From Paludibaculum fermentans (GTDB taxonomy: Bacteria > Acidobacteriota > Terriglobia > Bryobacterales > Bryobacteraceae): a stretch of 64,000 bases of DNA. The notes beneath the pieces are model-generated. The model had not been told where the DNA came from. It saw only the letters and a list, made by a program, of their open reading frames with translations, and ran no database searches. Numbering within the stretch: position 1 is the stretch's first letter; each line of letters opens with the position of its first letter. Made by a program: the position numbers and the translations under genes. Positions 1 through 64,000 of this stretch are shown here, piece by piece. The stretch is from positions 5,719,501 to 5,783,500 of the forward strand of contig NZ_CP063849.1 of the NCBI RefSeq assembly GCF_015277775.1, written 5' to 3'.

Positions 1-364
1 TCTCGACGTACACATCCTTACCCGCCTGCATGGCCCAGATGGCTGTCAGCGTGTGCCAGTGATTCGTCGTCGCAATCGTCACCGCGTCGATGTTCTTGTC
101 GTCGAACACGCGGCGCATGTCAGACTCGATCCTCGGCGACTTGCCGGTCTGCTTCTTCACGATCGCCGCTGCCGCTTCCGTGCGCCGGCCATCCGGATCC
201 ACCACCGCGGCCACCTCGATGTTGCCCGCCGGCAGCATCTCTTTGATATGCGCGGTGCCGCGCGAGCCCACTCCGATCACAGCGACGCGAACCTTGTCGT
301 TCGCGCCCGCCCACGATTGCGATGCCGCCGCCGAAGCAGCTACCAGAAATTGTCGTCGTCGCAT
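1..364 (-). CDS. Gfo/Idh/MocA family oxidoreductase (N-terminal part, runs off window)
   Basis: This gene reads leftward from an ATG at 364 and continues past base 1, so only about 121 residues are visible. The N-terminus is MRRRQFLVAASAAASQSWAG, a short Arg-rich leader like the Tat-type leaders common on exported Gfo/Idh proteins. A Rossmann dinucleotide-binding segment follows (VAVIGVGSRG near residue 32), then the family motif TNHWHTL near residue 103 and AGKDVYVE at the visible end, where the EKP motif would come next. The family comprises NAD(P)-dependent sugar dehydrogenases and related enzymes. It starts 28 bases after the GH109 gene and is probably the next gene of the same leftward operon. 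The substrate cannot be told from this fragment. Confidence 0.9.
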   Translation of the reverse strand, partial: MRRRQFLVAASAAASQSWAGANDKVRVAVIGVGSRGTAHIKEMLPAGNIEVAAVVDPDGRRTEAAAAIVKKQTGKSPRIESDMRRVFDDKNIDAVTIATTNHWHTLTAIWAMQAGKDVYVE

Positions 365-391
365 GATTCAGAATATGCCCTGGCACCCACC

Positions 392-1714
392 CTATGCGAG
401 CGCCGAGGTCGTGTCCACCGCGAAATACGGCTTCGCCGTCTTCCATTGCCCGCGCGTGAAATCCGGGAACGACACCGGCTTGCTGCCGCCCGCGATCGAT
501 TCCTGCGACAACGGCACCACCACGCTCATCGTCAACCCATCCTCCAGTGACAACGGCAGCGGCTGCTTGTCCCTTACCGCCTCCAGATACTTGTACAGCA
601 ACAGTGGATCCGTACCCCCATGACCCGCCGCTGTCTGGTCGACACCCGGCTTGTCGGACTTCACCGGCTTCCACCACGTGTGGTCGTACTTCGCCTGGTA
701 CGGTGGAAACGCCTCCCACTCGTGTACCTTCGGGCTGCGCCGCCACAGATAGATCGAGTTCCGCTCTTCGCTGTACACACCCTCGGTGCCCTGAATCATC
801 CAGCGGTTGTCGTACGGCCGCGGAAGCTGCATATCGTTGTTCAGCACAATCGTGTTGCCGCGCTTCGTCTTGATCAGGGACGACACAATGTCCCCCTGCG
901 CGTAGTGCCGCTTTGCCGCCGGATTGTCCGGTCCCAGCGTTTTCTCGAAGTAGTGATTGATCCCCAGCGACCGGCTGGCCATCGAGACGATACTGTCCAG
1001 CGCATCGCCGCAGTTGATATCCATCCAGCTCAGCACCGGACCCAGGCTGTGCGTCGGATACTGGTCGCAATTCCGCTGGATCAGATACTCGCCGCCCCAC
1101 CGCGCGTTGCCCTGCCGGTCGAAGTACCACGGAGTCCGGTTCACGCAGTCGTTCCCGTGCGCGCAGTGGCAGTGCACAATCTCACCTAGCAGGCCCAGCC
1201 GGATCATGTTCAGCACCGCCAGGTTGTCTCGCCGGAACGACCAGTTCTCCAGCATCATGCACGGCGACCCCGTCTTGTCGCGCGTCTCCAGCAGCTCCCA
1301 ACACCCCTCCACCGTCTGCGCCGCCGGCACCTCAACCCCCACCGCCTTGCCCGCCTTCATCGCCGCCAACGCCATCGGAACGTGATACTGCCAGGGCGTC
1401 GCCACAATCACCGCGTCCACATCGTTCCGCTCCACCAGGCGCCGGTAAGCTTCCTTCGATCCCGTGAACGTCGCCGGCTTCGGCTGACCCGCGGTTTGCA
1501 CCCGGTCCTGCCCCTTCGCCAGCGCCGCTTCATCCACGTCGCACAGGGCCGTCACCTGCACCCACGGCATGCGCAGCACCGGACCCAGCAGCGCCCCGCC
1601 GCGATTGCCCGTCCCGATGAAACCCACCCGCAGCGGGCGATCCTGGGCCGCCCCCTGCATGGCGGCGGCCGCGCCGATCACGGCGCTCTTGATGAACTCT
1701 CTGCGTTCCGTCAT
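392..1714 (-). CDS. GH109-type Gfo/Idh/MocA protein (alpha-N-acetylgalactosaminidase-like)
   Basis: A 440-residue protein. The ATG at 1714 has a good ribosome binding site (GGAAGGAAAGAG) and gives a Tat-like leader (MTERREFIKSAVIGAAAA). The Rossmann motif is GFIGTGNRGG. The usual EKP motif is replaced by VEVPAA, and it is followed by CMMLEN, YPTHSLGP, SMASRSLG and LPRPYDNRW. From family knowledge this set marks glycoside hydrolase family 109, which cleaves alpha-GalNAc by an NAD+-dependent oxidation/elimination route, rather than a plain dehydrogenase. The protein is probably exported to the periplasm. It lies three bases after the RidA remnant and downstream of a TonB receptor and DUF2264 gene, and across the divergent promoter there is a GH20 hexosaminidase, which fits an amino-sugar glycan locus. 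The precise substrate is inferred. Confidence 0.88.
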   Translation of the reverse strand: MTERREFIKSAVIGAAAAMQGAAQDRPLRVGFIGTGNRGGALLGPVLRMPWVQVTALCDVDEAALAKGQDRVQTAGQPKPATFTGSKEAYRRLVERNDVDAVIVATPWQYHVPMALAAMKAGKAVGVEVPAAQTVEGCWELLETRDKTGSPCMMLENWSFRRDNLAVLNMIRLGLLGEIVHCHCAHGNDCVNRTPWYFDRQGNARWGGEYLIQRNCDQYPTHSLGPVLSWMDINCGDALDSIVSMASRSLGINHYFEKTLGPDNPAAKRHYAQGDIVSSLIKTKRGNTIVLNNDMQLPRPYDNRWMIQGTEGVYSEERNSIYLWRRSPKVHEWEAFPPYQAKYDHTWWKPVKSDKPGVDQTAAGHGGTDPLLLYKYLEAVRDKQPLPLSLEDGLTMSVVVPLSQESIAGGSKPVSFPDFTRGQWKTAKPYFAVDTTSALA

Positions 1715-1716
1715 GG

Positions 1717-1845
1717 TTATCTCTTTCCTTCCGGGATGCGCGCAATCGCATCGATCTCTACCTTGATCCCGCTCCACAGCACGCCCGCCGAATAAGCCCC
1801 TGTCGACACCTGCTTGTCCGGATGCCGGATCTCCTGCTTGCTCAA
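1717..1845 (-). pseudogene. RidA-family remnant with internal deletion (42 codons)
   Basis: A short leftward ORF starts at a TTG at 1845, which overlaps the DUF2264 stop as TTGA. It has a good upstream site (AAAGGAGGAG) and stops at 1717, three bases before the GH109 ATG. The peptide begins MSKQEIRHPDKQVSTGAYSA, continues GVLWSG and then jumps to IKVEIDAIARIPEGKR. The first part matches the beginning of RidA/YjgF proteins (STGAYSAGVL) and the last part matches their C-terminal strand (VEIDAIA). The approximately 80 residues normally between them are missing. The frame is intact through the junction, so this looks like a clean in-frame deletion that kept translational coupling. It is unlikely to form the RidA trimer active site. 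It may be a relic, or a leader that couples translation of the GH109 gene. Confidence 0.7.
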
Positions 1846-3719
1846 GCCACTCCTCCTTTTCCTCGGGCCGGCCTGCACAGGAACGTCGCACTCAGCGCCG
1901 TCACCGGCTGCCGCAGCACCGTCTTCAATGTCAACACCGCACAGCGTGGCGCGAACAGGTGGATGTTCTCTCGCCCGAACACAGGCTCGAACCTGGACTC
2001 CACCACCGCCTCGTCATAGCCGCTGTACTCCGTCACGCCCACGCGCCCCAATGGGGCCGAGGCCGCCAGTCGCTGCCCGGCGCCCTTAATCTCAATCTGT
2101 TCATTCTCCGCGAATGGCAACGCGGCGGAACCCTCCCAGATCTCCACTTTCCTCGCAATTGCGCTCTCCGTAGCCTCCACCACATGCGAGCGAAACTCCC
2201 TGTCGCCATCCGGCCGGATCCTGCTGCGCACCCGAATCCGAATCCCTTCCACCACCGCCCACCACTCCGTCTCATATCCGCCGTCCACCAGCCGTCCGCC
2301 CTCCACACCGGCGCGCCCCGCAATCAGGCCGCTCGCCGGATCCCGGAACACCAGCGCGCTGTCCCACGTGGCCCTGTCCTTGCGCTTCGTGAAACAAAAG
2401 AAGAGTTGCCCGGAGTACGAGAACTTCGTATATCGGTCCCGGTAGATCGCATCAAACCGCCCGTTGTTCACGAAATGCAGCCGCGACTCGCCCGTGCTCT
2501 TGCACCCCGAAATCAGGACGCCCGGCCCCGCCAGGGCGGTGACGAAGTCCCGCTTCTCGCAGGGCAACTCTTCCTCTCTCTCTGTCCAGAACGCATCCCT
2601 GCGCGGGATCAGCAGGAACGCGAACGCCTGCATGCCCCAGTACGGATGGCCGTTGTCGATATACGACTCCGCGAACTCCGGCGTGCCCACCTCGGAGATC
2701 GTCTCCCGCAGCTTGCCCTTCTGCCCGTCGAACGCGCCATGCCCCCAGAAGAACGCCATGTTGCGCCGCACCAGCCCGCGCAGCAGCCCGGCCGAATGCG
2801 GCCATAAGCCTTGCCGGTACGCCAGCACCAACGCCGTCAATACCGCGAACCGGTACACCAGCGAGACGCCCATCATCGCATGCGCCCCGCTCGCCGAGAA
2901 CAACTCCGGAGCCTGCAGCATCAACTGCTTCACCCGCCCCTCAAAACGGCTGTTCCACTCCGGGTACTTTGCGCCGATGATCTCGCGCCAGTACAGATAG
3001 TGGCTCGCGAACACCCAGAACGAATAGTAATCGTGAATGTGCGTGCCCTTGCCGTCCGTATACCAGCCGTCGCCGGCATACATCGCGTCCATGGCCCTCA
3101 AATCGTCCAGCATCCAGGCTTCATCGCCGTGGAACTCGCTCCAACGCTCCGACAGCGCCAGCCGCACCGCCTGGTTCACCGCCGTGAACCACGCGAAATT
3201 GTTGTACCGCACCTCCCGCACCGTGCAGGACGCCAGCCACCTCTGCACGTTCTCGCGCTCCGCCACGGTTAGTGCGCCCGGCAGCCGGTCCCTGAGCAGC
3301 CACAGCGTCCAGGCCACCAGGGACGACTCCACCTGCCGCAGGTCGGGCTTCTCCGCTGGAGAAGGACCCCAATAATCCCGATGCTCCGGATCAAAAGCGT
3401 GCCGGTACACGCTGAGAATCGCCTGGAACAGCACTCCCTCCGCATCCCGCCCAGCCATCACGCAGGCCGCCAGCGCCGGCAGCATTCGCGACACGCTGCA
3501 ATACGTCTTCCCCGATCGCGAAAGACCGTCCGGCCGCTTGCTGCCACCCTCAAAATCACAAACCGCCAGGCTGTCGCTCGTTCTCTTCGCGTTGGTCAGA
3601 TACCCCTTCACCAGCGCGTTCAGCCAGGGCAGGTAGAACTCTCCGCTCACTGCGGGCATGCTCTCCTCCGAAAGCACACCCGCCAGTGCAACGGTGCCAA
3701 ACAGGTCACGTCTGGTCAT
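1842..3719 (-). CDS. DUF2264 domain-containing protein
   Basis: A 625-residue protein starting at ATG 3719 with a short Tat-like leader (MTRRDLFGTVALAG). Residues of about 25 to 380 form an alpha-helical domain with the DUF2264 pattern: DYWGPSP near 117, a WLASC helix, RYNNFAWF and GDGWYTDGKGTHIHDYYSFW. A beta-rich C-terminal part follows. DUF2264 proteins are found in polysaccharide utilisation loci and have an (alpha/alpha)-barrel-like fold, but no reaction is firmly assigned. The gene is 15 bases downstream of the TonB receptor gene and overlaps the RidA remnant by four bases, so it is co-transcribed with both. A role in processing an imported glycan is inferred from this context only. Confidence 0.8.
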   Translation of the reverse strand: MTRRDLFGTVALAGVLSEESMPAVSGEFYLPWLNALVKGYLTNAKRTSDSLAVCDFEGGSKRPDGLSRSGKTYCSVSRMLPALAACVMAGRDAEGVLFQAILSVYRHAFDPEHRDYWGPSPAEKPDLRQVESSLVAWTLWLLRDRLPGALTVAERENVQRWLASCTVREVRYNNFAWFTAVNQAVRLALSERWSEFHGDEAWMLDDLRAMDAMYAGDGWYTDGKGTHIHDYYSFWVFASHYLYWREIIGAKYPEWNSRFEGRVKQLMLQAPELFSASGAHAMMGVSLVYRFAVLTALVLAYRQGLWPHSAGLLRGLVRRNMAFFWGHGAFDGQKGKLRETISEVGTPEFAESYIDNGHPYWGMQAFAFLLIPRRDAFWTEREEELPCEKRDFVTALAGPGVLISGCKSTGESRLHFVNNGRFDAIYRDRYTKFSYSGQLFFCFTKRKDRATWDSALVFRDPASGLIAGRAGVEGGRLVDGGYETEWWAVVEGIRIRVRSRIRPDGDREFRSHVVEATESAIARKVEIWEGSAALPFAENEQIEIKGAGQRLAASAPLGRVGVTEYSGYDEAVVESRFEPVFGRENIHLFAPRCAVLTLKTVLRQPVTALSATFLCRPARGKGGVA

Positions 3720-3734
3720 CTCTGAAGCATCCCT

Positions 3735-6700
3735 TTAGAAGAGGATGCGCACTCCGCCCGTGATCAGGCGGGAGTAGGCGTTGCCGTTCAGGCCGCGGAT
3801 CTTGCCGTAGTCCGCACTGTCCATATTCATGTTGGGGTTGGTGAAGTTCGGATGATTGGGCAGGTTCCTCGCCTGGCCCTGCACCCGCATGCTCCACCGC
3901 TCAGTGAGGCGAACATCCTTGAAGACACCCGCGTCGATCTGCATGATGCCCGGCCCCGTCACCGTACCCACGCCCGCATTCCCGAACCGGCCCGCGAAGA
4001 CACTCTTCCCGTCCGCGCTCAGGAACGGCGCCTTCGTGAACGCCGCCGTATTGAACCACGCCTCCGTCGTCTTCAAGCCCGTATCCGGATCCTGGCCCGC
4101 CACCACATCCGGCCGGTTGCGGGAGGAACAGTCAGTGCCGGCCTGGCAGTGGCTCGTGAAGAATGGCGTCAGGTGCGGACCGCTCTGGAACATCATGATG
4201 CTCGAGACCGTCCACCCGCCCGCGATCCCATCCACCAGCCGGTTCCAGCTGCGGCCCCAGTGCCGCCCGCGGCCCAGCGGAACGTCCCACAGGAAATCGG
4301 TCAGCAGCCGGTGATACGGAATGCCCACCATCGGTCCGCGCCAGTAGCGCGGATCGAACCGGTTGTTCAAATCCGCCGGGATCTCGTTCGAGAAGTTCGC
4401 GACGTTCGGATCCGTCTCCACATTGCTGATCCCCTTCGCGAACTTGTAGGAGTTCGTCACCGTCAACCCGCCCAGGCCCAGCAACCGGTGCTGGAAGGTC
4501 AGGTCGTGATAGCTGCTGCTGCCGCCGTTCGCGCGCAGGCGCACCTGCCGGTAGTTTGGATACTGGCGAGCCGACGCCGGCAGGTTGTTGTAGCCCACCG
4601 TGTTGGGCGCCACCTCATTGATGTTCGGCGACGTCACCAGCCCGACGCCGTGGTTGCCGGTATACGTGACGCGCACTGAGTTGCGCCGCGCCACTTCGCG
4701 CTCGATCGTGAAACTCCACTGCTGCGTGTAGGGATCCCGGAACCGGATCGCGTTGGCCGAGCTGAAGTTCAACGTGCCCACCGCGACGTTGCCCAGGTCC
4801 GCCAAAGAGTTGGACGTGTTCGGCCAGACAATGGAATGCGAACTGGTCGCGTCGTTGAAGGTGTTGGTGAAGATCTGCTGGCCCGACGTGTGAATGTCCG
4901 TCATGCCCGCGAAGAACGGCCCCAGGACGCGCACCGTGTAGAGGCCGTAGCCCGCTCGCAGCACCGTCTTGTTGTTGTTGAACGGCCGCCACGCCACGCC
5001 GATGCGCGGAGCGAAGTTGTTGCGGTCCGTGAACCTCAGCCGCCCCGGAATGCCCGCCTGGTCCGCCGTCAGGATCCTGGCAGTGCCAATCGCGTTCACG
5101 AATCGGGGCGTCGCCATCGCCCGCGAGGCCTCCGAAGGCACCACCACATCGCCGTTGGCCGACCCCTGCAGGAAGTTCGCAATGTTGCCCTTCGCATCCT
5201 CGAACGGCGAGTGCAGCTCGTAGCGCAAACCCAGGCTGAACGTCACCTTCCGCAACCGCCACTCGTCCTGCACAAAGAACCCGTAGTGGTTCGTGCTCGC
5301 ATCCACACCCGGACCCGGCTGCGTCTGGTTCACCACCGTCGGCACGCCCAGCAGGAAGTTGGCGAAGGGGTGATTCGTACCCCGCGTCAGGTTGTTGTCG
5401 AACGTGAACGTACCCAGTTCCCCATAGCCGCCCGCCGGCTGCTGGAAGTTCAGCCAGTGCACCTGCACGCCGGCCTTCACTGTATGGTGTCCGGCCTGCC
5501 ACGTCACGTTGTCCCCAAACTCGTAGGTATGCGTGACCAGCGGCTGGTCCTTCGCGCGGCCAAACGCCGTGTACCCGCTGATGTTCACATTCGAGGCGCC
5601 CGAAATATCCGGGATGCTCGACGTCACCAGCTTCAGCCCCGTATCCTGCAGGAAGTCCCGCGCCCGGATCCCCGACAGCGTCACATCCTTCAGCAGGCTG
5701 AAGCCGAAGCGCGCCTCGTTGATCAGGTTCGGCCGGATCACGAAGTTGTCCGACAGCACCATCGTGTGCGAAGGCGTCAAAGTCTGCAGCCCACCCTCCG
5801 ACTCGAAGTTCGTCGCCGCCTTCCGGTTATAGGCCTTCCAACTGTACCGGCCGAACACATTGTGACGGTTTCCGAAGTAATGGTCGACCCGCACGTCGTA
5901 GTTCTGCTGGATTTCCGGAGCGTTGTCCTGCAGGTAGAAATACAGGTTGCTCGCCACGTTCACCGGTCCGATGTACTTGTCCGCAATCTTCCGGCTCACG
6001 CTGTTGATCCGGCTCGCCGGAATGATGTTGCCCGCGAACGGCTGGTTCGTCGCCGGATCGTTGATCACTATCTTCTGCGCCGTCGTCAGGAACCGCGAGA
6101 AATCGCCCTGCCGGATATCATTCTCCGGCACCGTGATTCCACTGGTCGAGTTGCGCACCAGCCCATACTTCGTCAGCCGCTCATACGCCGTGAAGAAGAA
6201 CGTCCGGTTCGGAATGATGCGCCCGCCTACGTTGCCGACAATGTCGTTGTTCACTTCACGCGGCAGCACGCCGTTGTTCACCTGCTTCGCGAAGTACGAC
6301 GGGTTCGCCCGCATCGAGTTGCCGTAGTAGTTGTACAGCACAGACCCGTGATACGCGTTCGTGCCCGACTTCGTGATCGTCGTGATGCTGCCCATCTGCG
6401 CGAACTCGGCGTTGTTGTTCACCGAGCTCACCTTCAGCTCCTGGATCGTGTCCGTCGACGGGAACAGCCCTTCCGCCCGCAACCCGATGCCGTTGTCGCG
6501 AATGTTCGTCGACAGGATGCCATCCACCGAAACGTCGTTCTGGTACACCATGCCGCCCGACAGCGAGAACTGCCGCTCTTCGCTCACTCCTAACTGCGAC
6601 TCCGAGAATAGCCCCAGCACCCGCGCCGGCGACGTGGCCGCCGACCGGTACATGAACGGACCCTTCAACAGTTGCTCGTTGCTCCGCACCGACGAGACCG

Positions 6701-7115
6701 TGGGTGTCTCCGTGTTCACCAGCGGCGCGCTCGCCGCCACTTCCACCGTCGATGCCACCTCACCCACTACCAGGCCCGCGTCCATGCGGACAATCTGCCG
6801 CGCCTGCAACTCGAAGTTCGCCGTCGCGAACCTCTTGAACCCGGCCATCTCGATCACAATCTTGTACTCGCCTTGGGGTACATTCAGGAACTCATACAGG
6901 CCGTCCGGCGAAGTCGTGGCCTGCCGCGTCACGTGGGTCCTGACCTCCAACAGTCCGACCTTCGCGTTCGGAACCGCCCCGCCCGTGGAATCGGCCACCT
7001 GTCCGACAACCGAGCCAAATGTGGATTGCGCCGCCACCGGGGCGGATAGTGACGAAACCAACAGCAGGAGAACGAACAGGGGCCCTGCCGGACTCTTGAG
7101 CTTCACAGCTTTCAT
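3735..7115 (-). CDS. TonB-dependent receptor, Oar-type with carboxypeptidase-regulatory domain
   Basis: An 1126-residue outer-membrane protein. The ATG at 7115 is preceded by a near-perfect Shine-Dalgarno sequence (AAGGAGGT, 7122-7129). Residues 1-29 are a signal peptide ending PVAAQ. Residues of about 31-115 form a carboxypeptidase-regulatory/SdrD-B-like beta-sandwich (GSVVGQVADSTGGAVPNAKV, YEFLNVPQGEYKI), followed by a plug (about 120-230) and a large beta-barrel ending in a terminal Phe (GGVRILF), as outer-membrane proteins do. Family members move oligosaccharides or other large substrates across the outer membrane using TonB energy. It is first in a leftward operon with DUF2264 and GH109 genes and has its own sigma70-like promoter. 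The likely substrate is a glycan fragment; that is inference. Confidence 0.93.
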   Translation of the reverse strand: MKAVKLKSPAGPLFVLLLLVSSLSAPVAAQSTFGSVVGQVADSTGGAVPNAKVGLLEVRTHVTRQATTSPDGLYEFLNVPQGEYKIVIEMAGFKRFATANFELQARQIVRMDAGLVVGEVASTVEVAASAPLVNTETPTVSSVRSNEQLLKGPFMYRSAATSPARVLGLFSESQLGVSEERQFSLSGGMVYQNDVSVDGILSTNIRDNGIGLRAEGLFPSTDTIQELKVSSVNNNAEFAQMGSITTITKSGTNAYHGSVLYNYYGNSMRANPSYFAKQVNNGVLPREVNNDIVGNVGGRIIPNRTFFFTAYERLTKYGLVRNSTSGITVPENDIRQGDFSRFLTTAQKIVINDPATNQPFAGNIIPASRINSVSRKIADKYIGPVNVASNLYFYLQDNAPEIQQNYDVRVDHYFGNRHNVFGRYSWKAYNRKAATNFESEGGLQTLTPSHTMVLSDNFVIRPNLINEARFGFSLLKDVTLSGIRARDFLQDTGLKLVTSSIPDISGASNVNISGYTAFGRAKDQPLVTHTYEFGDNVTWQAGHHTVKAGVQVHWLNFQQPAGGYGELGTFTFDNNLTRGTNHPFANFLLGVPTVVNQTQPGPGVDASTNHYGFFVQDEWRLRKVTFSLGLRYELHSPFEDAKGNIANFLQGSANGDVVVPSEASRAMATPRFVNAIGTARILTADQAGIPGRLRFTDRNNFAPRIGVAWRPFNNNKTVLRAGYGLYTVRVLGPFFAGMTDIHTSGQQIFTNTFNDATSSHSIVWPNTSNSLADLGNVAVGTLNFSSANAIRFRDPYTQQWSFTIEREVARRNSVRVTYTGNHGVGLVTSPNINEVAPNTVGYNNLPASARQYPNYRQVRLRANGGSSSYHDLTFQHRLLGLGGLTVTNSYKFAKGISNVETDPNVANFSNEIPADLNNRFDPRYWRGPMVGIPYHRLLTDFLWDVPLGRGRHWGRSWNRLVDGIAGGWTVSSIMMFQSGPHLTPFFTSHCQAGTDCSSRNRPDVVAGQDPDTGLKTTEAWFNTAAFTKAPFLSADGKSVFAGRFGNAGVGTVTGPGIMQIDAGVFKDVRLTERWSMRVQGQARNLPNHPNFTNPNMNMDSADYGKIRGLNGNAYSRLITGGVRILF

Positions 7116-7173
7116 GGGTTGACCTCCTTCATGCCGCCGCTTTGCACGAAGCTCCAGCGGCCGGCATTGCCGC

Positions 7174-7203
7174 AGTGTAGGGGCGAATACGATCGCCAGT
7201 CAA
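7174..7203 (-). promoter_or_regulatory. Sigma70-like promoter of the leftward TonB receptor operon
   Basis: On the minus strand there is TTGACT (bases 7203-7198), an 18-base spacer, and TACACT (7179-7174). This is close to the TTGACA/TATAAT consensus and lies about 60 bases upstream of the TonB receptor ATG at 7115. No competing match is nearby. Confidence 0.6.
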
Positions 7204-7228
7204 GAAGAAAATAACAGAAACAAAACTT

Positions 7229-7240
7229 TCTATCGATAGA
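7229..7240. promoter_or_regulatory. 12-bp perfect palindrome, candidate ROK operator
   Basis: TCTATCGATAGA reads the same on both strands and sits between the two divergent promoters, just upstream of the leftward -35. The 9-mer AAACTTTCT occurs at 7223-7231, overlapping it, and again at 7276-7284. The second copy lies in a perfect GAAA-C-TTTC dyad (7275-7283) just upstream of the rightward -35. The ROK regulator encoded next door is the obvious candidate to bind here; this is inference. Confidence 0.45.
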
Positions 7241-7285
7241 CGCGCTTCCGTAACACATCGAATGTTCTCTTATGGAAACTTTCTC

Positions 7286-7314
7286 TTGACACACACGCCC
7301 GTTCATCCTACGAT
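7286..7314 (+). promoter_or_regulatory. Sigma70-like promoter of the rightward ROK operon
   Basis: TTGACA at 7286-7291, a 17-base spacer, then TACGAT at 7309-7314. The transcript would start near 7321, only about 8 bases before the ATG at 7329. The message would therefore be almost leaderless and would start inside the GGGAGG ribosome binding site at 7319-7324. Confidence 0.6.
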
Positions 7315-7328
7315 CGCTGGGAGGCCCG

Positions 7329-8594
7329 ATGAAGTACGTCAACACTCAAAAGGAACGCGATGCCGGAGTCATCCTCAATGTCGTTCGGAACTTCGGACCC
7401 CTCTCCCGCGTCGAGATCCACCGTCTCACCGGCCTGCGTACCAGCACCATCTCTCAGTTGACCAAGGAACTTCTCAGCGAGCGCCGCCTCGAGGTCGCCG
7501 GACTCAGCGATAACCCCACGGGCCGCAAGCAGGTCCTCCTGCGCGTCAACCAGGAACAGGGCTTCCTCCTCGGCATCGAGTTCGACTCCGAAACCGTCGT
7601 CGCCGGCGTCATGGACCTCGCCCCCCGCATTCGCGGCCTCGTTCGCGAACCCACCCGCCTCGATGGTGGCGAAACGGCGCTCGTCGATCAGTTGAAAGAC
7701 TGTGCCCGCAGGGCGCTCGCGGAAGCCGGGGTCTCGGCCCGCAGCCTCCGCGGCATCGGCATCGCCGACGTCGGCCTGGTCAATCGCACCCAGGGCATCT
7801 CCGTCCTCTCTTCTCAGTTGGACTTCTGGCGCAACGTCCCCCTCGTCAAAATCTTCGAGGACGCCTTCCATGTCCCCACGTTCGTCGAGAACGCTACCCG
7901 CTGCCGCGGCAATGCCGAACGCCTGCTCGGCGCCGGCGAATCCAACGACGACATGATCTATGTCGAATATGGCGCCGGCATCGGCTCCGCCCTCTTCTCC
8001 GGAGGCCGCGTCATTGAAGGCCGCCGCACCAGCGCCGGTGAATTCGGGCACACCCGCGTCAGCATGGCCAATATCGCCTGCAAATGCGGTAGCTTCGGCT
8101 GTCTCGAAGCCGTCGCCGGCTCGCCCGCCCTCGCCCATCGCTTCCGCGAGATCATCCGCGAAGGCGGCTCATCTCTCGCCCTCACGCGGACAGGCGGCGA
8201 TCCCCTGCGCGTCACCGGTTGGGATGTCCTCGAAGCCGCGCGCGCCGGCGACAAAGTCTGCCTCTCCATTTCAGAAGAGATGTGCCGCTACCTCGCCATC
8301 GGCCTCGCCAACCTGGTAAATCTGCTCGACCCCGCCCGCATCGTGCTCGATCAACGCCTCGAAATCTGCGGTGCCGGCTTCCTCGACCAGATCCAGCGCA
8401 CCGTGCGCCTCCAGGCCCTCAGCCATCTCACTGAGGATCTCGTTATCTGTTTCGGCTCGCTGGGCGACACCGCCGGTGTCCTCGGTGCGGGCCTGCTGAG
8501 CCTGGAAGAGCTGTTCACCATCCCCGAACTGAAGACCCCGCAGTATCTGCGCGAGGGCGGCTCGGGCCGCATGAAGCTCTCCACCAGCGACTAG
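7329..8594 (+). CDS. ROK-family transcriptional regulator (zinc-motif type)
   Basis: A 421-residue protein. An N-terminal winged helix-turn-helix occupies about residues 10-70 (GPLSRVEIHRLTGLRTSTISQLTKELL), followed by a ROK sugar-kinase-like domain. The ROK signature and zinc site are complete: GAGIGSALF, GEFGHTRV and CKCGSFGCLE near residues 255-265, typical of NagC/Mlc-like repressors. The kinase-type catalytic segment at VENATRCRGNAERL is degenerate, with R where kinases have the DxG/DN pattern. A sensor rather than a sugar kinase is therefore likely. It is first in a rightward seven-gene operon and diverges from the TonB receptor operon, with palindromes between, so it probably controls both in response to a sugar derivative. 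Confidence 0.9.
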   Translation: MKYVNTQKERDAGVILNVVRNFGPLSRVEIHRLTGLRTSTISQLTKELLSERRLEVAGLSDNPTGRKQVLLRVNQEQGFLLGIEFDSETVVAGVMDLAPRIRGLVREPTRLDGGETALVDQLKDCARRALAEAGVSARSLRGIGIADVGLVNRTQGISVLSSQLDFWRNVPLVKIFEDAFHVPTFVENATRCRGNAERLLGAGESNDDMIYVEYGAGIGSALFSGGRVIEGRRTSAGEFGHTRVSMANIACKCGSFGCLEAVAGSPALAHRFREIIREGGSSLALTRTGGDPLRVTGWDVLEAARAGDKVCLSISEEMCRYLAIGLANLVNLLDPARIVLDQRLEICGAGFLDQIQRTVRLQALSHLTEDLVICFGSLGDTAGVLGAGLLSLEELFTIPELKTPQYLREGGSGRMKLSTSD

Positions 8595-8600
8595 AACCGT

Positions 8601-9518
8601 ATGCGCAATCTCGCGTTGCTGGCCCTGGTGAATCTCCTCTGGGCCATCCAGTTTCCTGCGTCCCGTGTGGCGGCTCAAGAGCTGCGCCCGCTCACACTCA
8701 CGTGGTTTGCCATGCTCCTCGCCGCCATCCTCATGCTCCCGGTTGCCTGGTCGGAACGCCGCCCCGCCGCGCCGCCCGGACGCTGGCCCGCCCGCGTGGC
8801 CCAGGTTCTCTTTCTCGGACTCAGCGGCTCCCTCGTCGCGCAGATGTGCCTGAACTGGGGCCTCGAACGCGCCCCCGCCTCCAACGCCTCTGTCATCAAC
8901 CTGACGGTCCCCGTGCTCATGACCGTCCTGGCCGCCCTGCTGCTGGGCGAACGCATGAGCACCGTGCGCTGGCTCGCCTTCGCCCTCTCCATCCCCGGAG
9001 TCCTGCTCTCCTCCGGCATCCGCTGGAACGAAACCAGCTTCGTCGAAGGCCGCTACTTCCTCGGCAACATGCTCATCTTCCTCAGTTGCTGGGGCAGCGC
9101 CTTCTACAACGTCTACAGCAAACGCGCCCTCGATTGGCTGGGACCCGCGCAACTCCTCGTCGCCACCTTCACGGTCTCCCTCATCGCCCTGCTGCCGGCC
9201 ATGCTCATCTACGAGCCCGGCCCGATGCAGCGCCTCCAATCCGCCTCGCCCGCGGCCCTCTTCGGCCTCATCATCATCGGGGCCCTCAGCCTCGCCCTGT
9301 CGATGTTCCTCTACTTCCGAGTCCTCGGCGAGGTCGATGCCACCCAGGCCTCCCTCTCCATCTACTTCCTGCCCGTCTTCGGAGTCCTGCTCTCCAGCCT
9401 GGCTCTGCACGAAACGTTGAACTCCGCGCTGCTGGCGGGCGGCTTCCTGGTAGGTTTCGGCGCCTGGCTCGTAACCATGCACGAACAGCGATCCAAACGA
9501 ACGGTGACCACTTCATGA
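8601..9518 (+). CDS. EamA/DMT-family transporter
   Basis: A 305-residue protein with about ten hydrophobic helices and the internal two-fold EamA duplication typical of drug/metabolite transporters. Recognisable features are the start MRNLALLALVNLLWAIQFPA, the loop SNASVINLTVPVLMTVLAAL with the LGE motif, and the matching second half (DATQASLSIYFLPVFGVLLS). It acts in the cytoplasmic membrane. It begins 6 bases after the ROK regulator and overlaps the next gene as ATGA, so it belongs to this operon. Transport of the operon's sugar acid or amino-sugar product is a reasonable guess; direction and substrate are not shown by the sequence. Confidence 0.88.
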   Translation: MRNLALLALVNLLWAIQFPASRVAAQELRPLTLTWFAMLLAAILMLPVAWSERRPAAPPGRWPARVAQVLFLGLSGSLVAQMCLNWGLERAPASNASVINLTVPVLMTVLAALLLGERMSTVRWLAFALSIPGVLLSSGIRWNETSFVEGRYFLGNMLIFLSCWGSAFYNVYSKRALDWLGPAQLLVATFTVSLIALLPAMLIYEPGPMQRLQSASPAALFGLIIIGALSLALSMFLYFRVLGEVDATQASLSIYFLPVFGVLLSSLALHETLNSALLAGGFLVGFGAWLVTMHEQRSKRTVTTS

Positions 9519-10453
9519 CCTTTCAAATCGACGGAATTGTCCCCATCATCCCCACTCCCTTCGAGGAATCCGAGGAGATCTGCTGGACCGGTCTCGATCG
9601 CCTCATCGACTTCGCCGTGGACGCCGGCGCCTGCGCTGTCTGCCTCCCGGCCTATGCCAGCGAGTTCTACAAGCTCTCTGAGGAGGAGCGCCTCCAGATC
9701 ACCAGCCGCGCCGTGCGCCGTTCCGCCGGCCGCGTGCCCGTCATCGCCCAGGTGAACTACGCCTCCACCCGCCTCGCCATCGCCGCCGCGGGACGCGCTG
9801 TCGATGCCGGAGCCTCCGCCATCTGCTCCGCCGCCCCCCGCCAGTTCGCCCTCTCCGACGCCGACCTCCTCGACCATTTTGGAGCCCTGCTCTCCGCCGT
9901 GCAGGTCCCCTTCATCCTCCAGGACTTCAACCCCGGCGGGGCCTCCCTGTCCGTGCCCGCCATTGCCGAGCTCAACCGCCGCCACCCTCAGTTCCGCTAC
10001 ATCAAGTTGGAGGAGCCCCGCCTCGCCGATAAGGTGGCCGCCATTCGCGACGCCACCTCCGGCCGCGTGGGGGTCCTCGAAGGCTGGGGCGGCATGTATA
10101 CCCTCGAACTCGCCCCCGCCGGCATCGCAGGCGTCGTACCCGGCCTTGGCCTCACCGATCTGCTTCGCAAGGTCTTCCTGCTCGCCCGTGAGGGCCGCCG
10201 CGAACAGGCTCAGCCCCTCTTCGAAGGCATCCTGCCCCAGATCCTCTACAGCCTCCAGAACATGGAGCTCTTTCATCACGCCGAAAAGCTGCTCCTCCAG
10301 GCCCGCGGCCTCCTCGACAGCGTCACCGTCCGCCGCGCCACCCTCCGGCCCAGCCAGCACGACCTCCAGTACATCGCCCTCCTCAACCAGCGCATCGTCC
10401 GCCTGGCACAGGAGCACGGCCTCGAACCTGCCGCCCAGGGAGCGCCCCGTTGA
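9515..10453 (+). CDS. Dihydrodipicolinate synthase-family (DHDPS/NAL-fold) protein, atypical motifs
   Basis: A 312-residue (beta/alpha)8-barrel protein of the DapA/N-acetylneuraminate lyase superfamily. The start MTFQIDGIVPIIPTPFEE is classic. The Schiff-base Lys is kept in YIKLEEPR near residue 167. The GTTGE segment that binds the keto-acid carboxylate is replaced by PAYASEF, and the YNxP segment that carries the catalytic Tyr is replaced by QDFNP, a variant known in some side branches of the family. It is therefore not a true DapA. The start codon overlaps the EamA stop (ATGA), and the end overlaps the creatininase-family start (TTGA). An aldolase or dehydratase acting on a 2-keto-3-deoxy sugar acid is inferred. 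Confidence 0.85.
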   Translation: MTFQIDGIVPIIPTPFEESEEICWTGLDRLIDFAVDAGACAVCLPAYASEFYKLSEEERLQITSRAVRRSAGRVPVIAQVNYASTRLAIAAAGRAVDAGASAICSAAPRQFALSDADLLDHFGALLSAVQVPFILQDFNPGGASLSVPAIAELNRRHPQFRYIKLEEPRLADKVAAIRDATSGRVGVLEGWGGMYTLELAPAGIAGVVPGLGLTDLLRKVFLLAREGRREQAQPLFEGILPQILYSLQNMELFHHAEKLLLQARGLLDSVTVRRATLRPSQHDLQYIALLNQRIVRLAQEHGLEPAAQGAPR

Positions 10454-11232
10454 AGCTGTCCGCTCTCACCGCTCCTGAAATCGCCCGCCTCGCACCCGGC
10501 GCAATCGCGGTCCTCCCCGTCGCCGCCGTCGAGCAGCACGGCCCGCACCTGCCCGTAACCACCGACACCGATCTCGTCACGGCCCTGGCCCATGCCGCCG
10601 AGCAAGCCCTGGCCGATCGCGTCATCCTCTGCCCGGCACTGCCCTACGGCTCCAGCCACCACCACTCCTCCTTCGCCGGCACGCTCAGCGTGAACCCGGA
10701 GCTCTTCACCCGCCTCGTCCTCGACCTCGTCCGCTCCCTCGAAAGCTCGGGCTTCCGCCGCATCGTCATCCTCAACGGCCACGGCGGCAACATCACGCCC
10801 GTCCGCCAGGCGCTCTCGATCCTCGCGCAAGCGCCCGTCGCCGAGGTCGCGCTGGCCACTTATTGGGAACTCGCCGCAGCCGCCTTCGCAGGCCTCCCGC
10901 CCCTGGAGTCGCCAGCCCTCAGCCACGCCTGCGAGTACGAAACCAGCATGATGCTCACCCTCGATGCAACCCGTGTGCGCATGGACCGCGCTGCTCGCGC
11001 CAATCGCCCCCCCGCCAACAATTACATCGGCTGGGAAGACGACGCCCCCTATCGCGGCGTCTCCCTCGTCCGCCGCACGGAGTTCCTCTCCGGCAACGGC
11101 GCCAGCGGAGAACCTCACAAAGCCACCCGGGAAAAGGGCGCCCACCTGCTCTCCGCCGCCACCACGGCCCTCATCGAATTCCTGAACGACTTTGCCTCAT
11201 GGCCACCCATGGAGGATCTACGAAATGCCTGA
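10450..11232 (+). CDS. Creatininase-family amidohydrolase
   Basis: A 260-residue protein. The TTG start at 10450 overlaps the previous stop as TTGA. Family metal-binding residues are present: VEQHGPHLP (E28, H30), the Asp cluster TTDTD (D39, D41), NGHGGN and the late Glu in HACEYETSMM. The family contains metal-dependent hydrolases of C-N bonds in small rings and side chains (creatininase, MftE, FAPy deformylase). In this context it may open a lactam or lactone, or remove an N-linked group from a sugar acid; this is inference. The stop overlaps the next start by eight bases. Confidence 0.88.
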   Translation: MKLSALTAPEIARLAPGAIAVLPVAAVEQHGPHLPVTTDTDLVTALAHAAEQALADRVILCPALPYGSSHHHSSFAGTLSVNPELFTRLVLDLVRSLESSGFRRIVILNGHGGNITPVRQALSILAQAPVAEVALATYWELAAAAFAGLPPLESPALSHACEYETSMMLTLDATRVRMDRAARANRPPANNYIGWEDDAPYRGVSLVRRTEFLSGNGASGEPHKATREKGAHLLSAATTALIEFLNDFASWPPMEDLRNA

Positions 11233-12220
11233 AAAACTTGACGTGGGCCGTATGCCCGCCGGCGTCGCCGGCCTCGGCCTGATGGGCGCCAGCATCACCG
11301 CCTGTCTTCTCTCCGCCGGACACCCCGTAACCGGTGTCGAAAAGGATGCCGGCCAGCGCTCCACCGCGCGCCGCCGCATCGCTTCGCTCCTCCGCAAAAT
11401 GGGCCAGGAGAACCTCCTCCGCGCCCCCGGCGACGAAGTCATGCAGCGCTTCCGCACTACCGGCGATGTCGCCGAACTTGGCGAATCCGAGATTGTCATC
11501 GAGTCCATCTCGGAGAACGGCGTGCAAAAGCAGAAGCTCATCGAGAGCATCGAGGGCGCCGTCGGCCGCCATGTGCCCATCGGCTGCAACACCTCCGCCA
11601 TCCCCATCTCCATCCTTCAGAAGGAGACCCGGCACCCCAAGCGCATCCTCGGCATTCATTGGGCCGAACCCGCCCACACCACGCGCTTCCTCGAAGTCAT
11701 CTGTGGCAACGACACCTCGCCCGCTGTCGCCCGGCGCGTCCTCGCGCTCTCGCGCCACTGGGGCAAGGAGCCCACCTTCCTCCGCCGCGACATCCGCGGC
11801 TTCATCACCAACCGCTGCTTCTACGCCCTCATCCGCGAAGCCCTCTACCTCGTCGAAAACGGCTACGCCACCGTCGCCGATGTCGACCGCTCCCTCCGCA
11901 ACGACCTCGGCTACTGGATCACCTTCGCCGGCCCCTTCCGCTTCATGGACCTCACCGGCCTCCCCGCCTACGCCACCGTAGCCAACGACCTCTTCCCCGA
12001 ACTCTCCAACGCCACCGAAGTCCCTGCCACGCTGAAACGCCTCGCCCAATCTGGAGCCAAAGGCGTCTCCAATGCGCGCGGCTTCTACAAATACCGCGAC
12101 GGCCAGGCCGAACGGTGGGAGAAACTCTTCCTCGACTTCAGCTACCGTATCCGCACCCTCGCGCAGGAGTACCCCGAGGACATCGGCGACCGCCCCACCT
12201 CCCGCCGGAGGAAGCCTTGA
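11225..12220 (+). CDS. 3-hydroxyacyl-CoA dehydrogenase-family protein (L-gulonate 3-dehydrogenase-like)
   Basis: A 331-residue protein. The ATG at 11225 is favoured over an earlier one at 11192 because GGAGGA (11211-11216) lies eight bases upstream. The NAD-binding loop is GLGLMG (residues 16-21). The catalytic region carries GIHWAEPAHTTRFLEV, and the C-terminal helical domain starts at RDIRGFITNRCFYALIREAL, the family's NRL region. Short stand-alone members often oxidise sugar acids such as L-gulonate (lambda-crystallin type) rather than acyl-CoA. With an enolase-superfamily gene and a DHDPS-fold gene beside it, a sugar-acid role is more likely than beta-oxidation. The C-terminus (RRRKP) overlaps the next gene as TTGA. 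Confidence 0.85.
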   Translation: MPEKLDVGRMPAGVAGLGLMGASITACLLSAGHPVTGVEKDAGQRSTARRRIASLLRKMGQENLLRAPGDEVMQRFRTTGDVAELGESEIVIESISENGVQKQKLIESIEGAVGRHVPIGCNTSAIPISILQKETRHPKRILGIHWAEPAHTTRFLEVICGNDTSPAVARRVLALSRHWGKEPTFLRRDIRGFITNRCFYALIREALYLVENGYATVADVDRSLRNDLGYWITFAGPFRFMDLTGLPAYATVANDLFPELSNATEVPATLKRLAQSGAKGVSNARGFYKYRDGQAERWEKLFLDFSYRIRTLAQEYPEDIGDRPTSRRRKP

Positions 12221-13347
12221 GCCTCCTCATCCGTTCTGCCATCGCCACCCCTGTACGCGTCCCAGCCCGGCCCGACAGCCTCAACTCCCGCGAGGTCGAC
12301 GACACCGACGCCGACTTCGCCCGCCGCTTCCATACCGGCAAAACCTGGCAGGACTTCCCGCACGAGGTGAAGTGGATCATCCAGCTCCAGGGCAGTGACG
12401 GCCGCGTCGGCATCGGCGAGACCTATCGCGCCGCCGATCCCGATCACGTCGAAGCCGCCCTCCAAGCCGTCGTAGGCCGCGATCTCTTCGCCCTCAACTG
12501 GCGCGCCCTGCCCGTCCCCCACGCCCGCGTCTACGACGCCATCGAATCCGCCGTCCTCGACCTCGCCGGCCAGGCTCTCAACGTACCCGTCTACCAACTC
12601 CTCGGAGGCGCCTTCCGCCCTTCCGTGGAATGCAGCGGCTGGACCGGCCGCCGCACGCCCGCCGACGCCGCCCGCAAAGCCCACGAAGCCATGCAGCGCG
12701 GCCACCGCGTCTTCAAGTTCAAGTGTTCTTCTGAAGACCCCGTCCGCGAATGGACTGAAGCCATCGAAGCCCGTTGCGGCCAGGGCATCCGCATCCTGCT
12801 CGACCCCAACCAGCGCTGGAACGACGTCCCCACGACGCTCCGCCTCATGGAGGGCGTCCGCCCTGAAACCATGTACGCCCTGGAAGACCCCGTCCTCCGC
12901 TCCGACATCGCCGGCTTCCGCCAGATCAAGTCGACCCTCGGCATCCCCCTCTACCTCCACGTCGCCCTGCCCTACGACCAGAACCCCGCTGACCTCCTCG
13001 CAGGCCTCCGCCTCGACGCCGTCGACGGCTTCAACTTCAATGGACCCATGTTCCGCTTCGTCGAACTCGCCTCCACAGCCGCCCTCGCGGGCCTGCCCTG
13101 CTGGCACGGCAGCGAAGTCGATCTCGGCATCCTCGAAGCCTCCGCCCTCCACGCCTGCGCCGCCGCCCCGTCCTGCACCATCCCCTCCGACATCTTCGGA
13201 GAACTCGTCCGCGAGGACGACCTCCTGGAAGCTCCCATCGTCTTCAACCGCGGCTTTGCCCAGGTCCCCCAGGGTCCCGGACTCGGCGTCCGCCTCGACC
13301 ACTCGGCCCTGCGCCGCTACCAATCCGGAGAACCTCTCGAATGCTGA
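12217..13347 (+). CDS. Enolase-superfamily (mandelate racemase/muconate lactonizing-like) protein
   Basis: A 376-residue protein. The TTG start at 12217 (TTGA overlap) has GGAGGAA at 12207-12213. The N-terminal capping domain covers about residues 1-120, followed by a barrel. The KxK motif is K167-F-K169, the first metal ligand lies in DPNQRW (D196, N198) and the second in ALEDPV (E223 or D224). The usual third acidic ligand region reads LHVALPYD, and a late WHGSEVDLG supplies a possible His. Such proteins abstract the alpha-proton of a carboxylate, commonly dehydrating sugar acids. In this operon a sugar-acid dehydratase feeding the DHDPS-fold enzyme is plausible. The end overlaps the GH20 start by seven bases. 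Confidence 0.85.
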   Translation: MSLLIRSAIATPVRVPARPDSLNSREVDDTDADFARRFHTGKTWQDFPHEVKWIIQLQGSDGRVGIGETYRAADPDHVEAALQAVVGRDLFALNWRALPVPHARVYDAIESAVLDLAGQALNVPVYQLLGGAFRPSVECSGWTGRRTPADAARKAHEAMQRGHRVFKFKCSSEDPVREWTEAIEARCGQGIRILLDPNQRWNDVPTTLRLMEGVRPETMYALEDPVLRSDIAGFRQIKSTLGIPLYLHVALPYDQNPADLLAGLRLDAVDGFNFNGPMFRFVELASTAALAGLPCWHGSEVDLGILEASALHACAAAPSCTIPSDIFGELVREDDLLEAPIVFNRGFAQVPQGPGLGVRLDHSALRRYQSGEPLEC

Positions 13348-15338
13348 TCCGTCTCGGCGCCGCCCTCCTCGCCGCCTCCACCCTCGTCCCAGCCCAGGAC
13401 CTCCCCCTTCTCCCGCAGCCTCACTCCCTCCAACGCGGCCCCGGCTCCCTCAAACTCATCCGGCCCACCCTCGGCTTCGCCGCCAAACCAGACAAGGACG
13501 ACGCCCTCGTCGAGCGCGCCCTCCGCGACATCCTCCACCACGCCGGCATCTCCGCCACCTCATCCACCGCAGCCCCCGTCATCCTTCTCGAACGCACCTC
13601 CCACCAGCAATCCTGGCAGTGGGACGACGCCCCCGGACCCAACTCCTCCGAAGCCTACTCGCTCAAGATCACCCCCACACGCGTCCATCTGAAAGCCGCC
13701 ACCGCCCGCGGCCTCTTCTACGCCGTCCAGACCCTGCGCCAGCTACTCAGTCCCTCCGCCACCCTGCCCATCGTCGAGATCAACGACTGGCCCGCAATGC
13801 GCCTGCGCGGCTTCATGCTCGACCTCAGCCACGGCCCCTTCCCCAAGTTCGACGAGCTCAAACGCCAGGTCGACTTCCTCGCCCGCTGGAAGGCCAACCA
13901 GTTCTACCTCTATTCCGAAACCAACATCGAGCTCGACGGCTACCCGCTCCTCAGCGCCTCCGCCCGCCTCACCAAGGCCCAGGTCCGCGAACTCGTCGCC
14001 TACGCGCACGACCGCTTCATCGACGTCGTCCCCTGCGTCGAACTCTACGGCCACCTCCACGACCTCGCCCGCATCGAAACCTACTCCGCCCTCGCCGAAA
14101 TGCCCCACGGCGGCGAAATCAACCCGCTCAACCCCAAAGCCCAGGCCCTCATCAGCGACTGGGTCAACCAGCTCACCGCCCTCTTCCCCAGTCCCTGGTT
14201 CCACGTCGGCATGGACGAGACCTACGAACTCGGCAAAGTGCCCGGCCGCCAGCTCGAGCCCGCCAGGGCCGGCGAGATCTACCTGCGCTTCTTCGAGCAG
14301 GTCTCCACCCTGGTCGCCGCCAGGGGCAAGCGCGTCATGATCTGGGGCGACATCCTGCTGCAGCACCCCGAGGTCATCCCGCACGTCCCCGCCGGCACCG
14401 TCGCCATCCCCTGGCGCTACTCCGACGAGCCCGATTACGACCGCTTCGTCGCCCCGCTCGCCACCGCCAAGGTCAATTCCCTCCTTGGCTCCGGAGTCTG
14501 GAACTACTACGACGCCGTCCCCGATTTCGACCACACCCTCCGCAACGTCGACGGCCTCATCAAGAGCGCCCGCAAACACGGCTCCCTCGGGATCCTCCAC
14601 ACCGAATGGACCGACTGCGGCCAGGTCCTCCTCCGCATGGCCGATCCCGCCGTCGCCTACGGCCCCATCGCCTCCTGGAATCACGAGACCCTCTCGCACG
14701 CCCAGGTCTACGATCGCTACGCCCGACTCCTCCACCCCCGCCACGCCGCCGCCGTCAGCCGCCTCCTGGCCACAGTCTCCGAATCCCAGGGCGCCCTCGA
14801 AAACGCCCTGGGCACCCGCGTCTTCCAGACCCTCTGGGCCAACCCGCTCGAACCCCGGCGCCTCGAGCGCGCCCGCACCCACGCCTCCTCCATCCGCGAA
14901 GCCCGCATCCAGGCCGAGACAGCCCAGGCCGATCTCCTCGCCCTGCTCAAAGACGGCGCCGACCCGTTCTACGAGTCCCTCCTCTACGGCGCCCGGCTCC
15001 TCGACTACATCGCCCTCCGCCAGCTCTACGCCCTGGAACTGGACGAATTCCGCGAGGCGCACGCCAAGGACCCCAAACTCGCCAACTATCGCCTCCTCTT
15101 CGGCATCGAAACCAGCGAAACCGATCACAGCCGCCTCTTCGACCTCATGGAGGCGGCCGGCGAACTCCGGGCCCAACTGCGCACCCTCTGGCTCCGCGAC
15201 TACGTGCCCTACCGCCTCGAAACGGCACTGGGCCGCTGGCAGGGCGAGTTCGACCTCTGGCGCAACCTCCAGGAGAAAATCGCCCACCCCGTAAAGAGCT
15301 ACCGCGAAGGCGACCCGCCGCCCAGCCTCCTGCCCTGA
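13341..15338 (+). CDS. GH20 beta-N-acetylhexosaminidase
   Basis: A 665-residue exported protein with a short signal peptide (MLIRLGAALLAASTLVPAQ). Residues of about 20-140 form the GH20b domain and about 145-450 form the catalytic barrel (RLRGFMLDLSHGPFP onward). The catalytic Asp-Glu pair is in HVGMDETYELG (D292-E293). The family uses the substrate's own N-acetyl group to release terminal GlcNAc or GalNAc. A C-terminal helical region of about 200 residues has no assignment. The gene is last in the ROK-led operon. Together with GH109 on the opposite arm it suggests that the locus takes apart GalNAc- or GlcNAc-containing glycans. Confidence 0.93.
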   Translation: MLIRLGAALLAASTLVPAQDLPLLPQPHSLQRGPGSLKLIRPTLGFAAKPDKDDALVERALRDILHHAGISATSSTAAPVILLERTSHQQSWQWDDAPGPNSSEAYSLKITPTRVHLKAATARGLFYAVQTLRQLLSPSATLPIVEINDWPAMRLRGFMLDLSHGPFPKFDELKRQVDFLARWKANQFYLYSETNIELDGYPLLSASARLTKAQVRELVAYAHDRFIDVVPCVELYGHLHDLARIETYSALAEMPHGGEINPLNPKAQALISDWVNQLTALFPSPWFHVGMDETYELGKVPGRQLEPARAGEIYLRFFEQVSTLVAARGKRVMIWGDILLQHPEVIPHVPAGTVAIPWRYSDEPDYDRFVAPLATAKVNSLLGSGVWNYYDAVPDFDHTLRNVDGLIKSARKHGSLGILHTEWTDCGQVLLRMADPAVAYGPIASWNHETLSHAQVYDRYARLLHPRHAAAVSRLLATVSESQGALENALGTRVFQTLWANPLEPRRLERARTHASSIREARIQAETAQADLLALLKDGADPFYESLLYGARLLDYIALRQLYALELDEFREAHAKDPKLANYRLLFGIETSETDHSRLFDLMEAAGELRAQLRTLWLRDYVPYRLETALGRWQGEFDLWRNLQEKIAHPVKSYREGDPPPSLLP

Positions 15339-15344
15339 GGCTGG
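15322..15344 (+). terminator. Hairpin over the GH20 stop codon
   Basis: CCAGCCTC (15322-15329) and GAGGCTGG (15337-15344) form a perfect 8-bp stem with a 7-base loop, and the TGA stop lies in it. There is no T-run after it, so it may be a weak terminator or a 3'-end stabiliser of the seven-gene message. Confidence 0.4.
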
Positions 15345-15895
15345 CGGCGGCCGCAGTTCCCATTCGGATGTACCGATCCACAAAGCCGGCGCTGGTAAAC
15401 TAGCCTCACCGGCAATTGAAACCGCCTGCCATGGCATGGATCCGCCTCACATCGCGATCTGCCTCCGCTGATCCCTCCCAGCCCTCGCCCTCACTCTCGT
15501 CTACCGCGGCCGGCGTCCACCAGGATGGAATTTTCCTCGGAGTTACGCCTTACCAGATAAGGGTTCGCCGCGGAGCTGCCGTCAGTACCCTGCTGCGCCG
15601 GGAGGATTCCAGCACCGCCCCAGCTCGTTCGAACCGGCGGAACGGCGTAGTTGCACTGGCACCCTGCGGAGCCGGAAAGGCCCGGGCTATAAGGACTTAC
15701 GAAATGTCATGGTGTTTGGAATGGACCGGTACTCGGAAAACTGCTCAAGCGGCGCCGCCAGCCGGCCGGCTGTCCAAACACGGTTGGCATCGCCCCATCT
15801 ATGCAGACTCGGCCCGCATCGTCCGCGGCGGTCTTGACAGCCGCGTCATCGTCATCGCGCGCCGCCCTGCCCACACGGCAGCTTGAGGTACAGGC
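15345..15895. other. 551-bp non-coding gap
   Basis: No protein match is recognisable in either direction. Open frames here have no domain motif and unremarkable starts. A TTGACA at 15834-15839 is the best -35-like element before the kinase gene, but no good -10 follows at normal spacing. The Ser/Thr kinase promoter is presumably in this gap. Confidence 0.5.
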
Positions 15896-17632
15896 ATGAC
15901 TACCAGAACCATTGGCAACTACCGCTTCACCCGCCAGTTGGGAGCCGGCGGCATGGGCGCCGTCTTTGAAGCCGTCGACGTCATGGTGGATCGGCGCGTC
16001 GCCATCAAAATGCTGCACAGCGAGATCGCTCGCCAGCCCGACCTCATCGAGCGCTTCAAGGTCGAGGCCGCCACCCTGGCCAAGCTCAACCACCCCTGCA
16101 CCGCCACCCTGTTCAGCTTCTTCCGCGACGGCGATGACTACTACATGGTCATGGAGTTCGTGCCCGGCCGCACTCTGGACCAGATCCTCAAGACCTCCGG
16201 CCCGCTCCCCGTCGATTCGGCCGTCTCCGTCATCCAACAGGTCCTGCAGGGCCTTGCCCACGCGCACCGCACCGGTGTCCTCCACCGCGACATCAAACCG
16301 GCCAACATCATGATCTCCGACGATGGTCACGTCAAAGTCACAGACTTTGGCATCGCCCGCGTCCTCGGCTCGTCGCGCCTCACCCGCATGGGCAGCGTCA
16401 TCGGAACCCTGGAATACCTAGCGCCCGAGCGCATCCGTTTTGAAGAAGCCGACAGCCGGTCCGATATCTACTCCACCGGAGTCGTCCTCTTCGAGGCATT
16501 GGCCGGCCGCGCTCCGTTCCTCGGCGCCTCCGATCGGGAAGTCCTGCAGGCCCACCTCGAACAGCCCCCGCCGTCTTTGCGGGCGCTCGGCGTGAACTGT
16601 GCGCCGGAACTCGAAGCCGTGGTGGGCCGCGCCCTCGCGAAGAAAGCGGATGACCGGTTCCAGTCGGCCGATGAATTCCGCGAGGCCCTCCTCGCCGTGC
16701 CGGTCGCCGCCAGGAAGCCCACCCGCCTCGCCAGTGATGAACCCTCCGCTCCGCCGCCCCCCGAGACCCGCCTGGCAGCCGTCGCGCAGCCGGGTCCCAG
16801 CGCCGTTCGAAAGTCCCAGTTGCCCCTTCTCGCCGGCGTCCTCGCCATCGCCGTGGTCGCCGCCGCATCCGGAGTCTGGGTCTTGCAGCACTCCGCCCCA
16901 CCACCCCCGCCGCAGCCTCCAGTTGAAGTAGTTCGGAATCAGCCGCCACCGCAGCAGCAAGCCCCCTCTCTGCCGCCGGGCTCGCTCGACGCCCCGGCCT
17001 CCATCGCCCCGGCCGGCAGCATTACGCCAATCCTGAACGAACCCACGCCCGTCCAGCCCGTGGCGCCCAGCCGGCCCGCCCTCACGCCGGAGCCGCGCAA
17101 GAAGGTCGCCCTGCCTCCGCTCAACGCGGCTGTACCCGAAACGAAGCCGGTTGAGCCGGCCGAACGCCCGCGCGCCGCCGCGCCCCCGCCCGTCGAAACC
17201 CCGGCGCCCGCCCCAGCGCCCACACCGGCCGCCCCGGCCCGGCCCACCGTCCGAGCCCTGCGCGATGTCAGGACCATCTTCGTCGAGAAGATGGACAACG
17301 ACCTCGATGTCTACCTCAGGATCGAGATCGCTGAACAGTTGGCCGGCTTCCTCTCCGTCGTGCAGCACAAGGAAGAGGCGGACGCCGTCTTGAGCGGCAG
17401 GAGCGAAGACACAGCCACCACCGGCTCGAAAGTCACCGGAGGCTATCTGGGCATCAAGGATCAGGCGCGCGGCGCGGTCACCTTGCGCGACCGTGGCGGG
17501 CACGTCGATCTCTGGTCCGGCGAAGCTGGCGACAAATCGCTGATCATCGGCGCCGTCAAACGCGGCGGCAGCCGCAAGGTCGCTGAGCGCCTCGTGGGCA
17601 ACCTCAAGAAAGCCATCAAATCCACCCGCTAG
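15896..17632 (+). CDS. Membrane-anchored Ser/Thr protein kinase (PknB-like)
   Basis: A 578-residue Hanks-type kinase. The glycine loop is GAGGMG (residues 16-21), the ATP lysine K38, the catalytic loop HRDIKPAN (D132) and DFG begins at D150; GTLEYLAPE is the P+1 region, so the kinase should be active. The kinase domain ends near 275. A single transmembrane helix lies near 305-330 (LPLLAGVLAIAVVAAASGVWVL). A Pro/Ala-rich linker of about 125 residues leads to a compact C-terminal domain (about 455-578, DVRTIFVEKMDNDLDVYLRI onward) outside the membrane. That domain is not a PASTA or other sensor I recognise. The gene converges on the MocR gene and both stops share the same CTAG. Confidence 0.92.
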   Translation: MTTRTIGNYRFTRQLGAGGMGAVFEAVDVMVDRRVAIKMLHSEIARQPDLIERFKVEAATLAKLNHPCTATLFSFFRDGDDYYMVMEFVPGRTLDQILKTSGPLPVDSAVSVIQQVLQGLAHAHRTGVLHRDIKPANIMISDDGHVKVTDFGIARVLGSSRLTRMGSVIGTLEYLAPERIRFEEADSRSDIYSTGVVLFEALAGRAPFLGASDREVLQAHLEQPPPSLRALGVNCAPELEAVVGRALAKKADDRFQSADEFREALLAVPVAARKPTRLASDEPSAPPPPETRLAAVAQPGPSAVRKSQLPLLAGVLAIAVVAAASGVWVLQHSAPPPPPQPPVEVVRNQPPPQQQAPSLPPGSLDAPASIAPAGSITPILNEPTPVQPVAPSRPALTPEPRKKVALPPLNAAVPETKPVEPAERPRAAAPPPVETPAPAPAPTPAAPARPTVRALRDVRTIFVEKMDNDLDVYLRIEIAEQLAGFLSVVQHKEEADAVLSGRSEDTATTGSKVTGGYLGIKDQARGAVTLRDRGGHVDLWSGEAGDKSLIIGAVKRGGSRKVAERLVGNLKKAIKSTR

Positions 17633-19140
17633 TCGGCGTTCTCGCGCGGCCGCCGGTGCCGCGCCCGCCACTCTTCCTCCAGGGCGATCCGCAACGCCTG
17701 CACCCCACGCCGGATCTCCCGGGTGTCGACCGCCGCGAAGCCCAACTGCAACCCCTCCGCGATCCCTCCGCCGTGGCTGTACTCACTCAGGGGCACCACG
17801 TCGACGTTCCGCCGCGCCGCCGCCGCTCGCACCGAGACACCGTCCAGCCCGTTCCGCAGCCACCCCGCTGTCTGCAGACCTGCCTCGACATCCGAGATCT
17901 CCAGCAGGCCGCTTAGCTCTTCGCGGGCACTCTCCAGCAACACGGCCACGCGCTCCGCATAGATCCCGCGCATCCGCCGCAAATGCCGGCCGAAGTGCCC
18001 CTCCTCGATGAAGTCGCACAGCACAGCCTGTTCCAGCACGGGCGCATGCCGGCTCGTCACCGAGATCGCCGCCGAGAACACCTCAACCAAATCAGGCGGG
18101 ATCACCAGATAACCCAGCCGCAACGAGGGGAACAGGACCTTGCTGAAGCTGCCCGTGAACAACACCAGCCCATGCCGGTCCAGTCCCTGCAGCGCCGGAA
18201 CCGGCCGCCCCGAGTAGCGGTACTCGCTGTCGTAGTCGTCCTCGAGGATCGCCGCCCTGCTCTTTCTGGCCCATTCCAGTAGTTGCAGCCGCCGGGCCAG
18301 GCTCATCGTGACACCCAGCGGGAACTGGTGGCCTGGAGTGATGTACACCAGCCGCGCCCCCTTCAACGCGGCCAGGTCCATCCGCATGCCCTCGTCATCC
18401 AGCCCAATCCCCTCCACCTGCGCGCCCATCGCCTCGAACATCGTGCGCGCCCCGGTGTAGCCCGGATTCTCCATGCATACCCGGTCTCCGGCATTGACCA
18501 GCACACGCGCCGTGAGATCCAGCGCCTCCTGCACGCCGCTCAGAATCGCAACTTGCTCCGGTGTGCACTTGACGCCGCGCGAAGTGCTCAAATAGTCGGT
18601 CACCACGCGCCGCAGCGGGAGATGTCCCAGCGCGTCGCAGCCTAGCAGCAGCTGTGTCGAGACGCGCCGCAGCCGCCGCGCCGCCACCTGCGCCCACAGC
18701 GTGGCAGGGAACAAATCCAGGGCCGGCACGTTGGGCCGGAAGGCGCGCGTCGGCCGGGCCTCCAGATTGGAAAACACCTGCACCCGTCGCCCGTAGTCGG
18801 ACACCGCCCGTGCCGGCTTCAGCGTCCGCCGTGGCGCCCTCGCTTCGCTGCGTGCCACTTCCAGCAGTTGTTCAGGCAGCACCTGGCTCACCCGCGTCCC
18901 CGAACCAACCGCCCCTTCCAGGTACCCCTCGGCCTTCAGTTGCTCGAACGCGCGAACGATGGTCCCGCGGGCCAGCTCAAACTGGGTGGCCAGCTCGCGC
19001 GTGGCGGGTAGCCTCGAACCGGGCCGCAGCCGCCCCTCCAGAATTGCGCTCCGCAAAGCCCCGTACAGCCAGCGGTAAGCCGGAGCCTTCGCCTCCCGGA
19101 CCGGCAGCACCAGGCTGAAGTTAGTCGGCTTCTTCGCCAT
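17629..19140 (-). CDS. MocR-type regulator (GntR helix-turn-helix fused to PLP aminotransferase domain)
   Basis: A 503-residue protein. Residues of about 20-90 are a GntR-type winged helix (LPATRELATQFELARGTIVRAFEQL). From about 120 the protein is a fold-type I aminotransferase domain with the PLP-lysine motif TGSFSKVLFPSLRLGY and the NPGYTG and DDYDSEYRY motifs. MocR regulators sense PLP or PLP-amine adducts and often control vitamin B6 or amino-compound genes. It diverges from the cupin-DoxX-NTF2 operon with only 83 bases between, and AGTGG boxes lie there. It probably regulates that operon, itself, or both. Confidence 0.92.
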   Translation of the reverse strand: MAKKPTNFSLVLPVREAKAPAYRWLYGALRSAILEGRLRPGSRLPATRELATQFELARGTIVRAFEQLKAEGYLEGAVGSGTRVSQVLPEQLLEVARSEARAPRRTLKPARAVSDYGRRVQVFSNLEARPTRAFRPNVPALDLFPATLWAQVAARRLRRVSTQLLLGCDALGHLPLRRVVTDYLSTSRGVKCTPEQVAILSGVQEALDLTARVLVNAGDRVCMENPGYTGARTMFEAMGAQVEGIGLDDEGMRMDLAALKGARLVYITPGHQFPLGVTMSLARRLQLLEWARKSRAAILEDDYDSEYRYSGRPVPALQGLDRHGLVLFTGSFSKVLFPSLRLGYLVIPPDLVEVFSAAISVTSRHAPVLEQAVLCDFIEEGHFGRHLRRMRGIYAERVAVLLESAREELSGLLEISDVEAGLQTAGWLRNGLDGVSVRAAAARRNVDVVPLSEYSHGGGIAEGLQLGFAAVDTREIRRGVQALRIALEEEWRARHRRPRENAD

Positions 19141-19174
19141 GAAAGTGGTACAGCGAAAATATCATAAATGGACC

Positions 19175-19191
19175 TAGTGGCTAATCCACTA
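19175..19191. promoter_or_regulatory. Candidate MocR operator (TAGTGG-N5-CCACTA)
   Basis: A perfect 6-bp inverted repeat, TAGTGG (19175-19180) and CCACTA (19186-19191), lies between the divergent MocR and cupin genes. A further AAAGTGG copy is at 19142-19148, giving three (A/T)AGTGG boxes. AGTGG-type boxes have been described for PdxR-like MocR regulators; I cite this from memory. A TACGAT at 19197-19202 could be the rightward -10, so a bound protein would cover the -35 region. Confidence 0.5.
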
Positions 19192-19223
19192 TCCCGTACG
19201 ATTGGATTCAGAAGGAGCTGTCG

Positions 19224-19649
19224 ATGAGCCACCTATTCCAAAGCGCGGGCACGAGCCTGGTCCTGCTCTGTACCCTGGCCGGCCAGCCCGCCGCGGCGCC
19301 CCAACGCGTCCGGCCCGTACTCGCCCACACCCTGCCCCGGCTCGCCGGCGGCCATCTCAAAGCCTCGATGCTGGAAGTCAATTACGGCCCCGGCGAGTCC
19401 TCGCCCGTCCACAGCCATCCCTGCGCCGTCCTCGGCTATGTCGTCCAGGGCGCTATCCGCACACAGGTAAAAGGCGAACCCGAGGTCGTCTACAAGGCCG
19501 GCGAAGGCTTCTACGAGGCCCCCAACGGAATCCACGCCATCTCAGCCAATGCCAGCAGGACGGAAGGCGCGAAGTTCGTAGCCTACTTCCTCTGCGACCA
19601 CGACGCGCCCCTCAGCGTCGATGTCCCCGCCGGCAAGGAGCCTCGATGA
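19224..19649 (+). CDS. Cupin-domain protein, probably exported
   Basis: A 141-residue protein starting at ATG 19224 behind GAAGGAGCTG. The first 25 residues look like a signal peptide (SLVLLCTLAGQPAAA). The rest is one small cupin barrel: motif 1 is GPGESSPVHSHPCAVLGYVVQG (two His and the late Glu/Gly pattern) and motif 2 is AGEGFYEAPNGIHAISAN. Such cupins bind one metal ion and can be sensors, isomerases or dioxygenases. It is first in a three-gene operon with DoxX and NTF2-like genes; the DoxX start overlaps its stop as ATGA. No specific reaction can be given. Confidence 0.85.
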   Translation: MSHLFQSAGTSLVLLCTLAGQPAAAPQRVRPVLAHTLPRLAGGHLKASMLEVNYGPGESSPVHSHPCAVLGYVVQGAIRTQVKGEPEVVYKAGEGFYEAPNGIHAISANASRTEGAKFVAYFLCDHDAPLSVDVPAGKEPR

Positions 19650-20056
19650 CCGGCCTCAACTGGGAACGCGCCGCAATCCTCTATGCCCGCATCGCCCTGG
19701 GCGCGGCCTTCCTCTCCGGCATCGCCTCCCGCTTCGGGCTCTACGGTAAGGATGTCGGGTATGGCAACTTCGGCAACTTCCTCAAGTACACGGCCGAGGT
19801 CAACGCCTTCATGCCTGCGTCCACCATCCCGTTTCTGGGCTGGTCCGCCACCCTCGCCGAGTTCCTCCTCGGCCTTGCGCTCATCCTCGGAATCTGGCCC
19901 CCCTGGGTAGCCCTCGCCAGCGCGTACCTGCTGGCCCTGTTCGGACTCGCCATGACCATTTCGCTTGGTATCAAATCACCGCTGGACTACTCGGTCTTCT
20001 CCGCCTCGGCGGCGGCGGTACTGCTCGCAATCCACAAACCCGGGAGAACAACGTGA
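19646..20056 (+). CDS. DoxX-family membrane protein
   Basis: A 136-residue protein with four hydrophobic helices in the DoxX arrangement (ARIALGAAFLSGIASRFG, FLGWSATLAEFLLGLALILG, WVALASAYLLALFGLAMTIS, YSVFSASAAAVLLAI). It lies in the cytoplasmic membrane. DoxX-like proteins are linked to quinone or thiol redox functions and stress responses, often without a defined reaction. The start overlaps the cupin stop, and the end overlaps the GTG start of the NTF2-like gene. Confidence 0.85.
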   Translation: MTGLNWERAAILYARIALGAAFLSGIASRFGLYGKDVGYGNFGNFLKYTAEVNAFMPASTIPFLGWSATLAEFLLGLALILGIWPPWVALASAYLLALFGLAMTISLGIKSPLDYSVFSASAAAVLLAIHKPGRTT

Positions 20057-20502
20057 AGACACGACGCACTCTGATCATGGCCGGCCTGCTGCTGGCCGGT
20101 GTACTGGGCGGAATCCTTCCGCTCTCAGCTCAGGACGACCTGCTGACCGTCCGCGAGGCCGTCTGGCGCTCCTGGTTCGCCAACGACACCAAGGCCCTGG
20201 CGAAACTGGTGCCTCCGGACACGATCGTGATCAGCTCTGGGGAGGTGGCCTGGAAGCACCAGGCCGAGGTCTTCAGGAGCGCCGGGGAATTCCAGGCCGC
20301 CGGAGGCAAGCTCATCCGGCTGGAGTTCCCGCGCACCGAGGTGCAGCGCTTCGGGGATGTCGCCATCGTCTGGAGCAGCTATCTGGTCGAGACGGAGACC
20401 AAGGGCAAACGCTCGATCTCATCAGGACGCGTCACCGAGATCTTCGTGCGCCGCGATGGCCAATGGACCAACCCCGGCTGGCATACAGACGCCGAGAAAT
20501 AG
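20053..20502 (+). CDS. NTF2-like (DUF4440/SnoaL-type) exported protein
   Basis: A 149-residue protein with a GTG start at 20053 (GTGA overlap). A signal peptide covers residues 1-27 (MAGLLLAGVLGGILPLSAQ). The mature part has the NTF2-like cone pattern: LTVREAVWRSWFANDTKALAKLVPPDTIVISSGE, then RFGDVAIVWSSYLVETE and GRVTEIFVRRDGQWTNPGWH. The fold binds small hydrophobic ligands or works as an isomerase/hydrolase; no catalytic assignment is possible. It is the last gene before a strong hairpin. Confidence 0.85.
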   Translation: MKTRRTLIMAGLLLAGVLGGILPLSAQDDLLTVREAVWRSWFANDTKALAKLVPPDTIVISSGEVAWKHQAEVFRSAGEFQAAGGKLIRLEFPRTEVQRFGDVAIVWSSYLVETETKGKRSISSGRVTEIFVRRDGQWTNPGWHTDAEK

Positions 20503-20505
20503 TTA

Positions 20506-20531
20506 GGGCGTTGGGGACGGCCCCAACGCCC
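20506..20531. terminator. Strong bidirectional hairpin between convergent genes
   Basis: GGGCGTTGGGG (20506-20516), loop ACGG, CCCCAACGCCC (20521-20531): an 11-bp perfect stem, 12 bp with one more A-T pair. It lies 3 bases after the NTF2-like stop and 9 bases before the radical SAM gene's stop at 20540 on the other strand, so it can end both transcripts. It lacks a long T-run on either side. Confidence 0.75.
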
Positions 20532-20539
20532 TGTTCAGA

Positions 20540-22084
20540 CTACTGCGCGATGTTGGTGAGTACCGGCTGGGAGGTAGCCAGCCGGGGCACTTCCAACTCG
20601 GGCATCATCTTGCCACGGAACAGCTTCAGGCAGATCAGCGCGGTCCAGCGCGCCCAGCGGTTCGCGCTCTTCCTGCGGGCGCTATCGGTGGCGATGCCGG
20701 TATTGGCGTACATCTGCCGGTACAGCTTGGAGATGAACACGAAAGCCAGCCGGCCCTTCCACGACTTCACGCATTGCGCGCGCTTCCACACCTCGCCCAG
20801 CGTGTAGTAGTTGTCCCATACACCCTGCGTCCGGATGCGGATCTCTTCCGAGCTCATGCTCGGATGGGGCATGTATAGCTTCGGACGCCGGTGGCCCGGG
20901 ATCAGCCAGTAGCGCGTGATCGGGATGCCTTCGACCTTCTCGTTCTTGCCCTGCGAGCTCTTCTCCCACTTGTCGAAATCGACGGTGCCGGGGAAGGGGG
21001 TCATCATGACGAACTGGGCGAAGGTCAACTCGGCCTTCTTGGCCAGTTCGGCTGTCGCATCGAAGGTCTCCGCCCGATCGCTGGAGAGTCCGAAGATGAA
21101 TGAGCCCAGCACGTGGACGCCATGTTGCTTGAACAGCTTCAGCCGCTCCACCAGCTTGTCGCCGGAGAGATTGAAGTCCTTGAACACCGTCTTCAGGCCT
21201 TCCGGAGTGACGGCTTCTACGCCCACCAGCGCTCCGCGGATGCGGGCCTTGCGCATGGCCTTGAGGAACTCGATGTCCTCGGCCGCTTCCATCGTGATCT
21301 GCGTGAACATGATGGTGTCGTCCGGCAGCCCGGCCAGCAGTTCCATAAACTCGAAGCGGTCTGACCGCAGTTTCTGCAGTTCGGCCAGCTTTTCCATGTT
21401 GCCCTGGCGCTCCGCCAACGCGAGGTCGTTGAGCGTGACCGGATAGAAGTTGTCGTCGGCCAGGGCGATGAAGCGATAGCCCATGCGCCGCAGTTGGACG
21501 ATTTCGTCGATCACCGCGTCGCCCGTGCGCTGCCGCGGAGCCTGCCCGTCGGTCCGCCACACTGAGCAGAACGAGCAATGCTTGGGGCAACCCCGGACGG
21601 TCTGGACCGAAGCCCACATGTAGCTCTTAGGGGGCAGCAGATCCCAGCGTGCCGGCAGGAACTGGCCGGACTTCACGCGGCCGCCGTCGTACAGCGGCTG
21701 CAGCCTGCCGTTCACGTGATCGGCCAGCAACTGGCCCCACGCTTCGTCGCCGTCGCCTTGCACCACGGAGTGAGCCGCGCCGTATTCCACCGCTTCACCC
21801 GGATACAGCGTCGAGTGGATGCCGCCAAACACAACGATGGCGCCGCGCTCGCGCGCCATGCGGCCTACTTCAAAACCGCGCAATGCGTTCGCAGTGTGGA
21901 TTCCGATGCCGACAACATCACCGGATTGAATCTGCTCGGGGTTAATGGCCTCCAGCGTCTCGTCGACGATGATGGGGTCCCCATACTGCCGCGGCGTGGC
22001 GGCAGCCAGCACATAGAGCCAACGTGGAGTAATAACGCCAACACCAAATGCCACGTCGCTCGGGTTGACCAGGATAATGCGCAT
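20540..22084 (-). CDS. B12-binding-domain radical SAM protein
   Basis: A 514-residue protein. The ATG at 22084 is preferred over a TTG three bases earlier because of spacing from GAAGGAGA. Residues of about 1-140 form a cobalamin-binding Rossmann domain (VVGIGIHTANALRGFEVG, VVFGGIHSTLYP), without the full DxHxxG motif. The radical SAM cluster motif is CPKHCSFC (C166, C170, C173), followed by a TIM-barrel core to about residue 400 and a C-terminal part with basic hydrophobic stretches. Family members methylate or rearrange unreactive carbons, including hopanoid and chlorin substrates. It stands alone, with an 18-bp palindrome upstream. Its substrate is unknown. Confidence 0.9.
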   Translation of the reverse strand: MRIILVNPSDVAFGVGVITPRWLYVLAAATPRQYGDPIIVDETLEAINPEQIQSGDVVGIGIHTANALRGFEVGRMARERGAIVVFGGIHSTLYPGEAVEYGAAHSVVQGDGDEAWGQLLADHVNGRLQPLYDGGRVKSGQFLPARWDLLPPKSYMWASVQTVRGCPKHCSFCSVWRTDGQAPRQRTGDAVIDEIVQLRRMGYRFIALADDNFYPVTLNDLALAERQGNMEKLAELQKLRSDRFEFMELLAGLPDDTIMFTQITMEAAEDIEFLKAMRKARIRGALVGVEAVTPEGLKTVFKDFNLSGDKLVERLKLFKQHGVHVLGSFIFGLSSDRAETFDATAELAKKAELTFAQFVMMTPFPGTVDFDKWEKSSQGKNEKVEGIPITRYWLIPGHRRPKLYMPHPSMSSEEIRIRTQGVWDNYYTLGEVWKRAQCVKSWKGRLAFVFISKLYRQMYANTGIATDSARRKSANRWARWTALICLKLFRGKMMPELEVPRLATSQPVLTNIAQ

Positions 22085-22170
22085 CAAACTTCTCCTTCAC
22101 TTTCAGTAAGGCCGCCGGACCTGGGTGAAGGATCAGCGAGGCTCCTGAGATTCTCGAACTTAAACCGCCA

Positions 22171-22188
22171 ATCTGCAGTACTGCAGAT
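22171..22188. promoter_or_regulatory. 18-bp perfect palindrome upstream of the radical SAM gene
   Basis: ATCTGCAGTACTGCAGAT is perfectly self-complementary and lies 87 bases before the radical SAM start and 36 bases after the XRE-regulator stop, both on the minus strand. It is not GC-rich enough to be a typical terminator, so an operator is more likely. The XRE-type protein encoded immediately upstream is a candidate binder. Confidence 0.5.
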
Positions 22189-22223
22189 ACTGAAGTGCCG
22201 GGCGCAATACCCGCGCCCTCGAT

Positions 22224-23102
22224 TCACTGGACACCGCCGGATTCGGGGGCAGCTTGGAAATGCAGCGGGTCCCTTAAACTCTGAAGTTCACGGTAGTAAT
22301 ACAGGGCGGAAGGACGCCGGCCGTCAAACTTCAGCTTTCTCAAAAACTCGATCTCCTCTTCGGTCGCACTCCCACTGAGGGAGGCATCTCTCAAAAACTG
22401 CTCGAAGCCCGGCTCCATCTCAGGTGGCCGCTCGGGCGAGCACTCAACGAACTCGAAACGCTTGACCGCAGCCGGCCCAAGCCGCTTGTTGAGGACGACT
22501 TCCATGCCGAACGATCTTAAGTCTATGTCCCAGGAGTCTATCATTGGATGGAGGAACGACACACAGCTTTCCAGCGAGACCTGGAACATGTCGGTGTCCA
22601 GAAACTCCAGCATGGCCACCCGGACCTGTTCAAAACTGCGTTCGCTGTGCTCCGCCAAGGCCCGCAACCAGGCCTCATTGCGCAGTTCCTCGCGTGCCAC
22701 GGCCTGGGCCGTATCGAGAATCTTCTGCGTCACCAGCCGCTCTAGTTCGCCAAACGGATCCTTCTCGAAGATCCGGCGAACCTCTTCCCGGCTACCGGGT
22801 TCGCACTTTCGGAGGATCAGGTCGCGGCAGTCCTTGAAGAGGGGCGTAGGCGGCTGCGCCACCCGCTTCTTCAACTCCTGCTGGCGCTGAAGGTCGGCCA
22901 GCCTGGAGAGTTCTCCTGAAGGCAGCCGAAGTACCCGCTCGACCTTCTCGTAGATGTCGGTTCGTCCAGGCGCGGGCGGAGCCTTCTTCCGGCCCAACAA
23001 TTGGGAGATGTAGGACTCCGTCACCTGTGCGGAGGCAGCGAGGTCCTTTTGGTCCAGGCCCAGTTCGCTCAGGCGCTGCCTGATTAATAGCGAAACGTCC
23101 AC
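22224..23102 (-). CDS. XRE-type helix-turn-helix protein
   Basis: A 292-residue protein. Residues of about 5-65 form an XRE/Cro-type helix-turn-helix (IRQRLSELGLDQKDLAASAQVTESYISQLLGRKK). The remaining 220 residues are largely helical (ELERLVTQKILDTAQAVAREELRNEAWLRAL), and I do not recognise a domain in them. It probably senses something through this C-terminal part and regulates a nearby promoter. Candidate targets are the downstream radical SAM gene (palindrome at 22171) and the divergent small-gene cluster. AAGTGAC boxes lie upstream in inverted orientation (23119-23127 and 23160-23168). Confidence 0.75.
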   Translation of the reverse strand: MDVSLLIRQRLSELGLDQKDLAASAQVTESYISQLLGRKKAPPAPGRTDIYEKVERVLRLPSGELSRLADLQRQQELKKRVAQPPTPLFKDCRDLILRKCEPGSREEVRRIFEKDPFGELERLVTQKILDTAQAVAREELRNEAWLRALAEHSERSFEQVRVAMLEFLDTDMFQVSLESCVSFLHPMIDSWDIDLRSFGMEVVLNKRLGPAAVKRFEFVECSPERPPEMEPGFEQFLRDASLSGSATEEEIEFLRKLKFDGRRPSALYYYRELQSLRDPLHFQAAPESGGVQ

Positions 23103-23174
23103 GTGTGCTCCGGCTTGAAAGTGACTTAACTTCTCTGAGTAAATCAGCGGCTCCCAATTGTGTCACTTCCCGCC

Positions 23175-23203
23175 TTGACTTGCAAGCACGGTTAACTAAT
23201 AAT
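23175..23203 (+). promoter_or_regulatory. Sigma70-like promoter of the small-gene cluster
   Basis: TTGACT (23175-23180), a 17-base spacer, then AATAAT (23198-23203), matching the consensus at five of six bases in each box. The leader to the ATG at 23307 would be about 97 bases and contains a 6-bp stem, GCCTGA (23240-23245) with TCAGGC (23252-23257). Confidence 0.6.
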
Positions 23204-23306
23204 GGTTAATGTCTGGACAGCTCCGTTCACTCACGGACTGCCTGAACTAAGTCAGGCCGTCTGTCCCGTCCTCTTAGGCACAACCCGACAACCGGAGGAG
23301 GTTGCC

Positions 23307-23399
23307 ATGACAAAGGACTGTCTCTGCCCAGAAGTTGCGTGGCCGTCATCGGTCCTGCCAGTGGGAATCCCAACGGGACGCCGCGCAGGCGGCGCATGA
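23307..23399 (+). CDS. Small 30-residue ORF with strong Shine-Dalgarno
   Basis: The ATG at 23307 follows GGAGGAGG (23294-23301) at good spacing, one of the best ribosome binding sites in the window. The peptide begins MTKDCLCPEVAWPSSVLPVG, and its last bases are GCATGA, so the next gene's ATG (23396) overlaps its stop. It has two close cysteines (CLC). It may be a real small protein, or a leader peptide that couples translation to the next gene, which has no good site of its own. I recognise no homologue. Confidence 0.5.
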   Translation: MTKDCLCPEVAWPSSVLPVGIPTGRRAGGA

Positions 23400-23617
23400 T
23401 GCTCAAGACGGTGAAGCTCAGCACCCACGAAATTGAGTTGCTTGTCTCCCTTGCCTCCGATCAACTGTTCCGCCGAGAATTCATCGATCCGAAGATGCCC
23501 GGGCATGTTTCGAAGTCGGAAGACATTACCCTGGGCAAATCGCTGGTGGCCCGCCTGAAGGCGGTGCTGGACCAGGACAAGGTGCGAACCGCTCTACCCG
23601 GGAAGAAAACAGGATGA
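23396..23617 (+). CDS. Hypothetical small protein (73 aa)
   Basis: The product starts MMLKTVKLSTHEIELLVSLA and continues to a basic C-terminus (ALPGKKTG). It is predicted helical with many charged residues and no membrane segment. The start at ATG 23396 (or 23399) overlaps the 30-residue ORF's stop, so translation is probably coupled. A frame-compatible earlier start at 23339 lies inside the small ORF and has no ribosome binding site. I do not recognise a domain. It belongs to a rightward set of four small genes between an XRE regulator and the efflux operon. Confidence 0.55.
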   Translation: MMLKTVKLSTHEIELLVSLASDQLFRREFIDPKMPGHVSKSEDITLGKSLVARLKAVLDQDKVRTALPGKKTG

Positions 23618-23647
23618 AATTCGATTGCCCTCACCGTGGGGCAACTC

Positions 23648-23950
23648 ATGCCATTTGAGAGGCCCTTCCCCCGGCCGTTCACGGTCAGCTCCATCCGGGA
23701 GCACGCGCCGGCGCTGCCCGGTGTATTCGGGCTTTCGAACTCGCGCGAGTGGCTGTATATCGGCGAGGCCGAGAACATCCAGGCCGCATTGCTGGAACAC
23801 ATGGTGTCGGCCGGCTCCGCCGCACCCCACCAGCAGCCTACCGGTTTTGTCTTTGAAGTCTGCGATCGGGCCCGCCAAGCAGTGCGGCAAGCCAGCCTGA
23901 TGCACGAGTACAAGCTGACAGGGCAGTCCCAACGGCCGTCGCAGCGGTGA
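23648..23950 (+). CDS. Small GIY-YIG-like protein (100 aa)
   Basis: A 100-residue protein, ATG at 23648 (a GTG at 23636 is an alternative). The segment ALPGVFGLSNSREWLYIGEA is followed by ENIQAALLEHM and resembles the first strands and helix of GIY-YIG endonuclease domains (here GVF / LYIGEA / helix). The catalytic Arg-Glu pairing of true nucleases cannot be confirmed in so short a protein. It ends in the GTGA that opens another frame 26 bases before the next gene's likely start. The nuclease call is tentative. Confidence 0.5.
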   Translation: MPFERPFPRPFTVSSIREHAPALPGVFGLSNSREWLYIGEAENIQAALLEHMVSAGSAAPHQQPTGFVFEVCDRARQAVRQASLMHEYKLTGQSQRPSQR

Positions 23951-23976
23951 TTGCCGAGAGGGAAAGGAGAATTCGA

Positions 23977-24336
23977 TTGGAGAAACCGAAGATGCAGTTC
24001 GTATTGACCGGGTTCAAAGAGATTCTGGGCGCGCGAGTCTTCCAGTTCGAAGGGGTTGCCGCGGACCGCAGTCGAACTCCGTATAGCGTCACGACCAACC
24101 TGGCGATGTCGCGCCAGTATGGGATCCGGCTGCAGGAACTGCCGCTGCTGTGCCGGTCGGTGCTGGAGCAAGGTTACGAGGCCACCACCAACCATGCGTT
24201 CACGTATGCCGAGGCCGATATGAGCCGGTATGCCGAATGCGCGGCGGCGCGAGTGGAAGCGGCGCACCGCAGGAAGGCTCCGCGGCGTCCGTTGACCGAC
24301 CATGTCGGCGCGGCGTGGCGCGACCCGACTCGTTAG
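23977..24336 (+). CDS. Hypothetical protein (119 aa)
   Basis: The start chosen is TTG 23977 because AAAGGAG lies seven bases upstream. A GTG at 23947 overlapping the previous stop and an ATG at 23992 are in the same frame. The product has MQFVLTGFKEILGARVFQFE near the start, a central LPLLCRSVLEQGYE and a basic C-terminal tail ending GAAWRDPTR. No known domain is recognised. It ends four bases before the stop of the convergent permease gene. Confidence 0.6.
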   Translation: MEKPKMQFVLTGFKEILGARVFQFEGVAADRSRTPYSVTTNLAMSRQYGIRLQELPLLCRSVLEQGYEATTNHAFTYAEADMSRYAECAAARVEAAHRRKAPRRPLTDHVGAAWRDPTR

Positions 24337-24340
24337 TCCG

Positions 24341-25555
24341 TTATTCATGGCGCAGCGCCTCGATGGGGTCCAGCTGCGCGGCTTTGCGCGCGGGCACAAA
24401 GCCGAAGAGCACGCCGACCATGGCCGAGAAGATGAAGGCGATGGTGGCGATGCGCATGTCTGGCTGGAATGGCACTTCGAGCGCCTTGGCGCCGGCGACG
24501 GAGACGAGTAGTCCGAGGGCGAGGCCCATGGCTCCGCCGAGCGAGGACAGCACGACGGCCTCGACCAGAAACTGCGTCATCACGTCGTTCTCAAACGCAC
24601 CGATCGCCAGCCTCACGCCAATCTCCCTGGTCCGTTCCGTGACCGAAACCAACATGATGTTCATAATGCCGATGCCGCCGACCAGCAGGCTGACCGCGGC
24701 GACCGCGCCCAGCAGCATGGTGAGCAGTTGGGTGGTGCCGGTGAGGGTGCTGATGAGCTCCTGCGGGTCGCGCACCATGAAGTCGTCCTCCTGATGCGGC
24801 TGGATCTTGCGGCGCTGGCGGAGCAGGCGCTGCACATCGGCCACGACGGCGGAGGAGATGGAGCCGGGCCGCATGCCCACGAGCAGGCTGCTGATATAGC
24901 GGGTGCCGGAGATGCGGCGCTGGAAGGTGCGCAACGGGGTGAGCACCAGATCGTCCTGATCCATGCCCATGCCGGACTGGCCTTTCGATTCGAGCACCGC
25001 GACCACCTGGCAGGAGATGGCCTGCAGGCGGACGTTGATCCCGATGGGGTCCCGGGTGCCGAAGAGCTGTTTGCGGACGGTGGCGCCGAGGATGCAGGCG
25101 GCTCCGCCGGAGCTGAGCTCGGCCGCGGAGAACTCGCGGCCGCCGGCGAGGGTCCAGTTCCTCACCTTGAAAAAGGCGTTGTCGACTCCGTTCACCGTGG
25201 TGGACCAGTTCGTGTTGCCGTAGATGACCTGCATGGACTTGGAGGCCGTGGGCGCGACGGCTGTGACTCCGGGCACCTCATCGCGCAGGGCCTCGACGTC
25301 GGCCGCTTCGAAGAGCTTGGCTTCTTCGCGCATGCCGCCGCCCATGCCGCGGCGTTCCTGGCCGGGCATGACCATCAGCATGTTGGCTCCGAGGCTGGAG
25401 ATCTCTGAGGTGACGCGGGCGGTTGCTCCGTTGCCGAGGGTGACCATGATGATGACCGCAGCCACGCCGATGACGATGCCCAGGACTGTGAGCGTCGAGC
25501 GCATGACGTTGCGCCGGATGGCCGAGAGTGCGAGTAGAATTGCGTCCCATAACAT
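24341..25555 (-). CDS. MacB-type ABC transporter permease
   Basis: A 404-residue FtsX/MacB permease. It has an N-terminal membrane helix (LTVLGIVIGVAAVIIMVTLG), a periplasmic MacB core domain at about 50-270, and three C-terminal helices (LLGAVAAVSLLVGGIGIMNIMLVSVTERTREIGVRLAIGA and onward, ending in LFGFVPARKAAQLDPIEALRHE). This is the mechanotransmission type used in tripartite efflux and lipoprotein release. It is last in the leftward order outer-membrane factor, adaptor, ATPase, permease. An unusual 291-base gap with tandem repeats separates it from its ATPase gene. Confidence 0.93.
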   Translation of the reverse strand: MLWDAILLALSAIRRNVMRSTLTVLGIVIGVAAVIIMVTLGNGATARVTSEISSLGANMLMVMPGQERRGMGGGMREEAKLFEAADVEALRDEVPGVTAVAPTASKSMQVIYGNTNWSTTVNGVDNAFFKVRNWTLAGGREFSAAELSSGGAACILGATVRKQLFGTRDPIGINVRLQAISCQVVAVLESKGQSGMGMDQDDLVLTPLRTFQRRISGTRYISSLLVGMRPGSISSAVVADVQRLLRQRRKIQPHQEDDFMVRDPQELISTLTGTTQLLTMLLGAVAAVSLLVGGIGIMNIMLVSVTERTREIGVRLAIGAFENDVMTQFLVEAVVLSSLGGAMGLALGLLVSVAGAKALEVPFQPDMRIATIAFIFSAMVGVLFGFVPARKAAQLDPIEALRHE

Positions 25556-25681
25556 GATTTGCCTGCTTTCCGGGGTCAGTGGTGGACGGGGTTGTCGTTG
25601 GGGATGGGGTTGGGTGGGAGATTGCGGCGCTCCCTTTGGGTCGCGATGGGAGCTCTGGGCGTAGTGCCCGCTCCCTTACGG

Positions 25682-25771
25682 TCGCGGCTCTGTACGGGGG
25701 CGCGGCTTGGCGCGGAATCGCGGCTCTGTACGGAGGCGCGGCTTGGCGCGGAATCGCGGCCCTGGACGGGG
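25682..25771. repeat. 36-bp tandem repeat (about 2.5 copies) between ATPase and permease genes
   Basis: Units begin at 25682, 25718 and 25754, the third partial. The first two differ by one base (GGGGG versus GGAGG); the unit reads TCGCGGCTCTGTACGG then G/A-GGCGCGGCTTGGCGCGGAA. To the left are two diverged copies of a CGCTCCCTT(N)CGGTCGCG-like block (about 25631-25690). GGACGGGGTTGG, seen here at 25764-25775, recurs in the repeat array at 30.2-30.7 kb. A 79-codon frame on the minus strand (25815-25576) is made almost entirely of these repeats and is probably not a gene. Confidence 0.8.
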
Positions 25772-25846
25772 TTGGGGTTGGTTGCGGGTTTGGGGCGGAT
25801 GGGGTGGAGTTTCATGATGGCCTCGCTGGTTCAATGGCTCAATGCC

Positions 25847-26599
25847 TCACTGGCTCACCACTTGGGCTCGGGCGGAACGTGAGACGTCCGAGGAGACCAG
25901 GCCATCGCGGAAACTGATGGTGCGGCTGGCGTATTCCGCCATGTCCGGTTCGTGCGTCACCATGGCGATGCTGATGCCGCGCTCCCGGTTGAGCTGGCAG
26001 AGGAGTTCCATGATCTCCTTGCTGCGGGCCGAGTCCAGGTTGCCCGTGGGCTCGTCCGCCAAGAGGACGGCCGGTTCGGTGACGATCGCCCTGGCGATGG
26101 CGACACGTTGCTGCTGGCCTCCCGAGAGCTGGGCCGGGGTGTGATCCTCCCAGCCCTTCAGGCCTACGGTCTGGAGCGCGATCGCTGCCCGCTCGCGGCG
26201 CTCGGCTGACTTCGTACCGCGGTAGACGAGCGGCAATTCCACATTCTCCAGGGCCGAGGTGCGGGCCAGCAGGTTGAAGCCCTGGAACACGAAGCCCAGG
26301 TAGTAGCGGCGCAGGCGGGCGCGCTGTTTGCGCGGCAGGCGGCCGACGTCGATCCCCTTGAAGAGATAGGCTCCGCCGGTGGGCGTGTCGAGGCAGCCCA
26401 GGATGTTCATGCAGGTGGACTTGCCTGAACCGCTGGGCCCCATGATCGCCACGAACTCACCCTCTTCGATGCGGAAGTCGACTCCGGCCAACGCCAGCAT
26501 GGAGGCGTCCCCCTGGCCGTAGACCTTCTCCACTTTGCGAAATTCCATCAGCGCCGGTTCCTGGGCGCTATTGAGCGTTGGGGTGTCTTCGGGTTTCAT
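25847..26599 (-). CDS. ABC transporter ATP-binding protein (MacB/LolD type)
   Basis: A 250-residue ATPase with Walker A GPSGSGKST near residue 55, the Q-loop GFVFQGFNLL, the signature LSGGQQQR, Walker B AVLLADEPTGNLDS and the switch His in MVTHEPDMAEYA. It belongs to the MacB/LolD branch. It partners the permease (24341-25555) and the periplasmic adaptor (26596-27885), whose stop overlaps its ATG. It powers export or lipoprotein handling at the inner membrane. Confidence 0.95.
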   Translation of the reverse strand: MKPEDTPTLNSAQEPALMEFRKVEKVYGQGDASMLALAGVDFRIEEGEFVAIMGPSGSGKSTCMNILGCLDTPTGGAYLFKGIDVGRLPRKQRARLRRYYLGFVFQGFNLLARTSALENVELPLVYRGTKSAERRERAAIALQTVGLKGWEDHTPAQLSGGQQQRVAIARAIVTEPAVLLADEPTGNLDSARSKEIMELLCQLNRERGISIAMVTHEPDMAEYASRTISFRDGLVSSDVSRSARAQVVSQ

Positions 26600-27885
26600 T
26601 TCATCCCCTTCATCGCTTCGACGATCAGCGGGACTCCGGCGGCCAGGGAGCCGGAACGGATTTCGGTTACCTTGCCGTTGGTGACTCCTGTTTTCACCGG
26701 CACCGCTACGGGTTGCTGGTCTTTCAGGACCCAGACTCGCGGACCGGTGGCGGCGGGGTCTTCCGTCTCCGCCTTGCGGTCGGGCATGGGCGGCGGCCCC
26801 GGCATGAGTTTGCGGAAGAAGCTGCGTTGATCGCCCTGCGGGCCGGCGGCGAGCGTGGCCGGTTCGAAGCGGAGCGCCACATTGGGCACCAGCAGCGCGT
26901 TGTTCAGGGACTGGACGGTGATGGTGGCGGTGGCGGTCATGCCAGGGCGCAGCAGCATCTTCTGGTTGTCGACCGAGATCACGGCCAGATAGGTGACCAC
27001 GTTGTTGGTGGTGGTGGACTGGTAGCGCAACTGGGTGATGCGGCCGGGGAAGTTCTGACCTGGGTAAGCGTCGACGGTGAAGGTGACCTTCTGGCCCTCT
27101 TTCACCTCGCCGATGTCGGCTTCGTCGATGTTGACCTGGAGTTTCATGCGGGTGAGGTCCTCAGCCAACTGGAACATCGTGGTGACCGCGAACGACGCGG
27201 CGATGGTCTGGCCGGGTTCCACGTTGCGGGCCAGGACGATGCCGTCGACGGGCGACTTGATGACGGCCTTGGAGACATTGGTCAGGTTGATGGACAGGGT
27301 CGCTTCGGCTTGCGTGACGGCGGCCTGGGCACTGCTGACGGCGACCTTCGCGCGGCCATAGGCGGCCTTGGCGGTATCCAGGTCGTGCTGCGAGGGCAGC
27401 TGGCCCTTGGAGCGTTCCCGCGCGGCTTCGATGCGCTTGTATTCGGCCTCGGTCTCCTCGACGGTCACTTTGGCATCCTGCACTTTGGCGCGCGCGGTCT
27501 CGAGCGACGCGCGGTCCTGCAGTACCTGGGCTTCCAGCTTCTCGGTGTTGATCTTGGCGAGCACCTGGCCGACCTTGACGAAGTCGTTGTAATTCACCAG
27601 CACGGCGTCGATGATGCCGGAGACTTCGCTGCCGACGTCGACGGTGCGAGTGGGCAGCAACTGGCCGGTGGCGGTGACGGTGACGGTGAGATTGCCGGTG
27701 CGGGCCTCTTCGGTGCGGTAGTGCACGGACGGTTCGGCCGCGGCGGCCTGGTAGCGGCCGACGAGGATGGCCGCGCCGATGCCCACCGCAATGAGAATCA
27801 CCAGCCACCAGAGGATGCGCTTCCAGCGCCGTTTGCCGGGGGCCACACCGAGGTTTTCCTGAACTTCGACGACTGAGGTTGTCAT
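26596..27885 (-). CDS. Periplasmic adaptor (MacA/HlyD-type membrane fusion protein)
   Basis: A 429-residue protein. The ATG at 27885 is chosen because AAAGGAG lies eight bases upstream; an upstream in-frame start has no ribosome binding site. It has an N-terminal membrane helix (RILWWLVILIAVGIGAAILVG), a split lipoyl domain (GQLLPTRTVDVGSEVSGIID ... VKSPVDGIVLARNVEPGQTI-like), a long coiled-coil hairpin at about 110-200, and beta-barrel and membrane-proximal domains. A Pro/Met-rich insert (MPGPPPMPDRKAETE) lies near the end. It links the MacB-type pump to the NodT-type outer-membrane channel encoded just upstream. Confidence 0.93.
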   Translation of the reverse strand: MTTSVVEVQENLGVAPGKRRWKRILWWLVILIAVGIGAAILVGRYQAAAAEPSVHYRTEEARTGNLTVTVTATGQLLPTRTVDVGSEVSGIIDAVLVNYNDFVKVGQVLAKINTEKLEAQVLQDRASLETARAKVQDAKVTVEETEAEYKRIEAARERSKGQLPSQHDLDTAKAAYGRAKVAVSSAQAAVTQAEATLSINLTNVSKAVIKSPVDGIVLARNVEPGQTIAASFAVTTMFQLAEDLTRMKLQVNIDEADIGEVKEGQKVTFTVDAYPGQNFPGRITQLRYQSTTTNNVVTYLAVISVDNQKMLLRPGMTATATITVQSLNNALLVPNVALRFEPATLAAGPQGDQRSFFRKLMPGPPPMPDRKAETEDPAATGPRVWVLKDQQPVAVPVKTGVTNGKVTEIRSGSLAAGVPLIVEAMKGMK

Positions 27886-27931
27886 GACCATATCTCCTTT
27901 CATTTCCTTTGGGTGCCGGGCGGGATCGCCC

Positions 27932-29349
27932 TTAGCTCCACCCGCCGCCCAAGGCTTTGTACAGCCGGATGAGGTCGGCGGTAATGGCGGCATCGCTCTG
28001 AGCCAGTTGATTCTGCAGACTCAGCAACGACCGTTGGGCATCCAGCACGGTGAGGAAGTCCTTCAGTCCTGAGCTGTATAGATTGCGTGACAGGGTTGCG
28101 GCGCGTTCGGCGGCGGCGGCCGCATCGGCCAGCGACTTCCGCCGGAGCTGTTCGTTGGCGAAGGCCTTCAAGGCGTCCTCGACGTCCTGCATTGCGCCGA
28201 GCACCGTGCCTTCATAGGCTGTTTCGTACTGTTCGAGCAGGACGTCCTGGATGTTGAGCTGGGCGCGCAGGCGGCGGCGGTTCAGGATGGTTTGCTGGAC
28301 CGAGCCGGCGAGGCTGCCTGCCAGGGTGGCCGGGGTGAAGAGGTTCACGATGTCGAGGGAGCTGAAGGACAGCAGGCCGGAGAGGGCGAACGAGGGATAG
28401 AGGTTGGCGGCGGCGACGCCGGCGCGGGCGGACTGGGCGGCGACCTGGCGTTCCGCACCACGGATGTCGGGGCGGCGGCGCACGAGATCGGCGGGCAGGC
28501 CGACGGCGACTTCGGCCGGGATGACGGGGACGGGCTTCACTTCGCCGAGCAAGGCGTCGACGGTGCCGGGCCGTTCCCCGAGCAGGACGGAGATGGCGTT
28601 GGACGCCTTCTGGAGTCCGGTTTCGAGGGTGGGGATGCCGGCGCGGGTGGATTCGACGGAGAGGGCGGCCTGCTGGACGTCGAGCTCGGTGGCCAGGCCG
28701 CTTTCGTGTTTGGCGACGGTCAACTGGTAGGTTTCCTGCTGGGCGGCCAGGTTGGCGCGAGTGATGGCCAGTTGCGACTGGTAAGAGCGCAGGTCGACAT
28801 AGTTGAGGGCGACTTCGGCGGTGAGGCTGACGAGGATGTTGCGGAGGTCCTCCTGGGCCGCGTCGACATCGGCGGTGTAGGCGGCGACGGTGCCGCGAAT
28901 CCTATTGAAGAAGTCCGGTTCCCAACTGGCGGAGAGGCCCGCGGAATAGGACTGGCCGAGTTCGCCGTTGGCGCGAGTGCTGGCGCGGCTGCCGGTAGCG
29001 GAGCCGCTGGCGGTGATGGAGGGATAGAGGTCAGCGCGGGCGCTTTCGCGCTGGGCGCGGGCCTGGCGGATCTTCATTTCGGCCTGGCGGAGGTCGAGGT
29101 TGCCTTTGACGGCGCGTTCTTCCAGGGCGGTGAGGACGGGGTCGCCGAGGGTGGACCACCACTGGGCGAGAGTCTTGTCGTCGGTAGGGCTGGCCTTGGC
29201 ACCGCCGGCCGGGGTGGTATTCCACGTGCCGGCCTGGGCCAACTGGGGGCGGCCGGGGGGTGGTATTGCATCCTCTTATTGGCGCAGCCGGCCAGCAGGA
29301 GGCAGGCGCCCAGCAGTGCGCCGGCAGTCTGAATTGTTTTTCGTTTCAT
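27932..29349 (-). CDS. NodT-type outer-membrane efflux lipoprotein with apparent frameshift near its N-terminus
   Basis: The body (27932 to about 29242) is a complete TolC/NodT-family channel: LAQWWSTLGDPVLTALEERA, two homologous halves with LRQAEMKIRQARAQRESARADLYPS, and the end LIRLYKALGGGWS. In its own frame the only upstream start is a TTG at 29242 with no ribosome binding site and no signal. One frame over, ATG 29349 gives a perfect lipoprotein signal, MKRKTIQTAGALLGACLLLAGC. The frames join if one base is added in either C-run on the coding strand (G-runs at plus 29245-29249 and 29255-29260), giving YHPPAAPQLAQAGTW, typical of the family. Either a sequencing slip or a genuine frameshift explains it. 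It is first in the efflux operon. Confidence 0.8.
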
Positions 29350-29518
29350 CGATTCGGCCTCGCAAGCCCAGAGTCCGCTGGAGGGGCGGACGTACGTGAG
29401 AGACAGGTGGAGACATGGAGGTGATGTAACGTGACACGTGTTGTGTTTTCAGTGGGATGCGTGGAGGGGGCAGGGCGCACGGGGTGGGTGGGACCGGACG
29501 CGCCGTGGGTGGGCGGGT

Positions 29519-30157
29519 TCATAGCCGTACGTTCCGGGCGGCCCACCATGCAGCCAAGGCGAGGGCGATGGCCATGTCGTCGTGCCTGGGTCCAGATCCG
29601 TCCTGGAGGTTGAGGACCTCTTCGCGGATGGAATCGAAGTCGTGGACGCGGGTGGGGATGCGGAGGAGGCCGCGTTCGAGGAGGAGTCGGAGGTTGGTGA
29701 CGAGGTCGCGGCGGGGTACGGTGTAGCCGCAGCCCTCGTAAGCGCCGTTGCTGTGGGCGGCGCCGCTACCGGTGATGGTGAGGGCGATGAGGGAGGCCTG
29801 GAGGTTGGCGCGCTGGAAGAGTTCGACGACGGGTGCGCCGACTCCGGAGGCGTCCACGATGAGGGTTTTGTATGGATTGGTGATGCGGCCGGAGGCGACG
29901 GGCCAGCCGCCGAGGAGGTTGCCGTCGCCGTCGCGGAGGAGTTCGCAGACGCGGTCGACGATGGTGATGTAGGGGGTGCCGAGGTGGAAGCGCTCGACAT
30001 GGCGGAGGCGGAAGAGGAGTTCCCACTCCGGCTCCATTTTGAAGCGGTTCCATTCGCCGGTGGGTTCATGGATGCGTTGGAGGATGGCGAGGGCGGCGGG
30101 GTCGCGGCGCTGGCCGAGGTCGAGGCCGAAGTAGAGGTGGGGCGGGAGGCGTTTCAT
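29519..30157 (-). CDS. Terminase large subunit, C-terminal nuclease half
   Basis: A 212-residue protein from ATG 30157, with AAGGAC upstream. It matches only the RNase H-like nuclease domain of phage large terminases: strand-1 acidic residue in LYFGLDLGQRRDP (D13, D19), a second in TLIVDASGVGAP (D102) and the late pair in RHDDMAIALALAAWWA (D193, D194). The acidic active site is therefore complete. The ATPase half is a separate ORF at 30708-31652 on the same strand, and the 550 bases between hold hairpin repeats. No capsid, portal or tail gene is nearby, so this is not an ordinary prophage. Confidence 0.8.
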   Translation of the reverse strand: MKRLPPHLYFGLDLGQRRDPAALAILQRIHEPTGEWNRFKMEPEWELLFRLRHVERFHLGTPYITIVDRVCELLRDGDGNLLGGWPVASGRITNPYKTLIVDASGVGAPVVELFQRANLQASLIALTITGSGAAHSNGAYEGCGYTVPRRDLVTNLRLLLERGLLRIPTRVHDFDSIREEVLNLQDGSGPRHDDMAIALALAAWWAARNVRL

Positions 30158-30707
30158 GGGCGGGGGTCCTTGACGGGGTGGAGCGGGGGTGGGCCTCCGG
30201 CGATGCCGGAGGGAATGCTGGTGGGGGTGTGGGCGAGGTTGGGGCGGGGTTCGCGGGGCCGCTCGTTTTGGACGGGGTTGGACGGGGTTGGGCCCCGGCA
30301 ATGCCGGAGGGAATGCTGGTGGGGGTGTGGCTGGGTTGGGGGGTTGGTTGCGACGGTGCTGGAGTCCCTCGGAGTTGTGTGGGTTGCGGCGGGGCTCCGG
30401 CAATGCCGGAGGGAATGCTGGGGGGAGAGCTTGGTGAACTGGCGAGACTGGGGTGGAGTGCTAGTTGAGAATTGGTTCTTCGGCGGGGGTGCGATCGGGC
30501 GGGCCGGATTCGAGGCGAGCTTCCATGGTGGGAATGTCGAAAGACTCGCGCCTGAGTGTGGTGGGCAGGTCCTTTTCGACGGGGCCGGACGGGGTTGGGC
30601 CTCCGGCAATGCCGGAGGGAATGCTGGTGGGGGCGTTGGCTTGGTTGGGGCTGAGTTTGCTGAGCCGGTCCTTTTGGACGGGGTGGAGCGGGGGGGTGCT
30701 TCGGGGT
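30158..30707. repeat. Array of four hairpin (REP-like) repeats between the terminase halves
   Basis: Four copies of a unit whose core is CCTCCGGC-(A/G)AT-GCCGGAGG followed by GAATGCTGGTGGGGGTG. Cores are at 30194-30212 (perfect 8-bp stem), 30293-30310 (one arm changed), 30395-30411 and 30600-30618 (perfect 8-bp stem). They are flanked by copies of GGACGGGGTTGG or GACGGGGTGGAGCGGGG and by a smaller stem, GTCC-TTTT-GGAC (30668-30679; partly kept at 30570 and 30266). Spacing is irregular (about 100, 102 and 205 bases). All four copies have the same orientation. The 205-base interval holds a non-repeat stretch with coding character. Confidence 0.85.
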
Positions 30708-31652
30708 TTAGTCGTTCCATAGGGGTTTGCCTCCGTTGAAGGGGATGTCGTCCTCGTCCAGGGCGGAGTCCCAGAGCTCGCGGCTGATGATTTGGGTGGC
30801 GTCGGAGACGAACTCGCATTCGTATTCGTTGCGGAAGACCGTTTCGCCCTTGCGGATGCGTTCCTCGGCTAGGAAGGCGGCGTCGATCAACGGGCATTCC
30901 GTGGCGGGGACTCGGAAGCGGCGCCAGTGGGTGCGGGCCGGGTCGGACCACTCCTCGTAGAAGAAGCCGGACTTGGCGGCGGGCGTGGAGATGAGCCAGA
31001 GGGACCGGTTGCGGACGACGGCCTGGAAGGGCGTTGCCATGTGGTAGAAGGAATCGCGGGTGTAGGCCGCCTCCTCGAAGATGAGCAGGGAGACGGCATC
31101 GAAGCCGCGCGTGGTGGTCTCCTGTTTGGGGAGGGCGTAGATGCAGCTTCCGTTGGGGAGGCGGGCTCCGTAGGTGCCCTCGGCGGTGGACCGGATTCGG
31201 ACGCCGGCACGGCGAAGGAATTCGCCCGCCTTGTAGACCAGACGGGCCGACTGGCGCTGGCCTGGGGAGCCGACGACCACGCTCGTGTTGGGCGTGGAGA
31301 GGGCGTGATAGGCGGCTTTCAGGGCCGTGAGCGTGGTTTTGCCGAACTGACGGGTGCAGCAGAGCATGACGTGGGAGTCCTGGCAGTCGAGGATTTCGGC
31401 CTGGGCCGGGAAGGGATGGAAGTCGAGGGCCTGGGCGGCCCATTCGGACAGGGGCGGCAGAGGAGCCGCGGGCTGGAGGGAGCCGTCCGATTCGGGCGTG
31501 AGGGCTCCGCCGGTGGCGGATGCACCTGGGGCGGCGGCCTGGAGTCCCGACGAGCGGGCGCCGATCCGGCTACGCGTTTCCCTTTGGATTGCGTAGAGCT
31601 GGAGGGGCTCCGCCATCGCGTTGCGCTTGTGCTTGCCGATCAGATAGGGCAT
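30708..31652 (-). CDS. Terminase large subunit, N-terminal ATPase half
   Basis: A 314-residue protein. After a low-complexity leader (about 30-70) there is the Q-motif-like HPFPAQAEIL, a terminase-type Walker A CTRQFGKTT (R101, K105, T106), Walker B LLIFEEAAY (E193, E194) and the coupling motif ISTPAAKSG (222-229). This is the packaging-ATPase domain. The ORF stops (WND then TAA) exactly where the nuclease domain should begin; that domain is a separate gene after the repeat array. The two parts together equal a normal large terminase in length (314 + 212). The gene follows the orphan basic/Pro-rich gene at 31744-32643. Confidence 0.82.
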   Translation of the reverse strand: MPYLIGKHKRNAMAEPLQLYAIQRETRSRIGARSSGLQAAAPGASATGGALTPESDGSLQPAAPLPPLSEWAAQALDFHPFPAQAEILDCQDSHVMLCCTRQFGKTTLTALKAAYHALSTPNTSVVVGSPGQRQSARLVYKAGEFLRRAGVRIRSTAEGTYGARLPNGSCIYALPKQETTTRGFDAVSLLIFEEAAYTRDSFYHMATPFQAVVRNRSLWLISTPAAKSGFFYEEWSDPARTHWRRFRVPATECPLIDAAFLAEERIRKGETVFRNEYECEFVSDATQIISRELWDSALDEDDIPFNGGKPLWND

Positions 31653-31743
31653 GACTTTGCTGGTCCCGAGAAAGCGAGATTCCGGCTGACAGGGCCGCGA
31701 CCTGGAGTCCCGCGTGGGGCAAGGTAGGGCCTGGCGGCGGAGT

Positions 31744-32643
31744 TCAGGCGGCAGGCCTCCTTTCGAGCGGAGTGAGCCCTGGTTCCGCGTCGGGGGCTGA
31801 CTGAGCCTCCAGGGCGACTGGGCCGGATGGGGGCGTTGGCGCGGGGTTCACGAGTTGCGGGGTCGCCTGGCTGTGGGATTCCTGGCCGAGGGGGCGGTCG
31901 ATTGCGGGCGTTTCGGCAGGCTGCGGAGCGGGGTCCGGGGGTTGAGGTGTTTGCGCGGAGGGCGGTGCTGATTCAATGGGCGGCTCCGGGGCGGCTTCCG
32001 CGGTCTCGGGGGCGGGCTCGGGGTCCCAGAGGTCGACATCCGTTGGTTCGTTTCGCGGGTCGTCGTCGGAGTCGAGCCGGCGGTCAAGTTCCTGCAAAAT
32101 GGCGGGTTCCTGCGAAATCACGACTGTTTGCTGGCGCTTGCGGAGCGAAAAAAGCGCGTTGAGTGTTTCGCGGCGCGAGCGCTGGAGGCGGGTGAATTCG
32201 CGATCGGAGTAGGCGAGGAGTTTGGAGGTTTCGAGGAGCTTGGTTTCGGCCATAACGGTGACGTCGATGGGGGCGACGCCGCGGAGGGAGCCCTGGGTGC
32301 GGCGGATGGCCTCGCACTCAGCGGCGATCTGGAGGTCGATGGCGCGGGTCTTGACGGCCATGTTGCGGACGAGCATCCACTCGATGGCGCAGAGTTCGCG
32401 GACGAGGGTGCACTCGTAGGAGTTGGTGGGGAGGAGGTCCTGGTTCAGGCGAGCCAGGAGGTCGTTGAAAGCGGAGCTGTCCTCATTCCGGAGAAGGGCC
32501 GCGTGGGCGGCAGAGACGGGTTTGGCGTACTGGCCGTGCTTGGTCGAATTGTGGGCCGAGCGCGCTTTGCCCTCGGCCGTAACAGGGCCGCGGGAGCGCT
32601 TGCCGTTGGCCCGCGCCCGCTCGGATTTCGAAAGTTCCTGCAT
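31744..32643 (-). CDS. Orphan basic/helical protein with Pro-rich tail (terminase-associated)
   Basis: A 299-residue protein, ATG at 32643 behind GAGGTGATTT. Residues 1-45 are basic (SERARANGKRSRGPVTAEGK, then ARSAHNSTKHGQYAK), a pattern I associate with many uncharacterised soil-bacterial proteins of the 'SxGPxTxEGKxxSxxNxxKHG' type. Residues of about 60-190 are predicted helical (NSYECTLVRELCAIEWMLVRN, ETSKLLAYSDREFTRLQRSRRETLNALFSL). The last 100 residues are rich in Pro, Ala and Glu. No function is established. It directly precedes the terminase ATPase half on the same strand, so a small-terminase-like or DNA-binding partner is possible, but this is inference. Confidence 0.65.
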   Translation of the reverse strand: MQELSKSERARANGKRSRGPVTAEGKARSAHNSTKHGQYAKPVSAAHAALLRNEDSSAFNDLLARLNQDLLPTNSYECTLVRELCAIEWMLVRNMAVKTRAIDLQIAAECEAIRRTQGSLRGVAPIDVTVMAETKLLETSKLLAYSDREFTRLQRSRRETLNALFSLRKRQQTVVISQEPAILQELDRRLDSDDDPRNEPTDVDLWDPEPAPETAEAAPEPPIESAPPSAQTPQPPDPAPQPAETPAIDRPLGQESHSQATPQLVNPAPTPPSGPVALEAQSAPDAEPGLTPLERRPAA

Positions 32644-33293
32644 AAATCACCTCGACGGAGACGGTAGAGTATGGAGTGGAGGAATCGGCTCGGGGTTGGG
32701 CGGGGTGGACGAGACTGATCCTTTATTTGTAGTTGGTTACAGGCGAAAGAAATATTTCGAAATGCGGTGACTGGGGTTTTTGGGGTGGGGGATTTTGGGG
32801 AGAAGTGGGGGTGGCGGGGGCGGCGGGGCGGTGGCGCCACTGGGTGTCGCGGTCGGGCTATCCGGCGCTAGAGTTGGCGCGGACGGGTTTGGCGGAGGTG
32901 CTGTTCGATGTCTGCCGGGAACTTCGAAGGGCCAGTTTGAGGCTGCGAGGGAATCGCTTCGTACACACTTGGCAGTTGACGCTCACAATCGGACTAACGG
33001 CAGGGCAGGGCCGACGAATCACTGGTGCTGACGGACTTGTTGACGTGAATTTGACTGACTTAACCGCCAGGTGGCGTACGATCCAGGAGCAAACCGGTAT
33101 GAAGCCGGAAAAGGGTCTGGTAAACGCTGGGCTGCCGCTGGCTGTACCCAACCGCGTGCCGCGCACTTGCGTTACGTCGGGATCGGCTCTCACTTTTCAG
33201 AATGGATGGTAGAGAAGACCACCGAACTGACGCGGACAGTGTCGTGACGGACGCGCGAGCTCATGCCGGACGTCAGGTCGCAGCGTCCGGCAC
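32644..33293. other. 650-bp gap between the terminase module and the ADOP permease
   Basis: Nothing convincing is encoded. A rightward open frame of about 160 codons (32733-33212) has runs of Gly/Trp, no domain and no ribosome binding site. The left part (32770-32840) is G-rich (GGGG runs), like other intergenic DNA in this module. No inverted repeats of IS type and no tRNA were seen. It may mark one end of the terminase-containing element. Confidence 0.45.
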
Positions 33294-36002
33294 TCAGTCA
33301 CCCCGGAGAGCCGACGCCGGCTCCACTTTGGCGGCTTGAGAAGCAGGGATCGACACACCTAGCATCGCAATCACCCACATGGCCAAGACCGCAAGGGAGA
33401 GTGCCAGCGGATCATTCGGCTGAATTCCAAACAGGAGGCGATGAATGAGGGAACTCAGACTGAGCGTGACGGCAAGCCCGCCAGCAACGCCAACCAACAC
33501 AAAGTGGGCAACGCCACGCACGATGGTCCAGGCCGCCTGAGCGGGGCGGGCACCGAGCGCAATCCGGATGCCGATCTCCCGCTTCCGCTGCGCCACTGAG
33601 TATGAAAGGACCCCAAAGAGACCGGCACCGGCGAGCAACGCGGCCACCATTCCGAAGAAGATCGAGAGGGTCGCCAGGGCCCGCTCCAGCCGGACATTGT
33701 CTCCGATTTGCGCGTCGACGGTCTTGATGTCGAAGAGAGCGATCGTCTTGTCGACGCGCCCCACGGCGGCGCGGATACTGTTGGCCATGGATGCCGGGTC
33801 GGACGACGTCCGGACGAACAGGGTGAGGGCGCGGAAACTACTGGTGTCGCTGCCGAGTTGGGCGAACGGCACGTACCAGAACCTGGTAGTGGCTTCGCGC
33901 ATTTCCCGGTACTTGGCGTTGCGGGACACGGCGACGATGGTGTAGTCGGGCTTGCCGCCGCCGGGGCCGATGCGCATGCCGAGAGGATTCCGGCTGCCGA
34001 AGTAGAATTGGGCGAAGGCTTGATTGACGATGGCGACTTTGGGGGCCGCGGCAGTGTCGGCATCGGTGAATTCGCGCCCGGCAATCAGGGGGATGCCCAA
34101 CGCAGAGAAGTATTTGCTGCCGATGACGTCGCGACTCGGTCCGTTGTCCCCTTCTGGCGGATTGAAGCCCGGGACGACAATCCCACTCTTCCAGGCTGCA
34201 TTGGAGATGAGACGCTGGCGCCCAAAAGCGGCCGCCCGAACTCCAGGCAGTGAACGGACTTGCTCCACCAGTTGGTTGTAGAAATCCGGCAGGCGCTCGG
34301 GCGCGTAGGTGGACGGATTGAGAGTCACCTGCAAGAGCTTATCGGTACGAAAGCCGAGGTCGATGCCGCGAAGGTTGACGAGGGACCGCATGAAGAGGCC
34401 CGCGCCGGACAATAAGATTAGCGAGATGGCCACCTGAAGGCTGATCATGACTTTTCTGCCCATGAGACGGCCGACGTGGTACGAATGGGCGCCTTTCAGA
34501 CCGGGCGCGAGCACGGAGCGCGACGACTGCAAGGCGGGCGCGAGTCCAAAGGCGATGCTCGCGGCCAGAGCCACGGCGAAGTTGAAGGCGAGCAGTGCGG
34601 CGTCCGGAGCAACGGCGACGGTGGAGTGCTCCCGATCTGAGATGACCAGTGAGACCAGGATTCGACCGAGGCTGTAGGCGACCAGCAAGCCGGCGCCCCC
34701 ACTGAAGACGCCGAGCAGAAGGCTTTCGGTGAGCAGTTGGCGGACCAGGCGGAAGCGGCTGGCGCCGATCGCGAGGCGGATGGAGAACTCATGCGCGCGA
34801 GCGGATGCTCTGGCCAGCAAGAGATGCGCGACGTTGACGCACGCGAGCAGGAGGACGGCAGCGACCATGAGGCCCAGCGCCCAGATCGCCCTCTCGTAGG
34901 TGTGTCTCTGCGCGCCCGTTCCCTGGGCCGCCGGCGTGACGTGCAGGCGTTCGGAAGCCAGTACCTTGGCGCGATACTCCGTACGACGGGACCGGCCCGG
35001 GTCGAGGTCGTGATCCTGCAGCAGGACGGGCATGAGCGATTCAGCAGCACGGTTGGCAGACACACCCGGCTTCAGACGCCCGAAAACCTCAATCCAGCGG
35101 CTGCCCCGGTTGGAGAGAGGGGGTGGTCCCGGGAACTCGACCAGGGTGGAGACCATGCTGATGGTGACTCGCAGGTCGGGCGAGTGTCCTGGATCGAGGC
35201 CGGCGAAGCCGCGTGCGGAGACACCGATTACGGTAAAGGGGTGATTGTTCAGGTGAATCGTCCGGTTGAGAACGGAGGGGTCGGCACCAAAACGGCGCTG
35301 CCAGAAATTGTGACTCAAAACGACGACAGGCTGGGCATCCGGCGCCTGATCGTCGGCGGGGGTGAACTGGCGGCCGAGGGCGGGGTGGACTCCGAGAAGT
35401 TCGAAGTAGTTGCCAGTGACGAATTCGGCCGAGACGGGTTCCGCGGCGGAATCGACCAGCATGGCGATCTGGTCGCGGCGATCGAAGCCCAGAAAGCCAT
35501 CGAACGGGAGGTTGGCAGAGGACTGAAGGTCGCGCAGGAAGGGATTCGAGAAGGAGCTGGAAGGTCCGGGAAGTTGGATCGAAGTTTTGGTAATGGCGAC
35601 GATCTGGTTAGGATCGCGGACCGGCAGCAGGTCGAGAATGACCTGCTTGACGAGGCCGAAAATCGCCGTGTTGGCGCCGACGCCGAGGGCCAGCGACAGC
35701 ACGGCCGTGGCGGTGAAGCCAGGCGATTTGAGGAGCAGGCGCGAGGCGTAGACGAGATCTTTGCCGATGTCTTCCACGAGACGGACACGGCGGTTATCGC
35801 GGCACTGCTCGGCAGTGTCCACTATGGCGCCGAAGGCACGGCGGGCCGCATCGGCAGCATCGCGTTCGCTCATTCCAGCAGAGCGGTATTCCCTAGTGAG
35901 CTGTTCGAGGTGAATGTCGAGCTCCCGTTGGAGATCGTCCTCCGCCTGGGAGTGACGCAAGAGAGAGCGGAGCCGCTGACGCATTATCCTGATGAGACGC
36001 AT
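33294..36002 (-). CDS. ADOP-type ABC permease (FtsX/MacB duplicated)
   Basis: A 902-residue protein. An N-terminal soluble part (RLRSLLRHSQAEDDLQRELDIHLEQLTREY) precedes a MacB-like core repeated twice. Each repeat has one leading membrane helix, a periplasmic domain and three trailing helices; the first trailing set is near ALGLMVAAVLLLACVNVAHLLLARAS and the second near VAALLAGAGLFGVLSYSVAQRKREIGIRIALGA. This is the acidobacterial duplicated orphan permease architecture, so called because no ATPase gene accompanies it, as here. It lies three bases downstream of a PadR gene, the standard pairing for this family. Function is probably export or mechanotransmission; the substrate is unknown. Confidence 0.93.
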   Translation of the reverse strand: MRLIRIMRQRLRSLLRHSQAEDDLQRELDIHLEQLTREYRSAGMSERDAADAARRAFGAIVDTAEQCRDNRRVRLVEDIGKDLVYASRLLLKSPGFTATAVLSLALGVGANTAIFGLVKQVILDLLPVRDPNQIVAITKTSIQLPGPSSSFSNPFLRDLQSSANLPFDGFLGFDRRDQIAMLVDSAAEPVSAEFVTGNYFELLGVHPALGRQFTPADDQAPDAQPVVVLSHNFWQRRFGADPSVLNRTIHLNNHPFTVIGVSARGFAGLDPGHSPDLRVTISMVSTLVEFPGPPPLSNRGSRWIEVFGRLKPGVSANRAAESLMPVLLQDHDLDPGRSRRTEYRAKVLASERLHVTPAAQGTGAQRHTYERAIWALGLMVAAVLLLACVNVAHLLLARASARAHEFSIRLAIGASRFRLVRQLLTESLLLGVFSGGAGLLVAYSLGRILVSLVISDREHSTVAVAPDAALLAFNFAVALAASIAFGLAPALQSSRSVLAPGLKGAHSYHVGRLMGRKVMISLQVAISLILLSGAGLFMRSLVNLRGIDLGFRTDKLLQVTLNPSTYAPERLPDFYNQLVEQVRSLPGVRAAAFGRQRLISNAAWKSGIVVPGFNPPEGDNGPSRDVIGSKYFSALGIPLIAGREFTDADTAAAPKVAIVNQAFAQFYFGSRNPLGMRIGPGGGKPDYTIVAVSRNAKYREMREATTRFWYVPFAQLGSDTSSFRALTLFVRTSSDPASMANSIRAAVGRVDKTIALFDIKTVDAQIGDNVRLERALATLSIFFGMVAALLAGAGLFGVLSYSVAQRKREIGIRIALGARPAQAAWTIVRGVAHFVLVGVAGGLAVTLSLSSLIHRLLFGIQPNDPLALSLAVLAMWVIAMLGVSIPASQAAKVEPASALRGD

Positions 36003-36005
36003 TGC

Positions 36006-36335
36006 TTAGGCCCTCTGGATGACCAGGGCGACGGCGGAGGAGAGCCGTGCCCAGCTATTCAGTTCGGTGGCGAGTTGTTTTCTGCCTTCGCGAGTAAGCG
36101 AATAGAATTTCGCGCTGCGGCCGAGGTCGGAGTCTCTCCATTCGGCCGAAATCCAGCCCTGTTGTTCCAGGCGGTGGAGCGCCGGATACAAGGATCCCTG
36201 ACCGACGGACAGGACGTCGTCGGACAACTGTTGAATCCGCTTGGCGATGCCCCAACCGTGCATCGGCTCGCGGACGATTGTCTGGAGAATGAGTAGATCC
36301 AGAGTGCCCTGGATGAGATCGGATGATTTGGCCAA
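36006..36335 (-). CDS. PadR-family transcriptional regulator
   Basis: A 109-residue protein. The TTG at 36335 is chosen because it gives the standard beginning (MAKSSDLIQGTLDLLILQTI) and has GAGGT seven bases upstream, while an earlier TTG at 36359 lies inside the iterons. The winged helix covers residues of about 10-85 (GWGIAKRIQQLSDDVLSVGQGSLYPALHRLEQQGW, then AKFYSLTREGRKQL). It is a short class-2-type PadR with a one-helix C-terminal dimerisation arm. It is co-transcribed with the ADOP permease and probably represses its own promoter, which carries matching repeats. Confidence 0.92.
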   Translation of the reverse strand: MAKSSDLIQGTLDLLILQTIVREPMHGWGIAKRIQQLSDDVLSVGQGSLYPALHRLEQQGWISAEWRDSDLGRSAKFYSLTREGRKQLATELNSWARLSSAVALVIQRA

Positions 36336-36339
36336 TAGT

Positions 36340-36402
36340 GATACCTCGACAATCGACAATCATGCCTCGATGATCGACAATACTACCTTGACGATCGACA
36401 AT
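36340..36402. repeat. Three 21-bp iterons upstream of padR-type gene
   Basis: On the minus strand three adjacent 21-bp units (36402-36382, 36381-36361, 36360-36340) each begin ATTGTCGAT followed by (C/T)(G/A)TC(A/G)AGG. The 21-bp period is two helical turns, so bound proteins would line up on one face. The third unit ends four bases after the ribosome binding site of the PadR gene begins, so protein bound there would also block translation start. Confidence 0.85.
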
Positions 36403-36409
36403 CGTCAAG
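36380..36409 (-). promoter_or_regulatory. padR promoter overlapping a 23-bp dyad
   Basis: Minus-strand TTGACG (36408-36403), a 17-base spacer and TAGTAT (36385-36380). A perfect 9-bp inverted repeat, CTTGACGAT (36387-36395) and ATCGTCAAG (36401-36409) with 5 bases between, covers the -35 box and spacer. Iteron 1 fills the spacer. This is the expected layout for PadR self-repression. Confidence 0.65.
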
Positions 36410-36767
36410 AGGCTCGGAGGATTGGGGCTGAGTGTGTTGTGACATGTAAGACGGGTGGGGAGTGGATCCCCACTGACGGCGCAATGTTTACCAATGGCTT
36501 CCGAATAGCCAGTTATGCGGACGTTGAACCAGGTTGATCCCGCAAGACGATTTCTCGCCTTCATTGGCCAGGCAGTCCCTCACTTAGAACTTGCGGCTAC
36601 TAACACTCCTGGACCATAAAACTCCCGCTGCTCGATGAACCTCGAGCGGCGAGATCCTTATCACTCCGTCGTACTCGCCGGCGGCCTCCTCGTGCCCTGG
36701 ATGCGCGGCGGTTGCGGCAACGGGTGCAGGCACGCATCGGGGCCCGCGGAATGTGGTAGAAAACTTC
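36410..36767. other. 358-bp intergenic region between padR promoter and M24 peptidase
   Basis: No gene seen. It contains a 7-bp perfect stem GTGGGGA (36455-36461) with TCCCCAC (36467-36473). The rightward peptidase gene has only a weak ribosome binding site (GTGGTAG), and no confident promoter was found. Confidence 0.4.
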
Positions 36768-38135
36768 ATGACCCGTGGACTTCTGCTCTTTCTTGCACCG
36801 CTGCTTTGCGCCGCTGACTTTGGACCTCCGGACTTCCTGGCGCGGCGCGCACAGGTCTTCGACCAGATTGGGCATCGGGCGGTTGCCGTTGTGCAGGCGG
36901 CTGCGCTGCCTGAAGGGTTTGGCGTGTTCCGGCAGGCTAATGACTTCTATTACCTGACCGGGCTGGAGGTGCCGCACGCCTACCTTCTGCTGGATGGCCG
37001 GACGCGCAGAGCGACGGCGTTTCTCCCGCACCGCAATGTGGCTCGCGATAACAATCAGGGCAAAGTGCTGGCTCCGGAAGATGCCGAGGAGGTGAAGCAG
37101 GTTTCCGGCGTCGATGCGGTGCTGGGCGTCGAGGCGCTGGCACCGCAGCTCGCTTCCATGCAGATCCGGCTGCCGGCTCCAGTGCTGTATGTGCCTTCGA
37201 GCCCGCTGCAGGGCGTGATGGGGAGCCGCGACGAACTGCTGAAGGCCGCCGCCGAGGTGGCCTCCGACCCCTGGGATGGTCGACCGACCAGGTCGGCGCA
37301 GTTCCTCTCCCTGTTGAGAACCCGCTTCCCGTCGCTCGAGATTCGCGACCTGTCTCCGGTTCTCGACGAATTGCGGCTGGTGAAGAGCACGCGGGAGATT
37401 GAACTCATCCGGCAGGCGTCGAAGATCGCGGCGCTGGGCCTGATCGAGGCGATGCGCCATACGAAGGAAGGCGTCTTCGAGTATGAACTGGATGCGGCGG
37501 CGCGGCAGGTCTTTCTGGCGAATGGCGCGAAGTATGAGGGCTACCCGTCGATTACCGCGGGCGGCACCAATGCCTACATGGGGCACTATATGTCCAACGG
37601 CAGCAGGCTGAAGGATGGCGACCTGGTGCTGATGGACTATGCTCCGGATTACCGTTACTACACGAGCGACGTGACGCGGATGTGGCCCGTGAACGGCAAG
37701 TACACCAAAGACCAGCGGGCGCTGTGTGAGTTCATCCTGGCCTACCGGAATGCGCTGCTGAAACGGATTCGCCCGGGCGTGACGGCGGATGAAGTCATGA
37801 ATGGCGCCAGGGCGGAGATGACGCCGCTGGTCGCGGCACTGGCCGTTTCCAAGGAGATCTACCGCGAAGGCGCGCGCGGGATGCTGGCCTTCCGGGGCCA
37901 TCTCTCGCATCCCGTCGGGATGACCGTCCACGACGTGGGTGACTACCGCAAGGCCCCGCTGGCCGTGGGGCAGGTGTTTTCCATCGACCCGATGATGTGG
38001 ATCCCGGAAGAGCGGCTGTATGTCCGGATGGAAGACGTCGTGGTGGTGACGGCGGGGGGCGTGGAGAACTTCACCGACTTCATGCCGGCGACCCCGGATG
38101 ACATCGAGAAAGTGCTGAGGGAGAGGACGCAGTGA
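36768..38135 (+). CDS. Aminopeptidase P-like M24 metallopeptidase, exported
   Basis: A 455-residue protein. ATG 36768 gives the signal peptide MTRGLLLFLAPLLCAA; a GTG 15 bases earlier is less likely. The N-terminal creatinase-like domain covers about 20-200 (FYYLTGLEVPHAYLLLDG), followed by the pita-bread catalytic domain. Metal ligands are visible in MDYAPDYRYYTSDVTRMWP (two Asp), GHLSHPVGMTVHDVG (His), and the late acids in FSIDPMMW and VRMEDVVVV. The usual first Glu of the EPG motif is Asp here. The family removes an N-terminal residue preceding proline. The GTG of the M1 peptidase overlaps its stop. Confidence 0.93.
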   Translation: MTRGLLLFLAPLLCAADFGPPDFLARRAQVFDQIGHRAVAVVQAAALPEGFGVFRQANDFYYLTGLEVPHAYLLLDGRTRRATAFLPHRNVARDNNQGKVLAPEDAEEVKQVSGVDAVLGVEALAPQLASMQIRLPAPVLYVPSSPLQGVMGSRDELLKAAAEVASDPWDGRPTRSAQFLSLLRTRFPSLEIRDLSPVLDELRLVKSTREIELIRQASKIAALGLIEAMRHTKEGVFEYELDAAARQVFLANGAKYEGYPSITAGGTNAYMGHYMSNGSRLKDGDLVLMDYAPDYRYYTSDVTRMWPVNGKYTKDQRALCEFILAYRNALLKRIRPGVTADEVMNGARAEMTPLVAALAVSKEIYREGARGMLAFRGHLSHPVGMTVHDVGDYRKAPLAVGQVFSIDPMMWIPEERLYVRMEDVVVVTAGGVENFTDFMPATPDDIEKVLRERTQ

Positions 38136-40213
38136 TTCGGGCCTGGCTTGTGCTGGCCGCTTCGCTGGTTGCGGACAACCCGCCGCAGCAGTTTGAACGC
38201 AGCCGGGACTACGATGTGCAGCATTACCGCATCGAGCTGAGGCTGGATGAGAAGACGCACTCCTTTCAGGGCTCCACCCGCATCAGCCTGCAGCCGCTGA
38301 AGGACGCATTCACGCTTTGTGAACTGGATGCAGAGACGTTCACGGTACTGGGCGTGAAGGACGCGGAGGGTCCGCTGCGCTTCGAGCAGGGTCCGGGGAA
38401 GCTGGCCGTGCACCTGCCCCGGCCCTACCAGTATCGGGAGGCGGTGTCGTTCACGGTTGCCTATGAAGCTCGCGGCGTGAAGGTGGATCCGGAGAAGTAC
38501 GGCATGCAGAAGGAGTACGACCTTGGACTCAATTTCAAGGACGAGACTCAGGAGCATCCGGCGGTGATCAACACGCTCTCATTTCCGGAGGGCGCGCGTC
38601 ACTGGTTTCCGTCGAACGACCAGCCGAACGACAAGGCGACCTCCGAGGTCATTGCCACGGTGCGGGCCGATTACGAGGTGGTCTCGAATGGCCGGCTGCT
38701 GGAGACCACACGCAGCGGGAACACGCGCACGTTCCACTGGTCACAGGAGCAGCCGCACTCGACGTACCTGTTCGTGCTGGCGGCCGGCCCGTATGTGCGG
38801 GTGCCAGATGGCGGAGGACCGCTGCCGATCAGTTACTGGGTCTATCCCAAGGACGAGAAGAATGCCACGCGTTCGTTCGGCCGAACGCGCGAGATCATTC
38901 AGTTCTTCGAACGCGAGTATGGCGTGCCTTTTCCGTGGGCCAAGTACGATCAGGTGACGATTCCGGGCATCGGCGGCGGCGCGGAGAGCACCTCGGCTAC
39001 CGTCGTTTCGGACGGGACGATCCACGACGAGAAGGCGGACAAGGACTATCCCAGCCATTGGCTGGTGGCGCACGAAGCGGCGCATCAATGGTGGGGCGAC
39101 CTGGTGACGATGCGCGGGTGGAGCGAAACCTGGATCAACGAGAGCTTCGCCACCTATGGCGAGTACCTGTATTCCAAGCATTCCCTGGGGGAGGACGAGG
39201 GCGCGCTGAACCTGGCGTTGAAGAGGAACCGGTATCTGGAAGAGGCCAGAACGAAGTACCGGAGGCCGATCGTCTCCGACCGTTGGACGACGCCGAACCA
39301 GAACTTCGACCGGCACACGTATGAGAAGGGGGCGGCCGTCCTGCATATGCTGCGGTGGAGCATGGGCGACCGGGAGTTCCAACGCGCCACGGCGCACTTC
39401 CTGAAGAAGCACTCGTTTCAGGCGGCCGATACGCACGACCTGCTGATCGCCATCCGTGAAGCGACCGGGCAGGTGCAGGACTCGTTCTTCGAGCAATGGA
39501 TCTACCAGGCCGGCCACCCGGTGTTCGAGGTGCGGTGGGCGTGGCTGGAGGGAGAGGGCGCGGTGGAACTCACGGTGGTGCAGAAGCAGGCTCCGCTGTT
39601 CAGCACGCCGGTGGACATCGGGGTGACTACGGGCTCCGGCAAGAAGGTGGAGCGGCTGCAGATTGGTAAGCGGGATCGGCAGGTGTTCCGAATCGCCTGC
39701 GCGTCCAGACCGCGGCTGGTGCGCTTCGACGAGGGCAATCACCTGCTGATGGAGATGGAGTTCCCGAAAGAGGTGGAGGAGCTGGAGTACCAACTGGAGC
39801 ATGACGATGCGATGGGCCGGATGTGGGCCGCGTCGCAACTGAAAGGAAAGGGGGCCGAGGCGGCGCTGCGGAAGGCAGCGCATAGCGACCCGTTCTGGGC
39901 GGTGCGGCGAGAGGCCCTGCAGGCACTGGAGGGGAATGCGGCCTTCTTCTCGGAGTGTGTGAAGGACCCGAAACCGGGGGTCCGGGCGGCAGCGATCAAG
40001 AGACTGGCGGCGTTGAAGGACTGCGGCCTGATGGCCGAGCGCTTCCGGGCTGAGGATAGCTACGCCGTGCAGGCGGAGGCGCTCCGGGCAATGGGGAGTT
40101 GCGGAGACCGGAGCCAACTGCCCCTGCTGAAGGAGGCCGCGGCCATGGAGTCACCCGGCCAGGTGCTGAGGCGGGCGGCGCAGAGTGCGCTGGGGGTGCT
40201 CGGAGAGAGATAG
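38132..40213 (+). CDS. M1-family aminopeptidase with C-terminal HEAT-like repeats
   Basis: A 693-residue exported protein with a GTG start overlapping the previous stop (GTGA) and a short signal (MIRAWLVLAASLVA). It has an N-terminal beta domain to about 200 and then a thermolysin-like domain. The zinc site is complete: HEAAH (H314, E315, H318) with E337 in NESFATYGEY. The exopeptidase GxMEN motif reads GGGAESTS, with Ala-Glu kept but Met and Asn lost, so specificity may differ from standard aminopeptidase N. The last 150 residues are helical HEAT-like repeats (WAASQLKGKGAEAALRKAAHSD). It is operonic with the aminopeptidase P-like gene. Confidence 0.92.
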   Translation: MIRAWLVLAASLVADNPPQQFERSRDYDVQHYRIELRLDEKTHSFQGSTRISLQPLKDAFTLCELDAETFTVLGVKDAEGPLRFEQGPGKLAVHLPRPYQYREAVSFTVAYEARGVKVDPEKYGMQKEYDLGLNFKDETQEHPAVINTLSFPEGARHWFPSNDQPNDKATSEVIATVRADYEVVSNGRLLETTRSGNTRTFHWSQEQPHSTYLFVLAAGPYVRVPDGGGPLPISYWVYPKDEKNATRSFGRTREIIQFFEREYGVPFPWAKYDQVTIPGIGGGAESTSATVVSDGTIHDEKADKDYPSHWLVAHEAAHQWWGDLVTMRGWSETWINESFATYGEYLYSKHSLGEDEGALNLALKRNRYLEEARTKYRRPIVSDRWTTPNQNFDRHTYEKGAAVLHMLRWSMGDREFQRATAHFLKKHSFQAADTHDLLIAIREATGQVQDSFFEQWIYQAGHPVFEVRWAWLEGEGAVELTVVQKQAPLFSTPVDIGVTTGSGKKVERLQIGKRDRQVFRIACASRPRLVRFDEGNHLLMEMEFPKEVEELEYQLEHDDAMGRMWAASQLKGKGAEAALRKAAHSDPFWAVRREALQALEGNAAFFSECVKDPKPGVRAAAIKRLAALKDCGLMAERFRAEDSYAVQAEALRAMGSCGDRSQLPLLKEAAAMESPGQVLRRAAQSALGVLGER

Positions 40214-40257
40214 GCGTGGATCGCAAGGGGCCCGCGACGAAGGAGCATAATAGCTGA

Positions 40258-41361
40258 ATGCTGATCACGAAAATCAAGGTGTACCAGGTGGCGCTGCCCC
40301 TGCACGAGGGGAGCTACAAATGGTCCGGCGGCAACTCAGTGGAGGTCTTCGACTCCAGCGTGGTGGAGATTCAAACCGATGAAGGGATCAGCGGCTTTGG
40401 AGAGATCTGTCCGCTGGGGCCGGCGTACCTGCCCGCTTACGCGGCCGGCGCCCGCACGGGCATTGCCGAGCTCGCGCCGCACCTGATCGGCTGCGATCCC
40501 ACGCAACTGGCGGTGATCAACCAGACGATGGATCGGGCCATGCGCGGCCATCCCTATGTGAAGTCGGCGCTCGACATGGCTTGCTGGGACATTTTGGGGA
40601 AGGTGAGCGGCCAGCCTGCCGCCGTTCTGCTGGGGGGGCGTTTTGGCGAGGACTTCGCCCTGTATCGAGCGATCTCGCAGGACACGCCGGAGGCGATGGC
40701 GAAGATGGTCCAGGTCTACCGCGACCAGGGCTATACGAAGTTCCAACTGAAGGTGGGCGGGAATCCGGATACGGACATCCAGCGCATCCAGGCGGCGGCC
40801 GCGGGGTTGCAGCCCGGCGATGTCCTGGTGGCGGATGCCAACACCGGCTGGACGCAGCACCAGGCGGTGCGGATCGCCGATGCGGTCCGTCACGAAGACG
40901 TGTATATTGAGCAGCCGTGCTTCCACTATGAGGAGTGCCTGGCGGTGCGCCAGCACACGGACCGGCCGATGGTGCTGGACGAGGTGATCGACGACGTGGT
41001 CCAGGTGTTGCGCGGGTATCACGACCGGGCGATGGACGTCATCAACCTGAAGATCTCGAAGGTGGGCGGGATCACGAAGGCGCGGCAGATCCGCGACCTG
41101 TGCGTCTCGCTGGGCATTGCCATGACGATCGAAGATACGTGGGGCGGCGACATCATTACGGCGGCCATCGCGCACCTGGCGCACAGCACTCCACCGGAGT
41201 TGCTGTTCTCGTCGACGGACTTCAATAGCTATGTCACCGTCAGCATTGCGGAAGGCGCGCCACAGAGGAGCCATGGCCGTCTCGCGGCTTCCAAGGCTCC
41301 GGGGTTGGGCATCGCGCCGCGGTTCGACGTGCTGGGGGCCGCGGTGTTGGAGACCCGATAG
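40258..41361 (+). CDS. cis-3-hydroxy-L-proline dehydratase-like enzyme (enolase superfamily)
   Basis: A 367-residue protein beginning [20 protein letters not shown], then KWSGGN, which matches the cis-3-hydroxy-L-proline dehydratase subgroup closely as I remember it. The two catalytic lysines reported for that enzyme, K165 and K265, fall at exactly those positions here (FQLKVGG and INLKISK). Metal ligands are D193 (ADANTGW), E218 (YIEQP) and D241 (VLDEV). The enzyme removes water from cis-3-hydroxy-L-proline to give pyrroline-2-carboxylate. AAGGAG lies 13 bases before ATG 40258, and the gene follows the two peptidase genes by 44 bases, so the three likely form one unit. Confidence 0.88.
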
Positions 41362-41405
41362 ACGGCCCGCGGGCGGGCGCAGGCACTGTCTGGCTGAGGG
41401 AGGGA

Positions 41406-42977
41406 TTAGCGTCCAGCGGCGTTCAGCGCCCGGGTGAGAATCTTCTCCAGAAGCTGGACCTGCCCGGCCCCGGCGATGGGCCGGACTTCGAAGCGCTCGC
41501 CGAGTTCCATGGTGACGGGCGTGTTCCCGTCGAGCGCCGGCCACTGCGGGAGCCCGTCTCCGTTCGGGTTGCCGGTTTTGACGAAGTTGGCCCAGTAGCT
41601 GGTGGTCTTGTCCGCCATCGCCGCGTCGGCCGGTTCCCAGGGCCGCTGGACTGCGGCGAGGCTGTTGAACATGTAAGGCAGCTCTGAAGAATGGAACGCG
41701 CCGTACTGGTCCCGCTTGGGTCCTGGCAGCGGGTGGTCCCACAGATACGTATAGACCGCTGTCCTGGAGTGGGCCGCCCGCTGTTTCGCCCACAGGAACG
41801 TCGACACCATGTTTTGGGCGCGGGCGCTCTCGATCTGCGATGGGCCGGGAGTGGAGGCGGGGTAGAACTTCAGAAACTCGTCCGCCAGGTCGCCGGCGGG
41901 GGTCAAGCCGAAGAAGCCGCCGGTGCCGCCCATGGGGGTGCGGCGCACCTCCCGCTCAAACTCTTCGGGTGTGCGTTTGCCGTACTTCGCGTCGGCGCTG
42001 CCCTCATCGGCGCACCAGCCTGTGAGGGTCGCAACGTCGTTCTGCTTACCCTGCGCAAAGATCGCGCTGACGGTGTCGGGCAGCAGCGCCCCATCGACCG
42101 CGAGGCTCCAGCGGAAGGCGGCCCCCTCGACCGGGGCCATCAGTTGGTAGACCGGCAGGGCGCGCAGGTCCTTCAGGGATCCGGCCTTTTTCGCCGCCTG
42201 GAACCGCAGGCCGTCTTTCTCCGCGTCGGCCAGCGAACGCTGCCGGCCACCGATGCTCGAGCCGCTCTGCGCGATGGCCCCGTGGAAAAGTCCTTTGGCG
42301 AGAGGAGACGCCAGCAGCGCATGCACGGCCGACGCTCCGGCCGATTGGCCCGCGATGGTCACCCGGGCGGGATCGCCTCCGAAGGCCGCGATGTTGGCCT
42401 TGACCCACTGGAGGGCGGCCACCGCGTCCAACAGGCCGTAGTTGCCGGAGGAATGGGTTTCGGATTCCCGGGTCAGTTCCGGATGCGCGAGGAAGCCGAA
42501 GACGCCCAGGCGGTAGTGGATGGTCACCACCACGATGCCTTTTCGCGCCAGAGCTTCGCCATTGTAAAGGGTGACGGAGGTGGAGCCCTGGTCGAAGGCG
42601 CCGCCATGGATCCAGAGCATCACGGGCCGTTTGCCGGAGGCGCCGCCGGTCCATACGTTCAAATAGAGGCAGTCCTCGCTGCGTTCGCCCTGGTCCATGT
42701 ACTCTTCGGTCCAGGGGCCCACCGAACTCGGAGAGGCCTGCATGCAGGAGCGCGAAAAGTGGTCCGCTTTCAGGACGCCTTTCCACGGGAGGGCCGGCTG
42801 GGGAGCCCGCCAGCGCAGATCGCCCACCGGCGGGGCGGCGTAAGGAATGCCCCGGAATACGGTGATGGCGCCATCGGTAGTGGCGACCCCTTCCACCAGG
42901 CCGCGGTCTGTCCGGACGGGCTTAGCGGCAGCGGCCGAACCCACGACGAGCAAGGCGACAAAGACGGTGCGAATCAT
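41406..42977 (-). CDS. Type B carboxylesterase, exported
   Basis: A 523-residue alpha/beta hydrolase with a signal peptide (MIRTVFVALLVVGSAAAA). It has the type-B signatures EDCLYLNVW and the nucleophile elbow IAGQSAGASA. The acid is probably in the ADEGSAD region and the His in AFHSSELPYMF, so the Ser-Glu-His set looks complete. The oxyanion loop is IHGGAFDQGS. Such enzymes hydrolyse short acyl esters, here perhaps acyl groups on plant polysaccharides given the divergent GH3 operon. The ATG at 42977 has GAGGAG upstream. Confidence 0.92.
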   Translation of the reverse strand: MIRTVFVALLVVGSAAAAKPVRTDRGLVEGVATTDGAITVFRGIPYAAPPVGDLRWRAPQPALPWKGVLKADHFSRSCMQASPSSVGPWTEEYMDQGERSEDCLYLNVWTGGASGKRPVMLWIHGGAFDQGSTSVTLYNGEALARKGIVVVTIHYRLGVFGFLAHPELTRESETHSSGNYGLLDAVAALQWVKANIAAFGGDPARVTIAGQSAGASAVHALLASPLAKGLFHGAIAQSGSSIGGRQRSLADAEKDGLRFQAAKKAGSLKDLRALPVYQLMAPVEGAAFRWSLAVDGALLPDTVSAIFAQGKQNDVATLTGWCADEGSADAKYGKRTPEEFEREVRRTPMGGTGGFFGLTPAGDLADEFLKFYPASTPGPSQIESARAQNMVSTFLWAKQRAAHSRTAVYTYLWDHPLPGPKRDQYGAFHSSELPYMFNSLAAVQRPWEPADAAMADKTTSYWANFVKTGNPNGDGLPQWPALDGNTPVTMELGERFEVRPIAGAGQVQLLEKILTRALNAAGR

Positions 42978-43126
42978 GGCGGGGACTCCTCAGGCTGACA
43001 CCGGCTGGTATATCACAGCGTGCGCGGGAGCGCTTGCCGTGGGGGTGCGCCCGCTTGATTTGAATGAGAGCGCGGGGCAAACCGAGCAGGAATTTTGTTT
43101 GACGCATCGGAATATGCAGTGCGATC

Positions 43127-43140
43127 CGCAAGCGCTTGCG
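43127..43140. promoter_or_regulatory. LacI-type operator (14-bp palindrome) before the GH3 operon
   Basis: CGCAAGCGCTTGCG is perfectly self-complementary and has the central CG step and AAGCGCTT core typical of LacI/GalR-family operators. It lies nine bases before the GH3 start codon, where a bound repressor would block transcription or translation start. A TTGACG at 43099-43104 could be the -35. No LacI-family gene lies in this window. Confidence 0.65.
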
Positions 43141-43149
43141 ATAAATTAG

Positions 43150-45492
43150 ATGCGCATGAAAAACACCCCGAAGTCCGGTTCGGTCGCGGTGCGCTCTGCC
43201 GGCAAGACGAAAGCACCCGCCTACAGGGATCCCAAACTGGCGCCGGAGAGGCGGACGAAAGACCTGCTGGGGCGGATGACTCTGGAAGAGAAGGCCGCGC
43301 AGATGATCTGCGTCTGGCAGCAGAAGGCGGAGAAGCTGGTGGATGCGGAGGGCCGGTTCGACCCGGCCAAGGCCAGGGCCGCATTCAAAAAGGGTCACGG
43401 TCTTGGGCAGGTGGGGCGGCCCAGCGACGCCGGAAAGGGCCTGGATGCGCGGCAGATGGCGGAGCTGACCAACGCCATCCAGAAGTTCTTCGTGGAGGAG
43501 AGCCGCCTGGGCATCCCGGTGGTCTTCCATGAAGAGTGCCTGCACGGGCAGGCCGCGATCGGCGGCACGAGTTTTCCGCAACCGATTGGGCTGGGTGCGA
43601 CGTTCGACCCGGCGCTGGCCGAGTCGCTGTATACGATGACGGCGCTGGAGGCGAGGGCGCGCGGCGCGCACCAGGCGCTGACTCCGGTGGTCGATGTGGC
43701 GCGCGATCCGCGCTGGGGGCGTGTGGAAGAGACCTTCGGCGAGGATCCCTTTCTGGTTTCGAGGATGGGGATTGCGGCGGTGCGCGGGTTCCAGGGTGAC
43801 GCCACGTTCCGGGACAAGACCCGTCTCATCGCGACACTGAAGCATTTTGCGGCGCACGGGCAACCGGAATCCGGGATGAACTGCGCGCCGGCCAACGTGA
43901 GCGAGCGGGTGCTGCGGGAGACGTTCCTCTATCCGTTTGAGCAGGCGATCCGGCATGGAGGGGCGATCTCCATCATGCCGTCCTATAACGAGATCGATGG
44001 CCTGCCGTCGCATGCCAACCGCTGGCTGCTGCGCGACGTGCTGAGAAAAGAGTGGGGCTTCCAGGGCTACGCCGTATCCGACTACTACGCCATCTGGGAG
44101 CTCTCCTACCGGCCCGATACGCACGGGCATTTCCTCGCCGAAGACAGGAAACAGGCCTGCAAGCTGGCCGTGGAAGCCGGGGTGAACATCGAACTGCCGG
44201 AGCCGGACTGCTACCTGCATCTGGTGGAACTCGTGCGCAAGGGAGTGCTGAAGGAAGCGCAACTCGACGAGTTGGTGGCTCCGATGCTGCTGTGGAAGTT
44301 CCGCATGGGTCTGTTCGACGATCCGTATGTCGATCCGGAGTATGCGGCCACTGTCGCCGGGTGCGAGGCGCATCGGGGCGTGGCGCTGCAGGCGGCGCGC
44401 GAGACGATGACGCTGCTGAAGAACGAAGGCGGCCTGCTGCCGCTGGACCCTGGGGCCGTCAAGACGATTGCGGTGATTGGCCCGAACGCCGACCGTCCGA
44501 TGCTGGGGGGCTATAGCGGCAAGCCCGTGTACTGTTCGACGGTGCTGGAGGGGATTCGAGCCCGCGCCGGCAAGGGCATGAAGGTTCTCTATAGCGAGGG
44601 CTGCAAGATCACGCAGCCGGGGTCATGGAACCAGGATGAGGTGCTTCCATCGGATCCGGCGGAAGACCGCACGCTGATCGCGGCGGCGGTCCGGACGGCC
44701 CGCAAGGCGGACGTGATCGTGCTGGCGATCGGCGGCAACGAGCAGACTTCGCGGGAGGCGTGGTCGCTGCAGCACATGGGCGACCGGACGAGCCTGGACC
44801 TGATTGGACGCCAGGACGAACTGGTGCGTGCCATGCTGGCGCTGGGCAAGCCGGTGGTGGTTCTGCTGTTCAACGGGCGTCCGTTGTCGATCCGCGAGGT
44901 GGCGGAGACGGTGCCGGCGGTGCTGGAGTGCTGGTATCTGGGCCAGGAGACGGGTACGGCGGTGGCCGAGGTCCTGTTCGGCGATGTCAATCCCAGTGGC
45001 AAACTGCCGATCACGATTCCGCGCTCAGCCGGGCACGTGCCAGCCTACTACAACCACAAACCGTCGGCCCGGCGCGGGTACCTGTTCGACGAGGTTTCCC
45101 CGCTGTTTGCATTCGGCTTCGGGCTGAGCTACACGACCTTCGAGTTCTCAGCGCCTCGGCTGGCGAAGAAGAGCATGCGGATAGATGGCTCCACGCGGGT
45201 TTCGGTGGATGTGAAGAATACCGGGACACGCGAGGGCGCGGAGGTTGTCCAGTTGTATATTCGCGACGTGGTCAGCTCAGTGACGCGGCCGGTGAAGGAG
45301 CTGAAGGGCTTCCAGCGCGTTGTGCTGCAACCGGGCGAGGCGCGCACTGTTGCTTTCGAAATCACACCGGAACTGCTGGCCTTCTGGGACGTGAACATGC
45401 GTTTCACCGTGGAGCCGGGCGCGTTCGAGTTGATGACCGGGAACTCGTCACGCGATTGCGACCTGCAGAAAGTCACGTTGCGGGTGAATTGA
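43150..45492 (+). CDS. GH3 beta-glycosidase (beta-glucosidase/xylosidase type)
   Basis: A 780-residue protein; ATG 43150 or 43156 may be used, and neither has a clear Shine-Dalgarno sequence. No signal peptide is seen. The barrel domain runs about 30-380 with the catalytic Asp in GYAVSDYYAIWEL near residue 312. The (alpha/beta)6 sandwich follows (LKNEGGLLPLDPG, DVIVLAIGG, ARTSREAW-like region), then the fibronectin-III-like domain (GLSYTTFEFSAP, LKGFQRVVLQPGE). Family members release terminal beta-linked glucose or xylose. It is first in an operon with a GPH symporter and an acetylxylan-esterase-like gene, pointing to acetylated hemicellulose fragments. Confidence 0.93.
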   Translation: MRMKNTPKSGSVAVRSAGKTKAPAYRDPKLAPERRTKDLLGRMTLEEKAAQMICVWQQKAEKLVDAEGRFDPAKARAAFKKGHGLGQVGRPSDAGKGLDARQMAELTNAIQKFFVEESRLGIPVVFHEECLHGQAAIGGTSFPQPIGLGATFDPALAESLYTMTALEARARGAHQALTPVVDVARDPRWGRVEETFGEDPFLVSRMGIAAVRGFQGDATFRDKTRLIATLKHFAAHGQPESGMNCAPANVSERVLRETFLYPFEQAIRHGGAISIMPSYNEIDGLPSHANRWLLRDVLRKEWGFQGYAVSDYYAIWELSYRPDTHGHFLAEDRKQACKLAVEAGVNIELPEPDCYLHLVELVRKGVLKEAQLDELVAPMLLWKFRMGLFDDPYVDPEYAATVAGCEAHRGVALQAARETMTLLKNEGGLLPLDPGAVKTIAVIGPNADRPMLGGYSGKPVYCSTVLEGIRARAGKGMKVLYSEGCKITQPGSWNQDEVLPSDPAEDRTLIAAAVRTARKADVIVLAIGGNEQTSREAWSLQHMGDRTSLDLIGRQDELVRAMLALGKPVVVLLFNGRPLSIREVAETVPAVLECWYLGQETGTAVAEVLFGDVNPSGKLPITIPRSAGHVPAYYNHKPSARRGYLFDEVSPLFAFGFGLSYTTFEFSAPRLAKKSMRIDGSTRVSVDVKNTGTREGAEVVQLYIRDVVSSVTRPVKELKGFQRVVLQPGEARTVAFEITPELLAFWDVNMRFTVEPGAFELMTGNSSRDCDLQKVTLRVN

Positions 45493-45517
45493 TCCGATCT
45501 CCGAAAGAGGCACCACG

Positions 45518-47002
45518 ATGGCAGAGAGCACACAGAAGCTTGCGGTCCGCGAGAAGCTCGGATACGCCTGCGGCGATATCGCTACGAACTTCTTCTTCCA
45601 GTCGATGATCCTGTACCAGACCCGTTTTTATACGGACACGGTGGGGATATCGGCGGTCGCGGTGGGATCGATGTTCCTGGTGCTCCGGCTTGCGGATGCC
45701 ATTTTCGATCCGATTATTGGCGCCCTCTCTGACCGCACTCAGACCCGCTGGGGTAAGTTCCGTCCCTGGATCCTGGGCACTGCCCTGCCCTTCGGCCTGA
45801 TCTTCTGGCTGGTCTATGTTTCACCCGACTTCGGGCCGCAAGGGAAGCTGATCTACGCCTACCTTACCTATTCGCTGGTGATGATCCTTTACTCGGCGAA
45901 CAACACGCCTTACGCCGCGCTGATGGGGGTGATGACTCCGGATGTGAGCGAGCGGAACAACGTCGCCCGCTATCGCTTCGTCGGCGCGCTGATTGGCCAG
46001 TTCCTGATCCAGGCGCTGCCTTTGCCCCTGGTGGCCAAGTTGGGTGGCGGGAATCCCGCGCGGGGCTGGGCCCTGACGATGGGGATTTTCGGCGGCCTCA
46101 TCGTGCTGCTGAACCTGGTCACGTTCGCCACCACGCGTGAGCGTGTTCAGCCGGATCCGCGGCAGAAGTCGGATCTGCGCTCCGATCTGAGGAACGTGTT
46201 CACCTGTGGACCGTGGATCGTGATGTTCGTCCTGACACTGCTGATCTTCACGATGCTGGTGGTCAGGGGGAGTTCCTCGAACTACTTCTTCGCGTACTAC
46301 CTCGACCAGCAGCAGATACGGTCCTTCCTCTCGGGCTTCGGCCTGGCCGGCACTGCCGGTCCGGTTACCGGTTGGCGCACGGTATTGGACTCACTGGGCC
46401 TGCTGGTGAACCCGGATGGCTCGAACGCCTCGGCGGTCGGGCTGAGCCTGTTCTTCGTGGCCGGGAGCCTGGTTCAGATCGTGGGGATCCTCTTCTCGAA
46501 GCCGCTGGCCGACCGTTTCGGCAACAAGGCGGTCTTCATCGCCGGCATGTTCGTGACGATGGTCGCCACGCTGCTGGTCTTCTTTGTCGGGCCGATGCAG
46601 ATCCAGTTGATGTTCGCGCTGAGCATCCTGTGGGCGATCGGATGGGGTCCGACGGTCCCGCTGCTTTGGGTGATGATCGCCGATGTGGCGGACTACTCGG
46701 AATGGAAGACGTCGCGGCGGGCAACCGGATTCATGTTTGCCGGGGTCCTGTTCGCGCTGAAGGCCGGGCTCAGCCTGGGCGGGGCTTTGAGTGCCTGGGT
46801 GATCGACGCGTTCGGGTATGTCCCGAATGCGGTGCAAACGGAACGGGCGCTGCTGGGGATCCGCCTGGGCGCGAGCGTGTATCCAGCAATTGCGATGGCT
46901 CTTGGGCTGGTCTGCCTCGCCAGTTACAAGATCGGGAAGAAGATGAATATCCAGATCCAGGAAGAACTCACTGAGCGGCGGAAGAAGTTCGCCTCCGCTT
47001 AG
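45518..47002 (+). CDS. GPH-family glycoside:cation symporter (MFS)
   Basis: A 494-residue membrane protein with about twelve helices. N-terminal features are typical of the glycoside-pentoside-hexuronide group: LGYACGDIATNFFFQSMILY, the loop DPIIGALSDRTQTRWGKFRPW, and NNTPYAALMGVMTPDVSERN. A larger periplasmic or cytoplasmic insert near 265-310 (RSFLSGFGLAGTAGPVTGWRT) is unusual in length. It imports sugars or oligosaccharides with Na+ or H+. It lies 25 bases after the GH3 gene, which has no signal peptide, so import before cleavage is a consistent picture. Confidence 0.93.
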   Translation: MAESTQKLAVREKLGYACGDIATNFFFQSMILYQTRFYTDTVGISAVAVGSMFLVLRLADAIFDPIIGALSDRTQTRWGKFRPWILGTALPFGLIFWLVYVSPDFGPQGKLIYAYLTYSLVMILYSANNTPYAALMGVMTPDVSERNNVARYRFVGALIGQFLIQALPLPLVAKLGGGNPARGWALTMGIFGGLIVLLNLVTFATTRERVQPDPRQKSDLRSDLRNVFTCGPWIVMFVLTLLIFTMLVVRGSSSNYFFAYYLDQQQIRSFLSGFGLAGTAGPVTGWRTVLDSLGLLVNPDGSNASAVGLSLFFVAGSLVQIVGILFSKPLADRFGNKAVFIAGMFVTMVATLLVFFVGPMQIQLMFALSILWAIGWGPTVPLLWVMIADVADYSEWKTSRRATGFMFAGVLFALKAGLSLGGALSAWVIDAFGYVPNAVQTERALLGIRLGASVYPAIAMALGLVCLASYKIGKKMNIQIQEELTERRKKFASA

Positions 47003-47066
47003 AGGCTGGTTCCACATCGACCGGAATGCGCAGGGGAAGACCCTTGCCGCGGGCCTCAGGAATCCT

Positions 47067-48413
47067 ATGACTCGAACACGTGTACGATTCGCACTTGCGC
47101 TGCTGGTGGCCGGAGCCTTCGCTTTCGGGCAACCCGCCGCGATCCAGCAGCAACTCACCTTCACGCCTTATCACGCGAACGGCATCTACGAGGTGAACGA
47201 GGTGGTGGGCTGGACCGTCACTCCGGGACCGGTCGCGCCAACCTATGCCTACAAGTGGACCGTCCGCCGGAACAATGCGGTGGTTCTCAAGGAGGGCAAG
47301 CTGGACCTTTCCTCGGGTAAGGACAAGATCGAAGTCACGTCGGATGAACCGGCGATGATCTATGTCGCGATCGAGCCGTATGCGGAGTTGGCCCTCGCCG
47401 GTGCGGAGAAAGCTGTTCCTGCCACATTCGTTGGCGGCAATACCGGCCGCAACAACGGGCTTTACGCTGTCGGCGCCGCGGTCTCTCCGACGAAGATCGG
47501 GCTGTCCACAGCGGCTCCCGGAGACTTCGGTTCCTTCTGGGAGGCCAAGCTGGCGGCGCAAGCCAAAATCGCGATCAATCCGCAGTTGACTCCTGTACAG
47601 ACGGAGGTACCGGGCGTCGAGATGAGCATGTTTGTGCTGGATGCCCTGGGATCCAAGGCGCATGGGTACGTGGCGAAACCGGCGAAGGAGGGCAAGTTCC
47701 CGGCGTTGATCCAACTGCAGTATGCAGGCGTCTACGCGCTGAATGCACGCGCGGTGGCTCAGCGGGCGGCGAGCGGCTGGCTGATGCTAAATGTCGATTC
47801 GCACGACAAGCTGCCTTCGGACCCGTCCGGCAACATCCCGAGGAACTACCAGGCGATCGGCAACACCGACCCGGAGCAGTCCTATTTCCTCAACATGTAC
47901 CTACGGGATTCGCGAGTGTTGGATTACCTGCTGACCCGCCCTGACTGGGATGGCAAGACGATTGTCCTGACGGGTGGCAGCATGGGCGGCCAGCAGACGC
48001 TCGTGCTGGCGGGCTTGCGGCCGGAGAAGATCACCGCCGCCCTGGTGTGTGTACCGGCCGGCGCGGATACGAATGGAGCTTTGCACGGCCGCAAACCCGG
48101 CTATCCCAACTGGCCATCCGACAATCCCGAAGTCATGAAGACCGCGCTGTATTTCGATCCCGTCAACTTTGCACCGCGCATCCAGGCGGTGGTGATGGCG
48201 GGCATCGGCTTCATCGACACGATCTCGCCGCCAGCGGGCATCTGGACGGTGTTGAACCAGATACCCGGGCCCAAGGAACCGCTGCCGCTGCTCGAATCGG
48301 AGCATGACAACCTGACGCCGCAGAAGGGGCGGGCCTGCCCCGAACGAACCCGGGAGCTGCTCGATCTGATGGTGAGCGGAGGCGTGTTCAAGCCGAACGG
48401 AATCAGGCCGTAG
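47067..48413 (+). CDS. Acetylxylan esterase-like alpha/beta hydrolase (AXE1/CE7 type), exported
   Basis: A 448-residue protein with a signal peptide (FALALLVAGAFAFGQPAA). Residues of about 25-110 form an Ig-like beta domain (NGIYEVNEVVGWTVTPG). The hydrolase domain follows, with the nucleophile elbow LTGGSMGGQQTL, the acid region near FIDTISPPAG and the late His in LESEHDN. AXE1/CE7 enzymes remove acetyl groups from xylo-oligosaccharides and related compounds. It is third in the GH3 operon. It converges on the RidA gene with only seven bases between and no clear terminator. Confidence 0.88.
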   Translation: MTRTRVRFALALLVAGAFAFGQPAAIQQQLTFTPYHANGIYEVNEVVGWTVTPGPVAPTYAYKWTVRRNNAVVLKEGKLDLSSGKDKIEVTSDEPAMIYVAIEPYAELALAGAEKAVPATFVGGNTGRNNGLYAVGAAVSPTKIGLSTAAPGDFGSFWEAKLAAQAKIAINPQLTPVQTEVPGVEMSMFVLDALGSKAHGYVAKPAKEGKFPALIQLQYAGVYALNARAVAQRAASGWLMLNVDSHDKLPSDPSGNIPRNYQAIGNTDPEQSYFLNMYLRDSRVLDYLLTRPDWDGKTIVLTGGSMGGQQTLVLAGLRPEKITAALVCVPAGADTNGALHGRKPGYPNWPSDNPEVMKTALYFDPVNFAPRIQAVVMAGIGFIDTISPPAGIWTVLNQIPGPKEPLPLLESEHDNLTPQKGRACPERTRELLDLMVSGGVFKPNGIRP

Positions 48414-48420
48414 GGCAGGG

Positions 48421-48924
48421 TCAGCCAGCGATTTCGAAGATTGCCTCGAGCTCGACCGGCACTCCCAGCGGCAGGCTTGCCACTCCAAACACGAGGCGTA
48501 CGGAGACCTTGTCCTGTCCGAAGATGTCGCGAAGGAGTTCCGAGGCGGCATCGGCGATTTTGGGTTGGTCGACTGGTTCGCCATCGGCGGCGATGTACAC
48601 TCCGAGCCGGACAACGCGGGTGACGCGGTCGAGTGACCCAAGCGCCTGCCTGGCGACGGCGAGTACGTTGAGAGCCGCGGCGTAGGCAGCGCTTGCGCCT
48701 TGTTCCGCGGTCAACTCCCTTCCGACGCGGCCGCGGAACTTCGCTTCGTGGCCCACCGTGGGGAGCATGCCGCTGAGGAACAGGAGATTGCCTGTTCGAA
48801 CCGCGGGCACGTAGGCGCCAAACGGAGTCGGAGCGGACGGCAGATCAATGCCAGCCGCCGCGAGTCTGTCTTCAGCGTTCCCTGACGAGGGATGGCGCCC
48901 TTCCTGATCGATTTGCTTCTGCAT
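48421..48924 (-). CDS. RidA-family (YjgF/YER057c) protein
   Basis: A 167-residue protein, ATG 48924 behind AAGGAGGCAG. It has the full RidA length, unlike the remnant at 1717-1845: FGAYVPAVRTGNLLFLSGML, GRVGRELTAEQGASAAYAAA, VTRVVRLGVYI and SVRLVFGVASLPLGVPVELE. RidA proteins hydrolyse reactive enamine/imine intermediates. The catalytic Arg of canonical RidA (in the R-xA/VV motif) corresponds to the SVRLVFGV region. It is the last gene of a leftward group with ohr-like and SDR genes, perhaps a stress set. Confidence 0.9.
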   Translation of the reverse strand: MQKQIDQEGRHPSSGNAEDRLAAAGIDLPSAPTPFGAYVPAVRTGNLLFLSGMLPTVGHEAKFRGRVGRELTAEQGASAAYAAALNVLAVARQALGSLDRVTRVVRLGVYIAADGEPVDQPKIADAASELLRDIFGQDKVSVRLVFGVASLPLGVPVELEAIFEIAG

Positions 48925-48998
48925 TGATCTGCCTCCTTGGGCAACTTCTTCCTGAGTGTGCAGCCGCCTGCAAGGGCCAGGCTGTTTGCTGGCCTGGT

Positions 48999-49418
48999 CT
49001 AAACCAGGTGAATGGCGACATCGACATTGCCGCGGATGGCCTTGGAATAGGGGCACGTCTGGTCAGCGGAGTCGACCAAGGCCTGGGCGACTTCACGGTC
49101 CAAGCCCGGCAGGCTCACGTTCAGGCGTGCGCGAAGAGAATAGGCGCCATCACGGAGGCAGAGGTCTACTTCGCTGTCGATGGCCATGTCGGCTGGCAGA
49201 GTGACTCGCCGCTTGGTGGCCGCGATCCCAATCGCGCCCTCGAAGCAGGCCGCCCAGCCGGCGGCGAAGAGCTGTTCCGGATTTGTGCCCGTGCCGAGGA
49301 CTCCCGGCGTGGAGAGCCTGACATCCAGGCGGCCATCATCGCTGCGCGAGACGCCGTGATCGCGTCCACCCGTGGTGTGGACCTTGGCCGTGTAGAGGAC
49401 CTTCTCGAGTTGAGTCAT
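48999..49418 (-). CDS. ohr: Organic hydroperoxide resistance protein (Ohr)
   Basis: A 139-residue OsmC/Ohr-family peroxidase. ATG 49418 is chosen (CGGAG upstream, standard start MTQLEKVLYTAKVHTTGGRD). The two redox cysteines are C58 (GTNPEQLFAAGWAACFEGA) and C122 (ADQTCPYSKA). The catalytic Arg is R20 in GGRDHG, as in Ohr rather than OsmC. It reduces organic hydroperoxides using lipoyl or other thiols. It lies 47 bases downstream of the SDR gene; no OhrR gene is nearby. Confidence 0.9.
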   Translation of the reverse strand: MTQLEKVLYTAKVHTTGGRDHGVSRSDDGRLDVRLSTPGVLGTGTNPEQLFAAGWAACFEGAIGIAATKRRVTLPADMAIDSEVDLCLRDGAYSLRARLNVSLPGLDREVAQALVDSADQTCPYSKAIRGNVDVAIHLV

Positions 49419-49465
49419 GATTTGAACTCCGTTGTGGGCAGCTCCGGGGTCACTTTTGCCGACGC

Positions 49466-50194
49466 TTACCACTTGCCGCTGTGAGCGCCGCCGTCCACGT
49501 GCAGTACCTCACCCGTGATCTGGCGAGCCTCGGTCAAATACACAACGGCACTGGCCACTTCTTCAACGGTGGAGATTGTCCCCATGGGCGAAAGGGTCTT
49601 CAGGAAGTCCTTCGGGTTGTTGGCGTGGAGCGGGGTGTCGACGACACCGGGCGCCACGGCGTTGAACCGGATGTGCTCCTTTGCGTACTCGGTCGCCAGG
49701 TTCTTCAGCACCGCCTCCAACCCGCCTTTGGTGATCATTGACAGGGACACAGGCATACCAGCGATAGGATTCTCAATCATTGACGTCGTGATGGCCACGA
49801 CGCTGCCGCCGGCCTTCTGCGCCTGCATCTGCTTCACCGCCAGCTGCGTGATGTAGATGAAGCCTTCGAGGTTGGTGGAGACCAGGGCGCGGAAATCCTC
49901 CTGCGTGTACTCGGTGAACGGCTTCACCAGGAAGATGCCGGCATTCGCGACGACGGCATCGATCGAGCCAAACCGCTTGACCGCGAGGTCCGCTGCCTTC
50001 TGGGCGGTCTCCGGTTGGCCGATGTCGCCGTCGACCAGGGCGAGGGAGTCGGACGCCGAGAGTTCCTTGGATTTTGTGGCGTTGCGCGAAGTGCCCACCA
50101 CGTTGTACCCGCGCGACAGGAACGCCTTTACAACGCCTGCACCGATGCCTTGCGAAGCACCCGTCACGATTACCGTCTTCTGATTGTTTGCCAT
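49466..50194 (-). CDS. Short-chain dehydrogenase/reductase-like protein lacking the catalytic Tyr
   Basis: A 242-residue protein, ATG 50194 behind AAAGGAG. It has the cofactor loop TGASQGIG, the NADP-type Arg in GTSRNATKS, VANAG and the C-terminal PGVVDTPLH and LHVDGGAHSGKW. The catalytic Ser region is ITTSMI. In the YxxxK motif the Tyr position holds Ser (SMITK; the Lys is kept), so the usual proton donor is absent. Some related SDRs share this change. It may act differently or bind cofactor only. It begins the leftward SDR-ohr-RidA group. Confidence 0.88.
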   Translation of the reverse strand: MANNQKTVIVTGASQGIGAGVVKAFLSRGYNVVGTSRNATKSKELSASDSLALVDGDIGQPETAQKAADLAVKRFGSIDAVVANAGIFLVKPFTEYTQEDFRALVSTNLEGFIYITQLAVKQMQAQKAGGSVVAITTSMIENPIAGMPVSLSMITKGGLEAVLKNLATEYAKEHIRFNAVAPGVVDTPLHANNPKDFLKTLSPMGTISTVEEVASAVVYLTEARQITGEVLHVDGGAHSGKW

Positions 50195-50487
50195 AAATGG
50201 CTCCTTTCCATTGCTTTTTAAAAGCTGGATGATCTGCAATCTCGATTTCGATTAAGCCAGAGGTTCAGCGGCGAAGCTATTGGACGAAGGTATTGCTCCC
50301 TGTTCCCGCAGCTTCCGGCGGGATCGGCCGCGCCGACGCGGGCTCTGGATTAAGTTGGAGAGATAGGCAGAGGGATCGTTGCCGGCGCGCGTACGCAAGG
50401 CGAATTGCAATACCAAAGTACAATGGACGCCCATCCAGCCGGCGCGGCATGCTAGCGAGGATGGGGTGCTGCCAGGAAAGGACTGCC
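50195..50487. other. 293-bp divergent intergenic region (SDR / histidine kinase)
   Basis: Contains a near-perfect dyad GCTTTT-T-AAAAGC at 50213-50225 just upstream of the SDR ribosome binding site. No strong sigma70 match was found in either direction. An extended in-frame start for the kinase (50293 or 50449) lies here but lacks a ribosome binding site. Confidence 0.4.
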
Positions 50488-53400
50488 ATGGAGAAGGACC
50501 TCAGCTGGGTCATCGATGCTCTTCCCGAAATGGTGTGGACCGCACGCCCCGACGGGAGCATCGAGCATCTGAACCAGCATTGGTGCACGTACACAGGTCT
50601 CAGTCGGGACGCGGGGCGCGGCCAGGGGTGGCAGGCGGTAGTTCACCCTTCCGACTTGCCCGCGGTGAGTGATGCCTTGCGGATTGCGCTGGAGGAGGGA
50701 GAACCTTACAGGATCGAGAACCGCCTGCGCGGAGCTGACGGCAGTTACCACTGGTTCCTGGCAACCGGGTCGCCGATTCGCGACAACGTCGGCAAGCTGA
50801 CCGGGTGGTGCGTACTGCAATCCAACATCGACCACCCGAAGCGAGTGGAGGCGCTGCTGGCAGGAGAGAAGCGGGCTTTGGAGATGATTGCGACCGGCGA
50901 ATCGCTCTACGCGACGCTGGCCACCCTTTGCCTGCTCATGGAAGAGCTGTGTCCGGCCTGCAGTTGCTGTTCGACGCTGTTGCTGGATCCGGAGACCAAC
51001 CGGCTGTGGCACGCCGCGTCGCCCAATGTACCCAGCGCCTACACGGCTGCCATCGACGGTTTTGCCCTCGGGCCGAATGCCAGCTCCTGCGGAACGGCCG
51101 CCTATTACGGGCGACAGGTCGTGGCTTCGGATATTGCGGTGGATCCGCGGTGGACCGAGTTCCGTGACGTTGCCTTGGAGAACGGGCTGAGGGCGTGCTG
51201 GTCCACACCGATTTTCTCGCAGCAGGGAGGCGTACTGGGTACGTTCGCATTGTTTTCCGCCCAACCCGGCCTGCCTACGGCGGCAGACCAGGAGGTGATC
51301 GCCCAACTGACCCATCTGGCCAGCGTCGCGATTGAGCGGGAACGCGCCCAGATGTCGCTCATGCGAGCTCTCGATGAGCTGAGAGGCTCAAGCGGCCGGC
51401 TGGCCGCCACCATTGACGCGATTCCAGGATTCGTGTGGAGCGCCGCGCCCGACGGCAGTGTGGACTTCCTGAACAAGCAGTGGTGTGACTACACCGGCGT
51501 CAGCCTGGAGGGCGGCTGCGGTTGGGACTGGCAGGCCACGATCCACCCGGACGATGCCGCTCAGGTGCCAGCCCAGTGGCGAAGCGTCCTGGAATCAGGA
51601 CAGTCCGGAGAGTTTGAAGTCAGATTGCGGCGATTCGATGGTACGTTCCGATGGTTCCTGATTCGGGCGGTGCCGCTGCGGGACGAAGCCGGCGACATCG
51701 TGAAGTGGTACGGACTGAATACCGACATTGAAGATCGAAGGCAGGCGGAGGCCGTGCTGGCTGGTGAGAAGCGGTTGCTCGAAATGGTGGCCGGCGGCCA
51801 TGCGTTATCGGAGGTACTGGAGGCGCTTTGCCTGCTGGTGGAAGACACGGCGAGCGGGTGTTACTGCAGCGTCTTTCTGGTGGAGCCGGACGGCATGCGA
51901 CTGGGACACGGGGCCGCGCCAAGCCTGCCGCCCAGCTTTGTCGATGCCATCGCCGGCCGGCCTGTCTGCGTGGACGCCGGCCCCAGTGCGATGGCGGCGT
52001 GCCTCAACCAGCAGGTCATATCCACCGACTTCCAGTCAGAGACCCGCTGGAAGGCATCCGAATGGTGTCCCATGGCGCTGGCACATGGCTTGCAGGCGTG
52101 CTGGTCGATACCGATTTCCTCCACGGCGGGGAGGGTCCTGGGTTCGTTTGCGATCTACTATGACAAGCCCGGATCGCCCTTGCCTATTCATCAGCGGCTG
52201 ATCGCGCAATTCACACAGATTGCGGGCATCGCCGTCGAGCGGGCCCAGAGCGACACCATACTGAAACGCAGTGAAGCACGGAAATCCGCGATTCTCGACT
52301 CAGCGCTCGATTGCATTGTGACGATCGATCACGACAGCCGCATCGTGGAGTTCAATCCGGCCGCGGAACGAACCTTCGGCCACCGCAGGGAAGAGGTTGT
52401 GGGGGAACGTCTCGCCGACGTGATTATTCCGCCGCCGTTGCGAGAGAAGCATGAGCGGGGGTTTGCACGCTACCTGAGCACCGGCGAAGCACGAGTGATC
52501 GGACGGCGTGTGGAGATGACGGCCATGCGGGCGGATGGGCGCGAGTTCCCTGCCGAGCTCGCGATTACGCGCATCCAGTCGGACGGACCGCCCTCCTTCA
52601 CGGGTTATTTGCGGGACATAACGGAGCGCAAGAAGGCGGAGGAAGAGTTGAGGCGGAGTGAGGCGTTTCTGGTACAGGGCCAACATCTCAGCCGGACGGG
52701 CAGCTTCTCGTGGCGTGTGGCCACGGGGGAGATTACGTGGTCGGACCAGTTGTATCGCATGTTCGAGTTCGACAAGGGGATACCGGTGACGCTGGAACTG
52801 ATCGGTACGCGGGTCCATCCCGAAGACCTGCCGCTGATGAGCAACATGATTGAGAGGGCTCTGGCCGCCGTCGCGGGCTTTCAATATGAACATCGCCTGC
52901 TGATGCCCGACAATTCCATCAAGCACCTGCATATGGTCGCCCATGGAACAAGAGACAAGGATGGCCGCCTGGAGTATATCGGCGCGGTGCAGGATGTGAC
53001 GGAGCGGAGAAGTTCAGAAGAGGCGCTCAGCAAAGCCCGAGCAGAACTGACGCATGTCGCCAGGGTCACGAGCCTGGGGACTCTGACCGCGTCGATCGCT
53101 CATGAAGTCAACCAGCCGCTGTCGGGCATCGTCACGAATGCCAGCACCTGCCTGCGAATGCTGGCCGCGGAGCCACCCAATGTCGAAGGCGCACTCGAGA
53201 CCGCGCGGCGTACGATTCGCGATGCAAATCGCGCGTCGGACGTGATCACCCGATTGCGCGCGCTGTTCTCCAAGAAAGATGCCGCAACCGAACTGGTGGA
53301 CCTGAATGAGGCTGCACGGGAGGTGATTGCGCTTTCGGTGCACAAGCTTCGAAGGGACCGGGTGATTCTGCAGCCTGAGTTGGCCGACGGGCTACCCCAA

Positions 53401-53778
53401 GTCCTGGGAGACCGGGTCCAACTACAGCAGGTGATCCTGAACCTGCTCATGAACGCCTCCGACGCGATGAATGGCATCGACGATCGCGCCAGGCGGCTGA
53501 TCATCCGAACTGAGCGGGAGGGCCGCCAGTGCGCGCGGCTCACCGTCCAAGATGTGGGCGTGGGATTTGAACCGCAGGTGGCGGAGAAACTCTTCGAGGC
53601 GTTCTATACGACGAAGGGCGATGGGATGGGGATCGGACTCTCCGTCAGCCGGTCGATTATCGAGAGACATCTTGGCCGTATCTGGGCAGCACCGAATGAA
53701 GGCCCCGGGGCGACGTTCGCGTTCTCTCTCCCGATTGCAGAGGAGAGTGGCGGGAGTGAGATCACGAATCGTGTCTAG
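50488..53778 (+). CDS. Hybrid PAS/GAF multi-sensor histidine kinase (FixL-like kinase core)
   Basis: A 1096-residue soluble kinase from ATG 50488 (AAAGGA upstream). Domain order: PAS (about 5-120), GAF (135-290), PAS (300-420), GAF (430-590), PAS (600-715), PAS (720-845), HisKA, HATPase. The first two PAS-GAF units repeat one another (MVWTARPDGSIEHLNQHWCTYTG and FVWSAAPDGSVDFLNKQWCDYTG; both GAFs have a Cys-rich start, ELCPACSCCST and TASGCYCSV). The phospho-acceptor is H872 in ASIAHEVNQPL. The ATPase has the N-box NLLMNASDA and GxGMGIGLSVSR. No membrane helices are seen. The ligand is unknown; the GAF cysteines could hold a cofactor. Confidence 0.93.
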   Translation: MEKDLSWVIDALPEMVWTARPDGSIEHLNQHWCTYTGLSRDAGRGQGWQAVVHPSDLPAVSDALRIALEEGEPYRIENRLRGADGSYHWFLATGSPIRDNVGKLTGWCVLQSNIDHPKRVEALLAGEKRALEMIATGESLYATLATLCLLMEELCPACSCCSTLLLDPETNRLWHAASPNVPSAYTAAIDGFALGPNASSCGTAAYYGRQVVASDIAVDPRWTEFRDVALENGLRACWSTPIFSQQGGVLGTFALFSAQPGLPTAADQEVIAQLTHLASVAIERERAQMSLMRALDELRGSSGRLAATIDAIPGFVWSAAPDGSVDFLNKQWCDYTGVSLEGGCGWDWQATIHPDDAAQVPAQWRSVLESGQSGEFEVRLRRFDGTFRWFLIRAVPLRDEAGDIVKWYGLNTDIEDRRQAEAVLAGEKRLLEMVAGGHALSEVLEALCLLVEDTASGCYCSVFLVEPDGMRLGHGAAPSLPPSFVDAIAGRPVCVDAGPSAMAACLNQQVISTDFQSETRWKASEWCPMALAHGLQACWSIPISSTAGRVLGSFAIYYDKPGSPLPIHQRLIAQFTQIAGIAVERAQSDTILKRSEARKSAILDSALDCIVTIDHDSRIVEFNPAAERTFGHRREEVVGERLADVIIPPPLREKHERGFARYLSTGEARVIGRRVEMTAMRADGREFPAELAITRIQSDGPPSFTGYLRDITERKKAEEELRRSEAFLVQGQHLSRTGSFSWRVATGEITWSDQLYRMFEFDKGIPVTLELIGTRVHPEDLPLMSNMIERALAAVAGFQYEHRLLMPDNSIKHLHMVAHGTRDKDGRLEYIGAVQDVTERRSSEEALSKARAELTHVARVTSLGTLTASIAHEVNQPLSGIVTNASTCLRMLAAEPPNVEGALETARRTIRDANRASDVITRLRALFSKKDAATELVDLNEAAREVIALSVHKLRRDRVILQPELADGLPQVLGDRVQLQQVILNLLMNASDAMNGIDDRARRLIIRTEREGRQCARLTVQDVGVGFEPQVAEKLFEAFYTTKGDGMGIGLSVSRSIIERHLGRIWAAPNEGPGATFAFSLPIAEESGGSEITNRV

Positions 53779-53795
53779 CAAGCGAGGGAGAGACG

Positions 53796-54206
53796 ATGGC
53801 AATGAGATCCCTGGTGTCGGTGGTTGACGACGACGAGTCGGTGCGTGAGTCGCTGCCCGACCTGTTGAGAGAGTTCGGTTTTGCAGCGAAGACGTTCTCG
53901 TCAGCGGAAGAGTTCCTCGCGTCTGATAGCGTTGGCGCGACTGGCTGCCTGATCCTCGATGTGGGCATGCCGGGCATGTCTGGGCCGGAGCTGCAAAGAG
54001 AATTGCAGCTGCAAAAGAAGCAGATTCCGATTGTCTTCATCACGGCTCATGGCGATGAAACCGTACGGCCCCGCCTGATCGCACAGGGCGCTGTGGAGTG
54101 TTTGATCAAACCCTTCAGTGATACTGCGCTGTTCGCGGCCCTCAAGACCGCCTTTCAGATGAAGGGAGCAACCCGCCCCGAAGTGGACCGCGATGCAGGA
54201 AGATAG
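53796..54206 (+). CDS. Single-domain response regulator (receiver only)
   Basis: A 136-residue CheY-like receiver with acidic pocket D11-D13 (VVDDDES), phospho-acceptor D55 (LILDVGMPGMSG), Thr in FITAHGD and Lys in CLIKPFSD. There is no output domain. It starts 17 bases after the histidine kinase and overlaps an upstream in-frame option of the next gene. It may compete with, or relay to, the LuxR-type regulator that follows. Confidence 0.93.
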   Translation: MAMRSLVSVVDDDESVRESLPDLLREFGFAAKTFSSAEEFLASDSVGATGCLILDVGMPGMSGPELQRELQLQKKQIPIVFITAHGDETVRPRLIAQGAVECLIKPFSDTALFAALKTAFQMKGATRPEVDRDAGR

Positions 54207-54207
54207 A

Positions 54208-54882
54208 ATGAGCCAAGCGATCTCACCGGGCAGAGACTTGAGGGCGCCTCACATGCCAAGCACCACTCCGATTGTGTTTGTAGTAGACGACGATGTCTCT
54301 GTGCGTGAGTCCCTGGAATTGCTCATCCGCCATGCAGGCTGGCAACCTGAGATCTTTGGGTCCGCACAGGAATTCCTGGCCCAACCACGGCTGGCGGTTC
54401 CGAGCTGCCTTGTGCTCGATGTCAGCCTGCCTGACCTGAATGGGCTGGAGCTGCAAAAGCGCGTGGCCGCCGATCGGATGGACATGCCGATTATCTTCAT
54501 CACGGGCTACGGCGATGTGCCCATGACGGTGCAGGCCATGAAGGCCGGCGCCGTCGAATTCCTGATGAAGCCCTTCAGCGCCGAAGTGCTGCTGGGCGCC
54601 ATTCAGAATGCGATTGAGTACAGCCGGACCGCACTGGGGCATGAGGCGGAGCTGCGCGCACTACGGGACCGGTATGAATCGCTGAGCCGCCGGGAACGTG
54701 AGGTCCTGACCCTGGTGGTTTCCGGTCTGTTGAACAAACAGATCGGAGGTGAACTCGGCATCAGCGAGATCACGGTCAAGGCGCATCGGGGCAGCGTCAT
54801 GCGGAAGATGAACGCCGATTCGCTGGCCGACCTGGTCAAGATGGCGGGGAAACTCCAGCTGGCCTCCGACCACGCCGGCTGA
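54208..54882 (+). CDS. FixJ-like response regulator (receiver + LuxR-type helix-turn-helix)
   Basis: A 224-residue protein; ATG 54208 is chosen for its AGGAAG site (ATG 54193 and 54253 are alternatives). The receiver has VVDDDVS and phospho-acceptor D71 (LVLDVSLPD), with FITGYGD and LMKPFSA. A linker leads to a LuxR/FixJ helix-turn-helix near 165-220 (SRREREVLTLVVSGLLNKQIGGELGISEITVKAHRGSVM). It is the DNA-binding output of the PAS/GAF kinase system. The gene ends close to the convergent Gfo/Idh gene. Confidence 0.93.
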   Translation: MSQAISPGRDLRAPHMPSTTPIVFVVDDDVSVRESLELLIRHAGWQPEIFGSAQEFLAQPRLAVPSCLVLDVSLPDLNGLELQKRVAADRMDMPIIFITGYGDVPMTVQAMKAGAVEFLMKPFSAEVLLGAIQNAIEYSRTALGHEAELRALRDRYESLSRREREVLTLVVSGLLNKQIGGELGISEITVKAHRGSVMRKMNADSLADLVKMAGKLQLASDHAG

Positions 54883-54897
54883 CAGGGTACGCGCCGG

Positions 54898-56211
54898 TCA
54901 GGCCTCCAACTTCCAGGGCTTGCGGTATTCGCGTTGCAGCAGCGGACGCGCCGACTCCTGCTGGACGGTGTGGCGCTCTTCATCCCAATCCAAACGCATG
55001 CGGGCGCGCAAGGACAGATTCCCGAGAATCGATGTGATGGAAGAGCGGACGCAGGTCTCGATGTCGCTGTTGGGCCGCTGCCTGGTCCTCACGCAATCCA
55101 GGAAGTTCGCCCAGTGCAGGGGATGTGGATCGGCCACTCTCTTCATCTCGAATGGGGCAAGATCCGAGCCCTTCTCCGGCGTAACCCGCAGCACCGTGCG
55201 GTCGACATAGACCGTGCCGCGCGTGCCGTGAAAAGTCGCGCCCATCAGGCGGTTGCCGGTGAGTTCGGTGTTGTTGGAGCGGTGCTCCCAGGAGCCCAGG
55301 AAGCCGGGGTATTCAAAGGTCGCCTGCATGGTGTCCGGCGTCTCCGTATCGTCCTGGAACCAGTATTTGCCACCCAGTGCGACAACAGCCCGCGGCATGG
55401 GATCGCCAAACGCCATCTGTACGATGTCGAGCATGTGAATGCCGGAATCAGTGAGCTGGCCGCCGGCGTAATCCCAGAAGAAACGGAAGTAGGAGTAGGC
55501 GTTCGGATAGATGCCGAAGCGATTTGGGTTGAAGCGGCGTGCCGGGGCGGGGCCAAGCCACAGATCCCAATCCAGGCCGGCGGGCGGCTCCTTGTCGACC
55601 GGGTTGCCGATGCCGGCAGCGGGCTGATTGCTGTAGATCCAAGACTTGGCCATACTGACCTTGCCCAGTTCTCCGCTGCGCACGATTTCGCATGCCTTCT
55701 GGAAGTGGGCGCCAGAGCGCTGCCAGGTTCCGGCCTGCACGACGCGCTTGTACTTCCGGGCAGCCTCCACCATGACGGCCCCTTCCGAGGCCGCGACGCA
55801 GGCCGGCTTCTCGACATAGACGTCTTTGCCCGCCTTGCACGCCTCGACACAGATATACGGGTGCCAGTGGTCCGGGGTAGCGATGCAGATGGCATCGATC
55901 GAGCGATCGGCCAGTATTTCGCGGAAGTCGCGAACCTCTTTCGGCTGGTGTCCCGCCCGCCGGGCGAGGGCGGAGGCGCGCTCCAGGTTCGGCTGGTAGA
56001 CGTCGCAGACCGCGCTGACGGCCACGCCGGGCTGCTTCATGGCTGCTCCGAGATTCTCAGAGCCCATCACGCCGGTGCCGATAAAAGCCAGGGAAATACG
56101 ATCGTTCGCCGCGAAGAGGGGCGCGGCCAGAGCGGCGGCGCTCATCGACGCAGCTTTGCGCAGCAATGTGCGCCGGGGCCATTGTGTGTCTTGAACCGGT
56201 TGATCTGGCAT
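54898..56211 (-). CDS. Gfo/Idh/MocA family oxidoreductase, Tat-exported
   Basis: A 437-residue protein with a twin-arginine leader (QWPRRTLLRKAASMSAAALAAPLFAA). The Rossmann loop is FIGTGVMG, then TPDHWHPYICVEA and the EKP motif AGKDVYVEKPACVA are intact, unlike the GH109 protein at 392-1714. The C-terminal domain has SYFRFFWDYAGGQLTDSGIHMLD with the catalytic-type His. A periplasmic NAD(P)-dependent sugar dehydrogenase role is likely. It is downstream of a ROK regulator and TonB receptor on the same strand. Confidence 0.92.
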   Translation of the reverse strand: MPDQPVQDTQWPRRTLLRKAASMSAAALAAPLFAANDRISLAFIGTGVMGSENLGAAMKQPGVAVSAVCDVYQPNLERASALARRAGHQPKEVRDFREILADRSIDAICIATPDHWHPYICVEACKAGKDVYVEKPACVAASEGAVMVEAARKYKRVVQAGTWQRSGAHFQKACEIVRSGELGKVSMAKSWIYSNQPAAGIGNPVDKEPPAGLDWDLWLGPAPARRFNPNRFGIYPNAYSYFRFFWDYAGGQLTDSGIHMLDIVQMAFGDPMPRAVVALGGKYWFQDDTETPDTMQATFEYPGFLGSWEHRSNNTELTGNRLMGATFHGTRGTVYVDRTVLRVTPEKGSDLAPFEMKRVADPHPLHWANFLDCVRTRQRPNSDIETCVRSSITSILGNLSLRARMRLDWDEERHTVQQESARPLLQREYRKPWKLEA

Positions 56212-56261
56212 GGAAGGTACTCTCTCTCGGCGTCCAAGGGCAGCTTGAACAGCTTATTTCG

Positions 56262-57497
56262 TCAGCGTTCGGTCAGTACGGGCATTCCGAATTCAGTGGA
56301 CTGCTGCCCGCCGTTCTCGAACAGCCGGGCTATGTGCTCGTAGGCCTGCCTTCGCGCGGCGACGATTGTGCCCAGCAATACCGCCTCGTCGCCGATGGTG
56401 GAAATCTCGATTCGCGTTTCCCACGGCACCAGCCGCTCAACGGCCGCCCTCAGTTCCTGCTCCAACGCGCCGAGCAAGGCGCTCTGCAGGACCACCATGG
56501 CCGGGTCGTTCACAACGATCAGATTCGCGATGGCAATTCCGAGGTGGGTCGCAATGTAGTCAAAGAGATCGCGTTCCGGACCTGTCTTGTTGCGCGCGGT
56601 ATGGAGGAATTCCAGGGCCGTCTGCGCGGTACTGCCGGCGTCCTGCGCCGCGGCCAGAATGCGGTCAGCGCCCACGATCGATTCCAGATAGCCGCGGACA
56701 CTCCAGTCGGTGCTCGTGTTCTTGTGGTCCAGCAGCATGTGGGCGACTTCGCCCGCTGCCCAGTGACTGCCCAGCATCAACTGGCCACGGTTGATCACGG
56801 CCGCGCCGAGCCCGGTCTCCAGCTTGACCAGCACGACGTCCTGCTCGCCGCGCGCGGCCCCAAACTGCACCTCGCCCAGCGCCGCCATCCGGACGTCGTT
56901 GTCGACGAACACAGTGGTGCCGAACGCCGCTTCCAACTCTTCGCGGATCGCCACATTCTGCCAGTTAAAAACGTTGCCGGCTTGCAAGACGATGCCCCGG
57001 ACCACGTCCACGCGGCCGGGCGCGGCCACACTGATCACCCGCTGGTCAGCCGAGCAGGGATGGCCGGACATCAATTGTTCCAGTCCGTATTTGGCGAGGG
57101 AAATGACATTGGCCGCCCTGCGATCGTTGCCGATGGACAGCGCCAGCCGGGCGAGTATGTTTCCTTCCAGGTCGGCCGCGGCCAGCCGCACATGCCAAGC
57201 TGCAATTTCGACGGCGAAAAGCCGGCCAGCATTGGCATTGAAAGTCAGCATCGTGGGCTTTTTACCGCCCTTTGATCCTGATTCTCCCCGGCCCAACTCG
57301 ACCACCCAGCCCCGCTGCATCAACGTTTCGACCTGACTGGACACTGTCGGTTTGCTCAAATTGCTCAGCTTAGCCAAGCTTGCGCGGGAAACCGGCCCGT
57401 GCTCCCTGATCAGATTCAGCAGCCCGATGCCATTGATGCTGCGCATCAGCGGCGCGCTCAGGTTCTGAGAGATGAGATGTTCGTGCGGAAGACGCAT
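56262..57497 (-). CDS. ROK-family transcriptional regulator without the zinc motif
   Basis: A 411-residue protein with an N-terminal winged helix (PVSRASLAKLSNLSKPTVSSQVETLMQRGW, about 35-75) and a ROK domain. Sugar-binding features are present: VFVDNDVRMAALGE, KLETGLGAAVINRG and GEVAHM. The CxCGxxGCxE zinc site found in the ROK protein at 7329 is replaced by DHKNTSTDWSVRGYLESI, with no Cys. It therefore belongs to a different ROK branch. It lies between a TonB receptor gene and a Gfo/Idh gene, all leftward, and a hairpin separates it from the receptor gene. Confidence 0.9.
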   Translation of the reverse strand: MRLPHEHLISQNLSAPLMRSINGIGLLNLIREHGPVSRASLAKLSNLSKPTVSSQVETLMQRGWVVELGRGESGSKGGKKPTMLTFNANAGRLFAVEIAAWHVRLAAADLEGNILARLALSIGNDRRAANVISLAKYGLEQLMSGHPCSADQRVISVAAPGRVDVVRGIVLQAGNVFNWQNVAIREELEAAFGTTVFVDNDVRMAALGEVQFGAARGEQDVVLVKLETGLGAAVINRGQLMLGSHWAAGEVAHMLLDHKNTSTDWSVRGYLESIVGADRILAAAQDAGSTAQTALEFLHTARNKTGPERDLFDYIATHLGIAIANLIVVNDPAMVVLQSALLGALEQELRAAVERLVPWETRIEISTIGDEAVLLGTIVAARRQAYEHIARLFENGGQQSTEFGMPVLTER

Positions 57498-57590
57498 TTA
57501 CCTGTTGCCTCTGATCCTTTTCTGCTTCGTCCGGAAGTGCCCCGAAGCAGGACCGGAACCGGCCGCCCCACGGCACACACCCAGGGCTGC

Positions 57591-57622
57591 GGGTGGCCCA
57601 AGGCATGCGCCGCGGGCCACCC
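57591..57622 (-). terminator. Hairpin after the TonB receptor gene
   Basis: GGGTGGCCC (57591-57599) and GGGCCACCC (57614-57622) form a perfect 9-bp stem with a 14-base loop. On the minus strand it follows the receptor's stop (57646) by 23 bases and precedes the ROK gene. It may end most transcripts and leave the ROK gene with a separate or read-through level. Confidence 0.6.
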
Positions 57623-57645
57623 CTAAATTCAATCAGAGCCGGGGA

Positions 57646-60600
57646 TCAGAACTCCAGTTTCGCCTGGAATTGCACGAGCCTCGCGCTGCCGAGGCCGCTG
57701 GTCACGACACCGGAGGTGAGATTCGGCAGGTTGAAGTTCTTGTGATTGAGGAGATTGAAGATCTGGCCCTCAAGCCGGAACTTCACCTGCTCAGTGATCT
57801 GCGTGACCTTGTAGAACGAGGCGTCGATATTGTTGAAGCCCGGTCCGGTCATGTAGTTGCGGGGCACGTTGTTCAGGAAGTCGCTATCCAGGGACGTCCG
57901 CCGGATCCAGCTCTGGCCGTTGCAGACTTCGCCGATGTCGGCGCGGCAGACACTGGGATCGAACCACTTGGCACCCTGGCGCTGGTCGGCGGGCAGGATG
58001 GCTGTCTTACCCGGCGCCAGATAGGTGTTGGACCCGCGGGCGCTGTAGTAAGGCGAGAAGAACAGGCCGCTACGCCAGTAGTAGAAGGCCCCGGCGTTCC
58101 AGCCGCTGACCAACCGGCTGACAAGCCCGTTGGCGTGGCCAAGCAGCGCTTTGCCACGGCCGAAAGGCAGCTCGTAATTCGCATTGAAGCTGATGTTGTG
58201 CGTCGGCAGGCCGCCGTCATGGCCATAGATGAGGCGAAGCCGCTGGTCTGATGAGGCGTTGTTCGTCAGGGCCGCGGGCAGCATTTCCAGAGCGCTGAAG
58301 CTGCTATTGGCTCCTTCGGAAGTCGTCAGGGTCTTCTGGAAGGTGTAGAAGCCCTGGAAGACGAACCCATTCGAGAAGTTGCGTTTGACCTCGGTCTGCA
58401 ACTGATGCGAGTTGGAGTAGCCGTTGGTGCGAATGAGGTCCATCGTGCTCGTGCTGGACGTGTTGTAGTCGGGGTAAGCGCGGCGTTGCGCCACGCTGGC
58501 TCCGGGTGCGAGAGCTCGAGGAACCAGGGCGTTGATGGGATCGAACTGGACCAGGTTGCCGCCGTGGGTGCCGACATACGAGGCGCGGGAGCCGAAGCGG
58601 CCCGGCAGTTCGCGTTCAATGGTGAAGTTCCACTCATGCGCCAACTGGGTCTTGAAGTCGCTATCCCAGGGGGAGATGTTCCAACCGCCGCACTGGCAGA
58701 CGGAGAGCGCACTGGGCTTCAGGAAGTCCTGCCCAAGCGTGCGCGAACCCAACGCCTGGTTGGCATAGTTGCTGGGGCCGACAGGCCAGGTCATCTCGGG
58801 GGGCACGATGCCGTAGCCGCCCGGGAAGTTGTTGTCCACGACGCTCTGGGCGCCGTAGGAGAAGGGAGCGTTCTTACGAGTCTGCTGGTGATATTGAACG
58901 AGGGGCATCACCCAGTAGTAGAGGCCGTAGGCTCCGCGCAGCACCGTTTTGGGTGTGAGCTGGTAGGCCGCCCCGACGCGAGGCGCCAGATTGCCCTTCT
59001 GCATTTTCCACAGACTGGAGGGCAGACCGGCGGAACTGGCCGATTGGAACTTCATGCCCGCAGCCGTATAGGCAGCCACCACATTGGCGGGGAAGCCCTG
59101 GCTGGTGATGTCACCATTACCTGCGAAGACGACAGTGGGACTGCCGGCGGCGCGCAGATTCAGGGTCGTTGCCTGGTTCCGCTTGTCCTGGAACGGCGAC
59201 CAGATCTCGTAGCGCAACCCCATGTTGATGGTGAGTTTCCGGCTCACCTTCCAGTTGTCCTGCGCGTACACCGCGAAGTCGTTCTGGCGCGTGTAGAACC
59301 GCGGATAGGTATTCAGGCCGGCGTAGTCGGTGTAGCCCATCAGCATGTCGGCGAGACCCGCGCCGGTGTTGGCGAGGGGCGCCGAACTGTCAATTCCGTT
59401 GCCAATGGTGGCGGGATCCATCAGGGCCGTGAAGCCGCCGGAGAACGAGTAGTCACCGCCGGGCTGACCCGTCTCAAAAGTGTTGACGATGTTGCGCTGG
59501 AAGATAAATCCAAACTTCATCTCATGCTTGGAGCGGTTCCAAGAGAAGTTGTCCGCGACCGTGAAGGTCAGGCCGGGCGCATCCTGCGGATTGTCGCGAT
59601 CGATGCCGTCGAAGTAGTTCGTCAGCCACGAGGAGTTGTAGTCGACGAAGTAGATTCCCGGCCAGGCGATGGTGCCCGGATATGTGGGCAGGCCCAAGGT
59701 CTGGGTAACTGCCGGGGTAATTGGCACGGGGCCGCGATACGCGTGGAAGCGCTGCAACCCGCCGCGAATCTCGTTCACCATCGCGGGATTGAGGAGTTGC
59801 GTATACGCGAGGCTCGCGTTGTGTCCGCCGTACGCCCTGACATTGGGATTCAGGAAGTACCTGGGCGCCACCTGGTTCTGGTCGGTGTAGGTATAGCGGC
59901 CGGAGAACCGGTTGTTGCCGATGAGCTGATCCACCTTGGCCGTCAGCATCGACCGGTCGTCGGCCAACTTGCCGTTAGGGTCCTGCCAGTTCGGGCCGTC
60001 ATACCATTTCGTGGCGATGTTTGGATCCGGCAGGTAGCTGGCAATCTTCTGGCCGATGGGGTTCATGGCGCTCGCCGGGAGCTTGTTTCCGGTGTAGGGC
60101 GTGCGGGTGTAGCTGCCGGTGGTGGGGTTCCTGGCTGTGGAGAGAGGATCGTAGATCGTGATCGGAACACCGGTGCCGTCCTTGAAAGTGGAGAAGTCTC
60201 CGGCCTTCCAAGGCGCTTCCGGTACGGTATAGAAATTCTGGCTGGCGGCCGACCGCTGGCGAATCTGCTCGTAGTCGAAGAAGAAGAAGGTCTTGTTGCG
60301 GCCGTTGTACAGCTTGGGCAGCAACACGGGTCCGCCCAGGTTGAAGCCGTACTCGTTGCGGGTCAGGAAGCTCACCGACTTCTGGTGGAAGCTATTGGCC
60401 GCAAGGTGGTTGTTCTGGTTTAGTTCGAAGATCTGCCCGTGGAAGGAGTTCGAACCCGACTTGGTCACTACTTCCACCACGCCCGGGCGGCTGTATTCGG
60501 CGTTGGTGTTCGCGGTGTTGACGCGGATCTCCTGGATGGTCGGCAGCGACTGGGGCAGCCGTTGTAGTTCGTTGGTGTAGCGTTCGGAGGCGGTGGCGCC

Positions 60601-61170
60601 ATCCACCAGGAAGTCGATGGAACCTCCGGGGATGCCGTTGACTCGCGTGAAGCCCTGGCCCTGGCCGGCAAAACTGTTCGCCACGACACCGGGGGTGAAG
60701 TTGAGAATGCCGAGGAAGCTGCGGGTCTGCAGCGGCAGTGTCTCAATGCGGGAAGCCTCTTTGACGTCGGCGAGAGAAGAGGTCTCCGGACTGATCACCG
60801 GTGTGACGTCCGCGACTTCCACGGTGGTCTGGACCGTGGCCGTTTGCATCATCACATCGACGACCGCTTCCTGCGCGACACGCAGGGTCAGTTGACCATT
60901 CCAATCGGCGAAGCCGACGGCGCTTACCTTGACGGCGTAGTTGCCGGGCGGTAAGGCGCTGAAAATGTAGACACCCACCGGCGAAACTTGCGCCTTGCGG
61001 CGTTCGCCCGTCGCCGCATTGCTCACTTCCACATCCGCCTTGGGCAGAACCCCGCCCTGGGCGTCAACGACCGTACCTTTGATGGTGGCGTTGAACAACT
61101 GAGCATAGGACGGGTTCAGGAATGCCATGCAGAGCAGGACGGCAAAGCTTCTGAGCATTTTCTCTCGCAT
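57646..61170 (-). CDS. TonB-dependent receptor, Oar-type with carboxypeptidase-regulatory domain
   Basis: An 1174-residue outer-membrane protein. ATG 61170 has AAAGGAG upstream; the signal peptide is residues 1-24 (FAVLLCMAFLNPSYAQ). The carboxypeptidase-regulatory domain lies at about 28-110 (ATIKGTVVDAQGGVLPKADV, YIFSALPPGNYAV). The plug follows (TVEVADVTPVISPETSSLAD, SLPTIQEIRVNTANTNAEYS), then a long barrel ending in a terminal Phe (QFQAKLEF). It differs in sequence from the receptor at 3735-7115 but has the same architecture. It is 33 bases after the esterase gene, so both may serve one ester-bearing substrate. Confidence 0.93.
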   Translation of the reverse strand: MREKMLRSFAVLLCMAFLNPSYAQLFNATIKGTVVDAQGGVLPKADVEVSNAATGERRKAQVSPVGVYIFSALPPGNYAVKVSAVGFADWNGQLTLRVAQEAVVDVMMQTATVQTTVEVADVTPVISPETSSLADVKEASRIETLPLQTRSFLGILNFTPGVVANSFAGQGQGFTRVNGIPGGSIDFLVDGATASERYTNELQRLPQSLPTIQEIRVNTANTNAEYSRPGVVEVVTKSGSNSFHGQIFELNQNNHLAANSFHQKSVSFLTRNEYGFNLGGPVLLPKLYNGRNKTFFFFDYEQIRQRSAASQNFYTVPEAPWKAGDFSTFKDGTGVPITIYDPLSTARNPTTGSYTRTPYTGNKLPASAMNPIGQKIASYLPDPNIATKWYDGPNWQDPNGKLADDRSMLTAKVDQLIGNNRFSGRYTYTDQNQVAPRYFLNPNVRAYGGHNASLAYTQLLNPAMVNEIRGGLQRFHAYRGPVPITPAVTQTLGLPTYPGTIAWPGIYFVDYNSSWLTNYFDGIDRDNPQDAPGLTFTVADNFSWNRSKHEMKFGFIFQRNIVNTFETGQPGGDYSFSGGFTALMDPATIGNGIDSSAPLANTGAGLADMLMGYTDYAGLNTYPRFYTRQNDFAVYAQDNWKVSRKLTINMGLRYEIWSPFQDKRNQATTLNLRAAGSPTVVFAGNGDITSQGFPANVVAAYTAAGMKFQSASSAGLPSSLWKMQKGNLAPRVGAAYQLTPKTVLRGAYGLYYWVMPLVQYHQQTRKNAPFSYGAQSVVDNNFPGGYGIVPPEMTWPVGPSNYANQALGSRTLGQDFLKPSALSVCQCGGWNISPWDSDFKTQLAHEWNFTIERELPGRFGSRASYVGTHGGNLVQFDPINALVPRALAPGASVAQRRAYPDYNTSSTSTMDLIRTNGYSNSHQLQTEVKRNFSNGFVFQGFYTFQKTLTTSEGANSSFSALEMLPAALTNNASSDQRLRLIYGHDGGLPTHNISFNANYELPFGRGKALLGHANGLVSRLVSGWNAGAFYYWRSGLFFSPYYSARGSNTYLAPGKTAILPADQRQGAKWFDPSVCRADIGEVCNGQSWIRRTSLDSDFLNNVPRNYMTGPGFNNIDASFYKVTQITEQVKFRLEGQIFNLLNHKNFNLPNLTSGVVTSGLGSARLVQFQAKLEF

Positions 61171-61203
61171 TCGGGACTACTCCTTTAAGTCTTTTAGCTG
61201 GAA

Positions 61204-63249
61204 CTATTTCGTTGCCCAGTTCCACTCGAACAGGTGGTGTTTGTGGAACTGGAAAGCCTGATAAAGCGGTTCTGCGCCGAACCGTACGTCCGGGGTAAAG
61301 CTGAAACTCCAACTCTCGCAGTCGAGAATCAACGGGATCTTCTCTTCGACTGGTGTTTTGCGAGACAGGCGGACGAGACTGGTCCGGTTTTGAGCACCGG
61401 TCCACTCGCGCTGTTTATCTTCCTGGATGTCGTCTTCTTCGGTGAGCCAGCGCGAACTGGAATACACCTTCGCGCGGCACCAATTGTTCTTGTCGAATGG
61501 GTCGAGTCCTTGTGGGAGCCGAACCCATATGGTGGCCGCTTCTCCTGGTTCGAGGCGGCCATTTCCGTTGCCGGCGCCTTCGGTGACGGTGCGCTGGATG
61601 CTGGCGCCTCCACCCTGGTTGCCCGTCTGACGGAAGACGGAAAACGTGCGCGTGGCACCATCCAGAACCACTACCTCCGCTGGAGCAGGCAGGGGATCCG
61701 GGGGCACCATGACGTCGAATGTCTCTTTGGCTTGCCCGCCATCGAAGGAGAGGGCCAAGTCGAGCCGCGTGCGCGCGAAGTCACCGGCACCGGCCGTGAA
61801 CTGCACCGACAGTTCGCCGCTGAGGTCCGCTGTCGCCCCCGCGCCTACCGTCTTCCGCGCGGCAGTTCCCTTTAGAATCTGTACGGTTGGGTAGCTCGAC
61901 GTCAGCTCCACGGACAGATTGGTCAGCGGCGCCGTACGGGTGTTCAGAATGTGAAGGGGCAGGTGGATGGGTGCGCCAGGCATCGGCCGGAAGGGGCCGA
62001 GCTCGGATAAGGGCAAGAGGGAGGGCGGCAGGAGTTCGGCGCCCGGGCCTGTGAGCGAAACTTCATGGGCGCCGCAGTCGAGCTCGATGGAAACACGGCC
62101 GGCCGCATCGGCGCGCGTTTCGGTTTTCGTGGAAGTGCCGCTTTCTACTTTGTAGTCAGCCACTTGGTATGGGGCATTGGGACGGTACAACGGGGCGGTG
62201 AGCACGGTGAGCGAAGAACAGGCCGCCGCCGGGCCATCCGGCGACCAGCGCCGGGTTCTCAGGCCGAAGCCGCCCGGCGAAACGTTCCGGAGGAAGGTGA
62301 GTCCGGCGCCTTCGATGCCTGACGAGACGGAGTAGCCATACACGCTAAACCGGCGTTGTGCGCTGGAGTAGTTCCACTGCTTCGGGGGCGCCTCGAGCTT
62401 CGGATTCTGGAAAGCCCGAACGTGGAACTCGAACGTCTCGCCGATCGAAGTCGCCCAGTGGCGATGGTACTCATCCTGCCTGAATTCGAAGTCGACCTCT
62501 GGCGCGGCGGCGTAGGCAGCGCGCGTCTCTTCGTGGTACTGGCTGATGTAGTCGCCACTTGCCCTGATCAGCCGGATCATGGTGTGTCCATGGCTGGAGG
62601 TTTGATCCTTGGGACGCCAAAGTGAGCGCCGGCCGGGTTCACCGACGTAGAATTCCGGCCCGGGATTGAAGGCGGACGCGCTGCCGATGAGGTCGGGGTA
62701 CCTGGCGCTGAGGTAGAGGCTGGCGAAGCCTCCCATGCTGAGGCCTGAGGTAGCGTGATAGCGCCGGCCCGGCAGGGTGCGGAACGAGGAGTCGATATGG
62801 CGTAACAGTTCCAGGAAGTACTCGCCGTAGTCGTACTGGCCGCCGTCCCGTTTGACGTCGTAGGGCGCTCCACCGTAGAAACCGGTGTAGTCCCGCGCCA
62901 CATACCCATCGGCCGCTACGACGATCACTTCGTGCGATGCGGTGAATGCCGCGATCTTGGGTACCGTGTCCTTGCCGTCGTCATACTTTTCCAAGGTGTA
63001 GCGATCGCTATGTCCATGAAAATAGAAGATCACCGGATAGCTGCGCGTGGACGTTTCGTACCCGCGAGGCAGAAAGATGCGATAGTGGCGCTTCTCGCCG
63101 AAGACTTTGGAGTCGTGCGTCAGGTCCTGGTATGGCTGCGCAGCGGCGGTCCCGGCCGCGCACGCCAGCAGGGCAGGCAGGGCCACGCGCAACAGGCGAG
63201 TGGCACCCGGGCGCTTGCGGCGGCTCCAGCCTGCGCGGCGAGGCGGCAA
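61204..63249 (-). CDS. Exported esterase-family (PF00756-type) protein with long C-terminal beta region
   Basis: The start is uncertain. TTG 63249 gives a basic-then-hydrophobic signal (RLLRVALPALLACAAGTAAAQ) and 681 residues; the frame is open back to a TTG at 63381. Residues of about 30-280 are an esterase-D/feruloyl-type alpha/beta hydrolase: FYFHGHSDRY, the nucleophile elbow GLSMGGFASLYLSARYP and a late His (DEYHRHWA). The rest is beta-rich with bacterial-Ig-like spacing (LSVELTSSYPTVQILKG; GNGRLEPGEAATIWVRL). It is 33 bases before the TonB receptor gene. Hydrolysis of an acyl or feruloyl ester outside the inner membrane is inferred. Confidence 0.82.
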   Translation of the reverse strand: MPPRRAGWSRRKRPGATRLLRVALPALLACAAGTAAAQPYQDLTHDSKVFGEKRHYRIFLPRGYETSTRSYPVIFYFHGHSDRYTLEKYDDGKDTVPKIAAFTASHEVIVVAADGYVARDYTGFYGGAPYDVKRDGGQYDYGEYFLELLRHIDSSFRTLPGRRYHATSGLSMGGFASLYLSARYPDLIGSASAFNPGPEFYVGEPGRRSLWRPKDQTSSHGHTMIRLIRASGDYISQYHEETRAAYAAAPEVDFEFRQDEYHRHWATSIGETFEFHVRAFQNPKLEAPPKQWNYSSAQRRFSVYGYSVSSGIEGAGLTFLRNVSPGGFGLRTRRWSPDGPAAACSSLTVLTAPLYRPNAPYQVADYKVESGTSTKTETRADAAGRVSIELDCGAHEVSLTGPGAELLPPSLLPLSELGPFRPMPGAPIHLPLHILNTRTAPLTNLSVELTSSYPTVQILKGTAARKTVGAGATADLSGELSVQFTAGAGDFARTRLDLALSFDGGQAKETFDVMVPPDPLPAPAEVVVLDGATRTFSVFRQTGNQGGGASIQRTVTEGAGNGNGRLEPGEAATIWVRLPQGLDPFDKNNWCRAKVYSSSRWLTEEDDIQEDKQREWTGAQNRTSLVRLSRKTPVEEKIPLILDCESWSFSFTPDVRFGAEPLYQAFQFHKHHLFEWNWATK

Positions 63250-63408
63250 TTCCGGCCCACAACACGGGCTTCCGCCGGATTTTGTCCGGCCTTCGGCCAC
63301 GCCAAGTATTTGGAAACAACGAGACAACCCCGACTCCCCCACCTTTGATGACAAGGCAAGGCCAGGTAACCTATTCGTCAAGACCGCTACTCGGCGGCGG
63401 CGGATAGT

Positions 63409-63461
63409 AAGTTAACTTTCCGAACCTAGACAAAGTTACGATAAGCCGGTGCTTGTGTCAA
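63409..63461 (-). promoter_or_regulatory. Candidate promoter and palindrome of the esterase-TonB operon
   Basis: Minus-strand TTGACA (63461-63456), a 17-base spacer and TAACTT (63438-63433). The -35 is perfect and the -10 is weak. Downstream of it is the perfect palindrome AAGTTAACTT (63409-63418), a possible operator near the transcription start. A stem GCCGGA...TCCGGC lies farther down in the leader (63277-63293). Confidence 0.45.
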
Positions 63462-63525
63462 CCCTGTTAATCACAGTTTTCATTCGTTTCTTTTGTCGAG
63501 GCAGGAACCAGACGCGTAGCCACGT

Positions 63526-64000
63526 CTACCGCCGGCCAGCGGGCGCCAGGGGATCGGGTGCTTCACCGCGCAGCTCGATGCGCGCCGCCAGGAAGTCCGG
63601 CTTGGCTTCGATCGTGTTCCCGAGCAGAGCGAGCGCCTCGGTTGTCTTGCCCTCTCGTTTGCGGATCAAGGCCAGGAGATACCGCGCTTCGGCGCGCCTC
63701 TCACGCAGACGGTCATCCACCTCCGACTGGCCAAAGTTGACGAAGCGGTTCTGGAGCGCAGTTGCTTCGTCACGCCGGCCCAGGCGGTCCAAAGCCAAGA
63801 CGATGAAATAGTTCTCGCTGCTCCAGCTATCCCGGTCGCCTGACAGCTTTTCGTAGCCCGCGCAAGCGCGCTCGAGCGCGGACTTTGCCTCCGCCTGCCG
63901 GCCCAGGGCTTCGTAGGCGCGCCCGAGATAATACAACTGCCGTGGCGTACTCTGCGATGCGAAGTCGTCGATCCCCAGACTCGCGGGAGGCCGCAGGGAA
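63526..64000 (-). CDS. TPR-repeat protein, C-terminal part (runs off window)
   Basis: The frame is open to the window edge at 64000, so only the last 157 codons are seen. Repeat-like helices include LYYLGRAYEALGRQAEAKSALERACAGYEKL and ARYLLALIRKREGKTTEALALLGNTIEAKPDFLAARIEL, which fit the TPR pattern (Gly8, Ala20, Pro32). TPR domains hold protein partners together. No N-terminal domain is visible, so the role is unknown. It ends 144 bases before the TTG at 63381 that opens the esterase frame. Confidence 0.75.
   Translation of the reverse strand, partial: SLRPPASLGIDDFASQSTPRQLYYLGRAYEALGRQAEAKSALERACAGYEKLSGDRDSWSSENYFIVLALDRLGRRDEATALQNRFVNFGQSEVDDRLRERRAEARYLLALIRKREGKTTEALALLGNTIEAKPDFLAARIELRGEAPDPLAPAGRR

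Follow-up and report, generated by a model that had tools for sequence, protein, structure and literature searches.

A chromosomal cassette of a KHG gene and a two-gene large terminase in Paludibaculum fermentans and related Acidobacteriota

The large terminase (TerL) serves as a marker for phages and active prophages. In tailed phages, as in T4 gp17 and the solved relatives 4zni, 5m1f and 5tge, which we take to be of the P74-26/G20c type, both catalytic domains reside on one polypeptide. The cassette described here has both domains by sequence profile, but they are encoded by two genes, and unlike tailed-phage TerL it is chromosomal, multi-copy and without recognised portal or capsid genes. 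Two-gene terminases of uncultivated phages in IMG/VR (L174, L243, L245 and L170) share its split point and are the nearest viral rows in the tree; their two genes overlap or nearly touch. In these phages, unlike in the cassette, other proteins (several HTH-like by eye) are encoded upstream of the ATPase and structural genes downstream. Two PHROG families, 7579 (length 239) and 27743 (length 233), seem to correspond to these halves.

Interrupted large-terminase genes are also described for the Jug phages, in which terL is split by group I introns and splicing restores the product (PMC12363816). An intron-split or intein-carrying terL is likewise described for the cyanophage Mic1 (PMC7156551). 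In contrast, the gap of the cassette contains no Rfam intron and each half has a start of its own. REP sequences with their RAYTs (REPINs, PMC3116915) resemble the repeats in this gap, which are dispersed, grouped hairpins with one group next to a Y1 transposase gene; the likeness is limited to the gap repeats and excludes the cassette itself. The redirection of a packaging enzyme via its small subunit by phage-inducible chromosomal islands (PMC6739421) provides an analogy of mechanism. Unlike these islands, the cassette has no recurring integrase, island regulators or other island genes, it brings its own motor and nuclease and it is smaller than 3 kb.

The window analyzed here is a 64,000-nt stretch of the P. 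fermentans contig NZ_CP063849.1 (positions 5,719,501 to 5,783,500). A sequence-only reading had described a large terminase split into an ATPase half and a nuclease half with intact active sites, and the ORF positions, strands and 550-nt gap proved correct (Table 1). The ATPase half carries RQFGK, FEEAA and STP, presumably Walker A, Walker B and the coupling motif. It matched Pfam Terminase_6N (E 5e-10), PHROG terminase families (best E 2.9e-31) and, by profile search, the solved TerL ATPases 4zni and T4 gp17. For the nuclease half, the Pfam search returned no family and the PHROG search family 27743 of unknown function (E 1.4e-19). By profile search it matched the solved terminase large-subunit chains 5m1f/5m1q/5tge (E ~2e-15), and it has a terminase-type nuclease domain with the conserved aspartates. 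Its structure model is confident (pLDDT 89, pTM 0.87), and in a Foldseek search a T7 terminase model ranked 14th only (E 0.067, TM 0.57). The AAGGAC that had been assigned to the start of the nuclease half was indeed found 8 nt ahead of its ATG. The window terminase is a two-subunit form of TerL and not the standard single polypeptide, and ATP-driven DNA translocation and cleavage are its functions as predicted from the sequence.

Table 1. Features of the cassette locus (window coordinates).
Feature	Position	Strand	Size	Remarks
Nuclease-side edge	29469..29518	.		Synteny with two congeneric genomes stops just before
Large-terminase nuclease half	29519..30157	-	212 aa	Asp13, Asp102, Asp193/194
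Gap between halves	30158..30707	.	550 nt	Filled by REP-type hairpin repeats
Hairpin repeat copy 1	30195..30220	+
Hairpin repeat copy 2	30293..30318	+
Hairpin repeat copy 3	30395..30420	+
Hairpin repeat copy 4	30601..30626	+
Gap piece	30342..30540	.	199 bp	An identical (100%) stretch lies at 9.067 Mb in the own genome (locus L031)
Large-terminase ATPase half	30708..31652	-	314 aa	Catalytic columns conserved across relatives
KHG gene	31744..32643	-	299 aa	Unclassified all-alpha protein; N-terminal GPxTxEGKxRSxxNxxKHG motif; small-terminase position
KHG-gene leader	32644..32820	-	177 nt	Duplicated along with the gene in solo copy L286
Leader motif TCACCGCATTTCGAAATATTTCTT	32747..32770	-		-127 from KHG start codon; motif common to KHG leaders
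TCAC...AAATATTT block				Inside the KHG leader

Directly upstream of the ATPase half and on the same strand lies the KHG gene, which was overlooked in the sequence-only reading and is part of the module. This is the position of a small-terminase gene, but neither sequence nor fold of the KHG protein matched known small terminases. No Pfam or NCBIfam family was found, and the best PHROG match among 14 members had an E-value of 0.0047. In the fold search with its model, nothing matched with an E-value of 0.001 or below, and no small terminase appeared by name among the 50 matches listed per library. At 38 of 57 loci the KHG profile matched no more than 1.5 kb ahead of the ATPase gene, on the same strand in 31 and on the opposite strand in seven; the remaining 19 loci had no such match. 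The viral loci compared contained none, and the viral scans and the phage search revealed no viral homologue.

The genome of P. fermentans contains four copies of the ATPase and three of the nuclease. Among 61 genomes, the ATPase was found in 21 (E up to 1e-5), namely in all nine of the genus, in eight of 28 from the rest of the family and, as weak matches, in four of 24 outside the family; the nuclease was found in 14. Across the phylum, the ATPase search was positive for seven of 396 genomes with an E-value of 1e-30 or below; one of them is the P. fermentans genome itself, and the remaining six are not members of the family. Both halves are adjacent on one strand at 52 of 78 acidobacterial loci, as separate ORFs in 40 and as a single ORF in 12, so that homologues, for which a constant split had been considered, are mostly but not always split. 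In 31 of the 40 split loci the gap between the halves is shorter than 100 nt (29/40 below 50 nt), similar to the nearest viral contigs, as against 550 nt in the window. No adjacent nuclease was found at 26 of the 78 loci, some of which are contig ends; L025, L074, L102 and a lake group around L129/L130 are not.

By the same test, both halves are adjacent at 17 of 30 viral loci (the best 12 of 80 in one set and all 18 of another), and all 17 have separate ORFs. Excluded from this tally were 68 more distant viral contigs, in which the ATPase lies in ORFs of 431–590 aa and is probably fused. Of the 169 ORFs around the viral pairs, 42 were picked by hand, and the families that these matched include portals, scaffolds and major head proteins. 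In the tree, for which eight of the 68 viral loci L175–L242 were kept, a single acidobacterial clade was not rejected (p-AU 0.884) and lies inside a mostly split group. In the unconstrained tree the acidobacterial rows require two label changes, since the long branch of one viral locus (L252) is placed between them; a tree that unites these rows was not worse. Split and fused states require at least eight changes, with two fused phages among split ones. The cassette terminase would share ancestry with a phage lineage that keeps motor and nuclease as separate genes, and the split would then be a family trait not caused by the repeats.

The active sites are conserved throughout, with the Walker A lysine in 64/64 and the Walker B glutamate in 68/68 rows with a letter at that column, and D13 in 50/50, D102 in 50/50 and D194 in 48/48 rows of the nuclease. 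In 15 comparisons, dN/dS ranged from 0.07 to 0.43, with several dS values near or above 1; the values are from the NG86 method, as YN00 did not work for the majority of pairs. The KHG-ATPase-nuclease unit, with both terminase halves, is under purifying selection. This agrees with the earlier view that the locus is no product of simple decay, and the combination of intact single-gene homologues with relaxed selection, which would have pointed to one recent disruptive insertion, was not observed.

The cassette forms discrete units. Across 40 loci, the terminase gene cluster is present in 39 and the KHG cluster in 23, whereas the next largest occurs in four. Two copies in one genome (L124/L125) share 91.7% identity over 2,399 bp with nothing else matching in 12.7 kb; their flanks are unrelated and their dN/dS values are 0.15 and 0.08. 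Such a discrete unit at unrelated sites is typical of transposable elements, but no transposase or integrase lies inside it, KHG and terminase being the only widely recurring clusters. Terminal inverted repeats and target duplications were not seen, with the unit ends placed only approximately and not to the base. Flanking direct repeats were rejected as element ends, since they were no commoner at the loci (2/55) than in controls (3/70). On the nuclease side, the window is conserved beside a TolC-type gene up to 29456 in congener G006 and up to 29468 in G002; at this site (1.7–1.8 kb tested) G006 retains a KHG gene only and G002 nothing. A clean empty-site joint was sought for the window copy and for two solo KHG genes (L286 and L278). 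Each attempt ended without one, since either a flank could not be located at the expected position or the site held further KHG genes.

With moderate confidence, we read the window locus as one copy of a dispersed three-gene KHG-ATPase-nuclease cassette, mobile or domesticated, whose motor would act via the KHG leader. In genomes of the Bryobacterales type it is dispersed as a ~2.4-kb unit with nothing else attached. A somewhat unlikely alternative is a host-domesticated DNA-processing or anti-phage function whose dispersal reflects only old duplication and lateral transfer. Purifying selection fits such a function, as do sites shared between genomes (the flanks of L027/L079 and neighbour clusters of L025, L071, L083 and L101) and the PADLOC models found in flanks, with Cas3 in two genes (by eye L091 and L092, one genome) and methyltransferases in single ones. 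It is opposed by the recent same-genome copies with unrelated flanks, by the high KHG copy number and by the loss at the site in the congeners. Moreover, no PADLOC family was matched by more than two of 128 flank genes (best 25 of 99 families listed), in a scan for which, as in the PHROG flank scan, unrelated proteins were pooled and entered as alignments.

KHG genes also occur solo, many of them following the common leader motif. The number of KHG matches in a genome reaches 66; this maximum is that of the own genome, against its four ATPase copies. The window KHG gene and its leader are 94.4% identical to the solo copy L286 over 837 bp (window 32820-31984), with dN 0.008 and dS 0.115 for the gene. 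In an alignment of 14 solo copies, which passed a start-pattern and ORF filter from 20 loci, conservation spans ~1.0 kb; median dN/dS is 0.25 and no pair of 91 reaches 1. The excess of KHG matches over terminase copies would be expected if a trans-acting transposition machinery moved KHG units with the terminase as cargo inert in mobility. The lake copies, which disperse without a nuclease, also fit, and they imply that a nuclease in cis is unnecessary for spread. This explanation is nevertheless unlikely, as the dispersed copies keep their catalytic residues, which is unexpected for cargo, and the terminase stays near KHG even at the seven loci with KHG on the opposite strand.

The KHG leader contains a conserved element. 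With a fixed matrix of the leader motif, 16 of 37 further leaders scored above the shuffled 99th percentile and none of 37 did so on the reverse strand; 21 were below the threshold. One of the loci (L323) overlaps a training locus, so that the new passes are 15 among 36 leaders. The motif could be a plain operator. In the cassette reading, the KHG protein would take the role of the small terminase and bind this element ahead of its own gene. It would recruit both subunits of the terminase, which would assemble in trans, onto leader-carrying DNA, and this DNA would then be cut and translocated at the leader. We infer the cooperation of the two halves and the driving of dispersal by the motor; cutting and translocation at the leader would account for the spread of KHG genes together with their leaders, whether or not a terminase accompanies them. 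A bolder version, which we consider improbable, is a self-spreading family based on a viral packaging motor, in which KHG recognizes its own leader and the two-subunit terminase cuts and pumps this DNA, so that the units would multiply in chromosomes without transposase, integrase or capsid. In this version, solo KHG genes would be the non-autonomous and KHG genes with a motor the autonomous copies.

Gene order and the conserved site adjoining the KHG gene also fit satellite-like packaging, in which KHG as a small terminase marks its own leader and flanking chromosomal DNA enters the capsids of a helper phage; packaging-redirecting phage islands are known (PMC6739421). This is quite improbable, as satellite genes, integrases included, neither recur beside the cassette nor were recognised in the ten neighbours tested in the window, and transduction on its own would probably not bring copies to new sites that lack homology.

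The gap repeats had been proposed as recognition sites of the module. Four same-direction copies are indeed present, with none expected from 100 shuffles. The repeat has 17 matches at seven places in the own genome (up to three mismatches), six of them outside the window locus and none of these within ~100 kb of the three further ATPase copies. One group of five adjoins a RAYT gene (ORF L033:1327-2202, PF01797 26.1 bits, cut-off 23) at its 5′ end, partly within the longest ORF. These dispersed hairpins with an adjoining Y1 transposase gene correspond to REP/RAYT, and the twin of the 199-bp gap piece is 3.3 Mb distant. The repeats resemble common dispersed hairpins and seem to have come in independently of the module, probably as REP insertions of the RAYT type in a spacer where insertion is tolerated. 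A group I intron was rejected as the origin of the split, as no Rfam match was found in the gap at E up to 0.1 (window 29000-33300). The repeats themselves were rejected as its cause, since most relatives are split, largely with short gaps.

Two observations favour the recognition-site proposal. A tandem hairpin array (93-bp unit, 5.4 copies) occupies the equivalent gap of L071, which is the closest of the cassettes with a retained nuclease. Eight such gaps also have a higher hairpin density (6.8/kb) than 75 other intergenic stretches (1.7/kb), although 11 of the 17 hairpins behind this difference belong to L071. The L071 array is unrelated in sequence to the window repeats, so the same hairpin does not lie at each copy. 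Together with the short gaps of most split copies and the repeat places away from any terminase, one beside a RAYT, this makes a domesticated motor that recognizes the gap hairpins very improbable.

The ten neighbours tested (22.2–29.2 and 33.3–40.2 kb) matched PHROG families that are either ABC transporters or without known function, and no capsid, portal or tail was named. Among 128 flank genes of related loci, the best 25 of 78 PHROG families listed include no portal, capsid or tail and one protease. Although large terminases are normally phage genes and some copies are broken (L144, L152 and L159), a decayed prophage is the least probable origin given the same bare unit at many loci with mostly unrelated flanks, the intact active sites under purifying selection and the lack of recognised structural genes near the window copy. 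Thus, of the sequence-only reading, a selected module in the chromosome, with no phage structural gene recognised among its neighbours, was retained and its repeats as recognition sites were not.

A survey of acidobacteria reports, in its own Table 1, Bryobacter aggregatus and Ca. Solibacter usitatus with a terminase and without capsid or portal, and their prophages were counted as active (PMC5900883). In the loci studied here, the large-terminase marker recurs without a recognised phage. A literature search, mostly outside subscription papers, found no description of such a cassette. A natural two-subunit terminase would allow motor and nuclease to be studied separately, and if the motor drives the spread, the cassette would represent a mode of DNA mobility that was not found described in the literature searched.

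The window, which lies at 5719501-5783500 of the 9.53-Mb P. fermentans genome, carries a three-gene cassette of the KHG gene, named from the N-terminal motif of its 299-aa product, and the ATPase and nuclease halves of a large terminase (table). Solved large-terminase chains were matched by both the ATPase and the nuclease profiles, and the predicted nuclease model (pLDDT 89, pTM 0.87) found a T7 large-terminase model in the structure search, only at rank 14 (TM 0.57, E 0.067). In the alignments of relatives the active-site letters are nearly invariant: the Walker A lysine is present in all 64 rows that have a letter at this position (4 gaps), the Walker B glutamate in 68 of 68, nuclease D13 and D102 each in 50 of 50, and D194 in all 48 rows that have a letter (2 gaps). 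A MacB/FtsX-type permease gene and a small same-strand gene (33294-36335) are located between the cassette and the next genes, and on its opposite side is an OEP-type outer-membrane efflux gene.

Features of the cassette in window coordinates
Feature	Position	Strand	Remark
299-aa KHG gene	31744-32643	-	first in transcription order
Terminase ATPase half	30708-31652	-	second in transcription order
Terminase nuclease half	29519-30157	-	third in transcription order
Leader block	32770-32747	-	KHG leader motif

The split of the terminase is a family trait. After removal of 15 duplicates, 52 of 78 acidobacterial loci had adjacent halves on the same strand, of which 40 are separate ORFs and 12 form one ORF. 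The gap is below 100 nt in 31 of the 40 split loci and below 50 nt in 29, including a 415-nt overlap in L097 that depends on start choice; several halves overlap by 1 or 4 nt. The largest gaps are those of the window (550 nt), L071 (601), L090 (815) and L072 (2022), the last two containing another ORF, which in L072 encodes 568 aa and is presumably a transposase. An adjacent nuclease is missing in 26 of the 78 loci; contig ends account for some of these, and L025, L074, L102 and lake MAG copies (e.g., L129, L130) are not cut by contig ends. Dispersed KHG-ATPase units with no adjacent nuclease gene were seen in the lake MAG loci L126, L128-L130, L134 and L145.

The hairpin repeats in the gap had been proposed as recognition sites in the sequence-only reading. 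With up to 3 mismatches allowed, 17 copies of the hairpin CTCCGGCAATGCCGGAG and its tail were found at seven places in the genome (reversed control 0). Five copies at 6.235 Mb lie at the 5′ end of a Y1 transposase ORF, some within its longest reading, and this ORF passes the PF01797 cut-off (26.1 vs. 23 bits), so that the locus looks like a REP/RAYT pair (dispersed hairpin repeats with a Y1 transposase gene). Window positions 30342-30540 are identical over all 199 bp to a site at 9.067 Mb, and part of the gap is thus a recent arrival. The same gap in L071 holds its own hairpin tandem (93-bp unit, 5.4 copies), unrelated in sequence. Hairpins with stems of 7 reach 6.8 per kb in eight gaps of 90-700 nt vs. 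1.7 in 75 other intergenic stretches, with L071 supplying 11 of the 17 gap hairpins. We read the spacer as tolerating insertion, which points to the two products working as separate polypeptides; the arrays may have a part in nuclease expression. Another hairpin-repeat cluster adjoins an integrase-core (rve) transposase gene (L028:2563-3774).

The KHG protein starts with the pattern GPxTxEGKxRSxxNxxKHG, followed by long helices (predicted model: pLDDT 74, pTM 0.48). No family was found in Pfam or NCBIfam, no match at E ≤0.001 in structure searches, and nothing better than E 0.0047 when 14 members were searched against PHROGs. Of the 57 loci with sufficient sequence, 38 show a KHG-profile match in the 1.5 kb upstream of the ATPase, which is on the same strand in 31, and 19 show none. 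KHG matches far outnumber terminases: the own genome has 66 vs. 4 ATPase copies, and eight others have 53, 35, 40, 29, 22, 30, 46 and 22, where one gene may give two matches; nuclease matches number 3-14 in the five genomes in which both were sought. Some KHG proteins encoded without terminase genes alongside (solo) have a C-terminal SEC-C zinc motif (L287 by PF02810, L288 and L295 by eye). A family of short proteins resembling the KHG middle, without the N-terminal motif, is encoded at L285:3574-3975, L026:4075-4542 and L072:6632-6928, in two cases just upstream of an ATPase gene.

Copies are dispersed as units. L124 and L125 of one MAG share 91.7% identity over 2399 bp, about the cassette length, and no other match in 12.7 kb; similar families, with some nuclease-less units, occur in other MAGs. 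The solo KHG gene L286 (7.897 Mb, own genome) matches the window gene at 94.4% identity along 837 bp, a stretch that begins 177 nt ahead of the start codon and runs into the C-terminal tail. Recent copies are still under purifying selection (dN 0.008 and dS 0.115 for window KHG vs. L286; dN/dS 0.15 and 0.08 for L124/L125). At the window's site, G006, a congeneric genome, has the KHG gene only, and in G002, another, none was found in the 1.7-1.8 kb tested; nuclease-side synteny ends at 29456 and 29468, respectively. A second solo subfamily is a delimited unit some 1.0 kb long (14 aligned copies, three genomes), with a conserved GCCGGC..GCCGGC hairpin directly before the gene. The solo genes L278-L295 and L354-L367 of the own and two congeneric genomes form an unclassified dispersed family. 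Neither a transposase nor terminal inverted repeats were found in the cassette unit, whose ends could be placed only approximately, and flanking direct repeats are not regular (2 of 55 loci); the L124 cassette is flanked by 96-bp direct repeats (81%) of the TTCATCCGTG type at 4814-4909 and 7357-7451. Some copies do not look mobile: L027 and L079 have flanks common to two genomes, and L025, L071, L083 and L101 have neighbor genes in common. Upstream of gltX (named by eye; L286:3287-4828, L304, L305), differing KHG-type genes lie in two congeneric genomes and none was seen in a third, as if this region were a preferred KHG site. In one MAG, the cassettes L091 and L092 appear to adjoin type I (Cas3g-like) CRISPR genes directly.

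KHG leaders have the block TCAC-N(about 8)-AAATATTT in common. A matrix seeded from nine sites picked by eye, iterated on 60 leaders and then fixed, scored 16 of 37 other leaders above the shuffled 99th percentile vs. 0.4 expected (15 of 36 after correction for L323, which overlaps a training locus), at positions -96 to -200; 21 of the 37 fail, and none of the 37 reverse complements passes. At 38 nt upstream of the motif, the window and several own-genome solo copies have a CCACTTCTCCCC box, which is present in 12 of 58 leaders when 2 mismatches are allowed. The motif could be a KHG binding site, serve as an end in mobility or be a simple operator.

The viral tally comprised 30 loci, the 12 best of 80 from one search and all 18 of another. 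By the acidobacterial test 17 have adjacent halves, none in one ORF, and the nearest viral contigs share the acidobacterial arrangement. Counter-cases are L254, L255 and L257-L259, with both halves in one ORF; in 68 more distant viral contigs (L175-L242) the ATPase lies within ORFs of 431-590 aa, which are probably fused. PHROGs matches to portals, scaffolds, head-tail adaptors and major head proteins near the viral pairs (42 hand-picked of 169 listed ORFs) identify the viral split loci as phage packaging modules. The tree places the acidobacterial rows inside a mainly split group and allows them to form a single clade; the fused terminases of Meiothermus phage MMP17 and Thermus phage Riverbug also fall inside this group, and at least 8 changes of state are needed (81 scored rows). 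Joining and splitting have therefore both occurred, and either may have come first.

Transposition of the units by something other than the terminase motor and a host function of the cassette are both serious rivals to a mechanism in which KHG recruits the motor, and its chief difficulties are the loci lacking KHG, the nuclease-less units that disperse, and the absence of KHG from the viral split-terminase loci. We are confident of the anatomy: the three-gene cassette has a split terminase, is dispersed and under selection, carries REPs in its spacer, and has no recognized phage structural gene among the ten window neighbors tested. In the mechanism proposed here, KHG would take the place of the small terminase and would recruit the two-subunit motor to its own leader.
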